Assembly (NCBI RefSeq): GCF_021249345.1
Contig: NZ_CP089588.1
Location: 2,170,001 to 2,234,000 of the forward strand
Reading direction: 5' to 3'
DNA length: 64,000 nucleotides
DNA from: Halobacterium wangiae
GTDB lineage: Archaea; Halobacteriota; Halobacteria; Halobacteriales; Halobacteriaceae
Shown: positions 1 through 64,000 of the stretch, one piece after another
Layout: every line of letters starts with the position of its first letter
How positions within the stretch are numbered: position 1 is the first letter of the stretch
The notes under the pieces: generated by a model
What the model was told of the DNA's origin: nothing
Seen by the model: only the letters and a program-made list of their open reading frames with translations
Database searches by the model: none
Program-made: the position numbers and the translations under genes

Positions 1-144
1 CTCCAGCGGGTCGGTCTCCCGGCAGTACGGACACGCGAAGTCGGACACCCCGACGCTGTCCGGCATGTCGTACGTGTAGTGCATCTCGAACATGTCCATC
101 TCGCAGTCGTCGTTCGTACAGCGGACCTCGAGCGTGGCGGGCAT
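1..144 (-). CDS. Small zinc-ribbon protein (DUF7559-like), C-terminus cut by window edge
   Basis: The reading frame runs leftward from an ATG at 144 and is still open at base 1, so only the first 48 residues are visible. It starts MPATLEVRCT and carries four cysteines, C9, C14, C38 and C41 (a CPYC knuckle), the pattern of a small zinc ribbon. I recall a family of very short haloarchaeal proteins with this opening (DUF7559), with no known function. It is divergent from the membrane glycosyltransferase to its right. The family name is from memory; the zinc-ribbon reading is from the cysteines. Confidence 0.75.
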   Translation of the reverse strand, partial: MPATLEVRCTNDDCEMDMFEMHYTYDMPDSVGVSDFACPYCRETDPLE

Positions 145-228
145 ACCTCGACGTTGGGACGCCGCGGGCATAAAGCGGCCGGCCGCGGAGGGAACGGCCC
201 TGCCACCGGAAGACGCAAGTGGTCCGCG

Positions 229-1500
229 GTGCCCCCTTCTCCCGTGCCCTCGACTCGTGGGCTCCGGTCCCTCCCCCTCCGCACCAGGCGGTTCGCAGCG
301 ACGCACGCCCCTCGCCTCGTCCTCTCGGCGGCCGTCCTCTCGGGACTGGTCACCGCCGTCGTCTTCCCCGCCGCGAACCCCGGGCAGGTCGCGCTCGCGA
401 GCGACGTCTACTACGCCGCCGGTCGCGCGGTCCTCGCCGGTCAGCCGCTTTACGACGTCGGCTTCCTCTACCCCCCGCCGATCGCCGTCGCGTTCGTCCC
501 GAACGCGCTGCTGGGCAGCACCACCCTGGCGTACGCCTTCCAGATTCTGGTCGGGGTGGTGTCGCTCGGCGCAGTCGCCGTGGTCGGTGTCCGTCTCGCG
601 GAGCGTGTGGGTGCCGACCTCGGGCGAACCGACCGCTGGCTCGTCGGCGCCGCCGTCGTCGCCAGTTCGCCGTCGGTCGTGAACCTCGTGAACGGCCAGG
701 TCAACCCGGTGCTCGCGGCGGCCGTCGCCGCCGGAGTTCTGGCGTTCGAATCCGACCGCGAGTGGGCGAGCGGTGTGGCGTTCGCGCTCGCCGCGCTCGT
801 CAAACTGTTCCCCGCGCTCGTCGGCGCGTGGCTCCTCCGCCAGCGCGCCTGGCGCGCGGTCGCCGCCGCCACCGCCACCGGCCTCGGCCTCCTGCTCGCC
901 GGGCTCGTCCTCTTCGGTCCCGCCCCCTACGAGACGTTCGTCACCACCGTCCTCACCGGCGAGGCGAACGTCGCCACCTTCCCGGACGGCCCGGACGCGT
1001 CGGAGCCCTACACCACCATCCGGCGCCAGTTGACCGCGGTCGCCCCGGGACTCTCCGGTGGAGCCCTGCTCGCCGCCAGCGTCGCCGTCCTCGCGCCCAT
1101 CGTCGCCGCAGCGAACCGGGTCACCGCCACGCTCACCGACCGGCTGGTCGGCCTCCACGCCCTCCTCACGGCCACCCTCGTCGCGTTCCCGCTGGAGCCG
1201 TTCTACGCCGTGCTCGCCTACCCGACGCTCGTCCCGCTGCTGTACGCACTCGACGGCACTCCCCGCAGGCTATTCCTCGTCGGATCGCTGCTCACCGTCG
1301 TCCCCATCGCACTCGCCGACGTCGCGCTCGTCGCCACGCTGCCCGTGTTCCCGCAGGCCGTCACCGACACGTTGCTCGGTGGTGCCGAGACCACGTTCAC
1401 CTACGTCCACCCGCCGACGATCGGCGCCGCGCTCACGCTCGCCGCGTGCGTCCTCCAGCAGCACGGCAGGGCCGTCGAGCCGTCCTCGGGAGCCGCCTGA
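229..1500 (+). CDS. GT87-like (DUF2029) multi-pass membrane glycosyltransferase
   Basis: A hydrophobic protein with roughly ten membrane segments. It resembles the DUF2029/GT87 family, which uses polyprenyl-phosphate sugars on the outer face of the membrane. Family-like features are the N-terminal stretch SDVYYAAGRAVLAGQPLYD followed by FLYPPPIA, and a central ALVKLFPALVG segment. The frame is open from base 79, but that upstream part overlaps the divergent zinc-ribbon gene and reads as non-membrane Arg-rich sequence, so GTG at 229 (or GTG at 244) is the likely start. No acceptor or donor can be named from sequence alone. Confidence 0.75.
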   Translation: MPPSPVPSTRGLRSLPLRTRRFAATHAPRLVLSAAVLSGLVTAVVFPAANPGQVALASDVYYAAGRAVLAGQPLYDVGFLYPPPIAVAFVPNALLGSTTLAYAFQILVGVVSLGAVAVVGVRLAERVGADLGRTDRWLVGAAVVASSPSVVNLVNGQVNPVLAAAVAAGVLAFESDREWASGVAFALAALVKLFPALVGAWLLRQRAWRAVAAATATGLGLLLAGLVLFGPAPYETFVTTVLTGEANVATFPDGPDASEPYTTIRRQLTAVAPGLSGGALLAASVAVLAPIVAAANRVTATLTDRLVGLHALLTATLVAFPLEPFYAVLAYPTLVPLLYALDGTPRRLFLVGSLLTVVPIALADVALVATLPVFPQAVTDTLLGGAETTFTYVHPPTIGAALTLAACVLQQHGRAVEPSSGAA

Positions 1501-1561
1501 GGGGCAAGGACTGTCGCCCCGTGTAGTCACGTTCTTACGCGTCGACCCCCAATCCCCGCCA

Positions 1562-3256
1562 ATGAACGACCCCGCGGAACTGGACGTGACGCTCGTGGAC
1601 GGCTACGTCGACGAGCCGGCGCACTTCGGCGTGCCGCCGTACATCTCCACGTACCCGCGGTACGCCGCCGGCGCGATGGTGGACGCCGGCGTCGACCCCG
1701 CGAACGTCACCTACCACACCATCGACGAACTGCGCGACGACCGCTCGAAGTGGGCCGACGTGGCGGACGCTGACCTCTTCGTCTACGTCGGTGGGATGAC
1801 CGTCCCCGGCAAGTACGTCGGCGGGACGCCAGCCGAACCAGACGAAGTCCGGGAACTCGCGTGGGTCGCCGAGGGGACGAGCGTGATGGGCGGCCCCGTC
1901 CGATTCGGCGTCGGCGAGGAGAACGCGGGCGCCCAGGAGATGGAGCGCTCGGACCTCGACTTCGACTTCCTCGCGATGGCGGACGTCGAGGCGGCGGCCT
2001 ACGACCTCGTGAGCAACGGCCTGGAGGGGTTCGAGGACCGCTACCGCGACAACGACGAGATCGACCGCTGGGGGGCGAAGGGCGCGTTCGTCGTCGAGCA
2101 ACACCCCAACTTCCCGGAGTACCTCATCTGCGAGATGGAGACCTCGCGTGGCTGCGCGTACCGCTGTTCGTTCTGCACGGAACCGATGTACGGCGACCCC
2201 GGGTTCCGGAGCGCGGAGTCAGTCGTGCGTGAGGTCGGGAACCTCTACAACGCCGGCGCGCGACACTTCCGCCTCGGCCGGCAGGCCGACATCCTCGCGT
2301 TCGGCGGCGACGGCGAAGCCCCGAATCCCGAGGCGCTGCGCCGCCTCTACGAAGGCATCCGAGAGGTGGCGCCCGACCTCGGGACGCTGCACCTCGACAA
2401 CATGAACCCCGTGACCATCGTGGACTACCCCGAGAAGTCTCGGGAGGCCATCCGCATCATCGCCGAGCACAACACCGCGGGCGACACCGCGGCGTTCGGC
2501 CTGGAGTCGGCGGACCCAGTGGTCGCCGAGGAGAACCACCTCCTCGTCTCCGCTGACGAGTGTCTCGAGGCCGTCCGCGTCGTCAACGAGGTAGGCGGCT
2601 GGCGCCCCGGCGAGTCTCCCGAGGACGCACCGACGTTCGGAGAGGAGGCCACGAACCGCCTGCCGAAACTGCTCCCCGGCATCAACCTCGTCCACGGACT
2701 CGCGGGCGAGAGCGCGGAGACGTTCGAGCACAACAAACGGTTCCTCCAGCGCGTGCTCGACGAGGGGCTGATGCTCCGGCGCATCAACATCCGCCAGGTG
2801 ATGACCTTCGAGGGGACGGAGATGGCGGAGACGGGCGTCGAACTCGCCGAGAACCACAAACAGCTGTTCAAGCAGTACAAGACGGAGGTCCGCGAGGAGA
2901 TAGACAACCCGATGCTGAACCGCGTGGTGCCCCCGGGTACCGTCCTCGAGGACGTCCACCTGGAGTACCACCAGGACGGCAAGACGTTCGGTCGCCAGCT
3001 CGGTACGTACTCGCTGCTCGTCGCCGTCCCGGGCGAGCGCGAACTCGGCCAGACCATCGACGTCGCGGTCACCGACCACGGCTACCGCTCGGTCACCGGC
3101 GTCCCCTACCCGCTGGACCTCGACAGCGCGTCGATGGCAGAACTCACGGCCATCCCCGGCATCGGCGACCGGACGGCCGGCGACATCCTCGTCGACCGCC
3201 CCCACGACACCACACCGACCGTCGACGACGCCGACATCGCGAAGTTCGTCCGTTGA
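1562..3256 (+). CDS. Radical SAM protein with C-terminal helix-hairpin-helix (COG1031-like)
   Basis: A 564-residue cytosolic enzyme. The 4Fe-4S/SAM signature is CAYRCSFC at C198, C202 and C205. A helix-hairpin-helix (MAELTAIPGIGDRTAGDIL, about 525-543) closes the protein, a combination typical of COG1031. The N-terminal 190 residues form a B12-like/Rossmann-type region. The ATG at 1562 follows 61 bases of non-coding sequence after the previous gene; the frame is open further upstream but only as Ser/Pro/Arg-rich shadow. The substrate is unknown; the HhH suggests contact with nucleic acid, which is inference. It converges with the TRAM gene. Confidence 0.85.
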   Translation: MNDPAELDVTLVDGYVDEPAHFGVPPYISTYPRYAAGAMVDAGVDPANVTYHTIDELRDDRSKWADVADADLFVYVGGMTVPGKYVGGTPAEPDEVRELAWVAEGTSVMGGPVRFGVGEENAGAQEMERSDLDFDFLAMADVEAAAYDLVSNGLEGFEDRYRDNDEIDRWGAKGAFVVEQHPNFPEYLICEMETSRGCAYRCSFCTEPMYGDPGFRSAESVVREVGNLYNAGARHFRLGRQADILAFGGDGEAPNPEALRRLYEGIREVAPDLGTLHLDNMNPVTIVDYPEKSREAIRIIAEHNTAGDTAAFGLESADPVVAEENHLLVSADECLEAVRVVNEVGGWRPGESPEDAPTFGEEATNRLPKLLPGINLVHGLAGESAETFEHNKRFLQRVLDEGLMLRRINIRQVMTFEGTEMAETGVELAENHKQLFKQYKTEVREEIDNPMLNRVVPPGTVLEDVHLEYHQDGKTFGRQLGTYSLLVAVPGERELGQTIDVAVTDHGYRSVTGVPYPLDLDSASMAELTAIPGIGDRTAGDILVDRPHDTTPTVDDADIAKFVR

Positions 3257-3266
3257 CGACCCGGGA

Positions 3267-3299
3267 CGCGAGCGGGCCGCTCGCGGGAGCGTTTCGCTC
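3267..3299. terminator. Two adjacent hairpins between convergent genes
   Basis: A nearly perfect inverted repeat, CGCGAGCGG-G-CCGCTCGCG (3267-3285), is followed directly by GAGCG-TTT-CGCTC (3287-3299). They lie in the roughly 100-base gap between the convergent radical SAM and TRAM genes, where a transcription end would be expected for both. There is no long T tract on either side, so the terminator reading is only positional. Confidence 0.4.
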
Positions 3300-3358
3300 G
3301 CGGAGGAGACGGTCGGCCCGGCGGCGGGCCCTCGCTGGTGACGCTCACCGCCGGGGGT

Positions 3359-3790
3359 TCAGTACGTCTCGTCGATGATCTCGCCGACCGCGAAGTTCGA
3401 CTTCACTTCCGTCACCTCGACTTTCACGCGCTCGCCGATCTCGGCGTCGGGGACGATGATGACGTAGCCGCGCTCGACGCGCGCGATGCCGTCGCCCTGC
3501 TTGCCGATGTCCTCGATCTCCACGTAGCGAACCTCGCCCTGCTCGACCGGGGGCTGTGGCTCCGTGGACGTCGTGTCGGCGCCGGACGAGGAAGACGAGG
3601 AGGACGAGGACGAAGCGGTCGAGGTGGAGTCCTCGCTCTCGGTCCGCGAGATGAGTGCGACGCGATACACCTCACCCGGGTCCACGGACCCGGCCTCGAT
3701 CTCGCTGCGTGGCACCTCGACGACGTACTCGTCGTCTTTCACAGTCACTTCCGCGTTGAACAGACAGAGTAGCTGGTCAGAGATTTCCAT
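3359..3790 (-). CDS. TRAM-domain protein with poly-Ser linker
   Basis: A 143-residue protein. The C-terminal half (about 84-143) is a TRAM domain, the small RNA-binding beta barrel: VEIEDIGKQGDGIARV, then GYVIIVPDAEIGERV and VKSNFAVGEII. The N-terminal 45 residues form a short beta-rich unit. Between them lies a low-complexity linker (about 50-80) with ten consecutive Ser followed by Thr/Pro-rich sequence. Stand-alone TRAM proteins are abundant in archaea and are thought to act as RNA chaperones. A TATA-like GATTAAGT lies about 35 bases upstream of the ATG on this strand. The role here is inferred from family. Confidence 0.85.
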   Translation of the reverse strand: MEISDQLLCLFNAEVTVKDDEYVVEVPRSEIEAGSVDPGEVYRVALISRTESEDSTSTASSSSSSSSSSGADTTSTEPQPPVEQGEVRYVEIEDIGKQGDGIARVERGYVIIVPDAEIGERVKVEVTEVKSNFAVGEIIDETY

Positions 3791-3874
3791 GTCGAAGCCT
3801 CTACTGAAGCGTGTTGGGCCCGTGACTTAATCGTTGTCACGAGTTAGCTCGTTCCTCGACCCCGCGCCGTCCCG

Positions 3875-4549
3875 CTACGAGCCCCCCTGGCCGCCGTACT
3901 CGGTGCCGTCGGGTCGCTTCGCGCCCTCGGAGTCGTGGATCACCGCCTCGCCGGGCACAGGGTTGGCGGGTTCGAAGTTGTCCCGGACCGCGATGGCCTC
4001 CTCCAGTTCCCGTACGGCGCGCTCCTTCAGCGCGGCGGCCAGTGACTCCGCGTCCGCCCGCGAGATGTCCCGCCCCAGCCCTTCGCACTCGTGGGCACGG
4101 ACCATCCCTGCTTCGTCGACTGCCTCGCCCATCGGCTGGCTGGTGCCGCCGAGCGCGACGCTGAACGGGTACGTCTCGCAGATGAGCGGTCGGCTGTCGT
4201 GGACCGTACACGCCCCCCTCCCGTCGTCGTCCTCTTCGTAGAAGGTGCAGTCTCCACACGAGTTGGTCTGGAGCGCCCACTCGAACGTCTCCCCGCTCCC
4301 GTCCTCGTCGAGGCCGTACGGCATCGGGCGCGCGACGTCTCGCCAATCGCGTTCGTCATCGCCCTCGCTCGAACTCTGCAGTTCCCGGACCTCGTCCGGG
4401 AAGACGGTCGCCGTGTGCGGGTCGTCTTCCTCACTCTTGCAGCAAGCGCCACAGCGAGTACACTCGAAGCCGATGGTCTCGATGGCGTCCGCGAGCTCGT
4501 CGACCGCGAGGTCGCTGGCGCGGTCCAGTTCGGCTTCGAGGTCGTTCAC
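3875..4549 (-). CDS. YkgJ-family cysteine-cluster protein
   Basis: A 224-residue protein with the zinc- or iron-chelating YkgJ/CxxCxxCC pattern: C30, C33, C36 and C37 (CTRCGACC), then C98, C101, C114 and C124. I chose GTG at 4549 (VNDLEAELDR). The frame continues upstream to 4645, but that extension does not look like protein and the acidic helix after GTG is how I remember relatives beginning. The cluster is presumed to bind a metal; no reaction is known. The stop is about 85 bases from the divergent TRAM gene start. Confidence 0.8.
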   Translation of the reverse strand: MNDLEAELDRASDLAVDELADAIETIGFECTRCGACCKSEEDDPHTATVFPDEVRELQSSSEGDDERDWRDVARPMPYGLDEDGSGETFEWALQTNSCGDCTFYEEDDDGRGACTVHDSRPLICETYPFSVALGGTSQPMGEAVDEAGMVRAHECEGLGRDISRADAESLAAALKERAVRELEEAIAVRDNFEPANPVPGEAVIHDSEGAKRPDGTEYGGQGGS

Positions 4550-4694
4550 ACTCCGGGTGACGGGACGGATACGCAAAAGCGACGCGTTGTGGGTGGTCGA
4601 TTGAACACTCGGAAGCCCCTCCCGCTGGCGGTCGGCCCCTTCCAAAGTCCCGCCCGTCTACCGGAAAGTCGAGTGAGTGAAGCCCGGCAGTTGG

Positions 4695-5462
4695 TCAGTC
4701 TTCGACTGGACCGGCGTGCGCACCGTCCCACTCGACACGCCCCTCGACGGCGAGTTTGTCGAGGTGTGCGCGGACGGTCTGGCCAGCGAGGTCACGGACT
4801 CCCGAGAGGTCCTTGTCGTAGGCTGCGTCGAGGATTGCTTCGACCGTCTCGGCGCCCACCTCGACGGCCGCGAGGACGCGGCGCTCGCGCTCGCGGCGGT
4901 GGTCGTAGAGCGCTGCGAGGCGCTCGCGTGGTGACTCGACGACGGGTCCGTGACCGGGGTGGAGGCGGTCGAAGTTCCGGGCGTACGCACAGCGGAGCGA
5001 GGCGAGGTAGGCGCGCATGTCGCCGTCGGTGGCGCCGACGAACACGCTCCCGTCGGCGAACACGAGGTCGCCCGTGACCGCCTCGCGGCCCTCGACGAAC
5101 GCCACGTGGTCGGGCGCGTGGCCGGGCGTGTCGAACACCGTGACCCCGGTGTCGCCGAGTTCGTCGCCGGGCCGGAACACGCGGTCGGCGGCGACGCCGG
5201 TCGCGCGCTCGAAGCGGTCGGCGAAGGCGGCGTGGGCCCACACCGTCGCGTCGGTCTCGGCGGCGTACTCCGCGACGGCACCGACGTGGTCCGGGTGCGC
5301 GTGCGTGACCGCGACGTGGTCGACGTCCGCTACGGCGGCGTCGAGGGCGGGCGTGCGTCTCGCGGGGTCGACGAGGAGTCGTCGCGGACTACCGAGGAGG
5401 TAGGCGTTCGTCTCCCCCTGGGGCGCACGCGTCTCTACTCGGACGGGGTACTGCTCGGGCAC
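4695..5462 (-). CDS. MBL-fold metallo-hydrolase (LACTB2-like) with C-terminal winged helix
   Basis: A 255-residue protein. The metal-binding motif THAHPDH (residues 53-59) is followed by DTPGHAPDHV near 110-120, GD at about 134 and HPGHGPVV near 170, which together make the dinuclear site of metallo-beta-lactamase hydrolases. The last about 75 residues (LAALYDHRRERERRVL onward) resemble the winged-helix tail of LACTB2-type proteins, which in eukaryotes are endoribonucleases. The start is GTG at 5460-5462. Substrate unknown: glyoxalase-II-like thioesterase or nuclease are both possible. Confidence 0.8.
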   Translation of the reverse strand: MPEQYPVRVETRAPQGETNAYLLGSPRRLLVDPARRTPALDAAVADVDHVAVTHAHPDHVGAVAEYAAETDATVWAHAAFADRFERATGVAADRVFRPGDELGDTGVTVFDTPGHAPDHVAFVEGREAVTGDLVFADGSVFVGATDGDMRAYLASLRCAYARNFDRLHPGHGPVVESPRERLAALYDHRRERERRVLAAVEVGAETVEAILDAAYDKDLSGVRDLAGQTVRAHLDKLAVEGRVEWDGAHAGPVED

Positions 5463-5499
5463 GGGTCTGCAGAGGGACGGCGGCGGGAAAAGTGTCGCG

Positions 5500-5766
5500 T
5501 CAGTCCGCTAGCGAGTAGACCTGCTTGCGGGCGTCCTGGAAGCTGTAGCGGGAGTCGACCAGGTCCTCGTCGTCGAGGCGGTTGAGTGCGTAGCGGACGG
5601 TGCGGTCGGGCAGCAGCGACTCGTCGGCGAGCTGACCCTGGGAGAGGGGGGCGTCGATCTCGAGGACCTTCGCGACGAGCTTGGCGCTCGGGGGGAGGTC
5701 GCGGAGGCGCTCGCGGAACTCGTCGTCGTCCTCTGGTGGCTGGCTGTTCTTGGTGGACGTGCTCAT
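5500..5766 (-). CDS. Small winged-helix (MarR-like) transcriptional regulator
   Basis: An 88-residue, single-domain winged helix: APLSQGQLADESLLPDRTVRYALNRLDDEDLV forms helix-turn-helix plus wing, ending SFQDARKQVYSL. Such one-domain proteins are common in haloarchaea and usually act as local regulators. A TATTTAG box lies about 50 bases upstream, and just beyond it sits a perfect inverted repeat (5822-5838). A nearer CTTTACC, about 29 bases from the ATG, is the alternative promoter. It is divergent from a flavin-binding PPOX gene. Targets are unknown; autoregulation through the repeat is inference. Confidence 0.8.
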   Translation of the reverse strand: MSTSTKNSQPPEDDDEFRERLRDLPPSAKLVAKVLEIDAPLSQGQLADESLLPDRTVRYALNRLDDEDLVDSRYSFQDARKQVYSLAD

Positions 5767-5821
5767 GGAACTCCATCACATACTGGTGAAGGTAAAGGTT
5801 GTCTACCCCTGCGACTAAATA

Positions 5822-5838
5822 CCTAATATAGTATTAGG
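5822..5838. promoter_or_regulatory. Perfect inverted repeat in divergent promoter
   Basis: CCTAATA-TAG-TATTAGG is a perfect 7+3+7 dyad. It sits between the small winged-helix gene (start 5766) and the PPOX gene (start 5909), close behind the TATTTAG box of the former and about 40 bases before the GTTTTAG box of the latter. A+T-rich sequence is rare here, so the dyad stands out. It is a candidate operator for the adjacent regulator; binding is not shown. Confidence 0.55.
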
Positions 5839-5877
5839 GCGCAGGTGCCGCGCAGCGGCGACGTACGGCGACCCTAC

Positions 5878-5884
5878 GTTTTAG
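5878..5884 (+). promoter_or_regulatory. TATA-like box of PPOX gene
   Basis: GTTTTAG is centred 28 bases before the ATG at 5909, the spacing expected for a leaderless haloarchaeal transcript. Confidence 0.55.
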
Positions 5885-5908
5885 ACCTATTCGGCCTAAC
5901 GTCTCGGT

Positions 5909-6301
5909 ATGGCGTCGATTCCAGCGGAGTACCACGACCTCTTCGAGAAGCGCTCGTTCCTCAGCTTCGGCACGCTCTCCCCGGACGGCAAACCCCACGT
6001 CACGCCCGTCTGGGTGGACTACGACGGCGAGCACGTGCTGGTGAACACCGCCAGGGGCCGCCGGAAGGAACAGAACCTCCAGCAGGACGAGCGCGTCGGG
6101 GGTTGCATCCTCGACCCCGACGACCCCTACCGGTACGTCGGCTTCCAGGGGGAGGTCGCGGAGATCACGACCGAGGGCGCCGTCGACCACATCGACGAAC
6201 TCGCCGCACGCTACTTCGACGTCGACGAGTACCCACACCACGGCGAGGAGGACGGCGAGCGGGTGCTCGTGTACATCGAACCCACGCGCGTCCTCGACTG
6301 A
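5909..6301 (+). CDS. PPOX-class (pyridoxamine-5'-phosphate oxidase-like) flavin/F420-binding protein
   Basis: A 130-residue split-barrel protein. FLSFGTLSPDGKPHVTPVW at the N-terminus, VNTARGRRKEQNL near 47-59 and RYVGFQGEVAEI near 75-87 are typical of the small PPOX family, which binds FMN or F420 and reduces or oxidises small molecules. In haloarchaea, which make F420, the F420 variety is likely. It is transcribed as a single gene; the divergent winged-helix regulator may control it. Substrate not predictable. Confidence 0.8.
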   Translation: MASIPAEYHDLFEKRSFLSFGTLSPDGKPHVTPVWVDYDGEHVLVNTARGRRKEQNLQQDERVGGCILDPDDPYRYVGFQGEVAEITTEGAVDHIDELAARYFDVDEYPHHGEEDGERVLVYIEPTRVLD

Positions 6302-6337
6302 GAGCCAGGCAGCCGCCTCACGAGCGGCGCCAGGCGC

Positions 6338-6472
6338 TCACCGTGTGTGCTCGTTGTAGGTGCCGAAGTGGTGCCCGCAGTCCGGGCAGTGGACGTGGTG
6401 GACGCCCTCGCGGTTGTGTCGGGTCAGGTCCTCGAGGTCGAACTCCCCGTCACAGTGGGGGCAGGTCGGCAT
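6338..6472 (-). CDS. 44-residue two-knuckle zinc-finger protein
   Basis: Read leftward from an ATG at 6470-6472 to TGA at 6338: it begins MPTCPHCDGEF and contains HVHCPDCGHHFGTYNEH. Two CPxC pairs spaced 25 residues apart make a compact zinc ribbon. Very short zinc-finger proteins are numerous in haloarchaea and mostly lack known roles. The codon pattern matches neighbouring genes, and homologous-looking knuckles make a chance ORF unlikely. It sits between the PPOX gene (convergent) and a methyltransferase (divergent). Confidence 0.7.
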   Translation of the reverse strand: MPTCPHCDGEFDLEDLTRHNREGVHHVHCPDCGHHFGTYNEHTR

Positions 6473-6560
6473 ACGTCACGGTACGCCGCCACCGGGCAAA
6501 GTCGTTCCGCGGTTTCCAGTACGGTTTTAACGGCCCCCGCACGATGTGGGCGTGAGAAGC

Positions 6561-7265
6561 GTGAAGGGACAGGAGTGGTACCAGGCCACCGAGGTCGCCG
6601 AGGAGTACGACGAGAAACGGTTCTCTCGCGGTGGCCGGCTCATCGACCGCCGCGAGAAGCAAGCAGTGCTCGACGCGCTCGGGCCCGTCGAGGACAAACG
6701 TGTCCTCGAGATCGCCTGCGGCACCGGACGGTTCACCGTGATGCTCGCCGAGCGCGGCGCCGACATCACGGGACTCGACATCTCGGGGCCGATGCTCCAG
6801 GAGGGCCGCCAGAAGGCAAAGCAGTCGGGAGTCGACGACCACCTCGAGTTCATGCGGGGGGACGCCGCCCGCCTGCCGTTCCCGGACGACCACTTCGACG
6901 CCGTCTTCGCCATGCGATTCTTCCACCTGGCGGACACGCCGGCGAAGTTCCTGACGGAGATGGCGAGAGTCGCGAAAGACCAGGTGTTCTTCGACACGTT
7001 CAACCGGTTCAGCACGCGCTCGCTGTACAACTGGCTGCTCCCGATGGGGTCGCGACTCTACGGGAGCAGCGAGGTCGACGGACTCGTCGAGGGTGCGGGC
7101 CTCCACCTCGCGGACTCCGAGCACGACTTCGTCGTGCCGTACGGCTTCTACCGGGCGGTCCCCGACTGGGTCGCGGGTCCGTTCCGGAAGGGCGACACCG
7201 CCATCGGCCGGACGCCACTGGGTCGACCGCTCGCCTCGGTCTCCTACTGGGACGCCCGAGTGTAG
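6561..7265 (+). CDS. Class I SAM-dependent methyltransferase
   Basis: A Rossmann-type methyltransferase of about 234 residues. Motif I is VLEIACGTGRF, followed by DITGLDISGPML, then GDAARLPFPDDHFDAVFAMRFFH as the post-motif II loop typical of UbiE/Methyltransf_11 proteins. A TATA-like GTTTTAAC at 6524-6531 places transcription start near 6553, so translation probably begins at GTG 6561 (VKGQEWYQ) or GTG 6552; an upstream GTG at 6546 is also in frame. The C-terminal 80 residues are aromatic-rich. Substrate unknown; a lipid or quinone is possible. Confidence 0.8.
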   Translation: MKGQEWYQATEVAEEYDEKRFSRGGRLIDRREKQAVLDALGPVEDKRVLEIACGTGRFTVMLAERGADITGLDISGPMLQEGRQKAKQSGVDDHLEFMRGDAARLPFPDDHFDAVFAMRFFHLADTPAKFLTEMARVAKDQVFFDTFNRFSTRSLYNWLLPMGSRLYGSSEVDGLVEGAGLHLADSEHDFVVPYGFYRAVPDWVAGPFRKGDTAIGRTPLGRPLASVSYWDARV

Positions 7266-7307
7266 CCGGGACGCGGCCTCGATATCGGGGCTATCGGAAC
7301 CCGGGAC

Positions 7308-7316
7308 GTTTTTACC
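7308..7316 (+). promoter_or_regulatory. TATA-like box of GT2 gene
   Basis: GTTTTTACC is centred about 27 bases before the ATG at 7339, consistent with a leaderless message. Confidence 0.55.
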
Positions 7317-7338
7317 ACCGCCGAGAGTGAACGGAACT

Positions 7339-8259
7339 ATGGATATCTCGGTAGTGGTGCCCACACTCAACGGGCGCGACGCGCTCACTGCGTCTCTCGA
7401 CGCGCTCGCGACCCACGCACCCGACGCCGAGGTCGTCGTCGTCAACGGGCCGTCCGTGGACGGTACGTCGGGGATGGCCCGTGCTCACGAGGCAGTCGAC
7501 GTGCTCCTGGAGCTCTCCGAGCGGAACCTCAACGCCTCACGGAACGCGGGCATCGCGGCGGTCAGCGGCGACGTGGTCGCGTTCGTCGGCCAGGACACCC
7601 GGATCCGGGACGGCTGGGTGGGGGCCGTACTGGACGCGATCGCCGACGGCGCGGACGCGGTCACCGGTCCCGTCCACCGCAGTGTGGAGGGCGGCGTGAC
7701 GACGGAGTCCGTCGAGCGCCGGACCGTCTGCGGCCGCGAGGTGACGTACTTCGACGGCGCGAACGTCGCGTTCACGCGCGCGGCGATCGAGGCCCTCGAC
7801 GGCTTCGACGAGTACCTCCAGACCGGTGCTGCACGGGACGCTGCCCACCGCCTCGCGGGGATGGAACGGGACGTCGCCTGGGCGCGGGACACCGTCGTGC
7901 TCCGCGAGGAGAAAGACGACATCGTCCACCGACTCCCGGAGGACCCCGAGGAGTCCGCGTGGGGGCTGAAGTACCGCGCGCTCGCCTACCGACTCGTGAA
8001 GAACTACGGGATGGGCGTCCGCATCGCGGCCCGGGTCGTCCGGCACGCCGTCGGCGACGCGCTCTCTGTCGGCGCCGACGTGGCCCGCGGGAACGCCAAA
8101 CTGACCGAGTGGGCCGCCGCGGGCGCCGCCGTCGTTCCGAACATCTGGCGGGGCAGCCAGGACGGCCTCTCCGCACGGATGGCCGACCGGAGCCCGCGGC
8201 GGAACCCGAACGGCGTCTCCGCGCGGATGGACCGCGCGGTGGCGCGCTACGACAGGTAG
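7339..8259 (+). CDS. Family 2 glycosyltransferase
   Basis: A 306-residue GT-A fold enzyme: the N-terminus ISVVVPTLNGRDALTASLDAL is the nucleotide-sugar binding start of GT2, ERNLNASRNAGIAAVSGD is the usual helix, and FVGQDTRI takes the place of the DxD metal motif. The frame is open well upstream of 7339, but the TATA box and the canonical opening MDISVVVPTLNG fix the start. The C-terminal region is helical and Arg-rich. It probably works in cell-surface glycan or lipid glycosylation; acceptor unknown. Converges with the amidohydrolase-like gene. Confidence 0.85.
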   Translation: MDISVVVPTLNGRDALTASLDALATHAPDAEVVVVNGPSVDGTSGMARAHEAVDVLLELSERNLNASRNAGIAAVSGDVVAFVGQDTRIRDGWVGAVLDAIADGADAVTGPVHRSVEGGVTTESVERRTVCGREVTYFDGANVAFTRAAIEALDGFDEYLQTGAARDAAHRLAGMERDVAWARDTVVLREEKDDIVHRLPEDPEESAWGLKYRALAYRLVKNYGMGVRIAARVVRHAVGDALSVGADVARGNAKLTEWAAAGAAVVPNIWRGSQDGLSARMADRSPRRNPNGVSARMDRAVARYDR

Positions 8260-8284
8260 AACAGACGCACTCCGTCGACCGGTC

Positions 8285-9103
8285 TCACTCCCGGTCGAGG
8301 CCGGGGATCACCCGGACCGGGTTCTTCCCGAACACCTTCGTCATCGCGTCCTCCGTCACGTCGAGCGTGAGCACCTCCATCACCGCGACGTTCGGGTGGA
8401 CGGCGGGCGCGCCGCTCCCGAACAGCACGCGGTCGGGGTGTTCGACGATGGCGCGTTCGAGCAGTTCGCGGTACCGTACGGCCGCCGTGTCGAGGTACAG
8501 TTCCTCGTGGGTCTCCAGCATCGCGACGGCCTCGTGCATGAGCGAGCGGTCGAGTGGGTGGCCGCCGAAGTGCGCGAGGACGACGGGGAACTCCCGGCCG
8601 AGCAGCGTCTCCTCGAGCGCGCTCGGTGGGAACCCGCGGCCACCGTGGACGAGCACGGGCAGGCCCACGTCGTCCATCACGTCGAGCACGTCGTCGTCCG
8701 GGAGGCCGTCCTGGATCGGGTCGAGTTTGAAGCCGTGGAAGCGGTCGTCGTAGGCGTACTGCTCGATGTCCTCGGGCGATGTCTGCCACTCGTGGCGCGA
8801 CGACCGGAGGTTCCGCAGTTTCGAGGTGGCGCCGTCGCCGGGGTCGCGGGGGCCGTCGATGCGGGCGAACGCGATAAACGGGCGCTGGGCGGCCTGGCGC
8901 GCGACGGCGTTGTTCGCCCGGAGGTACCCCTGTTCGCCCTTCTGTGGGCCGGGGAACACGACGGCGCGGACGATACCGGACTGGTGCATCTCCCGTTCCA
9001 GGTCCTCCGCGTCGATGGTGTTGCCGCGCACGGGCCGCCCCGGTCCGGCGTGGAGTCGCACGTGGGCGTCCACGACGCGGAACCCGTGCTCCAGTTCGAG
9101 CAT
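8285..9103 (-). CDS. Amidohydrolase-2-like TIM-barrel protein with degenerate metal site
   Basis: A 272-residue protein of the amidohydrolase_2 fold: VVDAHVRLHAG at the N-terminus, GFKLDP in the middle, LPVLVHGG and LAHFGGHP for the barrel histidines, and a final LFGSGAP. In active family members the first motif is DxHxH and the last is GSDxP. Here the second His is Arg (R16, with a His at 18) and the Asp is Gly. Either it uses another site or it is a non-hydrolytic relative. Divergent from the TetR-MFS pair, whose operator lies 60 bases away. Confidence 0.7.
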   Translation of the reverse strand: MLELEHGFRVVDAHVRLHAGPGRPVRGNTIDAEDLEREMHQSGIVRAVVFPGPQKGEQGYLRANNAVARQAAQRPFIAFARIDGPRDPGDGATSKLRNLRSSRHEWQTSPEDIEQYAYDDRFHGFKLDPIQDGLPDDDVLDVMDDVGLPVLVHGGRGFPPSALEETLLGREFPVVLAHFGGHPLDRSLMHEAVAMLETHEELYLDTAAVRYRELLERAIVEHPDRVLFGSGAPAVHPNVAVMEVLTLDVTEDAMTKVFGKNPVRVIPGLDRE

Positions 9104-9152
9104 GGGCCTACGTTGCCGGCCGGGTATTTCGATTTGACGGTGGGAGGGAAAC

Positions 9153-9160
9153 GCTTATGA
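9153..9160 (+). promoter_or_regulatory. TATA-like box of TetR-MFS operon
   Basis: GCTTATGA lies 26-33 bases before the ATG at 9186. The 20-base palindrome starts 5 bases downstream, so a bound repressor would cover the expected transcription start. Confidence 0.6.
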
Positions 9161-9164
9161 GAAT

Positions 9165-9184
9165 TTGATTGAGTACTCAATCAA
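9165..9184. promoter_or_regulatory. Perfect 20-base palindromic operator
   Basis: TTGATTGAGTACTCAATCAA is fully self-complementary over 20 bases and ends one base before the ATG of the TetR gene. Its position, between TATA box and start codon, and its symmetry match TetR-family operators. It almost certainly binds the TetR product encoded immediately downstream, so the repressor controls itself and the MFS pump. Binding by this protein is inference. Confidence 0.85.
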
Positions 9185-9185
9185 C

Positions 9186-9809
9186 ATGAGCGACGAACGC
9201 ACCGACACGGAGCGCGAACTGATGGCCGCGACCGGCGCCGCGCTCGCCGAACACGGCGTCGCGGGCGTCACGACCCAGAAGATCGCCGACGAGTGGGGGC
9301 GCGCACAGTCCCTCGTCCACTACTACTACGACACCAAGGAGGACCTCATCGTCGCGTACGTCGAGGCGCTGCACGAACGGATGGCCGACGAGTACGCCGA
9401 GATGGCCGACGACCCGCCGCTCGACCGCCTGGAGTGGTCTCTGGTCGGCGGCATCGACTACCACCCCGATGGCTCCGAGCAGGTGAATGCGCTGTACGAC
9501 CTCCACGGCGAGGCCCCGCACAACGAGCGCTACCGCGCCGCACTGGACGACTTCGAGGACGCCGGACGCAGGTTCCTCGAGACCGCTATCCGGGACGGCG
9601 TCGAAGAGGGCACGTTCCGCGGCGTCGACCCGGAGGCTGCGGCGACGTTCCTCCTCTCTGCGAGCGACGGCGTGCTCCTCCGCACCGTCTCCCTCCGCCG
9701 AGCCGACGACGCACCACTGTTCCGCGCCGGCGCCGAACGTTACGTCGACGAGGTGCTGCTCACCGACGAGGCGCGAGAGGCCTGGGACGGCTTCGCGGAG
9801 GGCGACTGA
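9186..9809 (+). CDS. TetR/AcrR-family transcriptional repressor
   Basis: A 207-residue one-component repressor. The N-terminal helix-turn-helix (about 8-55) reads AEHGVAGVTTQKIADEWG with the recognition helix RAQSLVHYYYDTKEDL, the usual TetR form; the remainder is an all-helical ligand and dimer domain. The ATG at 9186 follows the palindrome; an in-frame TTG at 9165 lies inside the palindrome and would give a poor start. The stop codon overlaps the MFS start by one base (TGATG), so the two are co-transcribed and translationally coupled. The inducer is probably a substrate of the pump. Confidence 0.92.
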   Translation: MSDERTDTERELMAATGAALAEHGVAGVTTQKIADEWGRAQSLVHYYYDTKEDLIVAYVEALHERMADEYAEMADDPPLDRLEWSLVGGIDYHPDGSEQVNALYDLHGEAPHNERYRAALDDFEDAGRRFLETAIRDGVEEGTFRGVDPEAAATFLLSASDGVLLRTVSLRRADDAPLFRAGAERYVDEVLLTDEAREAWDGFAEGD

Positions 9810-11128
9810 TGGCGCTCCGACGCACCCTCTCCCACCGCCCCTTCCGCCGGCTTTGGTTCGGCCAGCTCGCCTCCCGCATCGGCGACAGCGTCCACGAGAT
9901 CGCGCTCATCTGGGTGGTCTACGAGGTGACCGGCGACCCGACGCTGCTGTCGCTGACGTTCGCCGCGAGTTTCGTCCCGACAGTCCTGCTGTCGCTGCCC
10001 GCGGGCGCCGTCGTGGACCGCGTCAACCGGAAGTACGTGCTCGTCGGCTCCGACCTCCTGCGGGCGGCCACGGTGCTCGTCATCCCGTTCGTCGGCCGCG
10101 GCCCGCTGCTGGTGCCGACCGTGCTCTCCGTCGCGTTCGTCACCGGCGTCGCGGACGCCGTCGACGGCCCCGCGCGCGGCGCGTTCGTCCCCCGACTCGT
10201 CCCGGAGGCGGACCTCGACGGAGCGAACTCGCTGATCGGCATGACCTCCTCGCTCTCCCAGGTCCTGTTCGCCGCGGGCGGCGTCGTCGTCGCCGCGTTC
10301 GGTTCGTTCGCGGCGTTCTACGTGGACGCCGGGACGTTCCTCGTCTCCGCACTGTTCGTCGCCACCATCTCGAGCGAGCACGGCGTCCCCGACCGCGAGG
10401 GGGACGCCGAGGGCCTCGGCGCGGTCGCCCGGAACGGCGCCTCGCGGATGGCGCGGGACGTGCGGTCGGTCCTCGGGTTCGTCCGGGAGCGCCCCGTCCT
10501 CCGGAACGTGCTCGCGCTGGGCGTCGTGCTCCAGTTCGCCGTCGCGCCGGTGAACGTCGCACTCCCCGTCTACGCGCCCCGACTCCCCATCTCCGACAGC
10601 GTCGCGCTCGGCGTCCTCTACTCGGCGTTCTTCACGGGGATGACCGCGGGGATGGTCGGCATCGGTCGCTTCGACGACGCCGTCGACGCCGTCCGCGGCC
10701 GCGTCATCGTCGCCGGCATGCTCGCGTTCGGCGTCTGCCTCGCGGCTGGTGTCGTCGTCGCGCCCGACTCGCTGCTCGTCGTCGCTGCCGTCGTCGGGCT
10801 GTTCGCGGTCGCGGGCCTCGGGTTCGCGGCTGCCACCGCTCCTCGGGTGACTCTCGCCCAGCTCCTCGTCCCCGACCAGCGTCGCGGCCGCTACACTGCC
10901 GTCGCGAACACGCTCGGGTCCGGCGCGTTCGTCGTCGGCCTCCTCGTCACGGGCCCGCTGGTCGGCCTCGTCGGGGCCCGGGTGACGCTGGTCGGCGTCG
11001 GGGTCGCGGCCGTGGCCAGCGGCGTCGTGGTCGCCTTCCTGCCGCTCGGTCACGTCCAGGACGCCGTCGGAACGAACGAGACTGCCGACGAGTCGGCCCC
11101 CGGCTCCGCAGCGGACTCCGGCGACTGA
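9809..11128 (+). CDS. MFS efflux transporter (EntS/MFS_3-like)
   Basis: A 439-residue permease with about 12 membrane helices. The opening LSHRPFRRLWFGQLASRIGDSVHEIALIW and the loop GAVVDRVNRKYVLVGSDLLRA (MFS motif A-like) place it in the MFS_3/enterobactin-exporter branch. A cytoplasmic loop near 200-225 separates the two six-helix halves, and an acidic, Ser-rich tail follows the last helix. It begins inside the stop codon of the TetR repressor, so it is the regulated gene of the pair. Export of a hydrophobic or xenobiotic compound is likely, identity unknown. Confidence 0.88.
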   Translation: MALRRTLSHRPFRRLWFGQLASRIGDSVHEIALIWVVYEVTGDPTLLSLTFAASFVPTVLLSLPAGAVVDRVNRKYVLVGSDLLRAATVLVIPFVGRGPLLVPTVLSVAFVTGVADAVDGPARGAFVPRLVPEADLDGANSLIGMTSSLSQVLFAAGGVVVAAFGSFAAFYVDAGTFLVSALFVATISSEHGVPDREGDAEGLGAVARNGASRMARDVRSVLGFVRERPVLRNVLALGVVLQFAVAPVNVALPVYAPRLPISDSVALGVLYSAFFTGMTAGMVGIGRFDDAVDAVRGRVIVAGMLAFGVCLAAGVVVAPDSLLVVAAVVGLFAVAGLGFAAATAPRVTLAQLLVPDQRRGRYTAVANTLGSGAFVVGLLVTGPLVGLVGARVTLVGVGVAAVASGVVVAFLPLGHVQDAVGTNETADESAPGSAADSGD

Positions 11129-11137
11129 CGCCCGTCC

Positions 11138-11764
11138 TCAGGACTCGGCGCTGAGCCGCACCGTCGGCAGACGCCAGTTCCCGCGGATGGCGAGCAGGCG
11201 GAGGCCGAGGGTCGAACCCGCGCACGCGGCCGCGGCGACCGCAGTGCTCTGGTCGGCGGCGACGACCACCCAGAACGCGACACTCCCGGCGACCGCACAG
11301 GTCGCGTAGAAGTCGTCCGCGAGTACGAAGGGCACGCGCTGGAGCAGGAGGTCCGAGACGAGGCCACCACCGACGCCGGTGACGGTCGCGAGGACGACCA
11401 CGCCGAACGGGGAGACGCCGGCCTCGTGGCCGACGAGCGCCCCGGTCGTGGCGAACGCCGCGAGGCCGATGGCGTCCGGCACGACGACGGCGGGGTGGTC
11501 GAGGAGCGTGGTGCCGACGCGGCGAGCGAGCAACACGGCGAGCGCGACCCCGAGCAGCGCGAACGACACGTCCGCCGTGGACTGGAGCATCGCGGGGACG
11601 CGGCCGACCAGCACGTCGCGGGTCGCACCACCGCCGAGCGCCGTCAGCACGCCGAGTACGCCGACGCCGAGCACGTCGAACTCCGCCTCGACGGCCTTCA
11701 GCGAGCCGACGATAGCGAACGCGACGAGGCCCACGGCGTTCATCGCCTCGAACGCCGTCACCAT
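11138..11764 (-). CDS. TRIC-family (YicG/UPF0126) cation channel
   Basis: A 208-residue, seven-helix membrane protein with two repeated halves, each holding the family signature: GGGATRDVLVGRVP (first) and GGGLVSDLLLQRVP (second). Prokaryotic TRIC homologues form trimeric monovalent cation channels. The start (ATG at 11764) overlaps the end of the SAM-hydrolase gene by seven bases, so the two are co-translated. Selectivity cannot be read from sequence, though a K+ role would suit a salt-in halophile (inference). Confidence 0.88.
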   Translation of the reverse strand: MVTAFEAMNAVGLVAFAIVGSLKAVEAEFDVLGVGVLGVLTALGGGATRDVLVGRVPAMLQSTADVSFALLGVALAVLLARRVGTTLLDHPAVVVPDAIGLAAFATTGALVGHEAGVSPFGVVVLATVTGVGGGLVSDLLLQRVPFVLADDFYATCAVAGSVAFWVVVAADQSTAVAAAACAGSTLGLRLLAIRGNWRLPTVRLSAES

Positions 11765-12513
11765 GCGAGTGCCACCGTGCTCCCGGGTTCGACGCCGAAC
11801 GCGTTGTCGCCCCGGCCGCGGTTCACCGCGAGTTCGACGTTGCCGTGGCTGCCGACCGTGAGGAGGCGCTCGCCGCGCTCGACAGCCGCGTACGTCCGTT
11901 CGACGGCGACGCGCTCGTCGTTCACGCTCGCGGTGTCGCCGAACCGGTCCGCGACGACGCGACCCGGGACGTTCGTGATGGCGTTCCCGAAGCCGTCGAC
12001 GACCAGCACCTCGCCGCGGAGTACGTCGCCTGCGAGGTCCGGGTCGGGGAACGCGAGCGTCTCGTAGTCGTCCGTGGGCTCGTAGTCGCCGTACTCGTGG
12101 AACGTGTCGACGCCGCGCTCGTGGACGTCGGCCGCCGCGGGCGCGAAGACGTCCCGGCCGTGGAACGTCGAACTCGCGGGGTCCTCGACGGCGACCTCGA
12201 ACACCTCGACGTCCTCGGCTATCTCTCGTGCCGCGGGTATCGCCACCCCGTTGTCGGGCGCGACGACCGCGTGGCGACCCGCCCGGACCACCACCGCCGC
12301 ACGGTCGGTGCCGACCCCCGGGTCCACGACGACCAGGTGGACCGCCCGCGGGAAGTACGGCAGCACCTCGCGGAGCCAGAACGCCGCCGCGCGCACGTCC
12401 TGTCGCGGGAAGTCGTGGGCCACGTCCACGAGACGAGCGTCCGTCGACTGGAGGAGGACGCCCTTCATCGCCGCCGGATACGGCGACCCGAAGTCGGAAC
12501 TCAGCGTTATCAC
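11758..12513 (-). CDS. SAM hydroxide adenosyltransferase (DUF62, SAM hydrolase)
   Basis: A 251-residue protein of the DUF62 family, which splits S-adenosylmethionine to adenosine and methionine and shares its fold with chlorinase and fluorinase. Family features visible are ITLSSDFG at the N-terminus, VVVDPGVGTDRAA near 65, APDNGV near 86, and VVDGFGNAITNV near 168, which begins the C-terminal barrel. It overlaps the TRIC gene by seven bases. In haloarchaea I recall this gene near nadM and lonB, as here. The biological purpose of SAM hydrolysis is unsettled. Confidence 0.88.
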   Translation of the reverse strand: MITLSSDFGSPYPAAMKGVLLQSTDARLVDVAHDFPRQDVRAAAFWLREVLPYFPRAVHLVVVDPGVGTDRAAVVVRAGRHAVVAPDNGVAIPAAREIAEDVEVFEVAVEDPASSTFHGRDVFAPAAADVHERGVDTFHEYGDYEPTDDYETLAFPDPDLAGDVLRGEVLVVDGFGNAITNVPGRVVADRFGDTASVNDERVAVERTYAAVERGERLLTVGSHGNVELAVNRGRGDNAFGVEPGSTVALAW

Positions 12514-12610
12514 GGTGCCGCGTTAGTCGCCCAGGTGTGAAAACTGCTCGCTCCGGCTAACCGACCAGCCGGCCAGTAGCACCGACGGTGCCAGAGCAGC
12601 ACCGACGGGG

Positions 12611-13225
12611 TCAGTTCGGTTTCCGTGCGTACAGAATCTCCGCCGCGTGCTGGTGGGTCTCGCCGCCAGACTCGTCGTCGAAGACGATCGCTGTCTCCTC
12701 GATGACGTCCCAATCTTCGTAGTACGCAGCCAGTTCACCCTGCGCGTAGGCGTGTTCGTTCTCCGTCCAGTCGGGCGCCGTCGGAACCTCGGGGTGGTCG
12801 ACGAACGCGAAGATCGCGTGAACCCCACCGGCCGTCGTCTGCTCCTTGAAGCGGCCGAACTGTCGCTCCCGATTCCCGGGGCGGATGTACTGAACCGCGC
12901 CGGCCGAGTAGACCACGTCGACGGCTTCCGGGAGCGTGGCGTCGTTCGCGTCCGCTTCGACCGTCTGGAGTGTCACTCCCCGGCGGTCCGCGAGCCGTCG
13001 GGCCTTCGCCAGGCCGCTGGGAGACACCTCCATCGCGTAGACGTTCCACCCCTGTTCGGCGAAGAACACCGCGTCCCGGCCCTCGCCCGCTCCGACGTCG
13101 ACTGCCGTGACGGTGTCACTCGTCTCCGGAGCGAGCGCTACCGTCTGTTCGGCCATCTCGTTCGGTTCCGTCCCCCAGTAGTACGCCTCCCGTCCGTAGA
13201 CCTGCTCTCGTTCCTCGAACTCCAT
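12611..13225 (-). CDS. Class I SAM methyltransferase (TehB-like)
   Basis: A 204-residue cytosolic methyltransferase. AVDVGAGEGRDAVFFAEQGWNVYAMEVSPSGLAKAR is motif I through the acidic ribose-binding residue, as in TehB/Methyltransf_25 proteins, and VVYSAGAVQYI replaces the usual motif IV. A TATA-like TGCTTAGC lies about 25-30 bases before the ATG. It sits between the SAM-hydrolase and nadM genes, neither overlapping. The substrate is unknown; TehB itself handles tellurite, but that should not be assumed. Confidence 0.75.
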   Translation of the reverse strand: MEFEEREQVYGREAYYWGTEPNEMAEQTVALAPETSDTVTAVDVGAGEGRDAVFFAEQGWNVYAMEVSPSGLAKARRLADRRGVTLQTVEADANDATLPEAVDVVYSAGAVQYIRPGNRERQFGRFKEQTTAGGVHAIFAFVDHPEVPTAPDWTENEHAYAQGELAAYYEDWDVIEETAIVFDDESGGETHQHAAEILYARKPN

Positions 13226-13349
13226 ACGTCGGCTGTCCGTGCGAGTGGGCTAAGCACTTCGATTGGTCCACAGTCGAACTCACGTGTTCGAATCTCCGCA
13301 GGAGTCGAGCGGTGGGCCGTTCGGGTGTCACGCCGTCGCCTGTGCGTTG

Positions 13350-13883
13350 CTACGCTGGGTACGGGTCCTCGCCGTTCGAGTCCGAGTCGCTGACCTTCTG
13401 GATGCGTTCGATGCCGTCGATCTCCTTGATGACGTTCGCGACCGTCCCCGGAACCAGGCTCTCCCAGTCGTCGTCCTCGGCCATCCGGCGGCGTATCTCC
13501 GTGCCTTCGAGGACCCCTCTGTCGAACATCGGCGACTGACGGACCTCGATGCCGGCCTCGTTGAACAGGCGGATGACCAGCGGGTTGTTCGAGTACGCCA
13601 CGTCGAAGCGCGGACTCATCGACTGGACGTGGCTCACCCACACCGCGTTCCGGTCCAGGTCCTCGATGGGGACGGCGTACGTCACGAGGTCGAAGTCGAC
13701 GAGGGACTTCGTGATCATCATGATGCGTTCGCCCGCGGTGAACGGGTTCCGGACGGTGTGGGAGTCGCCCGCGCTGCCGATGCCGACGACGAGTTCGTCG
13801 ACCTCCGTTGCGATCTGCTCGACGACGCGGTGGTGGCCGTTGTGGTACGGCTGGAAACGTCCGATGTAGAACCCGCGAGTCAT
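13350..13883 (-). CDS. nadM: Nicotinamide-nucleotide adenylyltransferase, archaeal type
   Basis: A 177-residue nucleotidyltransferase that joins NMN and ATP to form NAD. The signature GRFQPYHNGHH with the HxGH-type motif is at the N-terminus; GSAGDSHTVRNPFTAGER follows, and EGTEIRRRM near the C-terminus is the second ATP-binding motif (ISxTxxR type). The ATG at 13883 fits the family start; the frame is open for 23 more codons upstream but these do not match. A TTCTTATGG box lies about 30 bases upstream. Divergent from lonB. Confidence 0.93.
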   Translation of the reverse strand: MTRGFYIGRFQPYHNGHHRVVEQIATEVDELVVGIGSAGDSHTVRNPFTAGERIMMITKSLVDFDLVTYAVPIEDLDRNAVWVSHVQSMSPRFDVAYSNNPLVIRLFNEAGIEVRQSPMFDRGVLEGTEIRRRMAEDDDWESLVPGTVANVIKEIDGIERIQKVSDSDSNGEDPYPA

Positions 13884-14036
13884 TCCTCGAGTTGACACAC
13901 CACCGCTGCGACCATAAGAATGGCGAGTCCGACAGGGTTCGAGACGCGACACCCCTCTTCGCTCCAGAATCCGGAACCGCGTTATAGGGGCTGAAAGCGG
14001 AGAATACGGCCGACTCGCGGCTTCGCCGAGGGAGAA

Positions 14037-14043
14037 AGTATAT
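14037..14043 (+). promoter_or_regulatory. TATA-like box of lonB
   Basis: AGTATAT lies about 44 bases before the lonB ATG, implying a short leader of roughly 17 bases rather than a leaderless start. The preceding 150 bases, shared with the divergent nadM promoter, hold no other gene. Confidence 0.5.
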
Positions 14044-14083
14044 CAGTCGCCCTCCCGTGTTTTCGACTGTCGAGATCACTTCA

Positions 14084-16135
14084 ATGAGTAACGAATCGAG
14101 CAAGGACACGCCGCTCCACGACGACGGCCACTCCGAGGAGCCTTCGACGCCAGAGCCCGACGAGGCCCCTGGCGAACTCGAAGACCTCGGGAGCGACGTC
14201 GGCGTCGAGGGCGACCTGTCCATCAACGAGGACATCGCCGAGGACGACCTGCTCGGCGGCCTCGAAATCGACGACACGTCGAACATCGAGGTTCCCGACC
14301 GACTGGTCGATCAGGTCATCGGCCAGGAGGAGGCACGTGACATCATCCTGCGTGCCGCCAGGCAACACAGGCACGTGATGATGATCGGCTCTCCCGGGAC
14401 CGGCAAGTCGCTGCTCGCGAAGGCGATGAGCCACCTCCTCCCGAAGGAGAGCCTGCAGGACGTTCTCGTCTACCACAACCCGGACGACTCCAACGAACCG
14501 AAGGTCCGGACGGTTCCCGCCGGAAAAGGCGACCAGATCGTCGACGCGCACAAGGAGGAAGCGCGCAAGCGCAACCAGATGCGGTCGTTCCTGATGTGGA
14601 TCATCATCCTCATCGTCGTGGGCTACGCACTGCTGATGGTCCACCAGCCGCTGCTGGGCATCCTCGCGGCCGGCGTCATCTACCTCGTCTTCCGGTACTC
14701 CAACCGTGGCAGCGACGCCATGGTGCCGAAGCTCCTCATCAACAACGCCGACCGCAAGGTCGCGCCGTTCGAGGACGCCACCGGCGCCCACGCCGGTGCG
14801 CTGCTGGGCGACGTCCGCCACGACCCGTTCCAGTCCGGCGGCATGGAGACGCCGAGCCACGACCGCGTCGAGGCCGGCGCCATCCAGAAGGCGCACAAGG
14901 GCGTGCTGTTCATCGACGAGATCAACACGCTCGACGTCCGCAGTCAGCAGAAACTGATGACGGCCATCCAGGAGGGCGAGTTCTCCATCACCGGCCAGTC
15001 CGAGCGCTCCTCGGGCGCGATGGTGCAGACCGAACCCGTCCCCTGTGACTTCATCATGGTCGCGTCCGGCAACATGGACGCGATGGAGAACATGCACCCC
15101 GCGCTGCGCTCCCGGATTCGGGGGTACGGTTACGAGGTGTACATGGAGGACACCATCGAGGACACGCCCGCGATGCGGCGCAAGTACGCGCGCTTCGTCG
15201 CCCAGGAGGTCGAGAAGGACGGGCAGCTCCCGCCGTTCTCCCCCGAGGCCGTCCGCGAGGTCATCCTCGAGGCGAAGCGCCGCTCCGGTCGGAAGGACCA
15301 CCTCACGCTGAAGCTGCGTGACCTCGGTGGTCTCGTCCGGGTCGCCGGCGACATCGCGCGTTCGCGGGACCACGAGCTCACCACGCGGGACGACGTCCTG
15401 CAGGCGAAGAAGCGCTCGCGGTCCATCGAACAGCAGGTCGCCGACGACTACATCGAGCGCCGCAGGGAGTACGAGCTGAAGGTCTCCGACGGCGAGGCGG
15501 TCGGCCGCGTCAACGGCCTCGCAGTCATGGGCGGGGACTCCGGCATCATGCTCCCTGTCATGGCCGAGATCACGCCCAAGCAGGGCGAGGGTGGCGAGGT
15601 CATCGCCACCGGTCAGCTGAAGGAGATGGCCGAGGAGGCAGTCGACAACGTCTCCGCCATCATCAAGAAGTACAGCGACCAGGACATCTCCCAGAAGGAC
15701 ATCCACATCCAGTTCGTCCAGACGGGCCAGGGCGGCGTCGACGGCGACTCCGCGTCCATCACGGTCGCGACCGCCGTCATCAGCGCCCTGGAGGACATCC
15801 CAGTCGCCCAGGACCTCGCGATGACGGGCAGCCTCTCCGTCCGGGGCGACGTGCTCCCGGTCGGCGGCGTCACGCACAAGATCGAGGCCGCCGCGAAGTC
15901 CGGCTGCAAGCGGGTCATCATCCCGAAGGCCAACGAGCAGGACGTGATGATCGAGGACGAGTACGAGGAGATGATCGAGGTCATCCCCGTCTCGCACATC
16001 AGCGAGGTCCTCGACGTCGCACTCGTCGGCGAACCCGAGAAGGACTCGCTGGTCGACCGCCTGAAGTCCCTCACCGGGAAGGCCCTCGAGGGCAAGGTCG
16101 ACTCCGGCGCGACCGGCAACCCGAGTCCGCAGTAG
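14084..16135 (+). CDS. lonB: Membrane-bound ATP-dependent protease LonB
   Basis: A 683-residue archaeal Lon. Order: acidic disordered N-terminus (1-70); AAA+ module with Walker A GSPGTGKS (102-109) and Walker B VLFIDEIN; two membrane helices inserted in the AAA+ domain (about 168-186 and 189-204), which anchor it to the membrane; C-terminal protease domain with catalytic Ser556 (GDSASI) and Lys599 (GGVTHKIEAA), a Ser-Lys dyad. LonB degrades membrane and regulatory proteins and is essential in Haloferax (there affecting phytoene synthase). ATG 14084 follows an in-frame upstream ATG at 14057, but the TATA box favours 14084. Neighbours nadM and the SAM-hydrolase gene form a recurring haloarchaeal context. 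Confidence 0.96.
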   Translation: MSNESSKDTPLHDDGHSEEPSTPEPDEAPGELEDLGSDVGVEGDLSINEDIAEDDLLGGLEIDDTSNIEVPDRLVDQVIGQEEARDIILRAARQHRHVMMIGSPGTGKSLLAKAMSHLLPKESLQDVLVYHNPDDSNEPKVRTVPAGKGDQIVDAHKEEARKRNQMRSFLMWIIILIVVGYALLMVHQPLLGILAAGVIYLVFRYSNRGSDAMVPKLLINNADRKVAPFEDATGAHAGALLGDVRHDPFQSGGMETPSHDRVEAGAIQKAHKGVLFIDEINTLDVRSQQKLMTAIQEGEFSITGQSERSSGAMVQTEPVPCDFIMVASGNMDAMENMHPALRSRIRGYGYEVYMEDTIEDTPAMRRKYARFVAQEVEKDGQLPPFSPEAVREVILEAKRRSGRKDHLTLKLRDLGGLVRVAGDIARSRDHELTTRDDVLQAKKRSRSIEQQVADDYIERRREYELKVSDGEAVGRVNGLAVMGGDSGIMLPVMAEITPKQGEGGEVIATGQLKEMAEEAVDNVSAIIKKYSDQDISQKDIHIQFVQTGQGGVDGDSASITVATAVISALEDIPVAQDLAMTGSLSVRGDVLPVGGVTHKIEAAAKSGCKRVIIPKANEQDVMIEDEYEEMIEVIPVSHISEVLDVALVGEPEKDSLVDRLKSLTGKALEGKVDSGATGNPSPQ

Positions 16136-16449
16136 TACCTTTTTCCAGCGCTCGGCGGCCTTCGGCCGCCTCGCTCGCAAAAAGCTACGCTAAAAAGTCC
16201 TCCTCCTTCCTGCCGTCAGAGCGAACTCTGACGACGTCACGTCCGCTTCGCTCACGTGACTGCCGCCCGCTTCGCTCGCGTTAGTCAGTCGCCGGCCCGC
16301 TCGCTCACTTCGGTCGCTCGCGGTGAGAGTGCTCGGACTCTCAGCACCGCTCCCGTCAGCCGGACCGTCACTTCTGCTAACGTGACGTATTGTCTACTAA
16401 AACTGGTTCTCGGGAACGGCTTTTAGCGACACCTTCGTAGCCGTACTCG
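16136..16449. other. Gene-free 314-base stretch with a run of hairpins
   Basis: No plausible ORF. Dyads in order: GGCGGCC-TTC-GGCCGCC (16154-16170); CGTCAGAG-CGAA-CTCTGACG (16214-16233); GTCACGT-N11-ACGTGAC (16236-16260); GGTGAGAGT with an imperfect ACTCTCA-rich partner (16322-16348). Between them are repeats of CGCTTCGCTC/TCGCTCGC. T and A runs flank the first hairpin (CTTTTTCC before, CAAAAAG and CTAAAAAG after). The first may end lonB transcription; the remainder is unexplained. The last 30 bases carry the promoter of the MFS gene. Confidence 0.6.
16420..16426 (+). promoter_or_regulatory. TATA-like box of MFS gene
   Basis: CTTTTAG is centred 27 bases before the ATG at 16450, the spacing for a leaderless transcript. 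Confidence 0.55.
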
Positions 16450-17670
16450 ATGCCGGAGTCTCGCCGCGTCGTCTGGCGCTACTACACTTACCTCGCGACG
16501 ACGGCGTACGGGTTCTACCTCCCCGTGGGGCTGCTCTACCTCCAGCGGGAGTTCGGTTACGCGGTCGTCGGCCTCACGCAGGGCGTCTTCGCGTTCGCGC
16601 TACTGGCTGCCGAGATTCCCACCGGCTACCTCGGCGACCGCATCGGTCGGCGCGCGAGCCTCGCGGTGGGGAACGCGCTGTCGGCGGGCGCACTCGGCGT
16701 CTTCGTCTTCCTCGACACGCCCGCCGAGTACGTCATCCTCTACGTCGTCTGGGCCGTGGGCTGGGCGTTCCGCTCCGGGACTGAGCAGGCCTGGCTGTAC
16801 GAACTCCTCCAGTCGCGCGGCGAGGACGAGGCGTACGCGCGGGTCAGCGGGCGCGGGAGCACCGTCGTGCTGCTCGTCTCGGCAGTGACGGCCGCCGCAG
16901 CGGGCGTGCTCGTCACGTACGGCTGGGAGGTGCCGCTGCTCGCGAACGCCGCGCTCTCGGCCCTCGGGGTCCCGCTCGTACTGTCGCTACCGGCGGTGTC
17001 GGGCGACGGCGACGCCCCCGCCGACGCGGACGTGTTCCGGGTCCGGGACGCGCTTCACACGCTCCGCGTGCAGGTCGGGCGACCGGAGGTTCGCTGGGTG
17101 GTCGCGTACGTCGCGCTGTTCCACGTGCTGTTCGCGGTGACACGGCCCTACGAGTCGCCCATCGCCGAGCAGGTCGGCGTCCCGGTGGCGGCGCTCGGAC
17201 TGTTGTTCGCGGGGTTCAAACTCGTCTCCGCGGGCGCCGCCTCGACCGCGGGCTGGTTCCGGGACACCCTGGGAACCCGGCGCGTCTTCGCCCTGCTGAT
17301 CCCCGTCTACGGGCTCGCCTACGCGACCGTCGCCCTCCTGCCGGTGCTCGTCCTGCCGGTGTTCTTCCTCAACCGGAGCGTGCAGAAGGTCGTGCGCCCG
17401 CTTCGCGACCAGTACCTCAACGACCGCCTCACCGACGTCGGCCGGGCGACAGTGCTGTCGGGGGCGTCGATGGTGCTGTCGCTCGCGTCGGGGACGGCGA
17501 ATCTCGTGAGCGGGCCGCTGGTCGAACTGCTCGGTCCGTTCCGGTTCCTCGCGGCCGCTGGCGTCGTGATCGCCGGACTCGGCGGCCTGCTGTGGCTCGC
17601 CGTCTCGCCAGTTCGGACGAGTGACGGTGCGGGCGCGACCTCGCCTGCCGGCGCGGCCGAGGTGGACTGA
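16450..17670 (+). CDS. MFS transporter
   Basis: A 406-residue permease with about 12 helices. MFS motif A appears as GYLGDRIGRRASLAVGNAL after helix 2, and a degenerate copy (GWFRDTLGTRRVFAL) opens the second half. A hydrophilic loop (about 185-215) joins the halves. The substrate is not evident; this branch is often annotated as a drug or sugar permease. It sits alone, 30 bases upstream of the CPBP protease gene on the same strand, and the two could be co-transcribed. Confidence 0.85.
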   Translation: MPESRRVVWRYYTYLATTAYGFYLPVGLLYLQREFGYAVVGLTQGVFAFALLAAEIPTGYLGDRIGRRASLAVGNALSAGALGVFVFLDTPAEYVILYVVWAVGWAFRSGTEQAWLYELLQSRGEDEAYARVSGRGSTVVLLVSAVTAAAAGVLVTYGWEVPLLANAALSALGVPLVLSLPAVSGDGDAPADADVFRVRDALHTLRVQVGRPEVRWVVAYVALFHVLFAVTRPYESPIAEQVGVPVAALGLLFAGFKLVSAGAASTAGWFRDTLGTRRVFALLIPVYGLAYATVALLPVLVLPVFFLNRSVQKVVRPLRDQYLNDRLTDVGRATVLSGASMVLSLASGTANLVSGPLVELLGPFRFLAAAGVVIAGLGGLLWLAVSPVRTSDGAGATSPAGAAEVD

Positions 17671-17709
17671 CCGCCAGTTTTCTGTCGGTGTCCCGCGTGG
17701 GTGGTCTCG

Positions 17710-18378
17710 ATGGCGACCTACTGGGTCCCGTTCGCCGTGGTCGCGCTCGCGCTGACCGCGGTGCTCGTGGTACTCACGCGACTGTCCGCGGCGCTGTTCG
17801 ACGAGGACGCGACCGACCTCACGTCGACGGAACTGCTCGTGAACACGACTGCCTCGCAGGTGACGCTAGCAGCGATGCTCCTCGTCGTGGGCTGGCTGAC
17901 CGGGGTTCCAGCGGACTCGCTCGGGCTGGCGTGGTCGATCGAACTCCTGGCAGTCGGCGTTGGGACTGGTCTCGCGTTCGCCGTCGCGAACGAGGCGCTG
18001 ATGCGGGTCTTCGACGCGGTCGGACTGGGCTACGACGACTCCCTGCGCGAGGCGCTCACGCCGACGACGCTCGCGGGCTGGCTGCTGTTGTTGTTCGTCG
18101 CGCTCCCCGTCGTCGCTGGCTTCGAGGAGCTACTGTTCCGCGGCGTACTGATTGGCGCGCTCTCGACTGGATTCGGCCTGTCGCCGTGGCTGCTGGGCGT
18201 TCTGTCCAGCGTCGCGTTCGGCGCGGCCCACACCGCGCAGGGCTGGGTGGGCGTCTTCGTCACGACCCTGCTGGGGCTGGTTCTCGCCGCCGTCTACGTG
18301 ACGACGGGGAGTCTACTCGTCGTGTTCGTCGCCCACTACGTCATGAACGCCGTGGAGTTCGTCGTCCACGCGGACTGA
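17710..18378 (+). CDS. CPBP-family intramembrane metalloprotease
   Basis: A 222-residue membrane protein with about six to seven helices. All three conserved motifs of the CPBP (CAAX protease and bacteriocin-processing, Abi) family are present: EELLFRG (E139, E140, R144), FGAAH (H174) and HYVMN (H209, N213). These residues form the intramembrane active site. Substrate unknown; relatives process prenylated proteins or peptides. I prefer ATG 17710; GTG 17701 is also in frame. It lies 40 bases after the MFS gene and converges with the MGMT-like gene. Confidence 0.88.
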   Translation: MATYWVPFAVVALALTAVLVVLTRLSAALFDEDATDLTSTELLVNTTASQVTLAAMLLVVGWLTGVPADSLGLAWSIELLAVGVGTGLAFAVANEALMRVFDAVGLGYDDSLREALTPTTLAGWLLLLFVALPVVAGFEELLFRGVLIGALSTGFGLSPWLLGVLSSVAFGAAHTAQGWVGVFVTTLLGLVLAAVYVTTGSLLVVFVAHYVMNAVEFVVHAD

Positions 18379-18379
18379 C

Positions 18380-18835
18380 TCAGGACTCGAGGTCGCGTAG
18401 TCGGCGGAGCACCCGGTCGGGTGCGCCGCTGGGGGCGTTCCGGACGCGGTGGTCGGGGACGAACAGCGGCACCGGGTTCTCCGCGAGTGCAGTGCGTGCG
18501 AGCTGGCGGTCCTCCTCGCTGTCCGGGTCGCGACCCGGCACCATCGTCAACAGCGTGTCGACGGTGATGCGGTCGCCGTACGGGACGCTCCGAACCGCTT
18601 CGAGGACGCCACGCTGGTCGGTGGGGACGGTGAGTCCGACCGCGACGTCGTCGAAGTCGTCCGCTGCGCCGTCGAGGTAGGCGTCGACGCGGTCGAACAG
18701 CGGGTGGTCGTCGCGCGCGTCCTCCGGGGGTTCCTCGGGGAAGGAGACGCTGACGACGCGGTCGCCCGCGACGCCGAGCTGTACGTAGCAGTCGAGGAAC
18801 GCCGATTCGTGGGCGTAGATGCCGGCCGCGGCCAT
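18380..18835 (-). CDS. MGMT-like alkyltransferase-like protein lacking the active Cys
   Basis: A 151-residue protein related to the C-terminal domain of O6-methylguanine-DNA methyltransferase. LEAVRSVPYGDRITVDTL matches the helix-turn-helix start and ARTALAENPVPLFVP matches the approach to the active site. The family hallmark PCHRV is here PDHRV, with Asp at 128 in place of the acceptor Cys. It therefore cannot transfer alkyl groups the usual way and resembles alkyltransferase-like (ATL) proteins, which bind lesions and hand them to excision repair. That role is inference. Convergent with the CPBP gene. Confidence 0.8.
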   Translation of the reverse strand: MAAAGIYAHESAFLDCYVQLGVAGDRVVSVSFPEEPPEDARDDHPLFDRVDAYLDGAADDFDDVAVGLTVPTDQRGVLEAVRSVPYGDRITVDTLLTMVPGRDPDSEEDRQLARTALAENPVPLFVPDHRVRNAPSGAPDRVLRRLRDLES

Positions 18836-18883
18836 AGTCCACTCCTGGGCCCTCGCGTCCTTGTACGTTCGCCACGCGACACA

Positions 18884-18900
18884 AGTCTTATGTACAGACT
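18884..18900. promoter_or_regulatory. Inverted repeat over TATA box of trpCBA promoter
   Basis: AGTCT-TATGTAC-AGACT: five-base arms flank a spacer that, with the left arm, forms the likely TATA element (TCTTATGT), about 30 bases before the trpC ATG. The position would let a repressor block TBP. The arms are short, so this is a weak candidate operator for tryptophan control. A second ATG at 18910 in another frame precedes the trpC start. Confidence 0.4.
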
Positions 18901-18919
18901 AGGCCATCAATGAACAACA

Positions 18920-19687
18920 ATGAACGAGACAGCGGAGTTGGCGCCCGCGGTGCGCTCCATCCTCGACGCCGCCCGGGAGCGCGACTTGCCCAGCGGCCGG
19001 GTGTCCGTCGCGCCGCGGTCGCTGCCGGACGCGTTCGCCGCGGCGGAGGCGGACGGGCGCGTCCCGACGATCGCCGAGGTGAAGCCGACGAGTCCGACGA
19101 CCGAGGGCGAGCGGAGCGGCGACCCCGCCGCGCTCGCTCGCGAGATGGTCGCCGGCGGCGCGGCCGCCATCTCGGTGCTCACCGAACCCGAACACTTCGG
19201 CGGGACCACGGACGACCTGGCGGCCGTCCGAGCGGCCGTCGACGTGCCCGTCCTCCGGAAGGACTTCCTGCTTCGCGAGTCGCAACTCGACGCCGTCGAA
19301 GCCGACGTCGTACTGCTCATCGCGCGGTTCCTCGACGACGACCTCTCCACGATGCTGGACGCGGCCCGCGAGCGCGGCTTCCAGGTGCTCGTGGAGGTCC
19401 ACGACCTCGCGGAACTCGAACGCGCCGTCGACGCGGGCGCGACGCTGGTCGGCGTCAACAACCGCGACCTCGCGGAACTCACCGTCGACCTCGGGACGTT
19501 CGAGCGAGTCGCACCGCGCGCGCCCGAGGCAGTCACGCTACTCGCCGAGAGCGGCGTCTCGACGCCCGCGGACGTCCGGCGGATGCGCGAGGCAGGAGCG
19601 GACGGACTGCTCGTCGGAAGCGCCATCATGGACGGCGCCGAAGACGGGACCGTGACCGAGCAGACGCGACGGATCGTGAACGCATGA
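18920..19687 (+). CDS. trpC: Indole-3-glycerol-phosphate synthase
   Basis: A 255-residue TIM-barrel enzyme that closes CdRP to indole-3-glycerol phosphate, the fourth step to tryptophan. Family motifs: [10 protein letters not shown] (with catalytic Lys), [26 protein letters not shown] (second catalytic Lys), [21 protein letters not shown] and [16 protein letters not shown], then GLLVGSAIM for the phosphate. It starts an operon: its stop overlaps the trpB start by four bases (ATGA). trpD, trpE, trpF and trpG are not in the window; in haloarchaea they are commonly at a separate locus. Confidence 0.95.
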
Positions 19688-20976
19688 GCCGAGAACAGCC
19701 AGCAGACGACGGGACAGAGGGGAAGTTCGGCGACTACGGCGGTCAGTACGTCCCGGAGGTGCTGATGCCCGCCGTCGAAGAACTCACGGACGCCTACGAG
19801 CGCTACGTGCTCGACAACGAGGACGGCTTCGTCGACGACCTCCGGAGTCGTCTCCGGGAGTTCGGCGGCCGGCCGACGCCGCTGTCGTACGCGGCGAACC
19901 TCTCGGAGCGCTACGGGTTCGACGTCTACCTCAAGCGCGAGGACCTGCTCCACGGCGGCGCGCACAAACTGAACAACGCGCTAGGGCAGGTGCTGCTCGC
20001 GAAGTACATGGGCAAAGAGCGCATCGTCGCGGAGACGGGCGCCGGCCAGCACGGCACCGCGACCGCGATGGCCTGCGCGTACCTCGACGTGCCCTGCGAG
20101 ATATACATGGGCCGGACGGACGTGAACCGCCAGCGGCCGAACGTCTTCCGGATGCGCATCCACGACGCCGAGGTCAATCCGGTGGACGTCGGGTCGGGGA
20201 CGCTCAAAGAGGCCATCAACGAGACGATGCGCGACTGGGCGACGAACGTCGAGGACACCCACTACGTCATCGGGAGCGTCGTCGGCCCCCACCCGTTCCC
20301 CGCGATGGTCCGGGACTTCCAGTCGGTCGTCGGCGAGGAACTGCGCGCCCAGAGCCGCGACCAGCTCGGCGAACTCCCGGAGGCCGTGATCGCGTGCGCG
20401 GGCGGCGGGTCGAACACGATGGGCGCGTTCGCCTCGTTCGTCGGGAGCGCCGAACTCGCGGGGGCGCCGGAGGGAGCCCAGGAGCCCGCACCCGACGTCG
20501 ACTTGCTCGCCGTGGAGGCGGGCGGCTCCAGCCTCGACGTGGACGCCGACGCGGGCTACGCGCCGAACTCGGCGAGCCTCTCGACGGGGACCGAGGGCGT
20601 GCTCCACGGCGCCCGCACCAAACTCCTCCAGACCGGTGAGGGTCAGATCGTCGAGTCCCACTCTATCTCGGCTGGTCTGGACTACGCGGGCGTCGGCCCG
20701 GAACTCGCCCACCTCGTGGACACGGGACGCGTGACGCCGGTGAACGTCGACGACGACGCGGCGCTCGAAGCGTTCCACCGACTCTCCCGGGAGGAGGGCA
20801 TTATCCCCGCGCTCGAATCCAGTCACGCCGTGGCCTACCTGGAAGCGTACGAGGGCGACGGCCCCGTCGTCGTCAACGTCTCCGGGCGTGGTGACAAGGA
20901 CCTCGACACGGTAATCGAGGAGTCGACGGCCCGCGACCTCGACACCGCGCCGACGATGGAGGTGTTCGAGGAGTGA
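19684..20976 (+). CDS. trpB: Tryptophan synthase beta chain
   Basis: A 430-residue PLP enzyme joining indole and serine. The family start [19 protein letters not shown] is present, the PLP lysine is K95 in [25 protein letters not shown] follows, and the phosphate loop [11 protein letters not shown] is near 240. It has an insertion of acidic, Pro-rich residues near 258-275 ([12 protein letters not shown]), longer than in bacterial TrpB1. It overlaps trpC at its start and trpA at its end, each by four bases, so the three chains are coupled and alpha and beta chains are made together. Confidence 0.96.
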
Positions 20977-21803
20977 CTCGCAGCGACCTCCGGGCGGCGT
21001 TCGAGGACGGCCCCGCGCTCGTCTCCTACGTCGCGGCGGGCGACCCGAGCGCGGCGGCGAGCAAGGCGTACGTCGAGGCGCTCGTCGAGGGCGGCAGCGA
21101 CGTAATCGAACTCGGCCTCCCGTTCTCCGAACCGGTCGCGGAGGGCCGGACCATCCAGCAGGCCATCAAGCGCGCGCTCGACGCCGGGATGACGCCGGAG
21201 GCGTATCTCGACCTGGTACGCGACCTGGACATCGACGTGCCGGTCGTCTGCATGACGTACTACAACCTCATCTACCAGTTCGGTCCCGAACCCGGACCGG
21301 AAGCGTTCGTCGAAGCCGCTGCGGAGGCGGGCATCTCGGGGTTCGTGGTGCCGGACCTCCCGGTCGACGAGTCCGGCCCGCTTTACGAGGCCTGTCGCGA
21401 GCACGGCCTCGACCTGGTGTTCATCGTCGCACCGACGACGACGCCCGAGCGCCTGGAGCGACTGCTCGACCGGACGACGGGGTTCGTCTACGTGCAGGGG
21501 CGCCTCGGTACGACGGGCGCCCGCGACGAGGTCAGCGACGACACGCCCGCGTCGCTCGAACGCCTCCGGGACGCCGACCTCCCGAAGGCCGTCGGGTTCG
21601 GCATCTCGTCGGGCGAGCAGGCCCGCGAGATAGTCGCGAGTGGCGCCGACGGCGTCGTCGTCGGGAGCGCCTACGTGGACATCGTCGCGGAGGGTGTAGC
21701 GGATGACCGACCGACGGCCGAGGTGGCCGACCGCATCGAGGCGCTGGCGCGCGAACTGAAGCAGGGTGCACTCGATGCAGTGCCGGAACCGGAACGCAAA
21801 TAG
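20973..21803 (+). CDS. trpA: Tryptophan synthase alpha chain
   Basis: A 276-residue TIM-barrel subunit that releases indole from indole-3-glycerol phosphate. [12 protein letters not shown] and [14 protein letters not shown] are the family motifs, with catalytic Glu at E46. The residue equivalent to the catalytic Asp60 of the Salmonella enzyme is Glu57 here, and the motif PFSDPxADG reads [10 protein letters not shown] recall other haloarchaeal TrpA sequences with Glu, so it may be a lineage trait. GTG start overlapping the trpB stop by four bases. The gene ends 24 bases before aroA'. Confidence 0.95.
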
Positions 21804-21827
21804 CGGACCGTTTGCTACTCACTACCA

Positions 21828-22625
21828 ATGACAGCAGCTGGGAACACAGCGAGGCTAGACCGGATCGGTCGTGACGGCCGCTTCGTCACGATCCCGATGG
21901 ACCACGGGCTCACACTCGGCGCAGTAGACGGGCTCGTCGACATCGAATCGACCATCGACGCGGTGACGAAGGGCGGCGCCGACGCCGTCCTCACACAGAA
22001 GGGAATCGCGCCGCGCGTCCACCCCAACAAGAACGACGCGGGCTACATCGTCCACCTGAACGGCTCGACGACCATCGGCCCGGACGCCAACGACAAGCGC
22101 CTCACGGGCACCGTCGAGGAGGCCGTGCGCGCTGGCGCCGACGCCGTCTCCTTCCACATCAACGTCGGCAGCGAGCACGAACCCGACCAGATCACGCAAC
22201 TCGCGGAGGTCTGCGACGACGCCGAACGACTCGGAATGCCCGTGCTGGCGATGGCGTACGCGCGCGGCCCGGGCGTCGACGAGCACGACGCCGAGAACCT
22301 CGGGCACGCCGTCCGCCTCGCCGAGGAGGTCGGCGCGGACGTCGTGAAGACCGCCTACTCCGGAGACAGCGAGAGCTTCGAGCGCGTGGTGGAGTCCACC
22401 AGCAAGCCGGTCATCATCGCGGGCGGCAGCCCGAAGGGGGACCGTGCGACGCTCCGGAACATCCGGGGGGCGATGGACGCGGGCGGCGCCGGCGTCTCGA
22501 TGGGTCGCACCGTCTTCCAGCACGAGGACCCGGGCGCGATGGCGAGTGCCGTCGCGGCCGTCGTCCACGACGACGCCACCCCCGAGGAGGCGCTCCGCGT
22601 CGCTGGCCTCCCGGTCGAAGCCTGA
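21828..22625 (+). CDS. aroA': 2-amino-3,7-dideoxy-D-threo-hept-6-ulosonate (ADH) synthase
   Basis: A 265-residue class I aldolase (DhnA family). In archaea it makes ADH, the precursor from which DHQ synthase II makes 3-dehydroquinate, replacing DAHP synthase. Motifs: FVTIPMDHGLTLG, HLNGSTTIGPD, VSFHINVGSEHE, the Schiff-base Lys region VGADVVKTAYSGD, and IIAGGSPKGDR for phosphate binding. It follows trpA by 24 bases and is probably part of the same operon. The next pathway gene, aroB', is 2.5 kb away, separated by an oppositely oriented peptidase operon. Gene symbols for this step vary. Confidence 0.9.
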   Translation: MTAAGNTARLDRIGRDGRFVTIPMDHGLTLGAVDGLVDIESTIDAVTKGGADAVLTQKGIAPRVHPNKNDAGYIVHLNGSTTIGPDANDKRLTGTVEEAVRAGADAVSFHINVGSEHEPDQITQLAEVCDDAERLGMPVLAMAYARGPGVDEHDAENLGHAVRLAEEVGADVVKTAYSGDSESFERVVESTSKPVIIAGGSPKGDRATLRNIRGAMDAGGAGVSMGRTVFQHEDPGAMASAVAAVVHDDATPEEALRVAGLPVEA

Positions 22626-22642
22626 TTCACTCCGGTCTCTTC

Positions 22643-24502
22643 TCAGAGCCGACGGTCGAGGAAGTCCGTCAGTAGCGCGAGCGGCGACTCCTCGTCGGCG
22701 TTCGCGCCGAAGTGGCCGCTCCCGTCGAGTTCGCGGTACTCGAAGGCCGCGCCCTCGCCCTGGTCGTACCCCCGTTCCAGTAGAGCGTCGCGGAAGTTGC
22801 GAGCCTGCGAGACGGGGACTCTCGGGTCGTTCGTACCGTGGACTAGCAGTAGCGGCGCGTTGAGGTTGCCGGCGTGGGTGACGGGACTGCGCTCGCGGTA
22901 GAGATCGGGGTTCTCGTCGGGCGTGCCGAGGTGTGTCTGGAGGAACCCCGAGCGGAACTGCGGCACCGTGTTCTCGTACATGTCCGGGAGGTCGGTCATG
23001 GCGACGACGCCGGCGCCCGCGGCGTACAGGTCGGGGTACTGCAGTAGCTGCCAGAGCGCCGAGAACCCGCCGAAGGAGCCACCGTAGACGGCGACACGGT
23101 CCTCGTCCAGCCAGTCGTACTCGGCGAGGACGTGCTCGACGGCGGTGGCGACGTCGCCCTGCTCGGCGCCGCCCCAGTCACCGTGCAGCGCCCGGGAGAA
23201 CGCACGACCCCGGCCACTGGAGCCGCGGTAGTTCACCTGGAGCACCGCGTACCCGCACTGGCAGAGGTACTGGGCGCGCGAGTCGAACGCCCGGCGGTTC
23301 GAGAGGTGCGGGCCGCCGTGCGGGAAGACGACCAGCGGTGAGGGCCGCGCGCCGGCGTCGTAGAACAGCGTCCCGACGTCGAACGTCTCGTACGGGTCGT
23401 GTTCGACCGCCCTGGCGGGCGTCTCCGGAGTCCCGTCCGAGGCGACCGTCTCGTAGACGGGTTCGACGAAGTCGGCTGGCTCGTAGGGCCCGTAGTCGCG
23501 CTCGAACACCGGCTCGTACTCGTCGGTCGCGAGGTCGTAGACGAGCAGTTCCGGCCGCCGGGTCGGCGTCGTGTACACGACGAGGATGCGGTCGTCGTCG
23601 ACGACGCGGGTCGCGCGACGACCGAAGCGAGCGACGCCGTCGGGCAGGTCGAGTTCGCGCCCCTCGCCGCTCTCGACGTCGTAGACGACTGGCGTGGTGG
23701 TGGCGGCCCGTTTCCGCGTAGCGACGAACCGCTCGCCGTCGGGCAGGAAGAACTGGGGCTCCTCGACGTAGTCGGCGTTGCCGAACCACTGCACGTCGTC
23801 GGCCGCGAGGTCGTAGACGCCGCAGCGCGTGACGCCCGTCGCGTCGTCCGAGACGAGCAGTTGCTGGTCGTCCGGTCCCCAGTCTTTCGGGGACGACGTG
23901 GACCCGCGCTCGCCGAGTTCGACGACGCGCTCTACCTCACCGTCGGTGTTGCAGACATGCACGTCGCGGTTGTCGGGGTCGCCCGTGTCGTTGCCAGGGT
24001 AGGCGACCCGCGTGGCGTCGGTGGAGAGGATCGGCCGCCAGACCGGGTAGCCGGCGTCGGTCAACCGCGTGCGGTCGCCGGACGCCAGGTCGTGGAGGTA
24101 GGCGTCCATGTCGCCCTCGTGGTTCGACCTGACGAGCAGCGTCTCGCCGTCAGGCCCGACTGCGCGGATGGTCGTGGTGCCGTCCGTCTCGACGACTGGC
24201 TCCGTCTCGCCGGTCGCGTCGACGGTGTACACGTCGCGGCGCTCGCCGCCGTCGCTGTCGTCGTGGTGGTAGAGGACGCGCTCGCCGTCGGCCGTCCACG
24301 CGAGGGGCCAGAGGTTGCTCGCCGGCGCCTCGCCGTCGGTGTACTGCTCGCAGTCGCCGGTCTCCAGGTCGAGGACGTGGACCTCGTTCCGGCCGGTGGC
24401 GTCGTAGTAGAACGCCACTCGGCGGCCGTCGGGGGAGACGGTCGCCTGCGTCAGTTCAGGGAGCAATTCGAGGGTCTCCGGGGAGGGATTCGTGTCGGTC
24501 AT
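22643..24502 (-). CDS. S9-family (prolyl oligopeptidase-like) serine peptidase
   Basis: A 619-residue cytosolic peptidase: an N-terminal beta propeller (about 1-360, with repeated TDGERVLYH, GETLLVRS and TRVAYPG blades) followed by an alpha/beta hydrolase. The nucleophile is in YGGSFGGFSALWQ, the Asp in VHGTNDPRVPVSQ, and the His in DGSGHFGA near the end. The frame is open far upstream, but MTDTNPSPETLELLPELTQ is the natural start at 24502, two bases after the stop of the HTH gene; the two form an operon. It may be an acylaminoacyl peptidase. It converges with aroA' and interrupts the aroA'-aroB' pair. Confidence 0.88.
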   Translation of the reverse strand: MTDTNPSPETLELLPELTQATVSPDGRRVAFYYDATGRNEVHVLDLETGDCEQYTDGEAPASNLWPLAWTADGERVLYHHDDSDGGERRDVYTVDATGETEPVVETDGTTTIRAVGPDGETLLVRSNHEGDMDAYLHDLASGDRTRLTDAGYPVWRPILSTDATRVAYPGNDTGDPDNRDVHVCNTDGEVERVVELGERGSTSSPKDWGPDDQQLLVSDDATGVTRCGVYDLAADDVQWFGNADYVEEPQFFLPDGERFVATRKRAATTTPVVYDVESGEGRELDLPDGVARFGRRATRVVDDDRILVVYTTPTRRPELLVYDLATDEYEPVFERDYGPYEPADFVEPVYETVASDGTPETPARAVEHDPYETFDVGTLFYDAGARPSPLVVFPHGGPHLSNRRAFDSRAQYLCQCGYAVLQVNYRGSSGRGRAFSRALHGDWGGAEQGDVATAVEHVLAEYDWLDEDRVAVYGGSFGGFSALWQLLQYPDLYAAGAGVVAMTDLPDMYENTVPQFRSGFLQTHLGTPDENPDLYRERSPVTHAGNLNAPLLLVHGTNDPRVPVSQARNFRDALLERGYDQGEGAAFEYRELDGSGHFGANADEESPLALLTDFLDRRL

Positions 24503-24504
24503 CG

Positions 24505-25035
24505 TCAGTTGCCGAGATCCAGCGAGTCGGCGTTCTCGACGAGCCACCTCGCCTGGCCGACCTGCTGGTTGAACTTCTGGAGGTGTTTCGAGACGTCGCC
24601 GCGGTAGTTCGGGCCGCGGTCGCCGGTCGCCTCGACGATCTCGCTGTAGCTGAGTCCCTGCTCGCGGAGCGCGACGACCTCCGCGCGGCGCTCCGGGATT
24701 CTGTGGTCGGCGAGTTCCATCGCGCGCTCGTCGGGCGTCTGGTCGCGGACGAGCAGCGAGTGGCCGTCGTCGTCGACGTCGTGGACGTGGAGGACGGTGT
24801 AGCCGTCGAAGAACCAACGGTTGACGTAGACGCCCGCGTCGGGGTCGTGGCGCTCGTGGTCGGCGCCGTAATCCTCGATGGGGTACACCTCGAAGTCGAG
24901 GCGGCCCTCCGGTGTGTCGAGGTCAACTCCGTTGGACTCGGCGTGGCCGTCGCTTGGGTCGACCGGCACCTCGCCGTGGTCGGCGAGCGCGGCGAGCAGG
25001 TCCGTCGCTGGTCGCTTTCGGTCTGGATTCGGCAT
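24505..25035 (-). CDS. Helix-turn-helix protein, probable regulator of the peptidase operon
   Basis: A 176-residue acidic protein not assigned to a named family. The C-terminal third holds a helix-turn-helix: ALREQGLSYSEIVEATGDRG followed by GDVSKHLQKFNQQVGQARWLV. The N-terminal two thirds form a beta-rich region (LDFEVYPIEDYG, YVNRWFFDGYTVLHVHDVDDDGHSLLV) that could sense a ligand. ATG at 25035. The upstream 40 bases carry three GTGTTGG half-sites around the TATA position. It is co-transcribed with the S9 peptidase (2-base gap). Autoregulation is inference. Confidence 0.75.
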   Translation of the reverse strand: MPNPDRKRPATDLLAALADHGEVPVDPSDGHAESNGVDLDTPEGRLDFEVYPIEDYGADHERHDPDAGVYVNRWFFDGYTVLHVHDVDDDGHSLLVRDQTPDERAMELADHRIPERRAEVVALREQGLSYSEIVEATGDRGPNYRGDVSKHLQKFNQQVGQARWLVENADSLDLGN

Positions 25036-25040
25036 CGCGC

Positions 25041-25080
25041 TGGTGTTGGCTAGACGAACCCAACACCAAAAGTGTTGGCT
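25041..25080. promoter_or_regulatory. Three-half-site operator array (GTGTTGG)
   Basis: Half-sites: TGGTGTTGG (25041-25049), its exact inverse CCAACACCA (25060-25068), and GTGTTGGCT (25072-25080), a nine-base direct repeat of 25043-25051. The pair at 25060-25066 and 25072-25078 is a perfect dyad CCAACAC-CAAAA-GTGTTGG whose spacer is the TATA element (TTTTG) of the leftward HTH-peptidase promoter. The array is also 80-120 bases upstream of aroB'. A dimeric regulator covering TATA and a flanking site is the natural reading. Confidence 0.6.
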
Positions 25081-25160
25081 CGTGTAGTCAAACAGCAGGG
25101 CGTCTCGCAAGACCGGTCCCCTCCGGTACGTTGAAGGCCGCGTGCCGTCTCCTTCCGCCA

Positions 25161-26327
25161 ATGACACGGTCCGTCTGGCTGAAGGCCGACGACGCGGTCG
25201 GCGACTGGGAGACCCGGAAGCGACGCATCACCGCCGGTCTGGAGTCCGGCGTGGACTGGGTGCTGGTCGACGAGGACGACGTCGAGCGGGTCCGCGAACT
25301 CGGCGCCGTTAACGTGGCGGCGTTCCGGGCGGACGACGTGGACGTCATCGACGAGGCCGACCCGAACGAGGACGCCGAACCCGACGCGTGGGTCGTCGGG
25401 AAGGGTGGCGAGGGCGACGGCACCGTCGACCTCCCCACCGACTTCTCCGGGAGCGCGGACCTCTCGGCGCTCCGCCGCGGGAACGCCGACGCGGGCTACG
25501 TCCACATCCTCGGCGAGGAGTACGAGTCGTTCGCGGAGGCCGCCGCCGAGGACGCCGAGTACACGCTCGTCGTGGGGAAGGACTGGACGATCATCCCGCT
25601 GGAGAACCTCATCGCGCGCATCGGCGAGGAGACGACGCTCGTCGCGGGCGTCGAGTCCGCCGAGGAGGCCGAGACGGCCTTCGAGACGCTGGACATCGGC
25701 GCGGACGCCGTCCTCCTCGACAGCGACGACCCGGACGCCATCCGGCGCACCGTCGCCGCTCGCGACGCCGCCGAACGCGAGCAACTCGACATGTCGTGGG
25801 CGACGGTCACGGCCGTCGAGGAGGCGGGGAGTGCGGACCGCGTCTGCGTCGACACCGGGAGCCTGATGGAGGACGACGAGGGGATGCTCGTCGGGTCGAT
25901 GTCACGCGGTCTGTTCTTCGTCCACGCGGAGACGGCGGAGTCGCCGTACGTCGCCTCGCGGCCGTTCCGCGTCAACGCGGGCGCCGTCCACGCCTACGTC
26001 CGCACGCCCGACGGCGGCACGAAGTACCTCGCGGAACTCACCAGCGGCGACGAGGTACAGGTCGTCGACCGCGACGGCCGTACCCGGGCCGCGGTCGTCG
26101 GTCGTGCGAAGATCGAGAAGCGCCCGATGTTCCGCGTGGAGGTCGAGACGGAGGCCGGCGACCGCATCGAGACGCTGCTCCAGAACGCCGAGACCATCAA
26201 GGTCTCCACACGTGAGGGCCGGACGGCCGTCACCGACCTCGAAGCCGGCGACGAAGTTCTGGTCTACCTGGAGGAGGGCGGGCGGCACTTCGGGGAGGCC
26301 ATAGAGGAGCGCATCATCGAGCAGTAA
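25161..26327 (+). CDS. aroB': 3-dehydroquinate synthase II
   Basis: A 388-residue enzyme of the archaeal-type DHQ synthase family, which oxidatively deaminates ADH with NAD+ to 3-dehydroquinate. The opening SVWLKADDAVGDWETRKRRITAGLE, the central TLVVGKDWTIIPLENLIAR, and VDTGSLMEDDEGMLVGSMSRGLFFVHAET with FRVNAGAVHAYVRTP are all family-typical. ATG at 25161; the frame is open further left, but that part overlaps the divergent HTH gene. It works between aroA' (21828) and aroD (27494), both nearby. Confidence 0.93.
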   Translation: MTRSVWLKADDAVGDWETRKRRITAGLESGVDWVLVDEDDVERVRELGAVNVAAFRADDVDVIDEADPNEDAEPDAWVVGKGGEGDGTVDLPTDFSGSADLSALRRGNADAGYVHILGEEYESFAEAAAEDAEYTLVVGKDWTIIPLENLIARIGEETTLVAGVESAEEAETAFETLDIGADAVLLDSDDPDAIRRTVAARDAAEREQLDMSWATVTAVEEAGSADRVCVDTGSLMEDDEGMLVGSMSRGLFFVHAETAESPYVASRPFRVNAGAVHAYVRTPDGGTKYLAELTSGDEVQVVDRDGRTRAAVVGRAKIEKRPMFRVEVETEAGDRIETLLQNAETIKVSTREGRTAVTDLEAGDEVLVYLEEGGRHFGEAIEERIIEQ

Positions 26328-26407
26328 CAGTAGTTGCCACTGCGGTTTCTATGTTCAGAGTCGAGGATGAAACAGACGCTCGATACTAATTCGGAGCGAG
26401 CAGTAGT

Positions 26408-26806
26408 TCATTGATCCTCAAGAAGGAGGACACTGTAAATGTCGCCCTCGAATCGGACATAATAGCCGATAGGACCGTCGGAACCGTTGTATAGCTCACG
26501 ACCCCCAAATTGGTCTGCCAACGTCGACACTTCGTCTGACGACAGGACTCGGCCAGTCCGCTCTCCTGATTCAGATGCATTCCGCAGTTCTGACTGGAGA
26601 ATACCTGCATCTGTGTCCTGCACCTCAGAAGACGGGATAACAGTCGCGTTTTCCGGTGCGTCAGAGACGGGCACCACCCGGAGGGCTCCTCCTCTGTCTA
26701 CTGGCTCGGTGGTTCGATTTGTATCCCCAGGCATCGAACAACCGGCCGTCACCGAGACGAGGAACAAACAGCCGATCAGTACCAGGCCCCTATATCGATA
26801 ACCCAT
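26408..26806 (-). CDS. Predicted haloarchaeal lipoprotein, function unknown
   Basis: A 132-residue secreted protein: charged start MGYRYRG, hydrophobic segment LVLIGCLFLVSV and lipobox TAGC (Cys23), so it is exported, lipid-modified and anchored outside the cell. The mature part is acidic with no recognised domain; it includes SDEVSTLADQFGGRELYN and ends YYVRFEGDIYSVLLLEDQ. Base composition is clearly lower in G+C than neighbours, suggesting transfer. Two bases upstream of its ATG ends a short broken ORF on the same strand, possibly a former operon partner. Confidence 0.75.
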   Translation of the reverse strand: MGYRYRGLVLIGCLFLVSVTAGCSMPGDTNRTTEPVDRGGALRVVPVSDAPENATVIPSSEVQDTDAGILQSELRNASESGERTGRVLSSDEVSTLADQFGGRELYNGSDGPIGYYVRFEGDIYSVLLLEDQ

Positions 26807-26807
26807 A

Positions 26808-26960
26808 CTATACTGTCACATCAGCTTCATTCTCAATGTACTCCATAGTGTTTCCGGCGGAATAATCACGGGGAGCGTCTGCCACACCCTTTGCGTGTAT
26901 CACTCCCTCATCCAACCCCTCAGTCAGATTGTTCGCACAATCACGTCGCAATCTGGTGTT
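26808..26960 (-). pseudogene. 5'-truncated or frameshifted ORF remnant
   Basis: Fifty codons are open from just after a stop at 26961 to TAG at 26808, ending two bases before the lipoprotein ATG. The peptide (LTEGLDEGVIHAKGVADAPRD, then MEYIENEADVTV) looks like real protein, with low G+C codons like the lipoprotein. The only starts are a TTG at 26951 or internal GTG. Just upstream another frame also reads protein-like (FGWPSEIETPDCDVIVRTI) before a stop, so one frameshift would join them. I read it as the tail of a decayed gene; a tiny real gene is the alternative. Confidence 0.4.
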
Positions 26961-27013
26961 TCAATTTCAGACGGCCAACCAAACAAAGAAATCGCGCTAG
27001 CAACTACCGGTAC

Positions 27014-27451
27014 CTACTCGACAGTCGCGTCCTCGGGACTCTCCCGTTCGAAGCGCATCGTACACCACGGACAGAAGTCGAGTTCCGCGTCGAGTTCGCC
27101 GCCGCAGTTCGGACAGTTCTCGGCCGCCGCCTCGCCCGCCATCGCCTCGGCGGCCGCCTTCGCGGCGGCGTCCCGGACGGCGACGAGGTAGGCGTCGGCG
27201 ACGTTCAGCGCGCGCACCGCGAGCAGGCTCAGCGTCACTTCGAGCCCGAAGCTCTCGCTGGCCTCGAGGAGGCCCTCGACGCCGTTGGCGTCGAACGCCT
27301 CGAAGGCCGAGGGTGGGACGACGAGCGCGGCGGTAGCGGCGGCGAGCACGAACCACGCCAGCGCTCGCAGCCACCGCCGGAGGTAGACGTGTCCTAACCC
27401 GGGGTAGACGAGGCCGAGCACGGCCGCGAGGACGCCACGTCGGTTGACCAC
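27014..27451 (-). CDS. Membrane protein with C-terminal zinc ribbon
   Basis: A 145-residue protein. Two to three membrane helices come first (VLAAVLGLVYPGLGHVYL, then ALAWFVLAAATAALVV), then a helical Ala-rich linker, then a zinc ribbon CPNCGGELDAELDFCPWC near the C-terminus. This arrangement (PGLGHVYL plus zinc ribbon) is common among haloarchaeal proteins of unknown function. GTG start at 27451. It lies between the A+T-rich island and aroD and has ordinary high G+C, so it belongs to the backbone. Confidence 0.75.
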   Translation of the reverse strand: MVNRRGVLAAVLGLVYPGLGHVYLRRWLRALAWFVLAAATAALVVPPSAFEAFDANGVEGLLEASESFGLEVTLSLLAVRALNVADAYLVAVRDAAAKAAAEAMAGEAAAENCPNCGGELDAELDFCPWCTMRFERESPEDATVE

Positions 27452-27493
27452 AGTTACCTCACCTCGGCACCCCGTACTCCTAAACCCACCGAA

Positions 27494-28159
27494 CTACTGG
27501 AGGTCTGCGACGAGTTCGCGGAGCGTCGCGGCGTCGTACTGTCCGGGCGCCGTCGCGTCCGCGGCGTCGACCGGCGCGTAGCCGATTCTCGACCCGTACA
27601 GCGGCGCGACGGCGCGCGTGTGACGCCCCGCCTCCCCCATCGCCATCGTCGCGACGGTCATGCCAGCCGCGCTGTACTCGTGAGTCACTCGCAGCAGGTC
27701 GAGTGCGTCACCCCGGTCCTCGGCGGTGACCGCGAGTTTCCCGACGTCGCCGAGCGAGCACGCCTCGCCGAGCGTCTCCGCGAGGTCCGAGAGCTCCGGC
27801 GTCCCCTCGAAGTCATGGGCGGAGACGATCGTCGTGGTCTCCGTCGAACGGGCGGCGGCGAGCGCCTCCGCGCCGTCGTCGGTGAGCGCGGCGAGTTCGA
27901 TGTCGACGGCGTCCACGCAGTCCATGCGTGCGGCCTCGGAGAGTGCGTCGATGCGGCCCGAGTCCTCGGCCTCGCCGCCCTCCCACTCGGGTCGGTTGGT
28001 GGCGATGAGCGGGAGTTCGCCGTCGTAGTCGTCGAGCGCCTCAAGCGGGTCGCTCGCCAGGTCCATGCGGAACTCGACGGCGTCCGCCTGCTCGCGGGCC
28101 GCCGCCTCGTCGGCGAGGTCCGAGACGCTCGCCGCGAGCACGAAGTCACTGAAGTCCAT
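27494..28159 (-). CDS. aroD: 3-dehydroquinate dehydratase, type I
   Basis: A 221-residue TIM-barrel enzyme that dehydrates 3-dehydroquinate to 3-dehydroshikimate by a Schiff-base mechanism. The general base is H115 ([11 protein letters not shown]) and the Schiff-base lysine K141 ([10 protein letters not shown]); AVEFRMDLA near 27-35 and the C-terminal GSRIGYAPV and APGQ complete the site. The frame runs on far upstream, but ATG 28159 gives the family length. It follows tfb on the same strand with 35 bases between. With aroA' and aroB' it gives three consecutive pathway steps. Confidence 0.94.
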
Positions 28160-28194
28160 ACCGCCCACACTCGTGGCCAGCGGGAAAAACCTCT

Positions 28195-29148
28195 CTAGAC
28201 CGGAATCGTCTCTTCGGCCTCGAGGAGTTCGTGGTAGCGGTTGCGGATGGTGACCTCGGAGATGTCCGCGACCTCCGAGACCTTCGCCTGCGTCGTCTTC
28301 TCGTTGGTGAGCAGCGCGGCGGCGTAGACGGCGGCCGCGGCGAGGCCGACCGGCGACTTGCCGGAGTGGACGCCCTTGTCCTTGGCCGTCTTCAGGAGTT
28401 CGCGGGCGCGGTGGGAGGCCTCGTCGGAGAGCTCCAGCGAGGACGCGAACCGCGGCACGTAGCTCTCGGGGTCCGCGGGCGCGACCTCCAGGCCGAGTTC
28501 GCGGATGACGTAGCGGTAGGTGCGCGCGATCTCGGCCTTCTCGACGCGGCTCACGTCCGCGATCTCGTCGAGGCTGCGGGGCACGCCGGCCTGGCGCGCG
28601 GCGGCGTAGACACAGGAGGTGGCGACGCCCTCGATGGAACGACCCGGCAGCAGGTCCTCTTCGAGCGCGCGGCGGTAGATGACCGACGCCGTCTCGCGGA
28701 CGCTGTCCGGGAGGCCCTGGGCGGACGCCATGCGGTCGATCTCGCCGAGTGCCTGCTTGAGGTTGCGCTCCTTGGCGTCGCGGGTGCGGAAGCGCTCGTT
28801 CCACTTGCGCAGGCGCTGCATCTTCTGGCGCTGGTTGCTCGACAGGGAGTTGCCGTACGCGTCCTTGTCGCGCCAGTCGATGTTCGTGGACAGTCCCTTG
28901 TCGTGCATCGTGTTCGTCGTCGGCGCGCCGACGCGGGACTTCTGGTCTTTCTCCTTGGAGTCGAACGCGCGCCACTCCGGCCCGCGGTCGATGCCGTCCT
29001 CCTCGACCACGAGGCCGCAGTCCGCGCAGACCGACTCGCCGTGCTCCTCGTCCTCGACGACCAGCCCGTCGCACTCTGGGCAGCCGTCCGTCGTCTCCGT
29101 CTCGTCTGTGCGCTCCCGCTCTCGGGAACGCAGGCGTGTGTCTGTCAT
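28195..29148 (-). CDS. tfb: Transcription initiation factor IIB (TFB)
   Basis: A 317-residue general transcription factor. The N-terminal zinc ribbon has C23, C26, C41 and C44 ([16 protein letters not shown]), followed by the B-finger region [10 protein letters not shown] and two cyclin-like repeats (about 115-205 and 215-310; [17 protein letters not shown] and [14 protein letters not shown]). It recruits RNA polymerase to TBP-bound promoters. Haloarchaea have several TFBs; which paralog this is cannot be told without alignment. Located upstream of aroD on the same strand. Confidence 0.95.
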
Positions 29149-29255
29149 GTGGCGTACATCCCCCGGAAAACCGGATGAGTCGTGGACAACTCGTTAGCCC
29201 AAAGCTCACTTAATGGTTCCGGAGACGTGGCGTCCGAAATCGCCAGAACACGTCA

Positions 29256-29264
29256 ACTTTTACC
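29256..29264 (+). promoter_or_regulatory. TATA-like box of BtuF-like gene
   Basis: ACTTTTACC is centred about 26 bases before the ATG at 29286, fitting a leaderless start. Confidence 0.55.
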
Positions 29265-29285
29265 ACGCAACCCGAACGGTCGTTC

Positions 29286-29996
29286 ATGCACGTCGTCTCG
29301 CTCGCGCCGAGCGCCACCGCAACGGTCGCCGCACTCGACGGCGCCGACAGATTGGTCGGCGTCACGACATATTGCCGTGTGGAGGCGCCGGTGGTCGGTG
29401 GGTGGCTCAACCCGGACTACGACCGCGTCGCCGACTACGACCCCGACGTCGTCCTGACGAGCGACGACCTCCAGCGCGATATCCGGGACGAACTCTGCGA
29501 CCGCGGCTTCGACGTTGCCCACGTCGAACCGTCGACGCTCGACGAGGTACTCGCGTCGTTCACCGAGATCGGGGCGGCCGTCGGACTCCCCGACGCCGGC
29601 GAGCGACTCGAGGCCGAGAGCCGCGAGCGCGTCGCGGCAGTCCGTCGCGACGCTCCCGACGACGGGCCCGTGGTCTACTGCGAGGAGTGGTCGGACCCGC
29701 CGATGGCGGCGGGCAACTGGGTGCCCGACGTGGTCGAGGCTGCCGGCGGCCGCTACCCGTTCGTCGACGCCGGCGAGCGCTCCCGAGAGATCGACGGGGA
29801 CACCGTCGAACACGCCGACCCCGGCCACGCCGTCGTCCACGTCTGCGGGAAGGGAGAGCGGGTGGACGCGGACCCCGCCGCCCGCTGGGGCCTGGACGCC
29901 GACGTCCACGTCGTCGACGACAGCCTGCTCAACCAGCCGAGTCCCCGACTGCTCGACGGCCTCGAGACGCTCGCGGCGACGCTCCGGGACGACTAA
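29286..29996 (+). CDS. BtuF-like helical-backbone metal receptor without signal peptide
   Basis: A 236-residue protein of the periplasmic-binding-protein III fold: VSLAPSATATVAALDGADRLVGVTTYC is the typical start of the BtuF/FhuD group, followed by YDPDVVLTSDD and a long central helix. There is no signal peptide or lipobox, and no permease or ATPase gene adjoins, so it is probably cytosolic and not part of an ABC importer. Cobalamin or corrinoid binding is the usual family role. It may be co-transcribed with the DUF84 gene 25 bases downstream. Confidence 0.78.
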   Translation: MHVVSLAPSATATVAALDGADRLVGVTTYCRVEAPVVGGWLNPDYDRVADYDPDVVLTSDDLQRDIRDELCDRGFDVAHVEPSTLDEVLASFTEIGAAVGLPDAGERLEAESRERVAAVRRDAPDDGPVVYCEEWSDPPMAAGNWVPDVVEAAGGRYPFVDAGERSREIDGDTVEHADPGHAVVHVCGKGERVDADPAARWGLDADVHVVDDSLLNQPSPRLLDGLETLAATLRDD

Positions 29997-30021
29997 GGGC
30001 CACCGTCCCCCTCCACTCTCC

Positions 30022-30519
30022 ATGCGAGTAGCAGTCGGTTCGGGGAACCCGGTGAAGCGTGCAGCCGTCGCGGCGGCGCTGCCGGACGCGACGGTCGAGG
30101 CCGTCCCGGTCGACAGCGGCGTCCCCGAGCAACCGTGGGGCGACGACGAGACGGTCGAGGGGGCACGCAACCGCGCGCAGCGAGCGCTGGGCGAGGGATA
30201 CGACCTCGGGGTCGGACTGGAAGGGGGAGTGCACCAGCGGGGCGGGTCGCTCTTCCTCGTCATGTGGGCGGCGGCGACGGACGGCGAGCGCATCGAGGTC
30301 GGCGGCGGGCCGCGACTCCGACTCCCCGACGACGTGGCCGGACGGCTCCGCGACGGCGACGAACTGGGTCCCGTGATGGACGATCTCCTCGACACGTCGG
30401 GCGTCGCGGAGAATCAGGGCGCGGCGGGCGTCCTCACTGCCGGGACGACCGACAGAACAGAAGCGCTCCGGACGGCGGTGGCGGGCGCGCTCGGACCGTT
30501 CCTCACCGAGTACTACTAG
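30022..30519 (+). CDS. DUF84 non-canonical purine NTP phosphatase (YjjX-like)
   Basis: A 165-residue house-cleaning phosphatase of the ITPase fold. The opening RVAVGSGNPVKRAAV binds the triphosphate, PWGDDETVEGARNRAQ carries acidic metal ligands, and DLGVGLEGGV is the family core. Relatives hydrolyse ITP and XTP to keep them out of nucleic acid. ATG at 30022; the frame is open further upstream inside the previous gene. Its last four bases overlap the end of the convergent AglD-like gene. Confidence 0.88.
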   Translation: MRVAVGSGNPVKRAAVAAALPDATVEAVPVDSGVPEQPWGDDETVEGARNRAQRALGEGYDLGVGLEGGVHQRGGSLFLVMWAAATDGERIEVGGGPRLRLPDDVAGRLRDGDELGPVMDDLLDTSGVAENQGAAGVLTAGTTDRTEALRTAVAGALGPFLTEYY

Positions 30520-32351
30520 TCCTCGGCCGACGGCGTCTCGGCGTCGAGGTCGCGCTCGGTGCCGTCGACGGCCTCGGTCAGGGAGACGTTCAGCGACATC
30601 ATCGACGCCGCACCGCCGGCGACGGTGACGAGGTTCTTCACGATGTGGTCGACGATGGCGACGCCGACCGCCGTCCCGAAGGCGACGGGGAGCAGCGTGG
30701 AGACGATCGCCGCGAACGCCGCCTCGTAGATGCCGATACCGCCCGGCGGACCGGGGATCACCTTCGCGAGGTTGCCGACGCTGACGGCGAAGAACCCCAC
30801 CGCGAGCAGGCTCACCAGCGAGAGGTCGAGGCCGAACGCGAGGAAGACGAGGAGCGCGGTCGCCACGTCGATGGTCCAGATGAGAACGCTCGACGCGCCG
30901 ATACGGGCGAACGCGGGGCCGTCGCCGGCGACCTGCTGGATGTCCCCGACGAAGGACTCGAAGACGCTCGCGACGAGTTCCGTGTACGAGTCGTCGCTCG
31001 CCCAGTTGACGACACGGCGCACGTAGTTCGAGTCCGAGCGCGCGGACCAGACGATGGCGACGACGGACGCGATGGCGAGCGCGCCGACGACGGAGGCGAC
31101 GACGACCGCCTGCTGGACCGCCCGTGACTCCTGGCCGGCCAGCCCCTGGCCCGACGCGGTCGCCGCGAGTTCGGCGAGCGTCGACGGCGAGAACGCCGCG
31201 AGCGCGACGAGCACGCTGCCCGCGAGCACCGTGATGGTGAGCAGGTCGAAGACGCGCTCGACGGCCAGCGACGCGAACCCGGTCGTGTAGGGGACGCTGC
31301 GCCGGGCCTTCACGACGTACGCGCGGATGGCGTCGCCGGCCCGCGCGGGGATGACCAGGTTCCCGGTCTGACTGATGAACACCGCGCCCGTCAGGAAGCC
31401 GACACCCTCCCGGTAGCCGAGTTCGGAGAGGATGTCGCGGTAGCGGAGGCCGCGGAGCGGCCAGGAGAGCAGGTAGACGGCGGCGCCCGCGCCGACGAGT
31501 GCTGGGTCGGCGTTCGAGACGGCGTCGACGAACGCGTCCACGTCGATGTAGACGAACATCAGCGCGAACGCCGCGATCGAGAGCAGCGTGCCGACGACCA
31601 TCCCCGTGCGGCGGTTGGCGTACGGGCTGACGGAGAACTCCCAGAAGCAGCGCAGGATCTGGCTCCCCATCCCGAAGACGTCCCGCACGAGGTCGACCTT
31701 CGAGTCGCCCTTCGGCTCCCAGTCTACGGCGAACTCCTTCACGCGGAAGCCCCGGCGCTGGGCCCGCACGAGCATCTCCGTGTCCCAGAACCAATGTTCG
31801 TCCTCGACGTCGTCGACCAGCGACTCGAAGGCCTCGCGGCTGAACGCCTTGAACCCACACTGGTGGTCGCGGAGGCCCGAACGCAGCAGCGTGCGCACTG
31901 AGAGGTTGAACCCCCGCGAGGGAACGCCGCGCTTCGCCGGGCGGTCTGCGGTGTTGTCGGGCATCCACCGCGACCCGGTCGCCACGTCGTACTCGCCCGA
32001 GCGCACGCTCTCGACGAGTTCCTCCAGGTGGCGCATGTCCGTCGCCATGTCCGTGTCGAAGTAGACCAGCGTGTCGCCGCGGGCGTCCGCGAACGCGGCG
32101 TTCAGCGCGCCGCCGCGCCCGAGTCGTTCGTCGCTGTGGAAGTGTTGGACGCGGTCGTCCGCGGCCGCCAGGCGGTCCGCGATGGCCGGCGTCTCGTCCT
32201 CGCAGCCGTCCTCCGCGACGACCACTTCGTAGCTACCCTCCGGGAGGAACCCGCCGAGGGTGTCGAGTGTCGTCCGCACCGTCGTCTCGATCGTGGCCGC
32301 CTCGTTGTAGGCGGGGAGGACGACACTCACCTCGACGGCGGAATCGCTCAT
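30516..32351 (-). CDS. AglD-like fusion: GT2 glycosyltransferase plus flippase-like membrane domain
   Basis: A 611-residue two-part protein. Residues 1-230 are a GT2 domain: SVVLPAYNEAATIETTV, VVVAEDGCEDET, YFDTDMATD (DxD motif) and GFKAFSREAF. Residues about 245-590 are a lysylphosphatidylglycerol-synthase-type membrane region with eight or so helices (PGPPGGIGIYEAA near 505 is the signature). The architecture matches Haloferax AglD, which charges dolichol phosphate with the last mannose of the S-layer N-glycan. A GTACTTACA box sits about 29 bases upstream. Other agl genes are absent here, so the exact role is inferred. Confidence 0.85.
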   Translation of the reverse strand: MSDSAVEVSVVLPAYNEAATIETTVRTTLDTLGGFLPEGSYEVVVAEDGCEDETPAIADRLAAADDRVQHFHSDERLGRGGALNAAFADARGDTLVYFDTDMATDMRHLEELVESVRSGEYDVATGSRWMPDNTADRPAKRGVPSRGFNLSVRTLLRSGLRDHQCGFKAFSREAFESLVDDVEDEHWFWDTEMLVRAQRRGFRVKEFAVDWEPKGDSKVDLVRDVFGMGSQILRCFWEFSVSPYANRRTGMVVGTLLSIAAFALMFVYIDVDAFVDAVSNADPALVGAGAAVYLLSWPLRGLRYRDILSELGYREGVGFLTGAVFISQTGNLVIPARAGDAIRAYVVKARRSVPYTTGFASLAVERVFDLLTITVLAGSVLVALAAFSPSTLAELAATASGQGLAGQESRAVQQAVVVASVVGALAIASVVAIVWSARSDSNYVRRVVNWASDDSYTELVASVFESFVGDIQQVAGDGPAFARIGASSVLIWTIDVATALLVFLAFGLDLSLVSLLAVGFFAVSVGNLAKVIPGPPGGIGIYEAAFAAIVSTLLPVAFGTAVGVAIVDHIVKNLVTVAGGAASMMSLNVSLTEAVDGTERDLDAETPSAED

Positions 32352-32648
32352 TGGTCAAGCAGTCGGCTCGAAGCCTGTAAGTACCTTCTGTCTCAGTTCG
32401 GCCGCTGCCGACCGAGGACGGGCGGTAGCGGGCTGTACGTCGAGTGAGCCACCACTACCAGCGACGTAGTTACCAGCTACCGGCGAGTAGGCGTCTCGAA
32501 CTGCGTAACCGGTTGTTAACCGCACCTACCAACCGGGGTGGTCCCCGGGCCAAACGCCCACCCCTCGAACGACGAAAAACGCAAGACAGAAGCGAGTTTT
32601 ACCGCCCGTACCAAATCCCTCTTGGGTGGACAGTACGACCCTACGAGT
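32352..32648. other. 297-base divergent intergenic region
   Basis: No plausible ORF. On the left, GTACTTACA (minus strand, 32376-32384) is the promoter of the AglD-like gene. On the right, GTTTTACC (about 32596-32603) serves the small winged-helix gene with a leader of about 20 bases. Between them are several AACCG-rich dyads (around 32508-32525: AACCGGTT followed by GTTAACC) and a near-perfect stem CCGCTGCCG/CGGTAGCGG near 32402-32435. The function of these dyads is unknown. Confidence 0.5.
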
Positions 32649-32888
32649 ATGAGCGCGACTGCCGCGGCGACGGCGTCACTCACCCCCAAACAGCACCGCA
32701 TCCTCGACTACCTGCGGGACCACGCCGACGAACGGACCTACTTCAAGTCACGGCTCATCGGCGACGAACTCGAACTCTCCGCGAAGGAGGTCGGCGCGAA
32801 CATGCCCGCCATCGAGAACGGCGAGTTCGACGTGGACGTCGAACGCTGGGGCTACTCCTCGAGCACCACGTGGAAGGTCGAGGCCTGA
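32649..32888 (+). CDS. DUF7123-like small winged-helix protein
   Basis: A 79-residue single-domain protein. SLTPKQHRILDYLRDHADERTYFKSRLIGDELELSAKEVGANM is a winged-helix core and the end (GYSSSTTWKVEA) forms the wing strands. I recall a conserved haloarchaeal family of this size with the same TPKQ and TYFKSRLIG elements (DUF7123). It could bind DNA or RNA; no target is known. ATG at 32649 is about 46 bases after the TATA-like GTTTTACC. Converges with the HTH gene at 33093. Confidence 0.8.
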   Translation: MSATAAATASLTPKQHRILDYLRDHADERTYFKSRLIGDELELSAKEVGANMPAIENGEFDVDVERWGYSSSTTWKVEA

Positions 32889-33010
32889 CCCGGCCGTCCC
32901 ACCCCACCACCTCGTTCCGTCCCGGTTCCGGGCCCGTCATCCACCCGGAGCCACCCTGGATGCTCGCAGCGTCACGCTCTCGGCGGTCACCCGCCACAGT
33001 ATCTGTCACT

Positions 33011-33030
33011 CGCGGTCCACCCGGACCGCG
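33011..33030. terminator. Perfect hairpin between convergent genes
   Basis: CGCGGTCC-ACCC-GGACCGCG, eight paired bases and a four-base loop, in the 200-base gap between the convergent DUF7123-like and double winged-helix genes. Followed by GTCGTTCTTC on the plus strand, a weak T-rich tail. A bidirectional terminator is the likeliest role. Confidence 0.45.
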
Positions 33031-33092
33031 GTCGTTCTTCACCGTCCAGCGCCGCTGCTGTGCGACCGTGTCACGGGAGAACTGCCGACCGC

Positions 33093-33698
33093 TCAGGGGT
33101 CGTAGGAGAGCAGGTCGGCCGCTTCGCCGGCGAACTCCGCGGCGTTCGCGTCGAAGGAGTCGGCGTACCGCACGAGCAGCGTGACCAGGGTCTCGGGCTC
33201 CTCGATGGCGTAGCCGTCCGCTCGCGAGAGGAGGCCCGCGTCCTCTAGCTGGGCGGCGTACTTGCTGACTGTCGCTCGCGAGACGTCGAGAGCTGCGGCG
33301 ATATCGCCGCCAGTCGCGTCGGGGTCCCGGAGCAACTCGACGACCATCCCGCGCGGGGTGTCCCGGCGGAGGTAGCCCAGCGCGCGGCGCTCGAACGGCG
33401 AGAACCGGCCCGCGGGGTACAGCCGGCGGTAGTCGCCGTCGCGCTCGCTCTCGACGACGCCGTCGTCGAGCAGGCGCTTGAGGTGGTGCTGGGTCTCCCC
33501 GGTGCCGAGTTTGAGGTCGTCCCGGAGCTTCGAGAAGTGCGCACCCGGCGTCGTCGTGAGGTAGCCGGTGATGGCGTCACGGACGTCGCTGTCGTCGCTG
33601 GCCTGCGCGTCGTCGCCAGCGAACCGGGTCAGCGGGCTCGCTGCGCCGACGGCGGCGAACCGACGGAGCGTCGAGCGCTTGTCCTCGTCGATGCCCAT
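33093..33698 (-). CDS. Double winged-helix transcriptional regulator
   Basis: A 201-residue haloarchaeal regulator with two winged helices: residues about 38-95 (LTTTPGAHFSKLRDDLKLGTGETQHHLKRLLDDGVV) and about 105-165 (DTPRGMVVELLRDPDATGGDIAAALDVSRATVSKYAAQLEDAGLL). This tandem type is plentiful in haloarchaea and usually works without a known ligand. There is a CCCTTTTC TATA-like element about 30 bases upstream. No obvious target lies beside it; the SPFH-NfeD cluster is next on the same strand but 90 bases away upstream. Confidence 0.8.
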   Translation of the reverse strand: MGIDEDKRSTLRRFAAVGAASPLTRFAGDDAQASDDSDVRDAITGYLTTTPGAHFSKLRDDLKLGTGETQHHLKRLLDDGVVESERDGDYRRLYPAGRFSPFERRALGYLRRDTPRGMVVELLRDPDATGGDIAAALDVSRATVSKYAAQLEDAGLLSRADGYAIEEPETLVTLLVRYADSFDANAAEFAGEAADLLSYDP

Positions 33699-33786
33699 TC
33701 GACTCCGGGTAGGTGGTCCGCAGAGAAAAGGGTTCGGTACGCTTGGACTACCGGGCCAGTACGGGACTGGCGGGAGGAGGGACCCG

Positions 33787-34932
33787 TCAGGTGCTCGACT
33801 CGTCGCTGTCCTCGGCGTCCGTTCCGCCCTCGAGTTCGGCGTCCATCTCGTCGATGACTGCGTCGGCGTCCTTCAGGCCGGCGTCCTCGCCGCGCTGGAC
33901 GGCCTGGGCCTGCTCCTCTAGTTTCGCGGGGTCGACGTCCGCCTCCTCGCTGATCTGGTTGAGGATCTCGTCGATGTCGTCGAGACCGATGAGCTCCCGG
34001 GTCTCCGCGTCGAACTCGAGGCTGCCGAGTTCGGTGCCGTCGCCGGTGACGTCGCTGCCGGCGAGGTGCTTGCCGTAGCGGCCGACGAGGCTGGACAGTT
34101 CCTGGGGGATGACGAACGTGTTGGATTCGCCGTCGCCGATGCCCTCCAGGGTCTCCATGCCCTTCTCGATGATGGCGCGCTCGCCCATCGATTCGGCGGA
34201 CTTCGCGCGGAGCACCGTGGAGATGGCGTCACCCTGCGCCTCGAGGATCTGGGACTGCTTCTCACCCTGTGCGCGGATGATGTTGGACTGCTTGTCACCC
34301 TGGGCGTTCTCGATGGCGGACTGGCGTTCACCCTGGGCCTCCAGGATCATGGCGCGGCGGCGGCGCTCGGCGCTGGTCTGTTGCTCCATCGCCTTCTGGA
34401 CCTCCTGGGAGGGGTTGACCTCACGGACCTCCACGCTCTCGACGCGGATGCCCCACTCGTCCGTGGGTTCGTCGAGTTCCGTGCGGATGCGGGCGTTGAT
34501 CTCCTGGCGCTTGTTCAGCGTGTCGTCGAGCTCCATGTCGCCGAGCACCGCGCGCAGCGTCGTCTGCGCGAGGTTCGAGACGGCGGTCTTGTAGTTGTCG
34601 ACCTCCAGGAACGCGCGCTTGGCGTCCCGCACGCGGATGTAAACGACGGCGTCGGCGGTCACCGGCGAGTTGTCGCGGGTGATTGCCTCCTGCCGGGGCA
34701 CGTCGATGGTCTGCGTGCGCATGTCGAAGGTGTACGTGCGCGAGACGAACGGCGGCACGATGTTGATACCCGGTTCGAGCAGACCGCGGTACTCCCCGAA
34801 CACCGTTAGCGCCTTCTTCTCGTAGGCGTCGACGATTCGGACCGTCTGGTAGACGACGACCGCGAGGAGCAGCAACAACAGTAGTCCGACGGCGGTTACC
34901 ACCGCGCCGCCGGTCTGGAGTGGCGTGAACAT
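33787..34932 (-). CDS. SPFH-domain (stomatin-like) membrane protein
   Basis: A 381-residue protein: one N-terminal membrane helix (AVVTAVGLLLLLLLAVVVY), then the SPFH/band-7 domain (about 40-200; GINIVPPF, TFDMRTQTIDVPRQEAITRDN, YIRVRDAKRA), then a charged coiled coil with repeated AQGE/AQGD heptads (about 195-240), and an acidic tail. Such proteins oligomerise into membrane scaffolds; archaeal stomatin partners with an NfeD-type protein. The NfeD gene lies immediately upstream (39-base gap) on the same strand, confirming the pair. Confidence 0.9.
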   Translation of the reverse strand: MFTPLQTGGAVVTAVGLLLLLLLAVVVYQTVRIVDAYEKKALTVFGEYRGLLEPGINIVPPFVSRTYTFDMRTQTIDVPRQEAITRDNSPVTADAVVYIRVRDAKRAFLEVDNYKTAVSNLAQTTLRAVLGDMELDDTLNKRQEINARIRTELDEPTDEWGIRVESVEVREVNPSQEVQKAMEQQTSAERRRRAMILEAQGERQSAIENAQGDKQSNIIRAQGEKQSQILEAQGDAISTVLRAKSAESMGERAIIEKGMETLEGIGDGESNTFVIPQELSSLVGRYGKHLAGSDVTGDGTELGSLEFDAETRELIGLDDIDEILNQISEEADVDPAKLEEQAQAVQRGEDAGLKDADAVIDEMDAELEGGTDAEDSDESST

Positions 34933-34971
34933 CGACTAGACCGTTCGGCGAACGGACAATAAGGCTGCCGC

Positions 34972-35499
34972 CTACGCGGCGTCGCTCTCCTCGCGCTCCC
35001 GGTCGAGTTCGCGGTCGATGCCGTCCTCGCCGTCGACGGATTCGACGGTGACGATGTTGCCGCCGCCCGGGTCGACGACGACGATGTTCTCGTCCACCGG
35101 GATGACCCCCGAGATGGAGCGCGCGCCGTACGACGAGTCGAACCCGCCCGACTCGAGTTTCACGCGGCCGGACCGCGTGGTCACCTCCTCGACGACGTAC
35201 CCCCGTTTCCCGCGGAGGTCACTGGAGTCCTGTGTCTGCCCGCGTCCCGTCCCCTCGTACAGTTCGTAGTAGCGGTAGACGTACAGCGCTCCCAGGCCGA
35301 CGCCGAGCACGATGAACGCCAGGACGAACGGCGTCGCCGCCGCCGGGACGAACAGCCCCACCAGTCCGGCCACTAGCAGCGCCACACCGATGACGATGAA
35401 GTGTGCGCCCGGGGCGAACGCCTCGAAGATGCAGAGCCCCACCCCGACGACGAGGAGCACGAACGACAACGACTGTCCGAAGATCGTAACGCCGGTCAT
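34972..35499 (-). CDS. NfeD-family membrane protein
   Basis: A 175-residue short NfeD: three membrane helices (SLSFVLLVVGVGLCIFEAF, FIVIGVALLVAGLVGLFV, FVLAFIVLGVGLGALYVY) followed by a cytoplasmic OB-fold (about 95-165; LRGKRGYVVEEVTTRSGRVKLE). It lacks the ClpP-like protease domain of long NfeD. NfeD and stomatin/SPFH genes are paired across prokaryotes, as with the downstream gene here. A small single-helix protein gene lies 32 bases upstream and probably starts the operon. Confidence 0.9.
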   Translation of the reverse strand: MTGVTIFGQSLSFVLLVVGVGLCIFEAFAPGAHFIVIGVALLVAGLVGLFVPAAATPFVLAFIVLGVGLGALYVYRYYELYEGTGRGQTQDSSDLRGKRGYVVEEVTTRSGRVKLESGGFDSSYGARSISGVIPVDENIVVVDPGGGNIVTVESVDGEDGIDRELDREREESDAA

Positions 35500-35531
35500 A
35501 CGGGGAGGTTAGGACGGCACTGGGAAAACCG

Positions 35532-35702
35532 TTACCCGAAGACGAGCAGTCCGATGACGCCGAGCATGAACGCGACGCCCAGCAGGAAGAAGACGACGTT
35601 CTCGACGCTGGGCGACCCCGGTTCTATCCTGTCGACCTGGGGCTCCGCGTCCGGGCCTACCTCGTCGAGGTCGTACCGCCACGACCCGTCGTTGTCCGCC
35701 AT
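35532..35702 (-). CDS. 56-residue single-helix membrane protein (DUF7312-like)
   Basis: ATG at 35702 to TAA at 35532. The first 32 residues are acidic (MADNDGSWRYDLDEVGPD) and the rest is one membrane helix (VENVVFFLLGVAFMLGVIGLLVF). The phrase EPGSPSVENVVFFLLGV recalls a haloarchaeal family (DUF7312) by memory. It sits 32 bases upstream of nfeD on the same strand, so a small accessory subunit of the NfeD-SPFH membrane complex is an attractive idea, not shown. Downstream of pyruvate kinase by 48 bases, same strand. Confidence 0.7.
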   Translation of the reverse strand: MADNDGSWRYDLDEVGPDAEPQVDRIEPGSPSVENVVFFLLGVAFMLGVIGLLVFG

Positions 35703-35750
35703 ACAGACGCTTGACCGCGGACGCTGAAAAACTCGTGGGTCCCCCGTCGG

Positions 35751-37484
35751 TCAGCGGTCGGCGGCGTACACCACGCCGCGCTCGCCGTCTACCGTCACCG
35801 GAGTGTCCGTGGGAACTGCCGCGACGTCCACGTCGCCGACCATCGGGACGTCGAGTTCCCGCGCGACCATCGCCGGGTAGCCGGTCAGCCCGGACTGCCC
35901 GCTCACGATGGCCGCGACCTTCGAGAGGTCGCCCCCGAACTCGTCGTCGAACGCCGAATCCAGCACGAGGACCGCGCCCTCCGGCACGTCGGAGAGGTCG
36001 CCGTCGTCGAGGTGCGTCGCGACCCCGGTCGCCCGGCCGTCGACGACCGAACGGCCCGACGCCAGCGTCTCCGCGGCGACGTGGACCTTCAGCGTGTTCG
36101 TCGTGTTCGCGCCCTCCAGTTCGGTCATCATCCCCACGAGCACGACGACCGTGTCGCCGCTCGCGACCAGTCCGGAGTCGACGGCCGCCTGCACCGCGTG
36201 CTCGACGACGGTGGTTGCGTCGCTGTCGACGACCTCCGCGTACTCCGCGTGGACGCCCCAGTTGAGGCCGAGCTGGCGCCTGACGCGGTTCGAGGGGGTC
36301 GCACAGACGACTGGCACCCGCGGCCGGAACTTCGCGGCCTTCCGCGCGGTGTACCCCGACTCGGAGGCGACGACGACGGCGCTCGCGTCGATGTCCCGTG
36401 CGAGGTACCGCGCCGACCGTGCGAGCGCGTCGGTCTTGGCCGCGCCGTCGGCGACCGGCACGCGCTGCTCCTGGAGTTCCGCGTACTCGTCGCTGGCCTC
36501 GATCTGGCGCACGATGCGGTCCATCGTCTCCACCACGCGCGTCGGGTTGTCGCCGACCGCCGTCTCCGCGGAGAGCATCACGGCGTCGGTGCCGTCGAGC
36601 ACGGCGTTCGCGACGTCGGAGGCCTCCGCACGGGTCGGCCGCCGCGCGTGCACCATCGAGTCGAGCATCTCCGTCGCTGTGATGACCGGGACGCCCGCCT
36701 CGTGACACCGCCGGATGATGCGCTTCTGGATCATCGGCACGTCCTCCATCGGGCACTCCACGCCGAGGTCCCCGCGCGCGACCATCACGCCGCTGGCGGC
36801 CTCGACGATGCCGTCGAGGTTCTCCACCGCGCCCCGTCGCTCTATCTTCGCCACGATGGGGATGTCTGCACCGAACGACTCGACGACCCGGCCCACCTCC
36901 AGGACGTCCTCGGCGTCCCGGACGAAACTCGCGGCGAGGTAGTCGACGTTCTTCTCGGCGGCGAACTCGATGTCGCGGCGGTCCTTCTCGGTCACCACGT
37001 CGAGGCCGAGTTCCGCGCCCGGCACGTTCACCCCCTTCTGGCTGCCGAGGTCGCCGCCCGACTGGACGCGCGCGAAGACGGCCTCTCCCTCGACCCGCTC
37101 GACGACCGTCTCGATCCGCCCGTCGTCGAGCAGCACGCGGGTCCCCGGCTCGACCGCCGCGACGCTCGTCGAGAGCCCCACGGTCGCGCCAGTCGTCTCC
37201 CCGTTCGGTACGAACTCGACGACGCTCCCCGTTTCGAGGTGGACCGGCGACTCGGTCGCCGCGGTCCGTACCTCCGGCCCCTGCGTGTCCAGCATCACCG
37301 CCAGCGGCTTCTCGGTCACGTCGTCGACGCGGCGCGCGGTGTCGACGAGCGCCGCCCGGTCCTCCAGCGTCCCGTGACTTGCGTTCACCCGGGCGACGGT
37401 CATCCCGGCGTCTGCGAGCGCCCGCACCGACGCCTCGTCGTCGGTCGCGGGCCCCAGCGTACAGACGATCTTGGCGTTCCTCAT
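35751..37484 (-). CDS. pyk: Pyruvate kinase with C-terminal PEP-utilizer-like domain
   Basis: A 577-residue glycolytic enzyme (PEP + ADP to pyruvate + ATP). MRNAKIVCTLGPATDDEASV and VARVNASHG open the barrel, MVARGDLGVE and MIQKRIIRRCHEAG follow, and TATEMLDSMVHARRPTRAEASDVANAVLDGTDAVMLSAETAVG is the signature region. After the usual C-terminal allosteric domain comes an extra 100-residue module resembling the PEP-utilizer swivelling domain; its phosphohistidine position is Tyr536 (GLTGYPAM where active domains have a TSHAA motif), so it cannot carry phosphate on His. ATG at 37484; the frame extends upstream but not plausibly. Confidence 0.95.
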   Translation of the reverse strand: MRNAKIVCTLGPATDDEASVRALADAGMTVARVNASHGTLEDRAALVDTARRVDDVTEKPLAVMLDTQGPEVRTAATESPVHLETGSVVEFVPNGETTGATVGLSTSVAAVEPGTRVLLDDGRIETVVERVEGEAVFARVQSGGDLGSQKGVNVPGAELGLDVVTEKDRRDIEFAAEKNVDYLAASFVRDAEDVLEVGRVVESFGADIPIVAKIERRGAVENLDGIVEAASGVMVARGDLGVECPMEDVPMIQKRIIRRCHEAGVPVITATEMLDSMVHARRPTRAEASDVANAVLDGTDAVMLSAETAVGDNPTRVVETMDRIVRQIEASDEYAELQEQRVPVADGAAKTDALARSARYLARDIDASAVVVASESGYTARKAAKFRPRVPVVCATPSNRVRRQLGLNWGVHAEYAEVVDSDATTVVEHAVQAAVDSGLVASGDTVVVLVGMMTELEGANTTNTLKVHVAAETLASGRSVVDGRATGVATHLDDGDLSDVPEGAVLVLDSAFDDEFGGDLSKVAAIVSGQSGLTGYPAMVARELDVPMVGDVDVAAVPTDTPVTVDGERGVVYAADR

Positions 37485-37586
37485 TGCCGGGCGTACGCCG
37501 CCCCCCGGGAAAAACCCACGTGAGTGGGAGGAATCGACGCTTCCCCCGCCACAGCGGTTTTCACGCCGGCGAGCGAACAACGAGGT

Positions 37587-37874
37587 ATGCAGACGTACGC
37601 CGCCATCGCCACCGTCGAAACCGGCGAATTCCAGAACGCGCAGGAGCTCGCGTCCATCTGGGGCGACCTCCGCCAGGACCTCGAGACCCAGGAGTGCGAA
37701 CTCCGGGACGCCTACATCCTCCTGGGCGAGAGCGACGTCCTCATGATCTTCGACGGGCCTGACCGACAGGCGGTCCTCGAGGCCTCTATCGCGGCCCAGC
37801 GCTACGGTATCAACATGAAGACGATGGAGGCCATCGACGTCGAGGACCTCGGGGAAGTCGTCGAGGACGTCTAG
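37587..37874 (+). CDS. GYD-domain (dimeric alpha-beta barrel-like) small protein
   Basis: A 95-residue protein with a ferredoxin-like fold: TYAAIATVETGEF, then CELRDAYILLGESDVLMIFDGPDRQAVLEASIAAQRYGINMKTMEAI. The pattern of a small substrate-like shape followed by a strand describing a value fits the GYD family, whose function is unknown. ATG at 37587. It stands divergent from pyk and convergent with metG; a 155-base gap after it contains one perfect hairpin. Confidence 0.72.
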   Translation: MQTYAAIATVETGEFQNAQELASIWGDLRQDLETQECELRDAYILLGESDVLMIFDGPDRQAVLEASIAAQRYGINMKTMEAIDVEDLGEVVEDV

Positions 37875-37933
37875 GACGCACGGCTTCCAGCACTCGCGGA
37901 TGCCAGCGCGCGCTACGTAGGTTCAAGTATGAA

Positions 37934-37950
37934 GCCGGGACCATCCCGGC
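37934..37950. terminator. Perfect triloop hairpin between GYD gene and metG
   Basis: GCCGGGA-CCA-TCCCGGC, seven paired bases with a three-base loop, in the gap between two convergent genes. A terminator is the simplest reading. Confidence 0.45.
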
Positions 37951-38030
37951 GCGTGACCTGAGAATCGCCCGGTGCGCTCGGATTCGGTAGCGCGGCGTCG
38001 CGCACCGGTGCCGTCCGCCGCCTGTTCGCC

Positions 38031-40082
38031 CTACCTGACCTTCGTGCCGGGGACGCTGTCGCCGTGGGTCGTGAGGAGGTCGGCGTCCTCGCCCGCGGCG
38101 AGCACCATCCCGTTGGACTCCACGCCGAACAGCTCCGCCTTCTCGAGGTTGGCGACCACCACGACCCTCGTGCCGGGGAGAGCGTCGAGGTCGTGGAGCT
38201 GTTTGATGCCGGCGACGATCTGGCGGACCTCGTGGCCGATGTCGACCTCGAGGCGTGCGAGGTCGTCCGCGCCATCGATGCCCTCGGCGGACTGGATTTC
38301 GCCGACGCGCAGGTCGAGGCTCTGGAACTCCTCGAAGCCGATGCGGTCGTCGGCGAGCGCTTCGAGTTCGACGTCTGGGTCGTCGTTCACGTCCTCGTCG
38401 TCGGACTCATCGCTACTGGCAGCTTCGATCTTCTCCTGGAGCGTCTCGTCTAGCTCCGCGACGCGCTCGTCCTCGACCTTGGTGAACAGCTCCGCGGGCT
38501 CGCCGAACTCCGCGGGCGGTTCCTGCAGGCAGTCGGCGACAGTGGCGTCTGCTGCGGCGCCGTCCTCCCCGAGCTGGGTCCAGATCTCCTCTGCCTTCTC
38601 CGGCGTGAACGGATGGAGTAACACGGCCACTGCCTTCACGAGCTGCACGCAGTCGCGGATGACCGGCGCGGCCGCCTCGTCGTCGAGCTTCCAGGGCTCG
38701 TTGCGCTGGATGTACTCGTTGCCGAACCGGGCGAGTGCGACCGTTCGTTCGCCGGCCGTCCGGAGGTCGTAGTCGTTCAGCGCGTCCTCGTAGTCGTCCA
38801 TCGCCTGCGCGATCTCGGTCTCCACCTCGTCGGAGAGGCTGGCCTCCGGCGTCCCGCCGAAGTTCCGGTTCGCGAACAGCAGCGCGCGGTAGACGAAGTT
38901 GCCGACGACGTCCGCGAGCTCGCTGTTCACGCGTTCGGCGAAGCGGTCCCACGAGAAGTTCACGTCGCGTTCGAACCCGCTGGCGGTCGTCATGTAGTAC
39001 CGCAGCAGGTCCGGGTGGAACCCTTCGTCGAGGTACTCCTCGGCCCAGATGGCGCGGTTCTTCGACGTCGAGAGTCCCTTCCCGTCGATGTTCACGAAGC
39101 CGGTCGCGCAGACTGCCCGTGGTTCCGTGTAGTCCGCGGCCTCCAGCATCGCCGGCCAGTACACCGTGTGGTGCTGGATGATGTCGCGGCCGATGACGTG
39201 GACGATCTCGCCGTCGCCGTCCTTCCAGACGGACTCCCAGTCGACGTCGTCCGTGCGCTCGCTGTACTGCTTCGTCGCGGAGACGTACTCGATGGGGGCG
39301 TCCACCCAGACGTACAGTACGAGGTCCTCGGCGCCCTCGCCGGGGTAGTCGATACCCCAGTCCATGTCCCGCGTGATACAGAGGTCCTGCAGTTCGCCCT
39401 CGATCCACTCGCGGGGCTGGTTCTGGGCGTTGCTCGTCCCCTCCACGCGGTTTATGAACCCCTGGAGGTGCTCCTGGAGCGCCGAGAGACGCAGGAACTT
39501 GTGCTCGCGGCGGCGGTACTCCGCGGGGTTCCCGGTGATGGTCGAGACGGGGTCCTCGATCTCGCCGGGTTCGAGGTGGCGCTGGCAGCCCTCGTCGCAC
39601 TCGTCGCCGCGCGCGTGCTCGCCGCAGTACGGACACGATCCCTCGACGAAGCGGTCGGGCAGCCACTGGTCGGCCTCCGGGTCGTAGGCGACGTCGATCT
39701 CCTTTTCGTGGACGTAGCCGTTGTCCTCCCACGCGCGGACGAACTCCTTCGTGAGCTCCGTGTTCGTCTCGTCGTGGGTGTGACCGTACTGGTCGAAGTC
39801 GACGTTGAACCGCGGGAACGTCTCCAGGTACTGCTCGTGGTGCCGGAGCGCGAACTCCTCGGGACTGACCCCCTCCTTCTCCGCCTCGACCGCGATGGGG
39901 GTGCCGTGCATGTCGCTGCCGCAGACGTAGACGGCCTGCTGGCCGAGTTTGCGGAGCGCTCGCGTGAACGCGTCTGCACTCACGTAGCCGCGCAGGTGGC
40001 CGATGTGGAGGTCGCCGTTGGCGTACGGCAACCCACAGGTGACCACCGCCGGGTCGTCCGTTGGGTAGTCCTCGTAGCTCAT
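38031..40082 (-). CDS. metG: Methionyl-tRNA synthetase
   Basis: A 683-residue class I synthetase. HIGH motif at 26-29 (GDLHIGHLRG), zinc-binding insert CPYCGEHARGDECDEGC (about 150-167), the WIEGELQDLCITRDMDWGIDYPG region, and GKGLSTSKN in place of KMSKS. The C-terminal 110 residues are a Trbp111-type tRNA-binding domain (LDLRVGEIQSAE, VVVANLEKAELFGVESNGMVLAA), joined by an acidic low-complexity linker (about 548-575, Ser/Asp/Glu-rich) typical of halophiles. Its TATA-like CTTTAGG lies about 28 bases upstream, inside an inverted repeat. Confidence 0.97.
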   Translation of the reverse strand: MSYEDYPTDDPAVVTCGLPYANGDLHIGHLRGYVSADAFTRALRKLGQQAVYVCGSDMHGTPIAVEAEKEGVSPEEFALRHHEQYLETFPRFNVDFDQYGHTHDETNTELTKEFVRAWEDNGYVHEKEIDVAYDPEADQWLPDRFVEGSCPYCGEHARGDECDEGCQRHLEPGEIEDPVSTITGNPAEYRRREHKFLRLSALQEHLQGFINRVEGTSNAQNQPREWIEGELQDLCITRDMDWGIDYPGEGAEDLVLYVWVDAPIEYVSATKQYSERTDDVDWESVWKDGDGEIVHVIGRDIIQHHTVYWPAMLEAADYTEPRAVCATGFVNIDGKGLSTSKNRAIWAEEYLDEGFHPDLLRYYMTTASGFERDVNFSWDRFAERVNSELADVVGNFVYRALLFANRNFGGTPEASLSDEVETEIAQAMDDYEDALNDYDLRTAGERTVALARFGNEYIQRNEPWKLDDEAAAPVIRDCVQLVKAVAVLLHPFTPEKAEEIWTQLGEDGAAADATVADCLQEPPAEFGEPAELFTKVEDERVAELDETLQEKIEAASSDESDDEDVNDDPDVELEALADDRIGFEEFQSLDLRVGEIQSAEGIDGADDLARLEVDIGHEVRQIVAGIKQLHDLDALPGTRVVVVANLEKAELFGVESNGMVLAAGEDADLLTTHGDSVPGTKVR

Positions 40083-40101
40083 ACTCCCTCGTTCTGCCGG
40101 C

Positions 40102-40118
40102 GCGGGCCTAAAGCCCGC
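40102..40118. promoter_or_regulatory. Inverted repeat around metG TATA-like element
   Basis: GCGGGC-CTAAA-GCCCGC: read on the minus strand the centre is CTTTAGG, 25-30 bases before the metG ATG. The dyad thus frames the TATA element. It may be a control site or simply a G+C-rich flank; there is no regulator beside it. Confidence 0.35.
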
Positions 40119-40334
40119 TGATTGTGTCGTGACATTCCTGTTTCCGGTGGCGTGGCTGGCGGACGGTGCTGACGGAGAGAACGGGGTTCACGCCCGTCCG
40201 GCGGCCACATGAGGGCCCGGAGACGGGCGGTCCACCCGTGGACGGCACTATCGCTGCATGCGCATCGAACACGTCGGCGGATGGACCGTCCCGGTCACGA
40301 CCGGGGGTTCGCACCGCCGGGCGAAAAGCGTTAC
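40119..40334. other. Intergenic stretch between LiaF-like gene and metG
   Basis: No ORF is convincing. It holds several short dyads, including GTCCA-CCCG-TGGAC (about 40230-40243) and CCCGGT-CACG-ACCGGG (40290-40305), and an ACGGG-N7-CCCGT stem near 40178-40194 whose loop has no tRNA T-loop consensus. The dyad nearest the LiaF-like stop may end its transcript. Confidence 0.4.
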
Positions 40335-41018
40335 TCAGCGTTCGACGGTGACGCCGCCGAACAGCGCCAGCCCCGTCACGACGAGGTCGACCCCTTCCCC
40401 ACTGCGGCTCGGTGGACGCGTGTCCTCGCTGCCGCCGAACAGCCCCAGCACGTCCATGTCGACGGTCCAGTCGTCGGGGACGTGGATCTCCGCGCCACCG
40501 AACAGGACGATGCACTCGACGGACGCCGGCGGGTCCGCGACGTCGGCGTCCCGGAGGTCCAGCTCCGCGCCGCCGAACGCCACCACGACGTCGCCACCGC
40601 GGAACCCCGGGCCGGAGATGCGGCGCTCGGTCCCGCCGAAGAGGGTGACCGAGGAGACGGTGCCGGCGTCCGTCTCGCCGACGTCGACGCCGTGAGATCG
40701 GCGCGACCGACCGATCAGGAACAGCACGCCGAACAGGACGACGAACAGCGGCCACCACGTGCCGAGCTGCTGGTCAGTGACGAATCCGAGGTTCTTCGCC
40801 AGGTAGGTCCCCGCGACGGCGATAACCATCACCGGGCCGGTGAGGTTGCGGAACCGGCTGCGGAGCAGTGCCCACACGCCGAGCAGCACGAACAGGCCGG
40901 GGAAGAAGTCCCACAGCGAGTCCGTGGGGACGGCGTCCGTCGTCGTCAACAGCAACAGCACACCGACGAGGATGATGAGGGCACCCGTCGTCGTCCGGTC
41001 CGAACTCAGACGTGACAT
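40335..41018 (-). CDS. LiaF-like membrane protein
   Basis: A 227-residue protein: an N-terminal region with four short membrane helices (ALIILVGVLLLLTTT, FFPGLFVLLGVWALL, GPVMVIAVAGTYLA, WWPLFVVLFGVLFLIG) and a C-terminal beta-helix-like domain (about 115-227) in which LFGG or AFGG recurs about every 25-30 residues (VTLFGGTER, VVAFGGAELDLRDA, IVLFGGAEIHVPDD, LGLFGGSED, LALFGGV). This is the LiaF/cell-wall-stress-response layout of bacteria; in archaea the role is unknown, perhaps surface or envelope sensing. ATG at 41018. Confidence 0.8.
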   Translation of the reverse strand: MSRLSSDRTTTGALIILVGVLLLLTTTDAVPTDSLWDFFPGLFVLLGVWALLRSRFRNLTGPVMVIAVAGTYLAKNLGFVTDQQLGTWWPLFVVLFGVLFLIGRSRRSHGVDVGETDAGTVSSVTLFGGTERRISGPGFRGGDVVVAFGGAELDLRDADVADPPASVECIVLFGGAEIHVPDDWTVDMDVLGLFGGSEDTRPPSRSGEGVDLVVTGLALFGGVTVER

Positions 41019-41073
41019 GGCCCAGGAGTGAACGCCACTCGACATAACCGTTGTCCAACAGTCCAGGGGTCGC

Positions 41074-41637
41074 TCAGACGACGAACAGCGCGCCTTCGAG
41101 GAACAGGATGGTGACGACGAGGCGGCCGACGCTGCCGGTGAACGTGGCCGCGGCGAACTTCCCGTACTCCTTCTCGATGACGGAGAAGGCGTAGATGGAG
41201 AGCGTGTCCGGGAAGCCGGGGACGGAGAGTCCGAGTGCCATCCCGGTGTAGCCGTACCGACGGACGAGTTCGACCATGCGAGCCTTCGACCACGCGACCG
41301 GGTCGAAGCCGAGTCGTCGCACCGCTCGCACGACGAGGCCGGAGTGGCTAGCGCCGTAGCCGACGTACAGCGCGACGACGCTACCGAGTGCCTTCCCGGC
41401 GCCGCTGACGATGACGACGACGGCGACGAGCAGGGGCCCCGGGACGCCGAGTCCGAGCGTCGCACCTTCGGCGCAGACGTACCCGGCGGGACAGAGCACG
41501 ACCTCGCTGGGGAGCGGGAGGACGAACGCGATGAGGAACGAGTAGACGAAGATGACGGCCAGGCCGCCCGGACCCGACGCGGCGCGGACGGCGCTCTCGA
41601 ACGTCTGGAAGTCGATGCCGAACAGGAGGGCGTTCAC
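41074..41637 (-). CDS. VTT-domain (DedA/SNARE-associated) membrane protein
   Basis: A 187-residue membrane protein. VFVYSFLIAFVLPLPSEVVLCPAGY is a DedA/VTT first-motif region (LPSE), VIVSGAGKALGSVVALYVGYG carries the second conserved helix, and RRYGYTGMALGLSVPGFPDTLSIYAF the third. VTT proteins scramble or flip lipids and maintain membrane asymmetry. The start is GTG at 41637 (VNALLFG); the frame extends upstream without plausible sequence. It follows mfnA by 31 bases on the same strand and may share its transcript. Confidence 0.8.
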   Translation of the reverse strand: MNALLFGIDFQTFESAVRAASGPGGLAVIFVYSFLIAFVLPLPSEVVLCPAGYVCAEGATLGLGVPGPLLVAVVVIVSGAGKALGSVVALYVGYGASHSGLVVRAVRRLGFDPVAWSKARMVELVRRYGYTGMALGLSVPGFPDTLSIYAFSVIEKEYGKFAAATFTGSVGRLVVTILFLEGALFVV

Positions 41638-41668
41638 TGTCAGATACTCACCCGCGAGTGTGAAAATC

Positions 41669-42733
41669 CTACTGGACGGTCGCGAGATCTGCGAGGAACC
41701 GTTCGAGCATCTCGCGAGTGACGTGGGGCATGCAGACGACGCGGAGTTCGCCGCCGGCCATGCGCGAGATCCGCCAGCCGCGCTCACGGAGCGCCTCGAA
41801 CTCGCTGTCGGGGAGGTCGGCGGCGACCAGCGGGAGCACCGGGTCGACGACGTCGTAGCCGCGAACCTCGAGTTCCTCCGCGAGGAACTCGGCGTTCGCC
41901 CACGAGCGCTCGTACTGCTCGCGGTAGCCCGCGGGCCAGAGCGCGTCGAGGGCAGCGTGGGCGCCCGCGACGCCCGCTCCGGAGCGCGTGCCACCGAGCG
42001 TCGGTTGCGTGTCGGATTCGAGGTACGGCGTCCGGATGGACAGGGCGTCCAGCGTCTCCGGGTCCCTGGCGAGGAAGCCACCGGAGGGGATGGGCGCCTG
42101 CCCCATCTTGTGAGGGTCGATGGTCATCGTGTCCACGGGGGCGTCCGCGAAGTCCCAGTCGTGGTCCGTGAACGGGAGGACGAAGCCGCCCCACGCGGCG
42201 TCGACGTGGAGGTTCGCGCCGACGTCCTCGGCGACGTCGCCGAGCGCGGGGATGGGGTCCACGCGGCCGAACTCCGTGGTGCCGGCGACGCCGACGACGA
42301 GCGCCGTGTCGTCGTCCGCGAGGTCCGCGACGGCGTCCACGTCCGCGCGGTGGTCGTCGTCCAGTGCGGCGAGTCGGAGTTCGACGTCGAGCACCTCCGC
42401 GGCCTTCTGGAAGCTGAAGTGCGCGCTCTCGGGCGCGACGACGTTCACGTCGCCGTCGGCGCGGTTGCGGGCGGCTCGCACCGCCTGCAGGTTCGCCTCG
42501 GTGCCGCCGGAGCCGACGTAGCCGTGCGGGTCGTCGAGGCCGACCACGTCGCCGAGCAGTTCGACGGCCTCCGCCTCGAGTTCGGCGACGGCGGGGTAGG
42601 TAGCGGGGTCGCCGGGGTTGTCCGCGAGGAACGAGACGGCGGCCTCGCGGGCGGCGGGGTGGGGCTCCGTACACATCGAGGAGAGCACGCGGTCGAAGTT
42701 CTGTGGGGCGGGTCTGGACTCCGCGCGCGTCAT
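41669..42733 (-). CDS. mfnA: PLP-dependent L-tyrosine/L-aspartate decarboxylase
   Basis: A 354-residue group II decarboxylase. [19 protein letters not shown] binds PLP phosphate, [15 protein letters not shown] follows, [12 protein letters not shown] supplies the PLP Asp/Ala region, and [15 protein letters not shown] contains the PLP lysine. In methanogens MfnA makes tyramine for methanofuran; haloarchaea lack methanofuran, and the protein is thought to make beta-alanine from aspartate for coenzyme A. The second role is the likely one here (inference). Confidence 0.92.
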
Positions 42734-42778
42734 ACCTCCGAGAACTGGGAGGAGTGGTTTAGCGGTTCCGCTCTCGGG

Positions 42779-43828
42779 TCAGGCCGCTGTGGTCCCCGCA
42801 CCCGCCGTCTCCACGGCGAAGGCGGCGTTCAGTATCGACGCGCCGTCCGGGCCGGTGACGCTGACCTCGTACGAGCCTTCGATGCGCTCGAAGTTCCCCG
42901 ACGGCTCCTCGAGGGAGAGGACGGGTGCGCTTCCGTCCGCCGGGTACGCGACGTAGGCTCGCTCGCCGACGTCGAGGGACTCCTCGAACGTGAGTGTGTG
43001 CGTCTCGCCGTCGTGCGTGAGTTCGACGGTCGTCCCCGCGGGGAGTGGTTCGCCGGCCTGGTGTTCGAGTTCGATCAGTTCGTCGGTCGAGTCGAGTTCG
43101 ACCGAGGCGTCCAGTGTGGCGGCCGCGCTGTCCCCCCACTCGGGTCGCTCGACTGAGTCGACGCCCACGGTGGTCAGTTCGAAGTCGAGCGCGCGCGTCC
43201 ACGAACCGGACTCTGACTCGGCCTCGGTCGTCGTGTTCAGCTCGTGGACGCGCCCGTCGAGGTCGACGACGGCGTGCGCGCGGTACGACTGGTACGCGCC
43301 GTCGTGCGTCGGGCGGGTCCGGTTCGCGTCGAGGGCGAGGACCGTCCGGCCGTCCTCGACGTACCGGTCGGTCACCTCGAAGTCGCCGGCCGCGAGGACG
43401 CGCTCGAGTTGCGCGGTCCACGGCTCGGCAGCCCCGTCGTGGCGTTCGCGCTGGTCGAATTGCGTCTCGTCGCCGTGGGCGACGCGCGTCAGGACGACGG
43501 AGTCGTTCGCCCACGTATCGACGGCGAGTGTTCCGTCGTCGCGCCCGAACTCCGCGTTCAGGCGGAACTCGTCGCCCTTCGTCCGACCGGTGTACGAGCC
43601 GTTCTCGGTCCTGTCTGATGCCACCGCGACGCGGAACGTGTAGCCCGGGTCCGCGAGCACGCTGCTGTGGGCGTCCAGCAGCGCGGTGGCGTTCTCGACC
43701 CCGTCGGCCGTGACGCCAGGCGGGAAGCCGTCGGCGGGCGTCTGTTCGGGGCTGTCGGTGGCAGGGGCGCCGGCACCGAGACAGCCAGCGGTCACGAGGA
43801 GGGCGACTACCGCGAGGACCGTTCGCAT
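42779..43828 (-). CDS. Predicted lipoprotein (DUF7537-like), function unknown
   Basis: A 349-residue secreted protein: MRTVLAVVALLVTAGC gives a short signal and lipobox (Cys16), then a Thr/Pro/Ser-rich spacer. The mature part is beta-rich and acidic with repeated strand patterns (YTFRVAVASDRTENGSYTG; AHAVVDLDGRVHELNTTTE), resembling the LolA-like large haloarchaeal lipoproteins often named DUF7537. Such proteins may carry lipids or substrates outside the membrane. ATG at 43828, ten codons inside the open frame. Same strand as mfnA but 45 bases away. Confidence 0.75.
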   Translation of the reverse strand: MRTVLAVVALLVTAGCLGAGAPATDSPEQTPADGFPPGVTADGVENATALLDAHSSVLADPGYTFRVAVASDRTENGSYTGRTKGDEFRLNAEFGRDDGTLAVDTWANDSVVLTRVAHGDETQFDQRERHDGAAEPWTAQLERVLAAGDFEVTDRYVEDGRTVLALDANRTRPTHDGAYQSYRAHAVVDLDGRVHELNTTTEAESESGSWTRALDFELTTVGVDSVERPEWGDSAAATLDASVELDSTDELIELEHQAGEPLPAGTTVELTHDGETHTLTFEESLDVGERAYVAYPADGSAPVLSLEEPSGNFERIEGSYEVSVTGPDGASILNAAFAVETAGAGTTAA

Positions 43829-43901
43829 ACACGTACCGACACGATAAGTCGTAATCAAAACCCGGGTTCGCGACCGAACTCGGGCACCGTTCGGGCGACT
43901 C

Positions 43902-45185
43902 TCAGACGGTAACGTTCTCGTCTTCCGGGAGCTGTTCGTTCTCGGTCTCGCTCTCGGTCAGGTACCGGATGCGCTCGGGGACCGGCGGGTGCTGGTAGTG
44001 GAACGTCTCGTAGAGCGGGTGCGGGAAGGGGTTGCCGAGGTTCTCGCTGGTGAGGTCGGCAAGGGCGTCAGCGAGCGGAGCGCCGCTCCCCATCACGTCG
44101 ACGGCGAACGCGTCGGCCTCGCGCTCGTTGGCGAGCCAGAGCCGGTTCTGGACGGGCGAGGTGAGTTCGTCGAGTGGCTGGAGCCACAGCGCCGCGAGCA
44201 GCAGGCCGGCGGCCGGCTGCTGGGGAACGGCGAACATCTCGTAGAGCCACGCCGACTCGACGAGGAACTGCGCGACGAACAGCAGCACGGCGACCTGGAC
44301 GGCGCTCGCGGCGAGGTTCTGCCAGATGTGCCCCTTCTTCCAGTGGGCGAGTTCGTGGGCGAGCACGCTCTGGACCGCCGTCTCGTCCATCTGTTCGACG
44401 AGCGTGTCGAAGAGGACGACGCGCTTGGTGCGCCCGAACCCGGTGAAGAACGCGTTCGAGTGTCCCGACCGGGAGCTGGCGTTCATCACGTACACCTGGT
44501 CGCAGGTGAACCCGGCGCGTTCGAAGACGTCCTCGACGGCGTCGCGCAACTCGCCGTCCTCGACGGGGTCGAAGTCGTAGAACAGTGGCATCACGACTCG
44601 CGGGACGAGTACCTGCGTCGCCAGCAGGAAGGCCACGACGACGCCCGTCGCGGCCAGCCACCAGAACACCGGGAACCACTCGACGGCGAGCAGCACGCCG
44701 CCACCCAGGATGGCCGCGAAGACGGCGGCGACGGCGGTGCCGACGACTCTGTCGCGAGCGAACAGCCGTGGCGACTGCTCGTTGAAGTCGAACGCCTCCT
44801 CGACGCCGAACGTGTCGAAGACGTCGAACGGCAGCGACACCACCTGGAGGGCGACGACCGAACCGACGAACAGCAGGACGCCAGCGAGCAGGTCGTTGCC
44901 AACGACGTCGAACGTCCACTCGACCGCTCCGCCGAACAGCCCCGAGTACAGCACGAGCAGGACGACGGCGAGCACGACGACGCTCTGTAGCTGTGACGCC
45001 GCGGTCCCGAGCCGGTGGTAGTCGAGCAGGCGGTCGGGGTTCTCGACGCCGACAGTCTCCGCGAGCCAGTCTGCGCGCTCGCGGACCGTCCGTTCGGCGT
45101 ACTGGACGTTCAGCGCGGCGAGCACCGCGAAGAACGCCGTCGTGCCGACGACGAGCGCGAGGAAGATAGCGTGGTAGACGAGCAT
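43902..45185 (-). CDS. M48-family zinc metalloprotease (Ste24/HtpX-like)
   Basis: A 427-residue multi-pass membrane protease. The zinc motif is HELAHWKKGH (VLAHELAHW), with the distant ligand in NEREADAFAVDVM near 365. Six to seven helices surround it; a long soluble segment (about 205-250, ASSRSGHSNAFFTGFG) precedes the active site, which is the Ste24-like layout. Ste24 relatives trim prenylated proteins in eukaryotes; bacterial HtpX clears damaged membrane proteins. The hairpin array upstream separates it from ppsA. Confidence 0.9.
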   Translation of the reverse strand: MLVYHAIFLALVVGTTAFFAVLAALNVQYAERTVRERADWLAETVGVENPDRLLDYHRLGTAASQLQSVVVLAVVLLVLYSGLFGGAVEWTFDVVGNDLLAGVLLFVGSVVALQVVSLPFDVFDTFGVEEAFDFNEQSPRLFARDRVVGTAVAAVFAAILGGGVLLAVEWFPVFWWLAATGVVVAFLLATQVLVPRVVMPLFYDFDPVEDGELRDAVEDVFERAGFTCDQVYVMNASSRSGHSNAFFTGFGRTKRVVLFDTLVEQMDETAVQSVLAHELAHWKKGHIWQNLAASAVQVAVLLFVAQFLVESAWLYEMFAVPQQPAAGLLLAALWLQPLDELTSPVQNRLWLANEREADAFAVDVMGSGAPLADALADLTSENLGNPFPHPLYETFHYQHPPVPERIRYLTESETENEQLPEDENVTV

Positions 45186-45453
45186 ACCGCGTGGCTATGG
45201 CGAGATTCGTCAAACGTCTGTCGGTGACTGCCGAGAACGATGCGAGCGATTCACTCCGCGAACGAAGTGAGCGGAGGCCGACGAACGACCACCGCGCCCG
45301 GAGGGCGCGGCGGGGGTGAGGAGTGCTTTTCCCCCAAGTTTTTGCCGAGTTGAGCGGGACCTCTGGTCCCGCTAACCATGCGAACGGCGCGAAGCGCCGT
45401 GAGCAGACGGGGGCCGCCTCCGGCGACCCCCCGCAGAGCAAAAAGTGGGTTCC
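45186..45453. other. Gene-free 268-base stretch with five consecutive hairpins
   Basis: CTCCGC-N11-GCGGAG (45254-45276); CCGCGCCC-GGA-GGGCGCGG (45292-45310); AGCGGGACC-TCT-GGTCCCGCT (45353-45373); ACGGCGC-GAA-GCGCCGT (45384-45400); GGGGGcCGCC-TCC-GGCGaCCCCC (45409-45431, one mismatch). Four of the five have three-base loops. CTTTTCCCCC and GTTTTTG lie between the second and third. No ORF is present. The array is downstream of ppsA and upstream of the M48 gene, both leftward. Terminator plus unknown role. Confidence 0.65.
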
Positions 45454-47709
45454 CTAGTCCCTGACGCTGTCGAGGATGAGCCGCTGTTCCTCGCGTTTGA
45501 CTTCGTGCTGGACGTCGCGGACGGCGTCGATGTTCGCGGAGATCGAGGAGATGCCGGTGTCCACGAGGAACGTCACCATCTCCGGCTTGGAGCCGGCCTG
45601 CCCGCAGATGCTGGTGGCGACGTCGTGCTCGCGGCAGGACTCGATGGTCGTCCCGATGAGCTTCAGAACCGAGGGGTGGAGTTCGTCGAAGCGGTCGGCG
45701 ACGTTGCCGTTGTTCCGGTCGACGGCGAGCGTGTACTGGGTCAGGTCGTTCGTGCCGAAGGAGGCGAAGTCGATGCCCTCGGCGGCGAGTTCGTCGATGG
45801 AGAGCGCGGCGGCGGGCGTCTCGATCATCACGCCCCACGTGCGCTTCTCGGTGTCGATGCCGGTGTCGACCATGAGCTCCCGGGCCTGGCGCACGTCGTC
45901 GGCGTCGTTGATGAGCGGGAACATGATCTCGACGTTGTCGTAGCCCATCTCGAACAGCTCCGCGAACGCCTCGAGTTCGTGCCGGAAGACGTCCGGGCGG
46001 TCGAGGCTACGGCGGATGCCGCGGTAGCCGAGCATCGGGTTGTGTTCGTGGGGTTCGTCGTTACCGCCCTCGAGCTGTCGGAACTCGTCGGTCGGCGCGT
46101 CGAGGGTACGAACGCGCACGGGCCGCGGGTAGAACTCCTCGGCGACGCGCTGGATGCCGTCGACGAGCTCTTGGATGTACGCCGTCTCCCCGTGGTTCTC
46201 GATGTAGCGCGCCGGGGTCTGGTTCGTCGAGAGGATCATGTGCTCCATGCGGAGCAGGCCGACGCCGTCGGCGCCCGTCGCGGCGGCGCGTTCGGCGGCC
46301 TCCGGGATGGAGACGTTGACCTTGACCTCGGTCGCGGTCATCGGCTTCACGGGCGTCTTCGGGCGCGCCTCCTCGATGGGGTCGCGCTCGGCGTCCTGCT
46401 CGACGCGGCCCTCGGTGACGACGCCGCGGTCGCCGTCGAGGGTGACGATCTGGTCGTCCTCGAGCACCTCGGTGGCGTCCGTCGCACCGACGACCGCGGG
46501 ACAGCCGAGTTCGCGGGAGACGATGGCAGCGTGGCTCGTCATGCCGCCCTCGTCGGTGACGATGCCGGCCGCGCGCTTCATCGCGGGCACCATGTCCGGG
46601 GTGGTCATCTCGGTGACGATGATGTCGCCCTCGCCGACCTTGTCGAGCTGGTCGAGCTTAGTGACGATGCGGACCGCCCCGGACGCGACACCCGGGCTCG
46701 CGCCGAGTCCGTTCACGAGCGCTTCGCCGCCGTCGTCGTTGTTCTCCGTCATGGCTTCGTTGGATTCGTCGATGGTGGTGATGGGACGGGACTGCAGCAT
46801 GTAGATGTCGCCGTCGACCATCGCCCACTCCACGTCCTGGGGTTCGCCGTAGTGGTCCTCGACGCGCTCGCCAATCGCGACGAGCGCCTGGATCTCGTCG
46901 TCGGAGAGCACGCGCGCCTCGCGCTTCTCGTCGGGCACCTCGCGCTCGACGGTCTCGCCGGTCTCGGCGTCCTTGACGTGCATCAGCTTCTTGTCGGCGA
47001 CGGTGACCTCCTCGACCTCGCCGCTGTCGCGGTCCACGTGGTAGTTGTCCGGGGAGACAGAGCCCGAGACGACGGCCTCGCCGAGCCCCCAGGCGGCTTC
47101 GATGATGGCCTCGTGGGCGCCCGTCGAGGGGTGACTCGTGAACATCACGCCGGACTTCTCGGCGTCGACCATGCGCTGGACGACGACGGCGATGTCCACG
47201 ATGTCGTGTTCGAAGCCCTGTTCTTCGCGGTAGTAGATGGCGCGCTGGGTGAACAGCGACGCCCAGCAGCGCTTCACGCGGTCGAGGAGGTCCTCGCGGG
47301 TGACGTTGAGGAACGTCTCCTGCTGGCCCGCGAAGCTCGCGTCCGGGAGGTCCTCGGCGGTCGCCGACGACCGGACGGCGACGAACGCCTGCCCGTCGTC
47401 GAGGTCGTCGTACGACGAGAGGATGTTCTCGCGGAGCGCCTCGGGGAGCTCCGTGTTCATGATGATCTCCTCGGCCGCCGCCTCCGCGGTGGCGAGCGCT
47501 TCGGAGTCGTCCGGGTCGACGTCGACTGCCTCGAACAGTTCGTCGTCGATGCCGGCTTCCTCGATGAACCTGCGGTACGTTCCGGCGGTCACGACGAACC
47601 CCGGAGGCACGGGTAGCCCGGCGTCCGTGAGCTCGCCGAGCGACGCGCCCTTCCCGCCGACACTGTCGATGTCGTCGGCCCGTATATCCTCCAGCCAGCG
47701 TACAGCCAT
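45454..47709 (-). CDS. ppsA: Phosphoenolpyruvate synthase
   Basis: A 751-residue enzyme making PEP from pyruvate with ATP, for gluconeogenesis. N-terminal ATP-grasp (VGGKGASLGELTDAGLPVPPGFVVTAGTYR; RSSATAEDLPDASFAGQQETFLN; WGLGEAVVSG), the swivelling phosphohistidine domain (GGMTSHAAIV), and the C-terminal PEP/pyruvate barrel (SFGTNDLTQYTLAVDRNN, and the active Cys in SICGQAG). An acidic insertion lies near 335-345. ATG at 47709 with a TACTTATGC box about 30 bases upstream. The opposing enzyme, pyruvate kinase, is 8 kb away. Confidence 0.96.
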   Translation of the reverse strand: MAVRWLEDIRADDIDSVGGKGASLGELTDAGLPVPPGFVVTAGTYRRFIEEAGIDDELFEAVDVDPDDSEALATAEAAAEEIIMNTELPEALRENILSSYDDLDDGQAFVAVRSSATAEDLPDASFAGQQETFLNVTREDLLDRVKRCWASLFTQRAIYYREEQGFEHDIVDIAVVVQRMVDAEKSGVMFTSHPSTGAHEAIIEAAWGLGEAVVSGSVSPDNYHVDRDSGEVEEVTVADKKLMHVKDAETGETVEREVPDEKREARVLSDDEIQALVAIGERVEDHYGEPQDVEWAMVDGDIYMLQSRPITTIDESNEAMTENNDDGGEALVNGLGASPGVASGAVRIVTKLDQLDKVGEGDIIVTEMTTPDMVPAMKRAAGIVTDEGGMTSHAAIVSRELGCPAVVGATDATEVLEDDQIVTLDGDRGVVTEGRVEQDAERDPIEEARPKTPVKPMTATEVKVNVSIPEAAERAAATGADGVGLLRMEHMILSTNQTPARYIENHGETAYIQELVDGIQRVAEEFYPRPVRVRTLDAPTDEFRQLEGGNDEPHEHNPMLGYRGIRRSLDRPDVFRHELEAFAELFEMGYDNVEIMFPLINDADDVRQARELMVDTGIDTEKRTWGVMIETPAAALSIDELAAEGIDFASFGTNDLTQYTLAVDRNNGNVADRFDELHPSVLKLIGTTIESCREHDVATSICGQAGSKPEMVTFLVDTGISSISANIDAVRDVQHEVKREEQRLILDSVRD

Positions 47710-47808
47710 GTGGCACGTAATTAGACCGGAAAGACGCATAAGTAGATTGCGAACAGCGCAGGCCTGTACGAACGTATCGGCGAGTCGACCGATTCCGGCT
47801 GGCGGTGG

Positions 47809-47816
47809 ATTTTAAC
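47809..47816 (+). promoter_or_regulatory. TATA-like box of membrane coiled-coil gene
   Basis: ATTTTAAC is centred 27-28 bases before the ATG at 47840, matching a leaderless transcript. Confidence 0.55.
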
Positions 47817-47839
47817 CCTCGTGCTGCCTTCGACGCCAC

Positions 47840-48250
47840 ATGGACACCAAACGGTCAGCAGTACACGCGGGCAAGTACTTCCTCGTCACGTCGCTGTTCG
47901 CCGCCGTCGCCCTCGCGTTCGTCGCCGCCGGCGCCTACGTGAGCCAGGGGGCTCTCGAAGCCGGGACGATCAGCGAACTCGTCTCGGAGGGAGCACCGGG
48001 CATCGCTCTCGCCGTCGTCGGCATCCTCGTCTACCGCTTCGGCAAGGCGTGGGCGCTGTACAAGACGCTCACGGCCGCCCACGAGGAGGCGCTGGCGGAC
48101 ACGTTCGACACCCAGCACGTCAAGAGCGACATCGTCAGCGTGCTCGACGAACGCCTCGCGGACATGCAGACGGACCTCCAGTCGGTGAACCGCGAGATCC
48201 GGAAGCTCAAGGACGACGACCAGTTCGACTTCGGCGAGCCGAAGAGCTAG
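47840..48250 (+). CDS. Two-helix membrane protein with C-terminal coiled coil
   Basis: A 136-residue protein: two membrane helices (YFLVTSLFAAVALAFVAAGA and IALAVVGILVYRFGKAWALY), followed by an acidic coiled coil (about 82-128; VLDERLADMQTDLQSVNREIRKL). No family could be assigned. The layout suggests a small membrane anchor that pairs through its coil. Its last four bases overlap the end of the convergent phzF gene. Confidence 0.7.
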   Translation: MDTKRSAVHAGKYFLVTSLFAAVALAFVAAGAYVSQGALEAGTISELVSEGAPGIALAVVGILVYRFGKAWALYKTLTAAHEEALADTFDTQHVKSDIVSVLDERLADMQTDLQSVNREIRKLKDDDQFDFGEPKS

Positions 48251-49155
48251 GCTTCCAGAATCTCGTCGGCCTCCGTGGCCGGCACCCGCAGCGTCCCGTC
48301 GAGGGTCTCGAGGGCCGTCCCGCCGACCTGCGGCGCGCCCCCGTCCGCCGCACGTACCCGGACCGTGCCCGGTCGGTCGACGAAGTGTCCCTGTTCGAAC
48401 GTCATCTCCGCCGTCATGTCCCCGCCGAACGCCTCGTAGTGGTGTAGATACGCGCCAGCGGCACCGCTCGCGGTGCCGGTGACCGGGTCCTCCTCGACGC
48501 CGAGCCCGGGCACCCACGCCCGCCCGTGGAGCGTCGAGTCGCCGTCGAGCGCGTCGAACGTGAACGCGTAGACGCCAGCCGCGTCAACGTCGTCGGCGAG
48601 CGCCGCGACCGCGTCGAAGTCCGGGTCGGCGCTCCCGAGGTCCGAGAGGTACGTGATGGGGACGACGAGGAACGGGAGGCCGGTGTCCGCGACGGCCAGC
48701 GGCAGGTCGTCGCTGGCGCCACGCAGCGCCTCCACGTCCAGCCCCGTGGCATCCGCGACGCGCTCGTAGCTCAGGTCGACGTCCCGAACCTCGGGCGGGT
48801 TCTGCGTCATCCACACCGTGCCGTCCGCGGCGACCTCGACGTCGAGGACGCCGACGTTCGTCTCCAGGCTGTACTCGCCCGCGTCGACGACGCCGTCGGC
48901 GAACAGGTGGGCGTGGCTCGCGACGGTCGCGTGCCCGCAGAGGTCCACCTCGGCCGTCGGCGAGAAGTAGCGGATGCGGCGGTCGGCGTCCCCGCTCGGC
49001 CGGAGGAACGCCGTCTCGCTCGCGCCGAGTTCCGCCGCGATGGCCTGCATCTGGTCGTCGGTCAGGTCCCCGGCGTCGGGCACCACGCCCGCCGCGTTCC
49101 CCGCGCAGGGCTCGTCGGTGAACGCGTCCACCAGCAGCGCCCGCGTCTCTGTCAT
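48247..49155 (-). CDS. PhzF-family isomerase
   Basis: A 302-residue diaminopimelate-epimerase fold protein of the PhzF group. ALLVDAFTDEPCAGNAAGVV opens it, the catalytic Glu is E47 in LGASETAFL, and DLCGHATVASHAHL and DPVTGTASGAAGAYL are the two halves' phosphate/carboxylate loops. PhzF of pseudomonads isomerises a phenazine precursor; archaeal members have no established substrate. A 73-base piece of this gene (49005-49077) is copied in the gap between the two usp genes downstream in coordinate order. Confidence 0.9.
   Translation of the reverse strand: MTETRALLVDAFTDEPCAGNAAGVVPDAGDLTDDQMQAIAAELGASETAFLRPSGDADRRIRYFSPTAEVDLCGHATVASHAHLFADGVVDAGEYSLETNVGVLDVEVAADGTVWMTQNPPEVRDVDLSYERVADATGLDVEALRGASDDLPLAVADTGLPFLVVPITYLSDLGSADPDFDAVAALADDVDAAGVYAFTFDALDGDSTLHGRAWVPGLGVEEDPVTGTASGAAGAYLHHYEAFGGDMTAEMTFEQGHFVDRPGTVRVRAADGGAPQVGGTALETLDGTLRVPATEADEILEA
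49005..49077. repeat. 73-base segment of phzF repeated at 50189-50261 (first copy)
   Basis: This internal part of phzF (codons about 27-51, around the catalytic Glu) matches 50189-50261 over 73 bases with three differences and no gaps. It is the parent copy because it lies in an intact gene. Confidence 0.9.
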
Positions 49156-49213
49156 GGCCCGGGGTTCGCGCTCCTCCGTGTTGCGTGTTTTCCTCCCGGC
49201 ACCCGCGCGGGTG

Positions 49214-50089
49214 TCACCGCTCGTCGGTCGGCCGTCGGACCGTCAACACCGGCACCGGCGACGTGCGCACGAGCTGTTCGGTGACGCTCCCGAGGACGTA
49301 CCGGTCGAACCCGGTGCGACCGTGCGTACCCGCGACGACCAGGTCGACGTCGTTGTCCTTCACGTAGGACCGGATCTCGCGCTGTATCGACGTGCCGACC
49401 TCCACCGACTCGAACACTGTTTCGACGCCCGCGTCCCTCGCGACCGTGGCCGCGTCGGCGACGACGTCGCGCGCGTTCTGTTCGAGCGCGTCCTCGACCA
49501 TCTCGATGCGGGCGTCCACGCCGAGGCCCGTGATGTCGATGACCGACAGCAGGTGGACCGCGGCGTCGTCCTCGGTGGCGACGCCGGCACCCACTTCCAG
49601 GGCGGCCCGCGCGGTGTCGCTGCCGTCGGTCGGCACGAGCACGTTCTCGAAGGGGTAGCGGTGGGCGTCCTCGTTTGGCTTGATGGTGAGCACGGGGACG
49701 TCCGACCGCCGGAGGACGCGCTCGGTCGTGCTCCCGAGCAGGAAGCGCTCGAGGCCTCGGCGCCCGCGGGTCGGCATCGCGATCACGTCGACGCCGGTCT
49801 CCTCCGCGTAGTCGAGGATGGTCCGGTACGGCTCGCCGCGTCGTACCTCGGTGGTGGTGTCGACGCCGCGTTCGTCCGCGCGCTCGGCGACGTCACGGAC
49901 GAGCTGTTCGCCGCGCTCTTCGAGCGTCTCGACCAGGCCAGTCTGGCGCTCTACGTTGCTCCGCGTCGTGTCCGCGACGTTGAGGACGTGGACCGTCGCG
50001 TCGTGGCCGGCTGCTATCTCGAGCACGTAGTCGAACGCTGCCTCCGCACAGTCGCTCCCGTCGGCCGGGAAGAGAATCTGGTCGAACAT
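49214..50089 (-). CDS. Tandem-domain universal stress protein (first copy)
   Basis: A 291-residue protein of two fused UspA domains. Domain 1 (1-145) starts ILFPADGSDCAEAAFDYVL and ends at the ATP-loop MPTRGRRGLERFLLGSTTERV; domain 2 (about 152-285) starts VLVPTDGSDTARAALEV and has GTHGRTGFDRYVLGSVTEQL. The G-x-x-G-x9-GS ATP signature is clean in domain 2, altered in domain 1. About 65% identical by eye to the next gene. The promoter carries an inverted repeat over the TATA position. Role: general stress tolerance, partners unknown. Confidence 0.92.
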   Translation of the reverse strand: MFDQILFPADGSDCAEAAFDYVLEIAAGHDATVHVLNVADTTRSNVERQTGLVETLEERGEQLVRDVAERADERGVDTTTEVRRGEPYRTILDYAEETGVDVIAMPTRGRRGLERFLLGSTTERVLRRSDVPVLTIKPNEDAHRYPFENVLVPTDGSDTARAALEVGAGVATEDDAAVHLLSVIDITGLGVDARIEMVEDALEQNARDVVADAATVARDAGVETVFESVEVGTSIQREIRSYVKDNDVDLVVAGTHGRTGFDRYVLGSVTEQLVRTSPVPVLTVRRPTDER

Positions 50090-50099
50090 ACCTGTAGTA

Positions 50100-50116
50100 T
50101 TGTGTCCAGTACACAA
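50100..50116. promoter_or_regulatory. Inverted repeat upstream of first usp gene
   Basis: TTGTGT-CCAGT-ACACAA is a 6+5+6 dyad. On the minus strand TTTTGTGT forms the TATA-like element, about 28 bases before the ATG, so the dyad covers TATA to transcription start. The second usp gene keeps the ACACAAA half and the downstream CTGTG but has lost the other arm. Confidence 0.45.
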
Positions 50117-50188
50117 AACTGTGCCCGTCGTTCCCTGCCTACCGGGACAGTCAGTCAGCGTGTATCGACCGGGACGGTGCGGCGAGCA

Positions 50189-50261
50189 GGAGCGCCGTCT
50201 CGCTCGCGCCGAGTTCTGCCGCGATGGCCTGCATCTGGTCGTCGGTCAGGTCCCTGGCGTC
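50189..50261. repeat. phzF fragment between the two usp genes (second copy)
   Basis: Matches 49005-49077 in 70 of 73 positions. It ends with GGCGTC exactly where the stop codon of the second usp gene begins (50260-50262), so the junction is fused to the paralog's end. The corresponding stretch beyond phzF's 5' part is missing, as if about 120 bases were deleted after a tandem duplication of phzF-usp. Confidence 0.85.
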
Positions 50262-51132
50262 ACTCGTCGTCCGTCGGCTCCCGGACGGTCAACACGGGAA
50301 CCGACGACGTGCGGACCAGAGACTCCGCGACGCTCCCGAGGACGTACCGGTCGAACCCGGTGCGACCGTGCGTCCCGACCACGACGAGGTCGACGTCGTG
50401 GGCCCGGACGTAGGACCGGACCACACCGCTGACGGACGACCCGAACTCGACGCTCTCGGACACGGTGTCGACGCCGGCGTCCGTCGCGAACGCCGCCGAC
50501 TCCGCCACGATGCGGTTCGCGCTCTCCTCGAAGACCTCCATGGCGATCCTGGCGTCCACGCCGAGACTCGTGACGTCGACGACGGACAGGAGGTGGAGCG
50601 CCGCGCCGGCTTCGTCGGCGACCCCCACGCCCGCCTCGAGCGCGGCGCGCGCGCAGTCGCTCCCGTCGGTCGCCACCAGCACGTTCTCGAAGGGGTAGTC
50701 GAAGTCGGAGGCGCCGTCCGGTTTGAGCGTGAGCACGGGGACGTCAGACCGGCGGACCACGCGCTCGGTCGTGCTCCCGAGCAGGAAGCGGGCGAGGCCA
50801 CGGCGCCCGCGGGTCGGCATCACGATCACGTCGACGTCCGCGGACGCTGCGTAGTCGCTGACGACGCGGTACGGGTCGCCTCGCAGCACGTCGGTGTGAG
50901 TGGCGACACCTCGTTCTCGGGCGCGCTCGGCCGCCTCGTCGACGATCTGCTGGCCCCGTCGTTCGAGGGCACCGACGACGTCCTCCTGCCCGCCGACGGC
51001 GCTGCGCGTCGTGTCCGCGACGTGCAGGAGGTGGACCGTCGCGTCGTGGGTGGCGGCAACGTCCAGCACGTAGTCGAAGGCGGCCGTCGCCCCGGCGCTT
51101 CCGTCGGTCGGGAACAGTATCTCCTCGAACAT
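50260..51132 (-). CDS. Tandem-domain universal stress protein (second copy)
   Basis: A 290-residue paralog of the preceding gene with the same two fused UspA domains: ILFPTDGSAGATAAFDYVLDVAA, MPTRGRRGLARFLLGSTTERV, VLVATDGSDCARAALEAG and GTHGRTGFDRYVLGSVAESL. ATG at 51132; the open frame extends 55 codons upstream without homology. Differences cluster in the N-terminal helices and the second-domain helices. It arose by tandem duplication, supported by the phzF fragment between the copies. Confidence 0.92.
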   Translation of the reverse strand: MFEEILFPTDGSAGATAAFDYVLDVAATHDATVHLLHVADTTRSAVGGQEDVVGALERRGQQIVDEAAERARERGVATHTDVLRGDPYRVVSDYAASADVDVIVMPTRGRRGLARFLLGSTTERVVRRSDVPVLTLKPDGASDFDYPFENVLVATDGSDCARAALEAGVGVADEAGAALHLLSVVDVTSLGVDARIAMEVFEESANRIVAESAAFATDAGVDTVSESVEFGSSVSGVVRSYVRAHDVDLVVVGTHGRTGFDRYVLGSVAESLVRTSSVPVLTVREPTDDE

Positions 51133-51261
51133 GCTAGTGGTGTCGCGTCCCGCACACAAAGCTGTGCGCGCCGCTCCCGGCCCGTGAGGTCCGAGCAGTC
51201 CGCGAAGTCGGTCGGGTGGAGGACGTCGGGAGGCGTCTGCGACGCCGGACCGCCTGTAAAC

Positions 51262-51269
51262 GGTTAAGT
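51262..51269 (+). promoter_or_regulatory. TATA-like box of PRTase-MTAP genes
   Basis: GGTTAAGT lies about 30 bases before the ATG at 51297. Confidence 0.45.
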
Positions 51270-51296
51270 GGCGACGCACGCGACTTCCTACACGCA

Positions 51297-52007
51297 ATGA
51301 GCGACCTCCCGGACGACTTCAAATGCACTATCACCAACTGGGAGTACATCTACGGACTCTGCCGGGACGTGAGCGACGAGGTCAAAGCCGCCGACTTCGA
51401 ACCGGACGTCGTCGTAGCACTCGCCCGCGGCGGCTGGTTCGCGGGCCGGTGTCTCTGTGACTTCCTCGGCCTGAACGACCTGACGAGCCTCAAGATGGAA
51501 CACTACGTCGGGACCGCCCAGAAGTCCGGCGAACCCGAGGTCCGCTACCCGATGCCGGAGGGCTCCGTCGAGGACAAGGACGTCCTCATCATCGACGACA
51601 TCGCGGACACCGGCGGCTCCATCGAGCACGCCTTCGAGTACGTCCAGGACCGCGACGCCAACGAGATCCGGACGGCCACGCTGCAGTTGCTCCAGACCAG
51701 CGAGTTCGAACCCGACTACGTCGGCGAGCGACTCGAACAGTGGGCGTGGGTCGTCTACCCGTGGAACTTCATCGAGGACATGGTGGACATCGTCTCCGGC
51801 GTGATGGAGACGGACGGCGACGGCCCGTACTCGGCGGCCGAGGTCCGCCACCTGCTCGCGGCGTACCACGACGTCGAGCGCATCGAGATGGAGATCGCAC
51901 AGCCCGACCGCCTCGACGAGGTGCTCGAGGAGATGGTCCGCCGCGACGTACTCGTCGAAGCGGGCGACGGCGAGTGGGCGCTCGCGGACGACGACGCGCA
52001 GCCGTAG
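51297..52007 (+). CDS. Purine-type phosphoribosyltransferase with winged C-terminal domain
   Basis: A 236-residue type I PRTase. VVVALARGGWFAGRCLCDFLGL is the pyrophosphate loop region and VLIIDDIADTGGSIEHA the PRPP-binding motif. The last about 65 residues (SAAEVRHLLAAYHDVERIEME... VRRDVLVEAG) are an added helical, winged-helix-like domain, which is unusual for an enzyme and may serve regulation or dimerisation. The neighbouring MTAP releases adenine or another base, so a salvage enzyme such as an adenine, hypoxanthine or xanthine-guanine PRTase is likely. ATG at 51297. Confidence 0.85.
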   Translation: MSDLPDDFKCTITNWEYIYGLCRDVSDEVKAADFEPDVVVALARGGWFAGRCLCDFLGLNDLTSLKMEHYVGTAQKSGEPEVRYPMPEGSVEDKDVLIIDDIADTGGSIEHAFEYVQDRDANEIRTATLQLLQTSEFEPDYVGERLEQWAWVVYPWNFIEDMVDIVSGVMETDGDGPYSAAEVRHLLAAYHDVERIEMEIAQPDRLDEVLEEMVRRDVLVEAGDGEWALADDDAQP

Positions 52008-52044
52008 CGCATCGTTTAGGTGGGTCCGCCGTGACCGTCGTTGT

Positions 52045-52899
52045 ATGATCGGCTTCATCGGCGGGTCCGGCATCTACGAGGCGCTCCCACTGGAGAACGT
52101 CCGCGAAGTGGAGACGACCACGCCGTACGGCGACCCGAGCGCGCCAGTGACGGTCGGCGAGTTCGGGAGTACGGGCACGGAAGTCGCCTTCCTCCCGCGC
52201 CACGGCCCCGACCACCAGCGCGACCCGACGAACCTCCCGTACAAGGCGAACATCTACGCGCTCAAACAGCTCGGCGTCGAGCGCGTGCTCGCGTCGAACG
52301 CCGTCGGCAGCCTGAAGGAAGAGCTCCCGCCCCAGACGCTCGTCGTCCCGGACCAGATCTTCGACCGCACGAAGAACCGCGACCTGACGTTCTTCGGCGA
52401 CGGCGTCGTCGTCCACCAGCCGTTCGCGGACCCGTACTGCCCGCACATGGTCGAGCACCTCCACGACGCCGCGACCGACGCCACGGACGCGGAGACCCAG
52501 GCGGGTGGTACCTACGTCTGCATCGAGGGGCCGCAGTACTCGACGCGCGCCGAGTCGGAGTTCTACAAGAGCCAGGGCTGGGACCTCGTCGGCATGACCG
52601 CCATCCCGGAGGCGAAGCTCGCGCGGGAAGCCGAGATGTGTTACGCCACTGTCGCCGGTGTCACGGACTACGACGTCTGGAAGCAGGACAGCGAGGTCAC
52701 CCTCGAGGAGGTCCTGGAGAACGCCGCGGAGAACGAGACGGCCATCAAGCAGACCGTCGAGCGTGCCATCGAGACGATGCCCAACGAGCGCGACTGCGAC
52801 TGCGGCCACAGCCTCGAGGGGACGGTGAACACACCGACGGAGGCCATCCCGGAGGACACCCGCGACCGCGTCGACGCGCTGCTAGGCGACTACCTCTGA
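52045..52899 (+). CDS. mtnP: S-methyl-5'-thioadenosine phosphorylase
   Basis: A 284-residue nucleoside phosphorylase. IGFIGGSGIYEALPLENV, FLPRHGPDHQRDPTNLPYKANIYALKQLGVERV, ASNAVGSLKEELPPQTLVVPDQIFDRT, and CIEGPQYSTRAESEFYKSQGWDLVGMTAIPEAKLAREAEM match MTAP closely. It cleaves methylthioadenosine (from polyamine and SAM metabolism) or adenosine/inosine to base and sugar phosphate. It starts 37 bases after the PRTase, same strand, and together they recycle purine bases. Confidence 0.93.
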   Translation: MIGFIGGSGIYEALPLENVREVETTTPYGDPSAPVTVGEFGSTGTEVAFLPRHGPDHQRDPTNLPYKANIYALKQLGVERVLASNAVGSLKEELPPQTLVVPDQIFDRTKNRDLTFFGDGVVVHQPFADPYCPHMVEHLHDAATDATDAETQAGGTYVCIEGPQYSTRAESEFYKSQGWDLVGMTAIPEAKLAREAEMCYATVAGVTDYDVWKQDSEVTLEEVLENAAENETAIKQTVERAIETMPNERDCDCGHSLEGTVNTPTEAIPEDTRDRVDALLGDYL

Positions 52900-52949
52900 G
52901 CCTTCTGTTCGCGCCGCTCCGCGTAAGATACGCGGCGTCGTACCCAAAA

Positions 52950-52957
52950 TGTAAATA
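52950..52957 (+). promoter_or_regulatory. TATA-like box of RecA-like gene
   Basis: GTAAATAC, centred 30 bases before the ATG at 52985. Confidence 0.5.
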
Positions 52958-52984
52958 CGACTCCCCCGTTGGTTACGACAAGCA

Positions 52985-53713
52985 ATGGGGGACCACGTGG
53001 ACGCGGAGGCATTCTCGAACGAACTCGCTGCACTGAAGCGAGACGGCTGCAACGTGCTGGTCGTCAGCGACGCGCCGGGTCGGGGGCCGGCCTGCGAGCG
53101 ACTGCTCGGTGCACCGGAACTCGACCGCAGTCACGTCTTCGTCACCACGTCCTCGGACGTGTCCACGGTCCTCGACCGTCACCGGCCTCGCCGCACGGAC
53201 GCTGGCTCCTTCGGCGTCGTCGACGCGACGCCGGCCACCGGCACGCGTTCGGCCGCGGCGTCGACGCCCGCTACGGACGCACCGACGCTCGGTACCGCCG
53301 GCACCGCGGACGTCGAGGACTGGTACGACCGCGTCGACGACCTCACGGACTTCGACGCGCTGTTCGCCGCGACGAAACGCACGCTCGACCGCGTCGCCGT
53401 CGACGCCGACGGCCCCGGCGGCCTCCGCTTCTGCCTCGACGGCCTCGACCCCCTCTTCGGCGCCGTCGAGGGGGCAGACGGCGTGGACGAAGAGGCGCTG
53501 TTCCGGTTCCTCCACCTGCTGTCGAGTGCGGTCCGCCAGGTCGACGGGATGGGACACTTCCACGCCTCCGCGAGCGTCGACGACGACCACCTCGCCACCG
53601 TCGAGCCGCTGTTCGACGCCACGCTGTCCATCGAGACCACGGCGTCGGGCACCGTCCAGCAGCGCTGGCGGCTCCACGAGTCCGGTCGTGTCACCGACTG
53701 GTTCGAGTTCTAG
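52985..53713 (+). CDS. RecA-fold-like protein (DUF7504-like), function unknown
   Basis: A 242-residue cytosolic protein. The N-terminal third, GCNVLVVSDAPGRGPACERLLG then HVFVTTSSDVSTVL, keeps the strand-helix pattern of a degenerate RecA/KaiC P-loop without a GxGKT motif; RFCLDGLDPLFG is like the Walker B strand. A Thr/Ala-rich low-complexity linker (about 83-105) interrupts it. I recall a haloarchaeal family of KaiC-like proteins (DUF7504) that matches this shape. Role unknown; such proteins may regulate signalling. Convergent with scpA. Confidence 0.65.
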   Translation: MGDHVDAEAFSNELAALKRDGCNVLVVSDAPGRGPACERLLGAPELDRSHVFVTTSSDVSTVLDRHRPRRTDAGSFGVVDATPATGTRSAAASTPATDAPTLGTAGTADVEDWYDRVDDLTDFDALFAATKRTLDRVAVDADGPGGLRFCLDGLDPLFGAVEGADGVDEEALFRFLHLLSSAVRQVDGMGHFHASASVDDDHLATVEPLFDATLSIETTASGTVQQRWRLHESGRVTDWFEF

Positions 53714-53737
53714 TCGGCCGTCCAGGTACCCCAGCCG

Positions 53738-54709
53738 TCAGTCTGCGGCCGCCGCCGTCTCCGCTCCTGCCATCGTCTCGTCACAGACCCAGAGGTCGCC
53801 GAACAGCTCGTCCTGTTCGAGCGTCACGGCGCCCCGGTGGGCCAGAAAGAGCAACGCGAGGAACGTCTCCACGCGCGAGCCGCCGGTATCCGCGATCTCC
53901 TCGTACAGCACTTCCGTGCGCCCGGAGCCGTACTGCTCGGTGAGCGCGGCCTCGACGTCCTCGATTGTCGCCTCGATGTCCTCCTCGTGGGCGTTGCCGA
54001 GGGCCTCGGCCTGCGTCGGCTCGTCGTCCATCCGGAAGTCGTCGCCCGAGTGGTAGTCCAGCTCCTGGACGCCGCGGCGGAACCCCTGGGGCGAGTCGGA
54101 GGTGTCGTACTCGCGGGACTCCTTCCACCACGTCCCGCGCTCGGCCTGCCTGAGGTCCCGGACTAGCTCCTCCAGCGTCTCCGGGTTGCCGCGGGCGTGC
54201 TTGCGCTCCAGGCGGCGGTCCATCTCCGCCTCGAGGGCGTTCACGGGGTCGTAGGACGGCGCGCCCTCGGCCTCCTCGGGTGGCGCCTCCCAGGGCGCGC
54301 GCTCCGGCAGGTCGTCCTCGGGCTCGTCGTCCTGGCCGATGTCGAGCATCGCGTCGCTCTTCATCCGCAGCAGGACGCTCGCGTAGAACAGCGCGCGGCC
54401 TGAGGTCCGCAGGTCGGCCTCGTCGAGCGCCGCGAGAAACTTGTCCGTGACCGCGACGATGTCGATGTCCCACGGCTCGATCTCGCCGTTCTTCGCCAGC
54501 TGGACGAGCAGTTCGACCGGCTCGACCTCGTCGTCCTCGGGGTTCGGCTCCGGACTCGCGGGCGACTCCGCGATCAGCTCCTCGGCGCTGTCCGGCGTGT
54601 CGCTACCCGCTGTATCGCCCTCCTCACTGTCGCTGTCTTCGTCGGCCTCGCGCTCCCGCTTGCGCTCCTCGTGGCCGGTGATGTCGAGTGGAATCTCTCC
54701 ATCAGTCAT
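53738..54709 (-). CDS. scpA: Segregation and condensation protein A
   Basis: A 323-residue kleisin. The N-terminal helical part (about 65-135; VEPVELLVQLAKNGEIEPWDIDIVAVTDKFLAAL and the DLRTSGRALFYASVLLRMKSDAML helix) binds the SMC neck; the C-terminal winged helix (about 240-320; VEAALTEQYGSGRTEVLYEEIADTGGSRVETFLALLFLAHRGAVTLEQ) binds the SMC head. An acidic, Ser/Asp-rich N-terminal tail (1-60) is an archaeal-halophile feature. It overlaps smc by eight bases. No scpB is beside it. Confidence 0.93.
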   Translation of the reverse strand: MTDGEIPLDITGHEERKREREADEDSDSEEGDTAGSDTPDSAEELIAESPASPEPNPEDDEVEPVELLVQLAKNGEIEPWDIDIVAVTDKFLAALDEADLRTSGRALFYASVLLRMKSDAMLDIGQDDEPEDDLPERAPWEAPPEEAEGAPSYDPVNALEAEMDRRLERKHARGNPETLEELVRDLRQAERGTWWKESREYDTSDSPQGFRRGVQELDYHSGDDFRMDDEPTQAEALGNAHEEDIEATIEDVEAALTEQYGSGRTEVLYEEIADTGGSRVETFLALLFLAHRGAVTLEQDELFGDLWVCDETMAGAETAAAAD

Positions 54710-57700
54710 TCGCTATCGCCCCCTGCGCGGAGAGGTCGATGCCGGTGACCACGCTGCGGTTGTCCGACTGCATCGTCACCCCGATGGCGCGCTCCGAGCG
54801 GTCGAGCATCGCCGACCGGTGGCTCACCACGACGAACTGCGCGTCGCCAGCGAGCTCGTCGACGAGCTCGCCGACGCGGTCGGCGTTCACCGCGTCGAGG
54901 AACGCGTCCACCTCGTCGAGCGCGTAGAACGGCGCCGGGTTGTGTCGCTGGATGGCGAAGATGAAGGATAGGGCAGTCAGTGACTTCTCGCCGCCGCTCA
55001 TCGCGTCGAGGCGCTGGACAGGCTTGTCCGCTGGCTGGGCCTTCATCGTCAGGCCGCCCTCGAAGGGGTCCTCGGGGTCCTCCAGTTCGAGTTCGCCAGT
55101 CCCGGCGGAGAGCCGCGAGAAGATGCGCTGGAACTGCTCGTTGATTGCGTCGAAGGAGTCCATGAACGTCGACTTCTTCTGCTCGTCGAAGCGAGCGATG
55201 CGGTCCTGGATGCCGTCGCGCTCCTCGACGAGCGTCTCGCGCTTGCCCTCCAGGTCATCGAGGTCCGCCTCGACCTCGTCGTACTCCTCGATGGCGAGCA
55301 TGTTGACGGGTTCGAGGGCGTCCATCCGGCGTTCGAGGCGCTGGACGTTCTCCTCGACCTCGTCGAGGTCCGGGATCTCCTCGGGGTCGTAGTCGCCGAC
55401 CGCATCATCCAGTTCCTCGATCTCCTCCTCGAGGCGGGCCTCCGCCCGGCGCAGGCTCTCGAGGCGGTTCTGTACCTTCTCGACCTCGTTGGCCTGCTCG
55501 TCGCGGGCCGACTTCGCCTCGCGGAGGTCCGCTTTCAGGTCCTCGCGCTCGCCCTTGAGCTCCGTCAGCTCCTCCTCGAGTTCGGCGACTGCCTCCTCTT
55601 TGTCCTCGAGGACGTCCTCCTTGGCCTCGATCTGTTCCTCGAGTTCGCCGATGCGCTCCTGCTGTTCGGCCTTCCGGTTCTGGGCGTCCTCGATGTCGTC
55701 GTGGAGGTCCTCGACGGCGTCCTCGGCGTACTCCTTCTCCAGCTGGAGGCTGTTCAGCTCGCCGTCGAGTTCGTCGATACGGGACTCCAGGTCGTCGATG
55801 TCCCCCTGGATCTCCTCCTTCTGGGCGGTGAGGTCGGGGATGCGGGAGTCCGTGAGTTCGGCCTCCAGCTCCTCGATGTCGGCCTCCACGTCCGCGATGA
55901 CCGACTTCTGCTCGTCGATGTCGGCCTCGATGGACTGCATCTTCTCGTCGACCTCCTCTCGCTCGCCCCGCAACTCCTCGATGCGTTCCTCCAGCCGATC
56001 GATGTCCGACTCGGCCTCGGCGCGCTCGTTCTCGGCCTGCTCGATGTCGTTCTGGATGGAGCGCACCTGGTCGGTGGCGTCCTGGCGCCTGTCGCGGGCG
56101 TCGTCGAGGCGCTGGTCGATGTCCCGGACGTCCTCGCGGACGCTCTCGCGCTCGTCCTGGAGGCGCTGGATGCGCTCGGCGACCCGCTCCAGTTGCCCCT
56201 TCCCGGACTTCGAGAAGGAGTACCGCGAGCCCGACCGACTGCCGCCTGTCATCGCGCCGGACTTCTCGACGAGGTCGCCGTCCAGCGTGACGAGGCGGTA
56301 GTCGCCCATCAGGTCCCGCGCCGTCTCCATGTCCTCGACGACGAGCGTGTCGCCCAGGACGTACGAGAAGACGGCCGCGTACTGGCTGTCGAAGTCGACG
56401 AGGTTGTACGCGAAGTCCACGACGCCCGGCATACCGGGCGCGCTCGGCAGCGAGCGGTTCTGCATCTTCGTGATGGGGAGGAAGGTGGCGCGGCCCGCGT
56501 TGCGCTGCTTGAGGTACTCGATGCAGCGTTGCCCGACGCCGTCGTCGTCCACCACCACGTTCGCCAGCCGTCCGCCCGCGGCCGTCTCACACGCCGTCGC
56601 GTACTGCTCGCTGACGCCGCCAAGCTGGCCGACCGTGCCGTGGACGCCGTCCTGCTCGCTGTTCAGAATCGTCGTCACGGCCTTCCCGTAGGAGCTGTCC
56701 CCGGACTGGTCGGCCTGCGCCTCGAGGCGCGCGTACTCCTCCTGGGCAGCCGAGAGGTCGTCCTCGACGTCCGCGAGGTCGTCCTGCCGCCGGGACTTCT
56801 CGTCCTTGAGGTCCTCGACGACGTCGACGATCTGCTCGCGGTTGCGCTTGGCCTTCGTCAACTCGTTCTCCAGGTCGTCGAGGGTCGCGTCGAGTTCCGG
56901 GAGTTTCTCGCGGGCCGCCTCGAGTTCCTCCTCGGCCTCGCTGACCTCGTTCGAGCGGCGCCGTGCCTCGTCGAGCAGGCGGTCCTGCTCGCGCTGGAGT
57001 TCGTTGCGCTCGCTCCTGGCGTCTTCCAGTCGCTCCTTGCTCTCCGCGAGGTCGGCCTTCAGCTCGTCGAACTCCGTGTCGACGGACTCGATCTCCGCCT
57101 CGACGTCCGCGAGTTCCGCCTCCTTCTCCTGGACGTCGGCCTTCAGCGACGCCTTCTCGACCTTGTGCTCGCGGATGTCGTCGTCGAGGTCGTCGATCTG
57201 CTCCTGCTTGCGGTCGATCTCGACGAACGACTGGCGGCGCTCGTTCTCGGCGTCCTGGATGCGCTCCTCGCAGGTCTCGACCTTGTCCTCCAGCCGCGAG
57301 ATGTCGCCCTTGATCTCCTCCATCTCGCGTTTGATCTCGAGCTGTTCGTCCTCGCCCTTCCGCTCGATCTCGGCGTTCAGGTCCTCGAGGTCCTCCTCTA
57401 GGCGCACGACCTTCCCGCGGCGCTCGTCGAGTTCCTCCTGGAGCTCGTCGAGTTCGTCCTCGCGGTCGGCGGCGTCGGCACGCGTCGCCTCGAGGTCGCT
57501 GCGCTTCTCCTCGAGTTCCGCGGCCTTCGCGTAGCTCTCGTACTCCTGTTTCTCGTCGCGCAGCCCCTTGTACTCGAGCGCCGTCTCCCGCTCGTCGGCG
57601 AGCTGGTCGAGGCGCTCGTGTTTCTCCTCGATGCGGAGGTCGGCCTCGTTGATGCGCTCCTCGACGACCTCCATCTCCTCGAAGGCGTCGGCCTTCTTCG

Positions 57701-58274
57701 CGTCGAACTCCGCGACGCCCGCAATCTCGTCGACGATCTCGCGGCGCTCGCCCGCGGTCATGTTGATGATGCCGGTGACGTCGCCCTGCATCACGACGTT
57801 GTACCCCTCCGGGGCGACCCCGGCCTGCGCGAGCAGGTCCCGGATGTCCGAGAGGTTCACCGACCGCTCGTTGAGGTAGTAGTAGGAGTAGTAGTTGTCC
57901 TCGGTGCGCTTCACGCGGCGCTTCACGGTCACCGTCTCGACGTCGCCGATGTTCTCGGACCCGGCGGCCGTCTCGACCTGTGAGCGCGTCAGCGTGTCGT
58001 CCTCGTTGTTCAACACGACCTCGACGCTGGCCTCCTTCGGGCCGGCGGTCTCGCCCTCACCTTCGTGGGCCGGGTTGTAGATGAGGTCCGTCAGCTTCTC
58101 CGCGCGCATCCCCGACGTGCGGGCCAGCCCCAGCGAGAAGAGCACGGCGTCGATGATGTTGGACTTCCCGGAGCCGTTCGGCCCGCTGATGGTGGTGAAG
58201 TCCTCGTAGAAGGGGATCCTCGTCGTGCCGCCGAAGCTCTTGAAGTTCTGGAGGACGATTTCGTCGATGTACAT
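54702..58274 (-). CDS. smc: Chromosome segregation protein SMC
   Basis: A 1190-residue SMC: N-terminal ATP-binding head (FKSFGG, Walker A GPNGSGKSN), a long coiled coil (about 160-500), hinge (about 510-650, with YGKAVTTILNSEQDGVHGTVGQLGG), the returning coil (to about 1020) and the C-terminal head with signature LDAMSGGEKSLTALSFIFA and Walker B FYALDEVDAFLD. Coil heptads are rich in Glu/Asp/Arg. With ScpA (co-translated, overlap 8 bases) it forms a condensin-like complex for chromosome folding and segregation. The upstream small coiled-coil gene is 15 bases away. Confidence 0.97.
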   Translation of the reverse strand: MYIDEIVLQNFKSFGGTTRIPFYEDFTTISGPNGSGKSNIIDAVLFSLGLARTSGMRAEKLTDLIYNPAHEGEGETAGPKEASVEVVLNNEDDTLTRSQVETAAGSENIGDVETVTVKRRVKRTEDNYYSYYYLNERSVNLSDIRDLLAQAGVAPEGYNVVMQGDVTGIINMTAGERREIVDEIAGVAEFDAKKADAFEEMEVVEERINEADLRIEEKHERLDQLADERETALEYKGLRDEKQEYESYAKAAELEEKRSDLEATRADAADREDELDELQEELDERRGKVVRLEEDLEDLNAEIERKGEDEQLEIKREMEEIKGDISRLEDKVETCEERIQDAENERRQSFVEIDRKQEQIDDLDDDIREHKVEKASLKADVQEKEAELADVEAEIESVDTEFDELKADLAESKERLEDARSERNELQREQDRLLDEARRRSNEVSEAEEELEAAREKLPELDATLDDLENELTKAKRNREQIVDVVEDLKDEKSRRQDDLADVEDDLSAAQEEYARLEAQADQSGDSSYGKAVTTILNSEQDGVHGTVGQLGGVSEQYATACETAAGGRLANVVVDDDGVGQRCIEYLKQRNAGRATFLPITKMQNRSLPSAPGMPGVVDFAYNLVDFDSQYAAVFSYVLGDTLVVEDMETARDLMGDYRLVTLDGDLVEKSGAMTGGSRSGSRYSFSKSGKGQLERVAERIQRLQDERESVREDVRDIDQRLDDARDRRQDATDQVRSIQNDIEQAENERAEAESDIDRLEERIEELRGEREEVDEKMQSIEADIDEQKSVIADVEADIEELEAELTDSRIPDLTAQKEEIQGDIDDLESRIDELDGELNSLQLEKEYAEDAVEDLHDDIEDAQNRKAEQQERIGELEEQIEAKEDVLEDKEEAVAELEEELTELKGEREDLKADLREAKSARDEQANEVEKVQNRLESLRRAEARLEEEIEELDDAVGDYDPEEIPDLDEVEENVQRLERRMDALEPVNMLAIEEYDEVEADLDDLEGKRETLVEERDGIQDRIARFDEQKKSTFMDSFDAINEQFQRIFSRLSAGTGELELEDPEDPFEGGLTMKAQPADKPVQRLDAMSGGEKSLTALSFIFAIQRHNPAPFYALDEVDAFLDAVNADRVGELVDELAGDAQFVVVSHRSAMLDRSERAIGVTMQSDNRSVVTGIDLSAQGAIAND

Positions 58275-58289
58275 TGAAGCGGGTCGGCC

Positions 58290-58571
58290 TCAGGCGACGA
58301 TGATGCCGTCGAGTTCCGACTCCTCGTTGTCCCCAGACTGACTCTGGCCACTCTTAGTCGCTTCGCCTCCGTCGGCGTCCTCGGAGTCGACGATGGTCTC
58401 CTCGCGGGCCTCGCGGAGCTCCTCTGTGCTCGGCGTCTGGTCGAGTTCCGCCTCAAGCTGGCGGATGCGCTCGCTGGCGTCGACCAGCTCCTCGGTGAGT
58501 CCGCGCACCGTCGCCTCCAGTTCTCCGACCCGCTCTTCGAGTTCGTCCACTCGCTCGCTGTCCTCAGTCAT
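58290..58571 (-). CDS. Small acidic coiled-coil protein, SMC operon partner
   Basis: A 93-residue protein. Residues 6-50 form a coiled coil (VDELEERVGELEATVRGLTEELVDASERIRQLEAELDQ); the rest is disordered and acidic, ending ELDGIIVA. I recall haloarchaeal genes with this shape immediately before smc, often misnamed bZIP transcription factors; there is no basic DNA-binding segment here, so that name is unjustified. It is 15 bases upstream of smc, so it may form part of, or load, the SMC complex (inference). Confidence 0.8.
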   Translation of the reverse strand: MTEDSERVDELEERVGELEATVRGLTEELVDASERIRQLEAELDQTPSTEELREAREETIVDSEDADGGEATKSGQSQSGDNEESELDGIIVA

Positions 58572-58682
58572 GGACGTTCAAGCGCACTCTAGACGTAAAA
58601 GGGTAGGTCGGACGCGCGTCAGACAACTGTCGGGCCCGGCACTGGTGGTCGAGCCCGAGACCGGTGTTCCCGGTACGCCCGG

Positions 58683-59003
58683 TCACTCGCGGACGTACAG
58701 CGACCCGACGAGGGCGGCGACACCACAGAGCCGCACGCCGCCTTCGAGGAGGCCGAGAACGCCGAACGCGATCGCTGCCGACCCCTCTCGAGCCGGACCG
58801 CTCTCGACGAAAACGCCCCCGGCCACGGCGACGACCTCGGCGACGACCAGCAGGAGGAACAGTCCCACCGCGAGCAGCAGCATCGACCGACTGCCGGACT
58901 GACGGTACGCGACTGTCGCCTTCCAGGTGACGAGGAGGGCGCCAACGAGGACGAGCAAGTCGACGCCCGCCGCCGCCCACAGCAGGCCGCCGCCGACGTT
59001 CAT
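58683..59003 (-). CDS. Small four-helix membrane protein (DUF7521-like)
   Basis: A 106-residue protein with three to four membrane helices: LLWAAAGVDLLVLVGALLVTW, SMLLLAVGLFLLLVVAEVVAVAGGVFV and AFGVLGLLEGGVRLCGVAALVGSLY. Its start overlaps the HTH gene stop by four bases (ATGA), so it is translated with it. In haloarchaea, HTH proteins of this type are often paired with a small membrane protein, suggesting the pair senses membrane state; function is unknown. Confidence 0.75.
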   Translation of the reverse strand: MNVGGGLLWAAAGVDLLVLVGALLVTWKATVAYRQSGSRSMLLLAVGLFLLLVVAEVVAVAGGVFVESGPAREGSAAIAFGVLGLLEGGVRLCGVAALVGSLYVRE

Positions 59004-59350
59004 CTGACATCCCTCCAGAGCGCACGCAGGCGTTCGGCTGCCTCGTCGCGGTCTGCGTAGGCAGCGTCGAGTTCCAGGCCGTCCGCGGTCACCCGGACGG
59101 ACAACTGTTCGAGGCGGGCGCTGTACTCCGCGTAGTGGTTGCCGTGGTCGTCCGTGCGGGTGACCTCAGTGAGGAAGCCCGCGCGTTCCAGGTCGCCGAT
59201 TCGTTCGTAGACGGTCGAGGGCGCGGCGTCGATCGTGTCCGCGAGAGTCGAAGCTGTCATGGGTTCGGTGCGCGTGGCGACGAGGATGCGCCTGGCGTAC
59301 TCGTCCCCGAGCAACACGAGGGCGTCCTCGGGCGGCAGTACGTCGCTCAC
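59000..59350 (-). CDS. ArsR-like winged-helix regulator
   Basis: A 116-residue regulator. YARRILVATRTEPMTASTLADTIDAAPSTVYERIGDLERAGFLTEVTRTDDHGNHYAEY is a winged helix with wing strands; the C-terminal helix (LELDAAYADRDEAAERLRALW) probably dimerises. Start GTG at 59350 with GGAGG three bases before it. A dyad around the TATA element (59367-59386) is the likely operator. Co-transcribed with the overlapping four-helix membrane protein. Confidence 0.82.
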   Translation of the reverse strand: MSDVLPPEDALVLLGDEYARRILVATRTEPMTASTLADTIDAAPSTVYERIGDLERAGFLTEVTRTDDHGNHYAEYSARLEQLSVRVTADGLELDAAYADRDEAAERLRALWRDVR

Positions 59351-59366
59351 ACGCCTCCTTCAGAGC

Positions 59367-59386
59367 GGTGGATAATAAGGTCCACC
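59367..59386. promoter_or_regulatory. Inverted repeat flanking TATA box of HTH operon
   Basis: GGTGGA-TAATAAGG-TCCACC: perfect six-base arms around an A+T-rich centre that is the TATA element (minus-strand TTATTA), 26 bases before the GTG start. A regulator bound to the arms would exclude TBP. Probable autoregulation by the ArsR-like product. Confidence 0.6.
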
Positions 59387-59465
59387 CGCAGTGCGCGAGC
59401 CGCGGAACGCCGGGAGCGAGGCCCAGACGTAACGCTTTCGGCGGCGCGTCCCGAACCCCGGAGCA

Positions 59466-60947
59466 ATGAGCCAGCAACTCCGGGAGGAAGCGGACCTCAC
59501 CGCCGTCATCGGCCTGGAGGTCCACGTGCAACTCGAAACGGACACCAAGATCTTCTGTGGGTGTTCGACGGACACCGCCGACGCGGAGCCGAACACGCAC
59601 ACGTGTCCCGTCTGTCTCGGACTCCCGGGTGCGCTACCCGTGCTGAACGAGGGGGCCGTCGAGGCCGCCGTGAAACTCGGGAAGGCGATCGACGCGGAGA
59701 TCCCCGAGCGCACGCGGTTCCACCGGAAGAACTACTTCTACCCCGACCTCCCGAAGGGGTTCCAGATCACGCAGTACGACGCCCCCATCTGCCAGGACGG
59801 CGAACTCGCCGTACCAGTCGCGGACGAACGCCGGACCATCGGCATCGAGCGCGCCCACCTCGAGGAGGACCCGGGGAGCATGCAGCACGCGGGCGGCAGC
59901 ATCGACACCGCCGACTACACGCTCGTGGACTACAACCGCGCGGGGACGCCGCTCATGGAGATCGTCACCCGACCGGACTTCCGGAGCGCCGACGAGGCCC
60001 GGTCGTTCCTCGCGAAGCTCACGGAGGTCCTGGAGTACCTCGGCATCTTCGACGCCGAGCGGGACGGTAGCCTGCGCGTGGACGCGAACATCTCGATGAT
60101 AGACGCCGCCGAAATCGACGGCGAGGAGCCCAGCGACGAGACGCTGGCCGCCGCCAACCGCACCGAGGTGAAGAACATCTCCAGCCACAAGGGCGCCCAG
60201 AAGGCGCTGTCCTACGAGATCACGCGCCAGCGCAACCAGATCCAGCGCGGCCGCGAGGTCGAACAGGAGACCCGCCACTGGGACGAGGCCCGCGGCATCA
60301 CGGTGTCCATCCGCTCGAAGGCCGAGGAGAAGGACTACCGGTACTTCCGGGAGGCCGACATCCCGCCCCTGGAGGTCTCGGACTGGAAGGCGGAGATCCC
60401 CATTCCGGAACTCCCGGACGCGCGCCGCGAGCGCTTCCGCGACGACTACGACCTCGGTGAGGAGGCCGCGGCGAAGCTCACCTCCCGGAAGGCCGTCGCG
60501 GACCTCTTCGAGGAGCTCGCCGACGAGTACGACCCCGACCTCGCCGCGACCTGGGTCGCGGACACCATCCTGGGGGAACTCAACTACCGCGACCTCGACG
60601 TGAACGACGTCGACGACCGCATCGACGAGTTCGCGCGCCTCGTGGAACTCGTCGCCGAGGACGAGATCACCGCGAAGAACGCCGAGGAGGTCGTGCTCCG
60701 CGGGATGCTCGACGACGGCGACCACCCCGACGACATCGTCGAGCGCGAGGACCTGGGGAAGACGACGGGCGGCGAGGTCGAGGCCGCCGTCGCGGACGCC
60801 ATCGACGCCAACCCGGACGCCGTCGAGGATTACTACGCGGGCGAGGACGGCGCGCTGAACTTCCTCGTCGGGCAGGTGATGGCCCAGACCGGCGGCAGCG
60901 CCGACCCCGGCCAGGTGAACGAACTGCTGCGCGAGCAACTGGAGTAG
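59466..60947 (+). CDS. gatB: Asp/Glu-tRNA amidotransferase subunit B
   Basis: A 493-residue subunit of the GatCAB amidotransferase, which converts Asp-tRNA(Asn) or Glu-tRNA(Gln) to the correct amide. VIGLEVHVQLETDTKIFCGCSTD, the CPVCLGLPGALPVLN zinc Cys set, FYPDLPKGFQITQYD, HLEEDPGSMQH, YNRAGTPLMEIVT and MRVDANIS-like RVDANISM match closely; the C-terminal YqeY-like domain binds tRNA. gatA and gatC are not adjacent. ATG at 59466. Divergent from the HTH operon. Confidence 0.97.
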   Translation: MSQQLREEADLTAVIGLEVHVQLETDTKIFCGCSTDTADAEPNTHTCPVCLGLPGALPVLNEGAVEAAVKLGKAIDAEIPERTRFHRKNYFYPDLPKGFQITQYDAPICQDGELAVPVADERRTIGIERAHLEEDPGSMQHAGGSIDTADYTLVDYNRAGTPLMEIVTRPDFRSADEARSFLAKLTEVLEYLGIFDAERDGSLRVDANISMIDAAEIDGEEPSDETLAAANRTEVKNISSHKGAQKALSYEITRQRNQIQRGREVEQETRHWDEARGITVSIRSKAEEKDYRYFREADIPPLEVSDWKAEIPIPELPDARRERFRDDYDLGEEAAAKLTSRKAVADLFEELADEYDPDLAATWVADTILGELNYRDLDVNDVDDRIDEFARLVELVAEDEITAKNAEEVVLRGMLDDGDHPDDIVEREDLGKTTGGEVEAAVADAIDANPDAVEDYYAGEDGALNFLVGQVMAQTGGSADPGQVNELLREQLE

Positions 60948-61012
60948 CGCTCGACACCACCCGCGTCTCCGTTTCCGACACCGCTTTCTGCTCCGTCCGT
61001 CCATCGCACCCC

Positions 61013-61417
61013 ATGAGCTACGAGGTCCGCGAGGAACTCCCCACGCCGGAACGCTTCGTGGAACTCCGTGAGGCGGCGGACATGGCGCCGCGCTCCCGCG
61101 AGGGCGTCGAGCGCGGCCTCCCGAACTCGGTGTACGGCGTCACCGTCGTCGACACCGACACAGACGAGGTGGTCGGGATGGCGCGCGTCGTCGGTGACGG
61201 CGCGACGGTGTTCCACGTCTGCGACATGGCCGTCCACCCGGACCACCAGCGACGGGGCCTGGGCTCCCGGATGATGGACGCGATAATGGGGTACGTCGAC
61301 GAGCACGCGCCGGAGAACGCGTACGTGAACCTGATGGCGGACGTCGACGGCTTCTACGAGCAGTGGGGGTTCGAGGAGACCCGCCCCGTCTCGAAGGGGA
61401 TGTTCTACCGCGCGTAG
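61013..61417 (+). CDS. GNAT-family N-acetyltransferase
   Basis: A 134-residue acyltransferase of the GNAT fold. The acetyl-CoA loop is seen in VFHVCDMAVHPDHQRRGLGSRMMDAIMGY (Q/RxxGxG/A motif QRRGLG), with an N-terminal VVGMARVVGDGA strand pair and C-terminal FYEQWGFEETRPVSKGMFY. It resembles the small GNATs close to aminoglycoside- or protein-acetylating proteins. Substrate unknown. It follows gatB by 65 bases and converges with a membrane-protein gene, sharing the end with no gap. Confidence 0.85.
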   Translation: MSYEVREELPTPERFVELREAADMAPRSREGVERGLPNSVYGVTVVDTDTDEVVGMARVVGDGATVFHVCDMAVHPDHQRRGLGSRMMDAIMGYVDEHAPENAYVNLMADVDGFYEQWGFEETRPVSKGMFYRA

Positions 61418-61780
61418 CTACGGCGTGTCGAGGGACTCGTGGTCGAGGACGTACAGTACGCCGATGGCCACGAGCGACACGCCGCCGAGGAGGACGGCCA
61501 CGGTGTACAGCAGTTCGGTGCCCTCCCAGGCAGCGTCGGTGACGCCGCCGACGACGAGCGACCCGCCGAGTGCGACGTCCCCGACGCCGACGAGCAGTCC
61601 CCACCGCAGGCGGTCGGTGACCCCGGCGACGAAGAACAGCGCCCCGGCCACGGCGAGCAACACCATCTGGACGGCGAGCACCGGCCCCGGGGGGAACGTC
61701 GCGGCGAGTGCGCCCACCCCGACGACGACCAGCCCGAAGCCGAGCCACTGGAACAGCGTTCGCTGGTTCACTGTCGTCAC
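61418..61780 (-). CDS. Four-helix membrane protein, function unknown
   Basis: A 120-residue membrane protein with four helices: WLGFGLVVVGVGALAATF, VLAVQMVLLAVAGALFFVAGV, WGLLVGVGDVALGGSLVVGGV and LYTVAVLLGGVSLVAIGVLYVLD. Nothing recognised in it. It ends directly at the GNAT stop (convergent), and the start is 209 bases from topA on the opposite strand, so it is probably an independent gene. Confidence 0.65.
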   Translation of the reverse strand: MTTVNQRTLFQWLGFGLVVVGVGALAATFPPGPVLAVQMVLLAVAGALFFVAGVTDRLRWGLLVGVGDVALGGSLVVGGVTDAAWEGTELLYTVAVLLGGVSLVAIGVLYVLDHESLDTP

Positions 61781-61964
61781 TCTGGTGCGAGAGCGGTTAG
61801 TTCACGGGGTCGTTCTCGCCCGCTGCGAGCGTCGGCCACTCGTCACCGAACGAGGTGGTCCTCACGCACACGCACGCGCTACGAGCGCGCCTTGAGGCGG
61901 CGCCTGCTTGCGGTTTTCGGCAGCGAAATCTTTACCCCGTCCTGTAGCCTACCGCCACCAACGA

Positions 61965-61984
61965 CCGCCCGAACGGGCGGAGGT
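61965..61984 (+). promoter_or_regulatory. Leader hairpin overlapping the topA Shine-Dalgarno
   Basis: CCGCCC-GAAC-GGGCGG (61965-61980) stands five bases before the GTG's spacer; GGAGGT (61979-61984) is a clear ribosome binding site five bases before GTG 61990, and its first two G are the last two of the hairpin. A TATA-like AATCTTTA at 61928-61935 predicts a leader of about 33 bases, so this gene is leadered, unlike most in the window. Confidence 0.55.
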
Positions 61985-61989
61985 ACACC

Positions 61990-64000
61990 GTGGAACTCAT
62001 CGTCACAGAGAAGAACAACGCCGCGCGACGCATCGCCGACATCCTCTCCGAGGGAGGGGCGTCGACGGACACGTACGCCGGCGTCAACGTCTACGAGTGG
62101 GGCGGCCGCCGCTGCATCGGCCTCTCCGGTCACGTCGTCGGCGTGGACTTCCCGCCGGAGTACTCGGACTGGCGGGACGTCGAGCCAGCCGAACTCGTCC
62201 ACGCGGACGTCGTGAAGGAACCGACCCAGGAGGACATCGTGAACGCGCTCCAGCGCCTCGCCCGCGAGGCCGACAGCGTCATCATCGCGACCGACTACGA
62301 CCGCGAGGGCGAACTCATCGGCAAGGAGGCGTACGAACTCGTCCGGCAGGTCAACGAGGAGGCGCCGGTCAAGCGCGTGCGCTTCTCCTCGATCACGGAC
62401 AACGAGGTCCGCTCGGCGTTCGCGGAACCCGACGAGATCGACTTCGACCTCGCGGCCGCCGGCGAGGCCCGCCAGACCATCGACCTGATGTGGGGCGCCG
62501 CGCTCACGCGGTTCCTCTCGCTGTCGGCGAAACAGATGGGTAGCGACTTCATCTCCGTCGGCCGCGTGCAGACGCCGACGCTGAAGCTCATCGTCGACAA
62601 GGAACGCGAGATCGAGGCGTTCGAACCCGACGACTACTGGGAGCTGTTCGCCGACCTCACTAAGGACGAGACGGAGTTCGAGGCGCAGTACTTCTACGCC
62701 GACGACGACGGCAACGAGGCCGAGCGCGTCTGGGACGAGGCCGACGCCGAGGCCGCGTTCGCGACGCTCCGCGAGGCCAGCGAGGCCATCGTCCAGTCCG
62801 TCTCCCGGCGCACCCGGACGGACGACCCGCCGGCGCCGTTCAACACCACGCAGTTCATCCGCGCCGCCGGTTCGCTGGGTTACTCCGCGGGCCGCGGGAT
62901 GAGCATCGCGGAGGACCTCTACACGGCTGGCTACATCACGTACCCGCGGACGGACAACACGGTGTACCCCGACGACCTCGACGAGCGCGAACTGCTCGCG
63001 GCGTTCGAGAACACGGTGTTCGGCGACAGCGCGACGTCGCTGCTGGAACGCGACGACCTCACGCCGACGGAGGGCGACGAGGAGACGACCGACCACCCGC
63101 CGATCCACCCGACGTCGGACTTCCCGGACCGCAACCAGCTCTCCGAGGACGAGTGGGAGGTGTACGCGCTCGTTGTGCGGCGGTTCTTCGCGACGCTCGC
63201 ACCGTCTGCCGTCTGGGAGCACCTCCGCGTCGTCGCCGACGCCGACGGCGAGCGCCTGAAGTCCAACGGGAAGCGCCTCGTCGAGGAGGGCTACCACGCG
63301 GTGTACCCGTACTTCAACACGAGTGAGAACCACGTCCCGGACGTCGAGGAGGGCGAGACGCTCGCGCTCGCTGACGCCCGCATCGAGGCCAAGGAGACCC
63401 AGCCGCCGCGGCGGTACGGCCAGAGCCGCCTCATCGAGACGATGGAGGACCTCGGGGTGGGCACGAAGAGCACCCGCCACAACACCATCGAGAAGCTGTA
63501 CGACCGGGGGTACATCGAGAACGACCCGCCGCGTCCGACGACGCTCGCGAAGGCCGTCGTGGAGGCCGCCGAGGAGTACGCCGACCTCGTCGTCAGCGAG
63601 GAGATGACGAGCGAACTCGAGGCCGACATGACCGCCATCGCGGACGGCGAGAAGACCCTCGACGACGTGACTGACGAGTCACGGGAGATCCTCGACCGCG
63701 TGTTCGACGAACTCGCGGCCTCTCGCGAGGAGATCGGCGAACACCTCCGGACGTCGCTGAAGGCGGACAAGACCCTCGGCGAGTGCCCAGAGTGCGGGGA
63801 GACGCTGCTCGTCCGGAGTTCCCGGACGGGGTCGTACTTCGTGGGCTGTGACGGCTACCCGGAGTGCCGGTTCACGCTCCCGCTCCCGTCGACGGGCGAA
63901 CCGCTCGTGCTCGACGAGACCTGCGAGGAGCACGGACTCCACGAGGTGAAGATGCTCGCGGGCCGCAACACGTTCGTCCACGGCTGTCCGCTCTGTGCGG
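61990..64000 (+). CDS. topA: DNA topoisomerase I (archaeal type IA), right end cut by window
   Basis: A type IA topoisomerase that relaxes negative supercoils; 670 codons are seen and the frame is open at 64000. Toprim domain: LIVTEKNNAARRIADILS and IIATDYDREGELIGKEAY (acidic triad). Then RVRFSSIT and the cap; the catalytic Tyr lies in GYITYPRTDNTVYP. At the C-terminus a first zinc ribbon appears (CPECGETLLVRSSRTGSYFVGCDGYPEC) and a second is starting (HGCPLCA). Start is GTG at 61990 with a GGAGGT ribosome site five bases before. Upstream gene is the divergent four-helix protein. Confidence 0.96.
   Translation, partial: MELIVTEKNNAARRIADILSEGGASTDTYAGVNVYEWGGRRCIGLSGHVVGVDFPPEYSDWRDVEPAELVHADVVKEPTQEDIVNALQRLAREADSVIIATDYDREGELIGKEAYELVRQVNEEAPVKRVRFSSITDNEVRSAFAEPDEIDFDLAAAGEARQTIDLMWGAALTRFLSLSAKQMGSDFISVGRVQTPTLKLIVDKEREIEAFEPDDYWELFADLTKDETEFEAQYFYADDDGNEAERVWDEADAEAAFATLREASEAIVQSVSRRTRTDDPPAPFNTTQFIRAAGSLGYSAGRGMSIAEDLYTAGYITYPRTDNTVYPDDLDERELLAAFENTVFGDSATSLLERDDLTPTEGDEETTDHPPIHPTSDFPDRNQLSEDEWEVYALVVRRFFATLAPSAVWEHLRVVADADGERLKSNGKRLVEEGYHAVYPYFNTSENHVPDVEEGETLALADARIEAKETQPPRRYGQSRLIETMEDLGVGTKSTRHNTIEKLYDRGYIENDPPRPTTLAKAVVEAAEEYADLVVSEEMTSELEADMTAIADGEKTLDDVTDESREILDRVFDELAASREEIGEHLRTSLKADKTLGECPECGETLLVRSSRTGSYFVGCDGYPECRFTLPLPSTGEPLVLDETCEEHGLHEVKMLAGRNTFVHGCPLCA

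Follow-up and report, generated by a model that had tools for sequence, protein, structure and literature searches.

Why does a short piece of phzF stand almost intact between two universal stress protein (usp) genes that are themselves far diverged? The original prediction read this layout as the outcome of a tandem duplication of phzF and usp followed by deletion of most of the phzF copy, and called on gene conversion or constraint, for example as an RNA, to account for the freshness of the fragment. We analysed the locus within a window of 64 kb (64,000 nucleotides; positions 2170001-2234000 of genome G000, a single contig of 3.1 Mb), and the gene content and relatives suggest that the host is a haloarchaeon. 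On the minus strand, usp2 is followed by the 73-nt copy of phzF, a spacer, usp1 and phzF (Table 1), and a phosphoribosyltransferase gene (here hpt, from 51297) is divergent from usp2. Both usp1 and usp2 belong to the universal stress protein family, with two PF00582 domains per protein, as had been predicted.

Table 1. Features of the phzF-usp locus, with positions in the window.
Feature	Positions	Strand	Evidence
phzF, PhzC-PhzF family, intact, 302 aa	48247-49155	-	Pfam PF02567, E=2e-68; ortholog with conserved neighbours in congeners
Source segment inside phzF, codons 27-50 (DAGDLTDDQMQAIAAELGASETAF)	49005-49077	-	Direct repeat; position in phzF; comparison with 13 relatives
usp1, two Usp domains, 291 aa	49214-50089	-	Pfam PF00582, two stretches
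usp1 upstream region	50090-50138	-	Close to the start codon, similar to the usp2 upstream region (81% over 36 nt) and to those of usp genes in congeners
Probable hydrolase C-terminus remnant	50139-50156	-	14/21 bases vs G005; position-restricted control P=0.019
Probable internal remnant of alpha/beta-hydrolase lipoprotein gene, fused to phzF copy	50159-50197	-	LLLAAPSRS vs FLLAAPSRP
Ten-base seam common to phzF and hydrolase	50188-50197	-	Sequence match
Extra 73-nt copy of phzF codons 27-50	50189-50261	-	Three derived changes: two missense, one silent (phzF frame)
usp2, two Usp domains, 290 aa	50260-51132	-	Pfam PF00582, two stretches

Part of phzF is repeated between usp1 and usp2

The recurrence of a 73-base piece of phzF was confirmed: the copy and its source lie on the same strand and are identical at 70 of 73 bases, with exactly three differences. 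The direct repeat extends over 49004-49077 and 50188-50261 (96% identity). Since it is the only pair of at least 40 bases at 88% identity or more within the window, and the next-best match to this stretch in the whole genome covers 31 bases at 90%, the repeat is not due to chance. The usp2 stop codon (TGA, minus strand) occupies 50262-50260 and the repeat overlaps its GA, and thus the claim that the fragment ends exactly at this stop codon was right to within 2 bases.

Comparison with phzF of 13 relatives (12 congeners and G018) showed that all three differences are derived on the fragment side, and the bases seen in the fragment are absent from phzF of G000 and of every one of these relatives. 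One change alters a Phe codon that is invariant in 14 of 14 phzF genes, one alters another residue, and one leaves the protein unchanged; one of them creates GCA, with a third base that is rare in these genes (phzF GC3 94%). With all three changes derived and none seen in 13 phzF genes, which are small numbers, the substitutions look released from coding constraint.

The interval between hpt and phzF varies within the genus

phzF with the same neighbours is present in all 12 congeneric genomes. A second copy is absent from all 12, each giving one match (phzF itself) against two here, and the comparison with related genomes thus went against a fragment conserved at this locus. The contents of the interval differ from genome to genome. 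In G003, G005 and G008, a DUF3887/alpha-beta-hydrolase lipoprotein gene lies directly upstream of a single usp, and G008 has an additional small gene ahead of phzF; in G002, G004, G006, G010, G011 and G012, the hydrolase gene stands alone; and in G001, G007 and G009, just 125-350 bases separate hpt from phzF. A usp pair beside phzF is found only in G000 among the 13 genomes of the genus. Tandem usp paralogs (PF00582) of halophilic archaea are likewise two-domain genes that are patchy and labile between species, but the position next to phzF sets this pair apart. A scan of genome contigs with usp2 returned distant relatives only. G001, the closest relative by phzF (89% amino acid identity), has neither usp nor hydrolase at the locus, and yet 44 bases at the hpt side and 40 bases at the phzF side are 98-100% identical between G000 and G001, with full identity over the 40 bases upstream of phzF. 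Because the contents vary among congeners and G001 lacks these genes despite near-identical edges, the interval is very labile.

Across the 13 congeneric genomes, the interval (49156-51296 in the window) appears as a hotspot of gene gain and loss between conserved neighbours. In G001 (L040 7214-7563), the interval contains about 260 bp of palindromic DNA from a dispersed repeat family. At E<=1e-6, matches of this family number 24 in G001 and 18 in G000; most have 70-80% identity, and both orientations often occur at one place. The family possibly represents a REP-like or non-autonomous mobile element. In G006, the match to phzF (L051 2512-3411) falls into three pieces that do not all share one frame, as would result from frameshifts, and the gene may be a pseudogene or reflect errors of a draft assembly.

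The fragment is probably younger than the usp pair

usp1 and usp2 are 68% identical in amino acids (about 65% by eye in the original prediction) and 76% identical in DNA. At fourfold-degenerate sites 53 of 136 differ (0.39), compared to 0.16-0.25 for five gene pairs between G000 and G001 (0.24 for phzF), and judged by these sites the usp split is therefore older than the G000-G001 split; the nucleotide-level alignment that had been proposed for dating the duplication thus points to an old split. Fourfold divergence from the G008 usp is 0.40 for usp1 and 0.41 for usp2, and for phzF it is 0.37-0.42 between G000 and G008, G003 and G005 (0.37 for G008).

Under a neutral model, the probability of three or fewer changes in the 73 bases of the fragment is 0.03-0.17 at 0.08-0.12 changes per site, approximately one branch since the G000-G001 split, and 3e-4 to 4e-6 at 0.2-0.27 changes per site, the branch length that the usp split implies, with fourfold sites serving as an imperfect neutral yardstick. 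Since three changes are few, a fragment as old as the G000-G001 split is only weakly disfavoured (P 0.03-0.07). The best reading of these values is that the fragment is young, copied around the time of the G000-G001 split or later, and not as old as the usp split. The mismatch in timing noted earlier is thus real: the usp copies differ at 0.39 of fourfold sites and the fragment at 3 of 73 bases, which is not what equal age would give, although later conversion could mask equal age. It appeared as a paradox because the fragment and the usp pair were assumed to have arisen together, and it disappears because the two run on different clocks. The usp genes are much older copies, either old paralogs or with one taken from a relative, and uninformative on the age of the fragment. 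A recent copy is the simplest account, and preservation need not be invoked.

It is also conceivable that the usp pair and the fragment both go back to an old tandem duplication, and that gene conversion by phzF kept refreshing the fragment. Gene conversion is efficient in polyploid haloarchaea (PMC8223754, PMC11276520), and a clade of usp1 with usp2 was not rejected (p-AU 0.35). However, the best protein tree places usp1 outside usp2 and the G003, G005 and G008 genes (bootstrap 92, SH-aLRT 84), which would demand repeated losses, each restoring a clean hydrolase-usp-phzF order; the fragment occurs in 0 of 12 congeners; and conversion over an island of 73 bp is possible but not needed. We regard this history as quite improbable. 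The earlier model therefore stands in part: local duplication and deletion made the fragment, but a single event for fragment and usp pair is not supported, with 12 of 12 congeners lacking the fragment. A mosaic phzF with an imported 5' end was also considered and rejected, as the 5' divergence is lower against G001 and mildly so against G008, for which conservation is enough.

A function of the fragment is not needed

The high identity to phzF is the one observation that would favour selection on the fragment, be it as a regulatory RNA, a decoy or a short peptide (an ATG-started frame of 27 codons, MQAIAAELGASETALLLAAPSRSIHAD). Against this, its fold is no better than that of shuffled sequences (z -0.6 and +0.4), it has no Rfam match, it is absent from 12 of 12 congeners, and its types of change, unseen in 13 related phzF genes, are those expected once constraint is lifted. 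The 27-codon frame spans the seam and is without a relative for comparison. The copy has the same sense as phzF, and RNA transcribed from the usp2 side would thus be unable to pair with phzF mRNA; the orientation, the fold and the Rfam search all speak against a regulatory RNA such as the one proposed earlier. Selection of this kind is extremely improbable, and an old duplicate that conversion has held near-identical to phzF, or that is selected as a sense RNA titrating a phzF regulator, is hardly less so. Since neither an RNA family nor an unusual fold nor conservation was found, neither function nor gene conversion seems to be needed for the fragment. Its substitutions match neutral rates, the outcome for which no function had been said to be needed, and three fragment-specific changes fit a recent neutral copy.

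Possible microhomology at the joints and a probable hydrolase remnant

At the usp2 side, the copy starts in the GA of TGA; usp1 and the usp genes of G005 and G008 end in TGAC, phzF reads CGAC at this point, and a 3-base GAC overlap may represent the microhomology. At the hydrolase side, CGGCG(T/C)TCCT closes the phzF match, and the bases that follow match the hydrolase gene of the congeners. The probable seam of about 10 bases common to phzF and hydrolase genes is CGGCGTTCCT, and several congeneric hydrolase genes contain GCGTTCCTGCTCGC. When the stretch including the seam was compared with hydrolase genes, its score was equalled in 5 of 1600 stretches taken at random from the window (0.3%); for the spacer without the seam, 7% of controls reached the score at the DNA level and 5% with a protein profile, which is not significant. 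Near usp1, GAC TGA CTG TCC CGG TAG resembles the end of the G005 hydrolase gene (GGC TGG CTG TCC GAG TGA); it keeps the reading frame, and its distance from the usp1 start codon is close to that expected. The seam stretch, the C-terminus-like end and the congeneric gene order together make it probable that a decayed hydrolase gene with an internal deletion precedes usp1, and no more than probable because the match is short and the spacer alone is not significant. No hydrolase remnant was detectable upstream of usp2 (P=0.66), and no orthologous hydrolase was found elsewhere in G000 or G001, where the best identity was about 40%.

usp1 (50090-50125), usp2 (51133-51170) and the congeneric usp genes have a common upstream motif close to the start codon. 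It reads about GTTTTGT-N-TGTCAC in G003, G005 and G008 and TTGTGTACTGGACACAA, a near palindrome, at usp1, and it is possibly a promoter or a regulator site.

Proposed origin of the fragment

We consider it likely that the fragment is a recent, lineage-specific scar, in which about 73 nt of phzF were filled in at a microhomology joint and then drifted neutrally. On the G000 branch, at about the time of the split from G001 or later, a DNA break or replication accident would have struck between usp2 and the hydrolase gene that was decaying ahead of usp1. Repair would have brought in a copy of about 73 nt from phzF, at a distance of 1.2 kb, with short common words at the joints (possibly GAC at the usp2 stop and about CGGCGTTCCT at the hydrolase side), and the copy would since have drifted without constraint. 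The fragment has the traits of a neutral remnant, being a copy of a gene that is still intact at another place in the genome (96% to phzF), lineage-specific and not conserved at the locus, and its anatomy is what microhomology-guided repair or template switching would leave. Rearrangement junctions in prokaryotes carry partial gene duplications and gene remnants. The truncated copy of a neighbouring gene seen here, without a start and drifting, shows no essential difference from such remnants.

The haloarchaeon Haloferax volcanii, which has no Ku, is known to repair DNA by end joining at microhomologies of 3-5 bp (PMC2700283, PMC7776575). The scars described there (PMC2700283) are alike in their short-word joints, small DNA losses and independence from Ku, but they are simple deletions with 3-5 bp, whereas here we infer a templated piece of 73 nt with one seam of about 10 bases.

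A rather unlikely alternative is a recent partial tandem duplication of a unit made of the 3' part of the hydrolase gene, usp and the 5' part of phzF. phzF codon 50 would have joined the hydrolase gene at CGGCGTTCCT, a second deletion, reaching to the usp2 stop, would have taken away the beginning of the phzF copy, and the usp copies would differ because one of them had been swapped with that of a diverged relative or acquired from it. One such unit explains the order of usp with its upstream region, phzF piece and hydrolase piece, and usp1, usp2 and the G008 usp are about equidistant at fourfold sites, as expected for an imported allele. On the other hand, an extra replacement step is needed, no hydrolase remnant was detected upstream of usp2, and the 40 bases upstream of phzF that equal those of G001 force the foreign stretch to stop within usp1 or the intergenic DNA. 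Templated filling and partial tandem duplication would both make the fragment a scar.

Taken together, these results suggest that the fragment is an ordinary, decaying genome scar, which would look near-intact on account of its recency and not of a function. It has little significance beyond the phzF-usp locus, which may preserve the trace of a templated joint at microhomology in a haloarchaeon. The locus illustrates clearly how a recent copy that lies next to old paralogs can pass for conserved non-coding DNA, and here the polarity of changes in relatives settles the matter.
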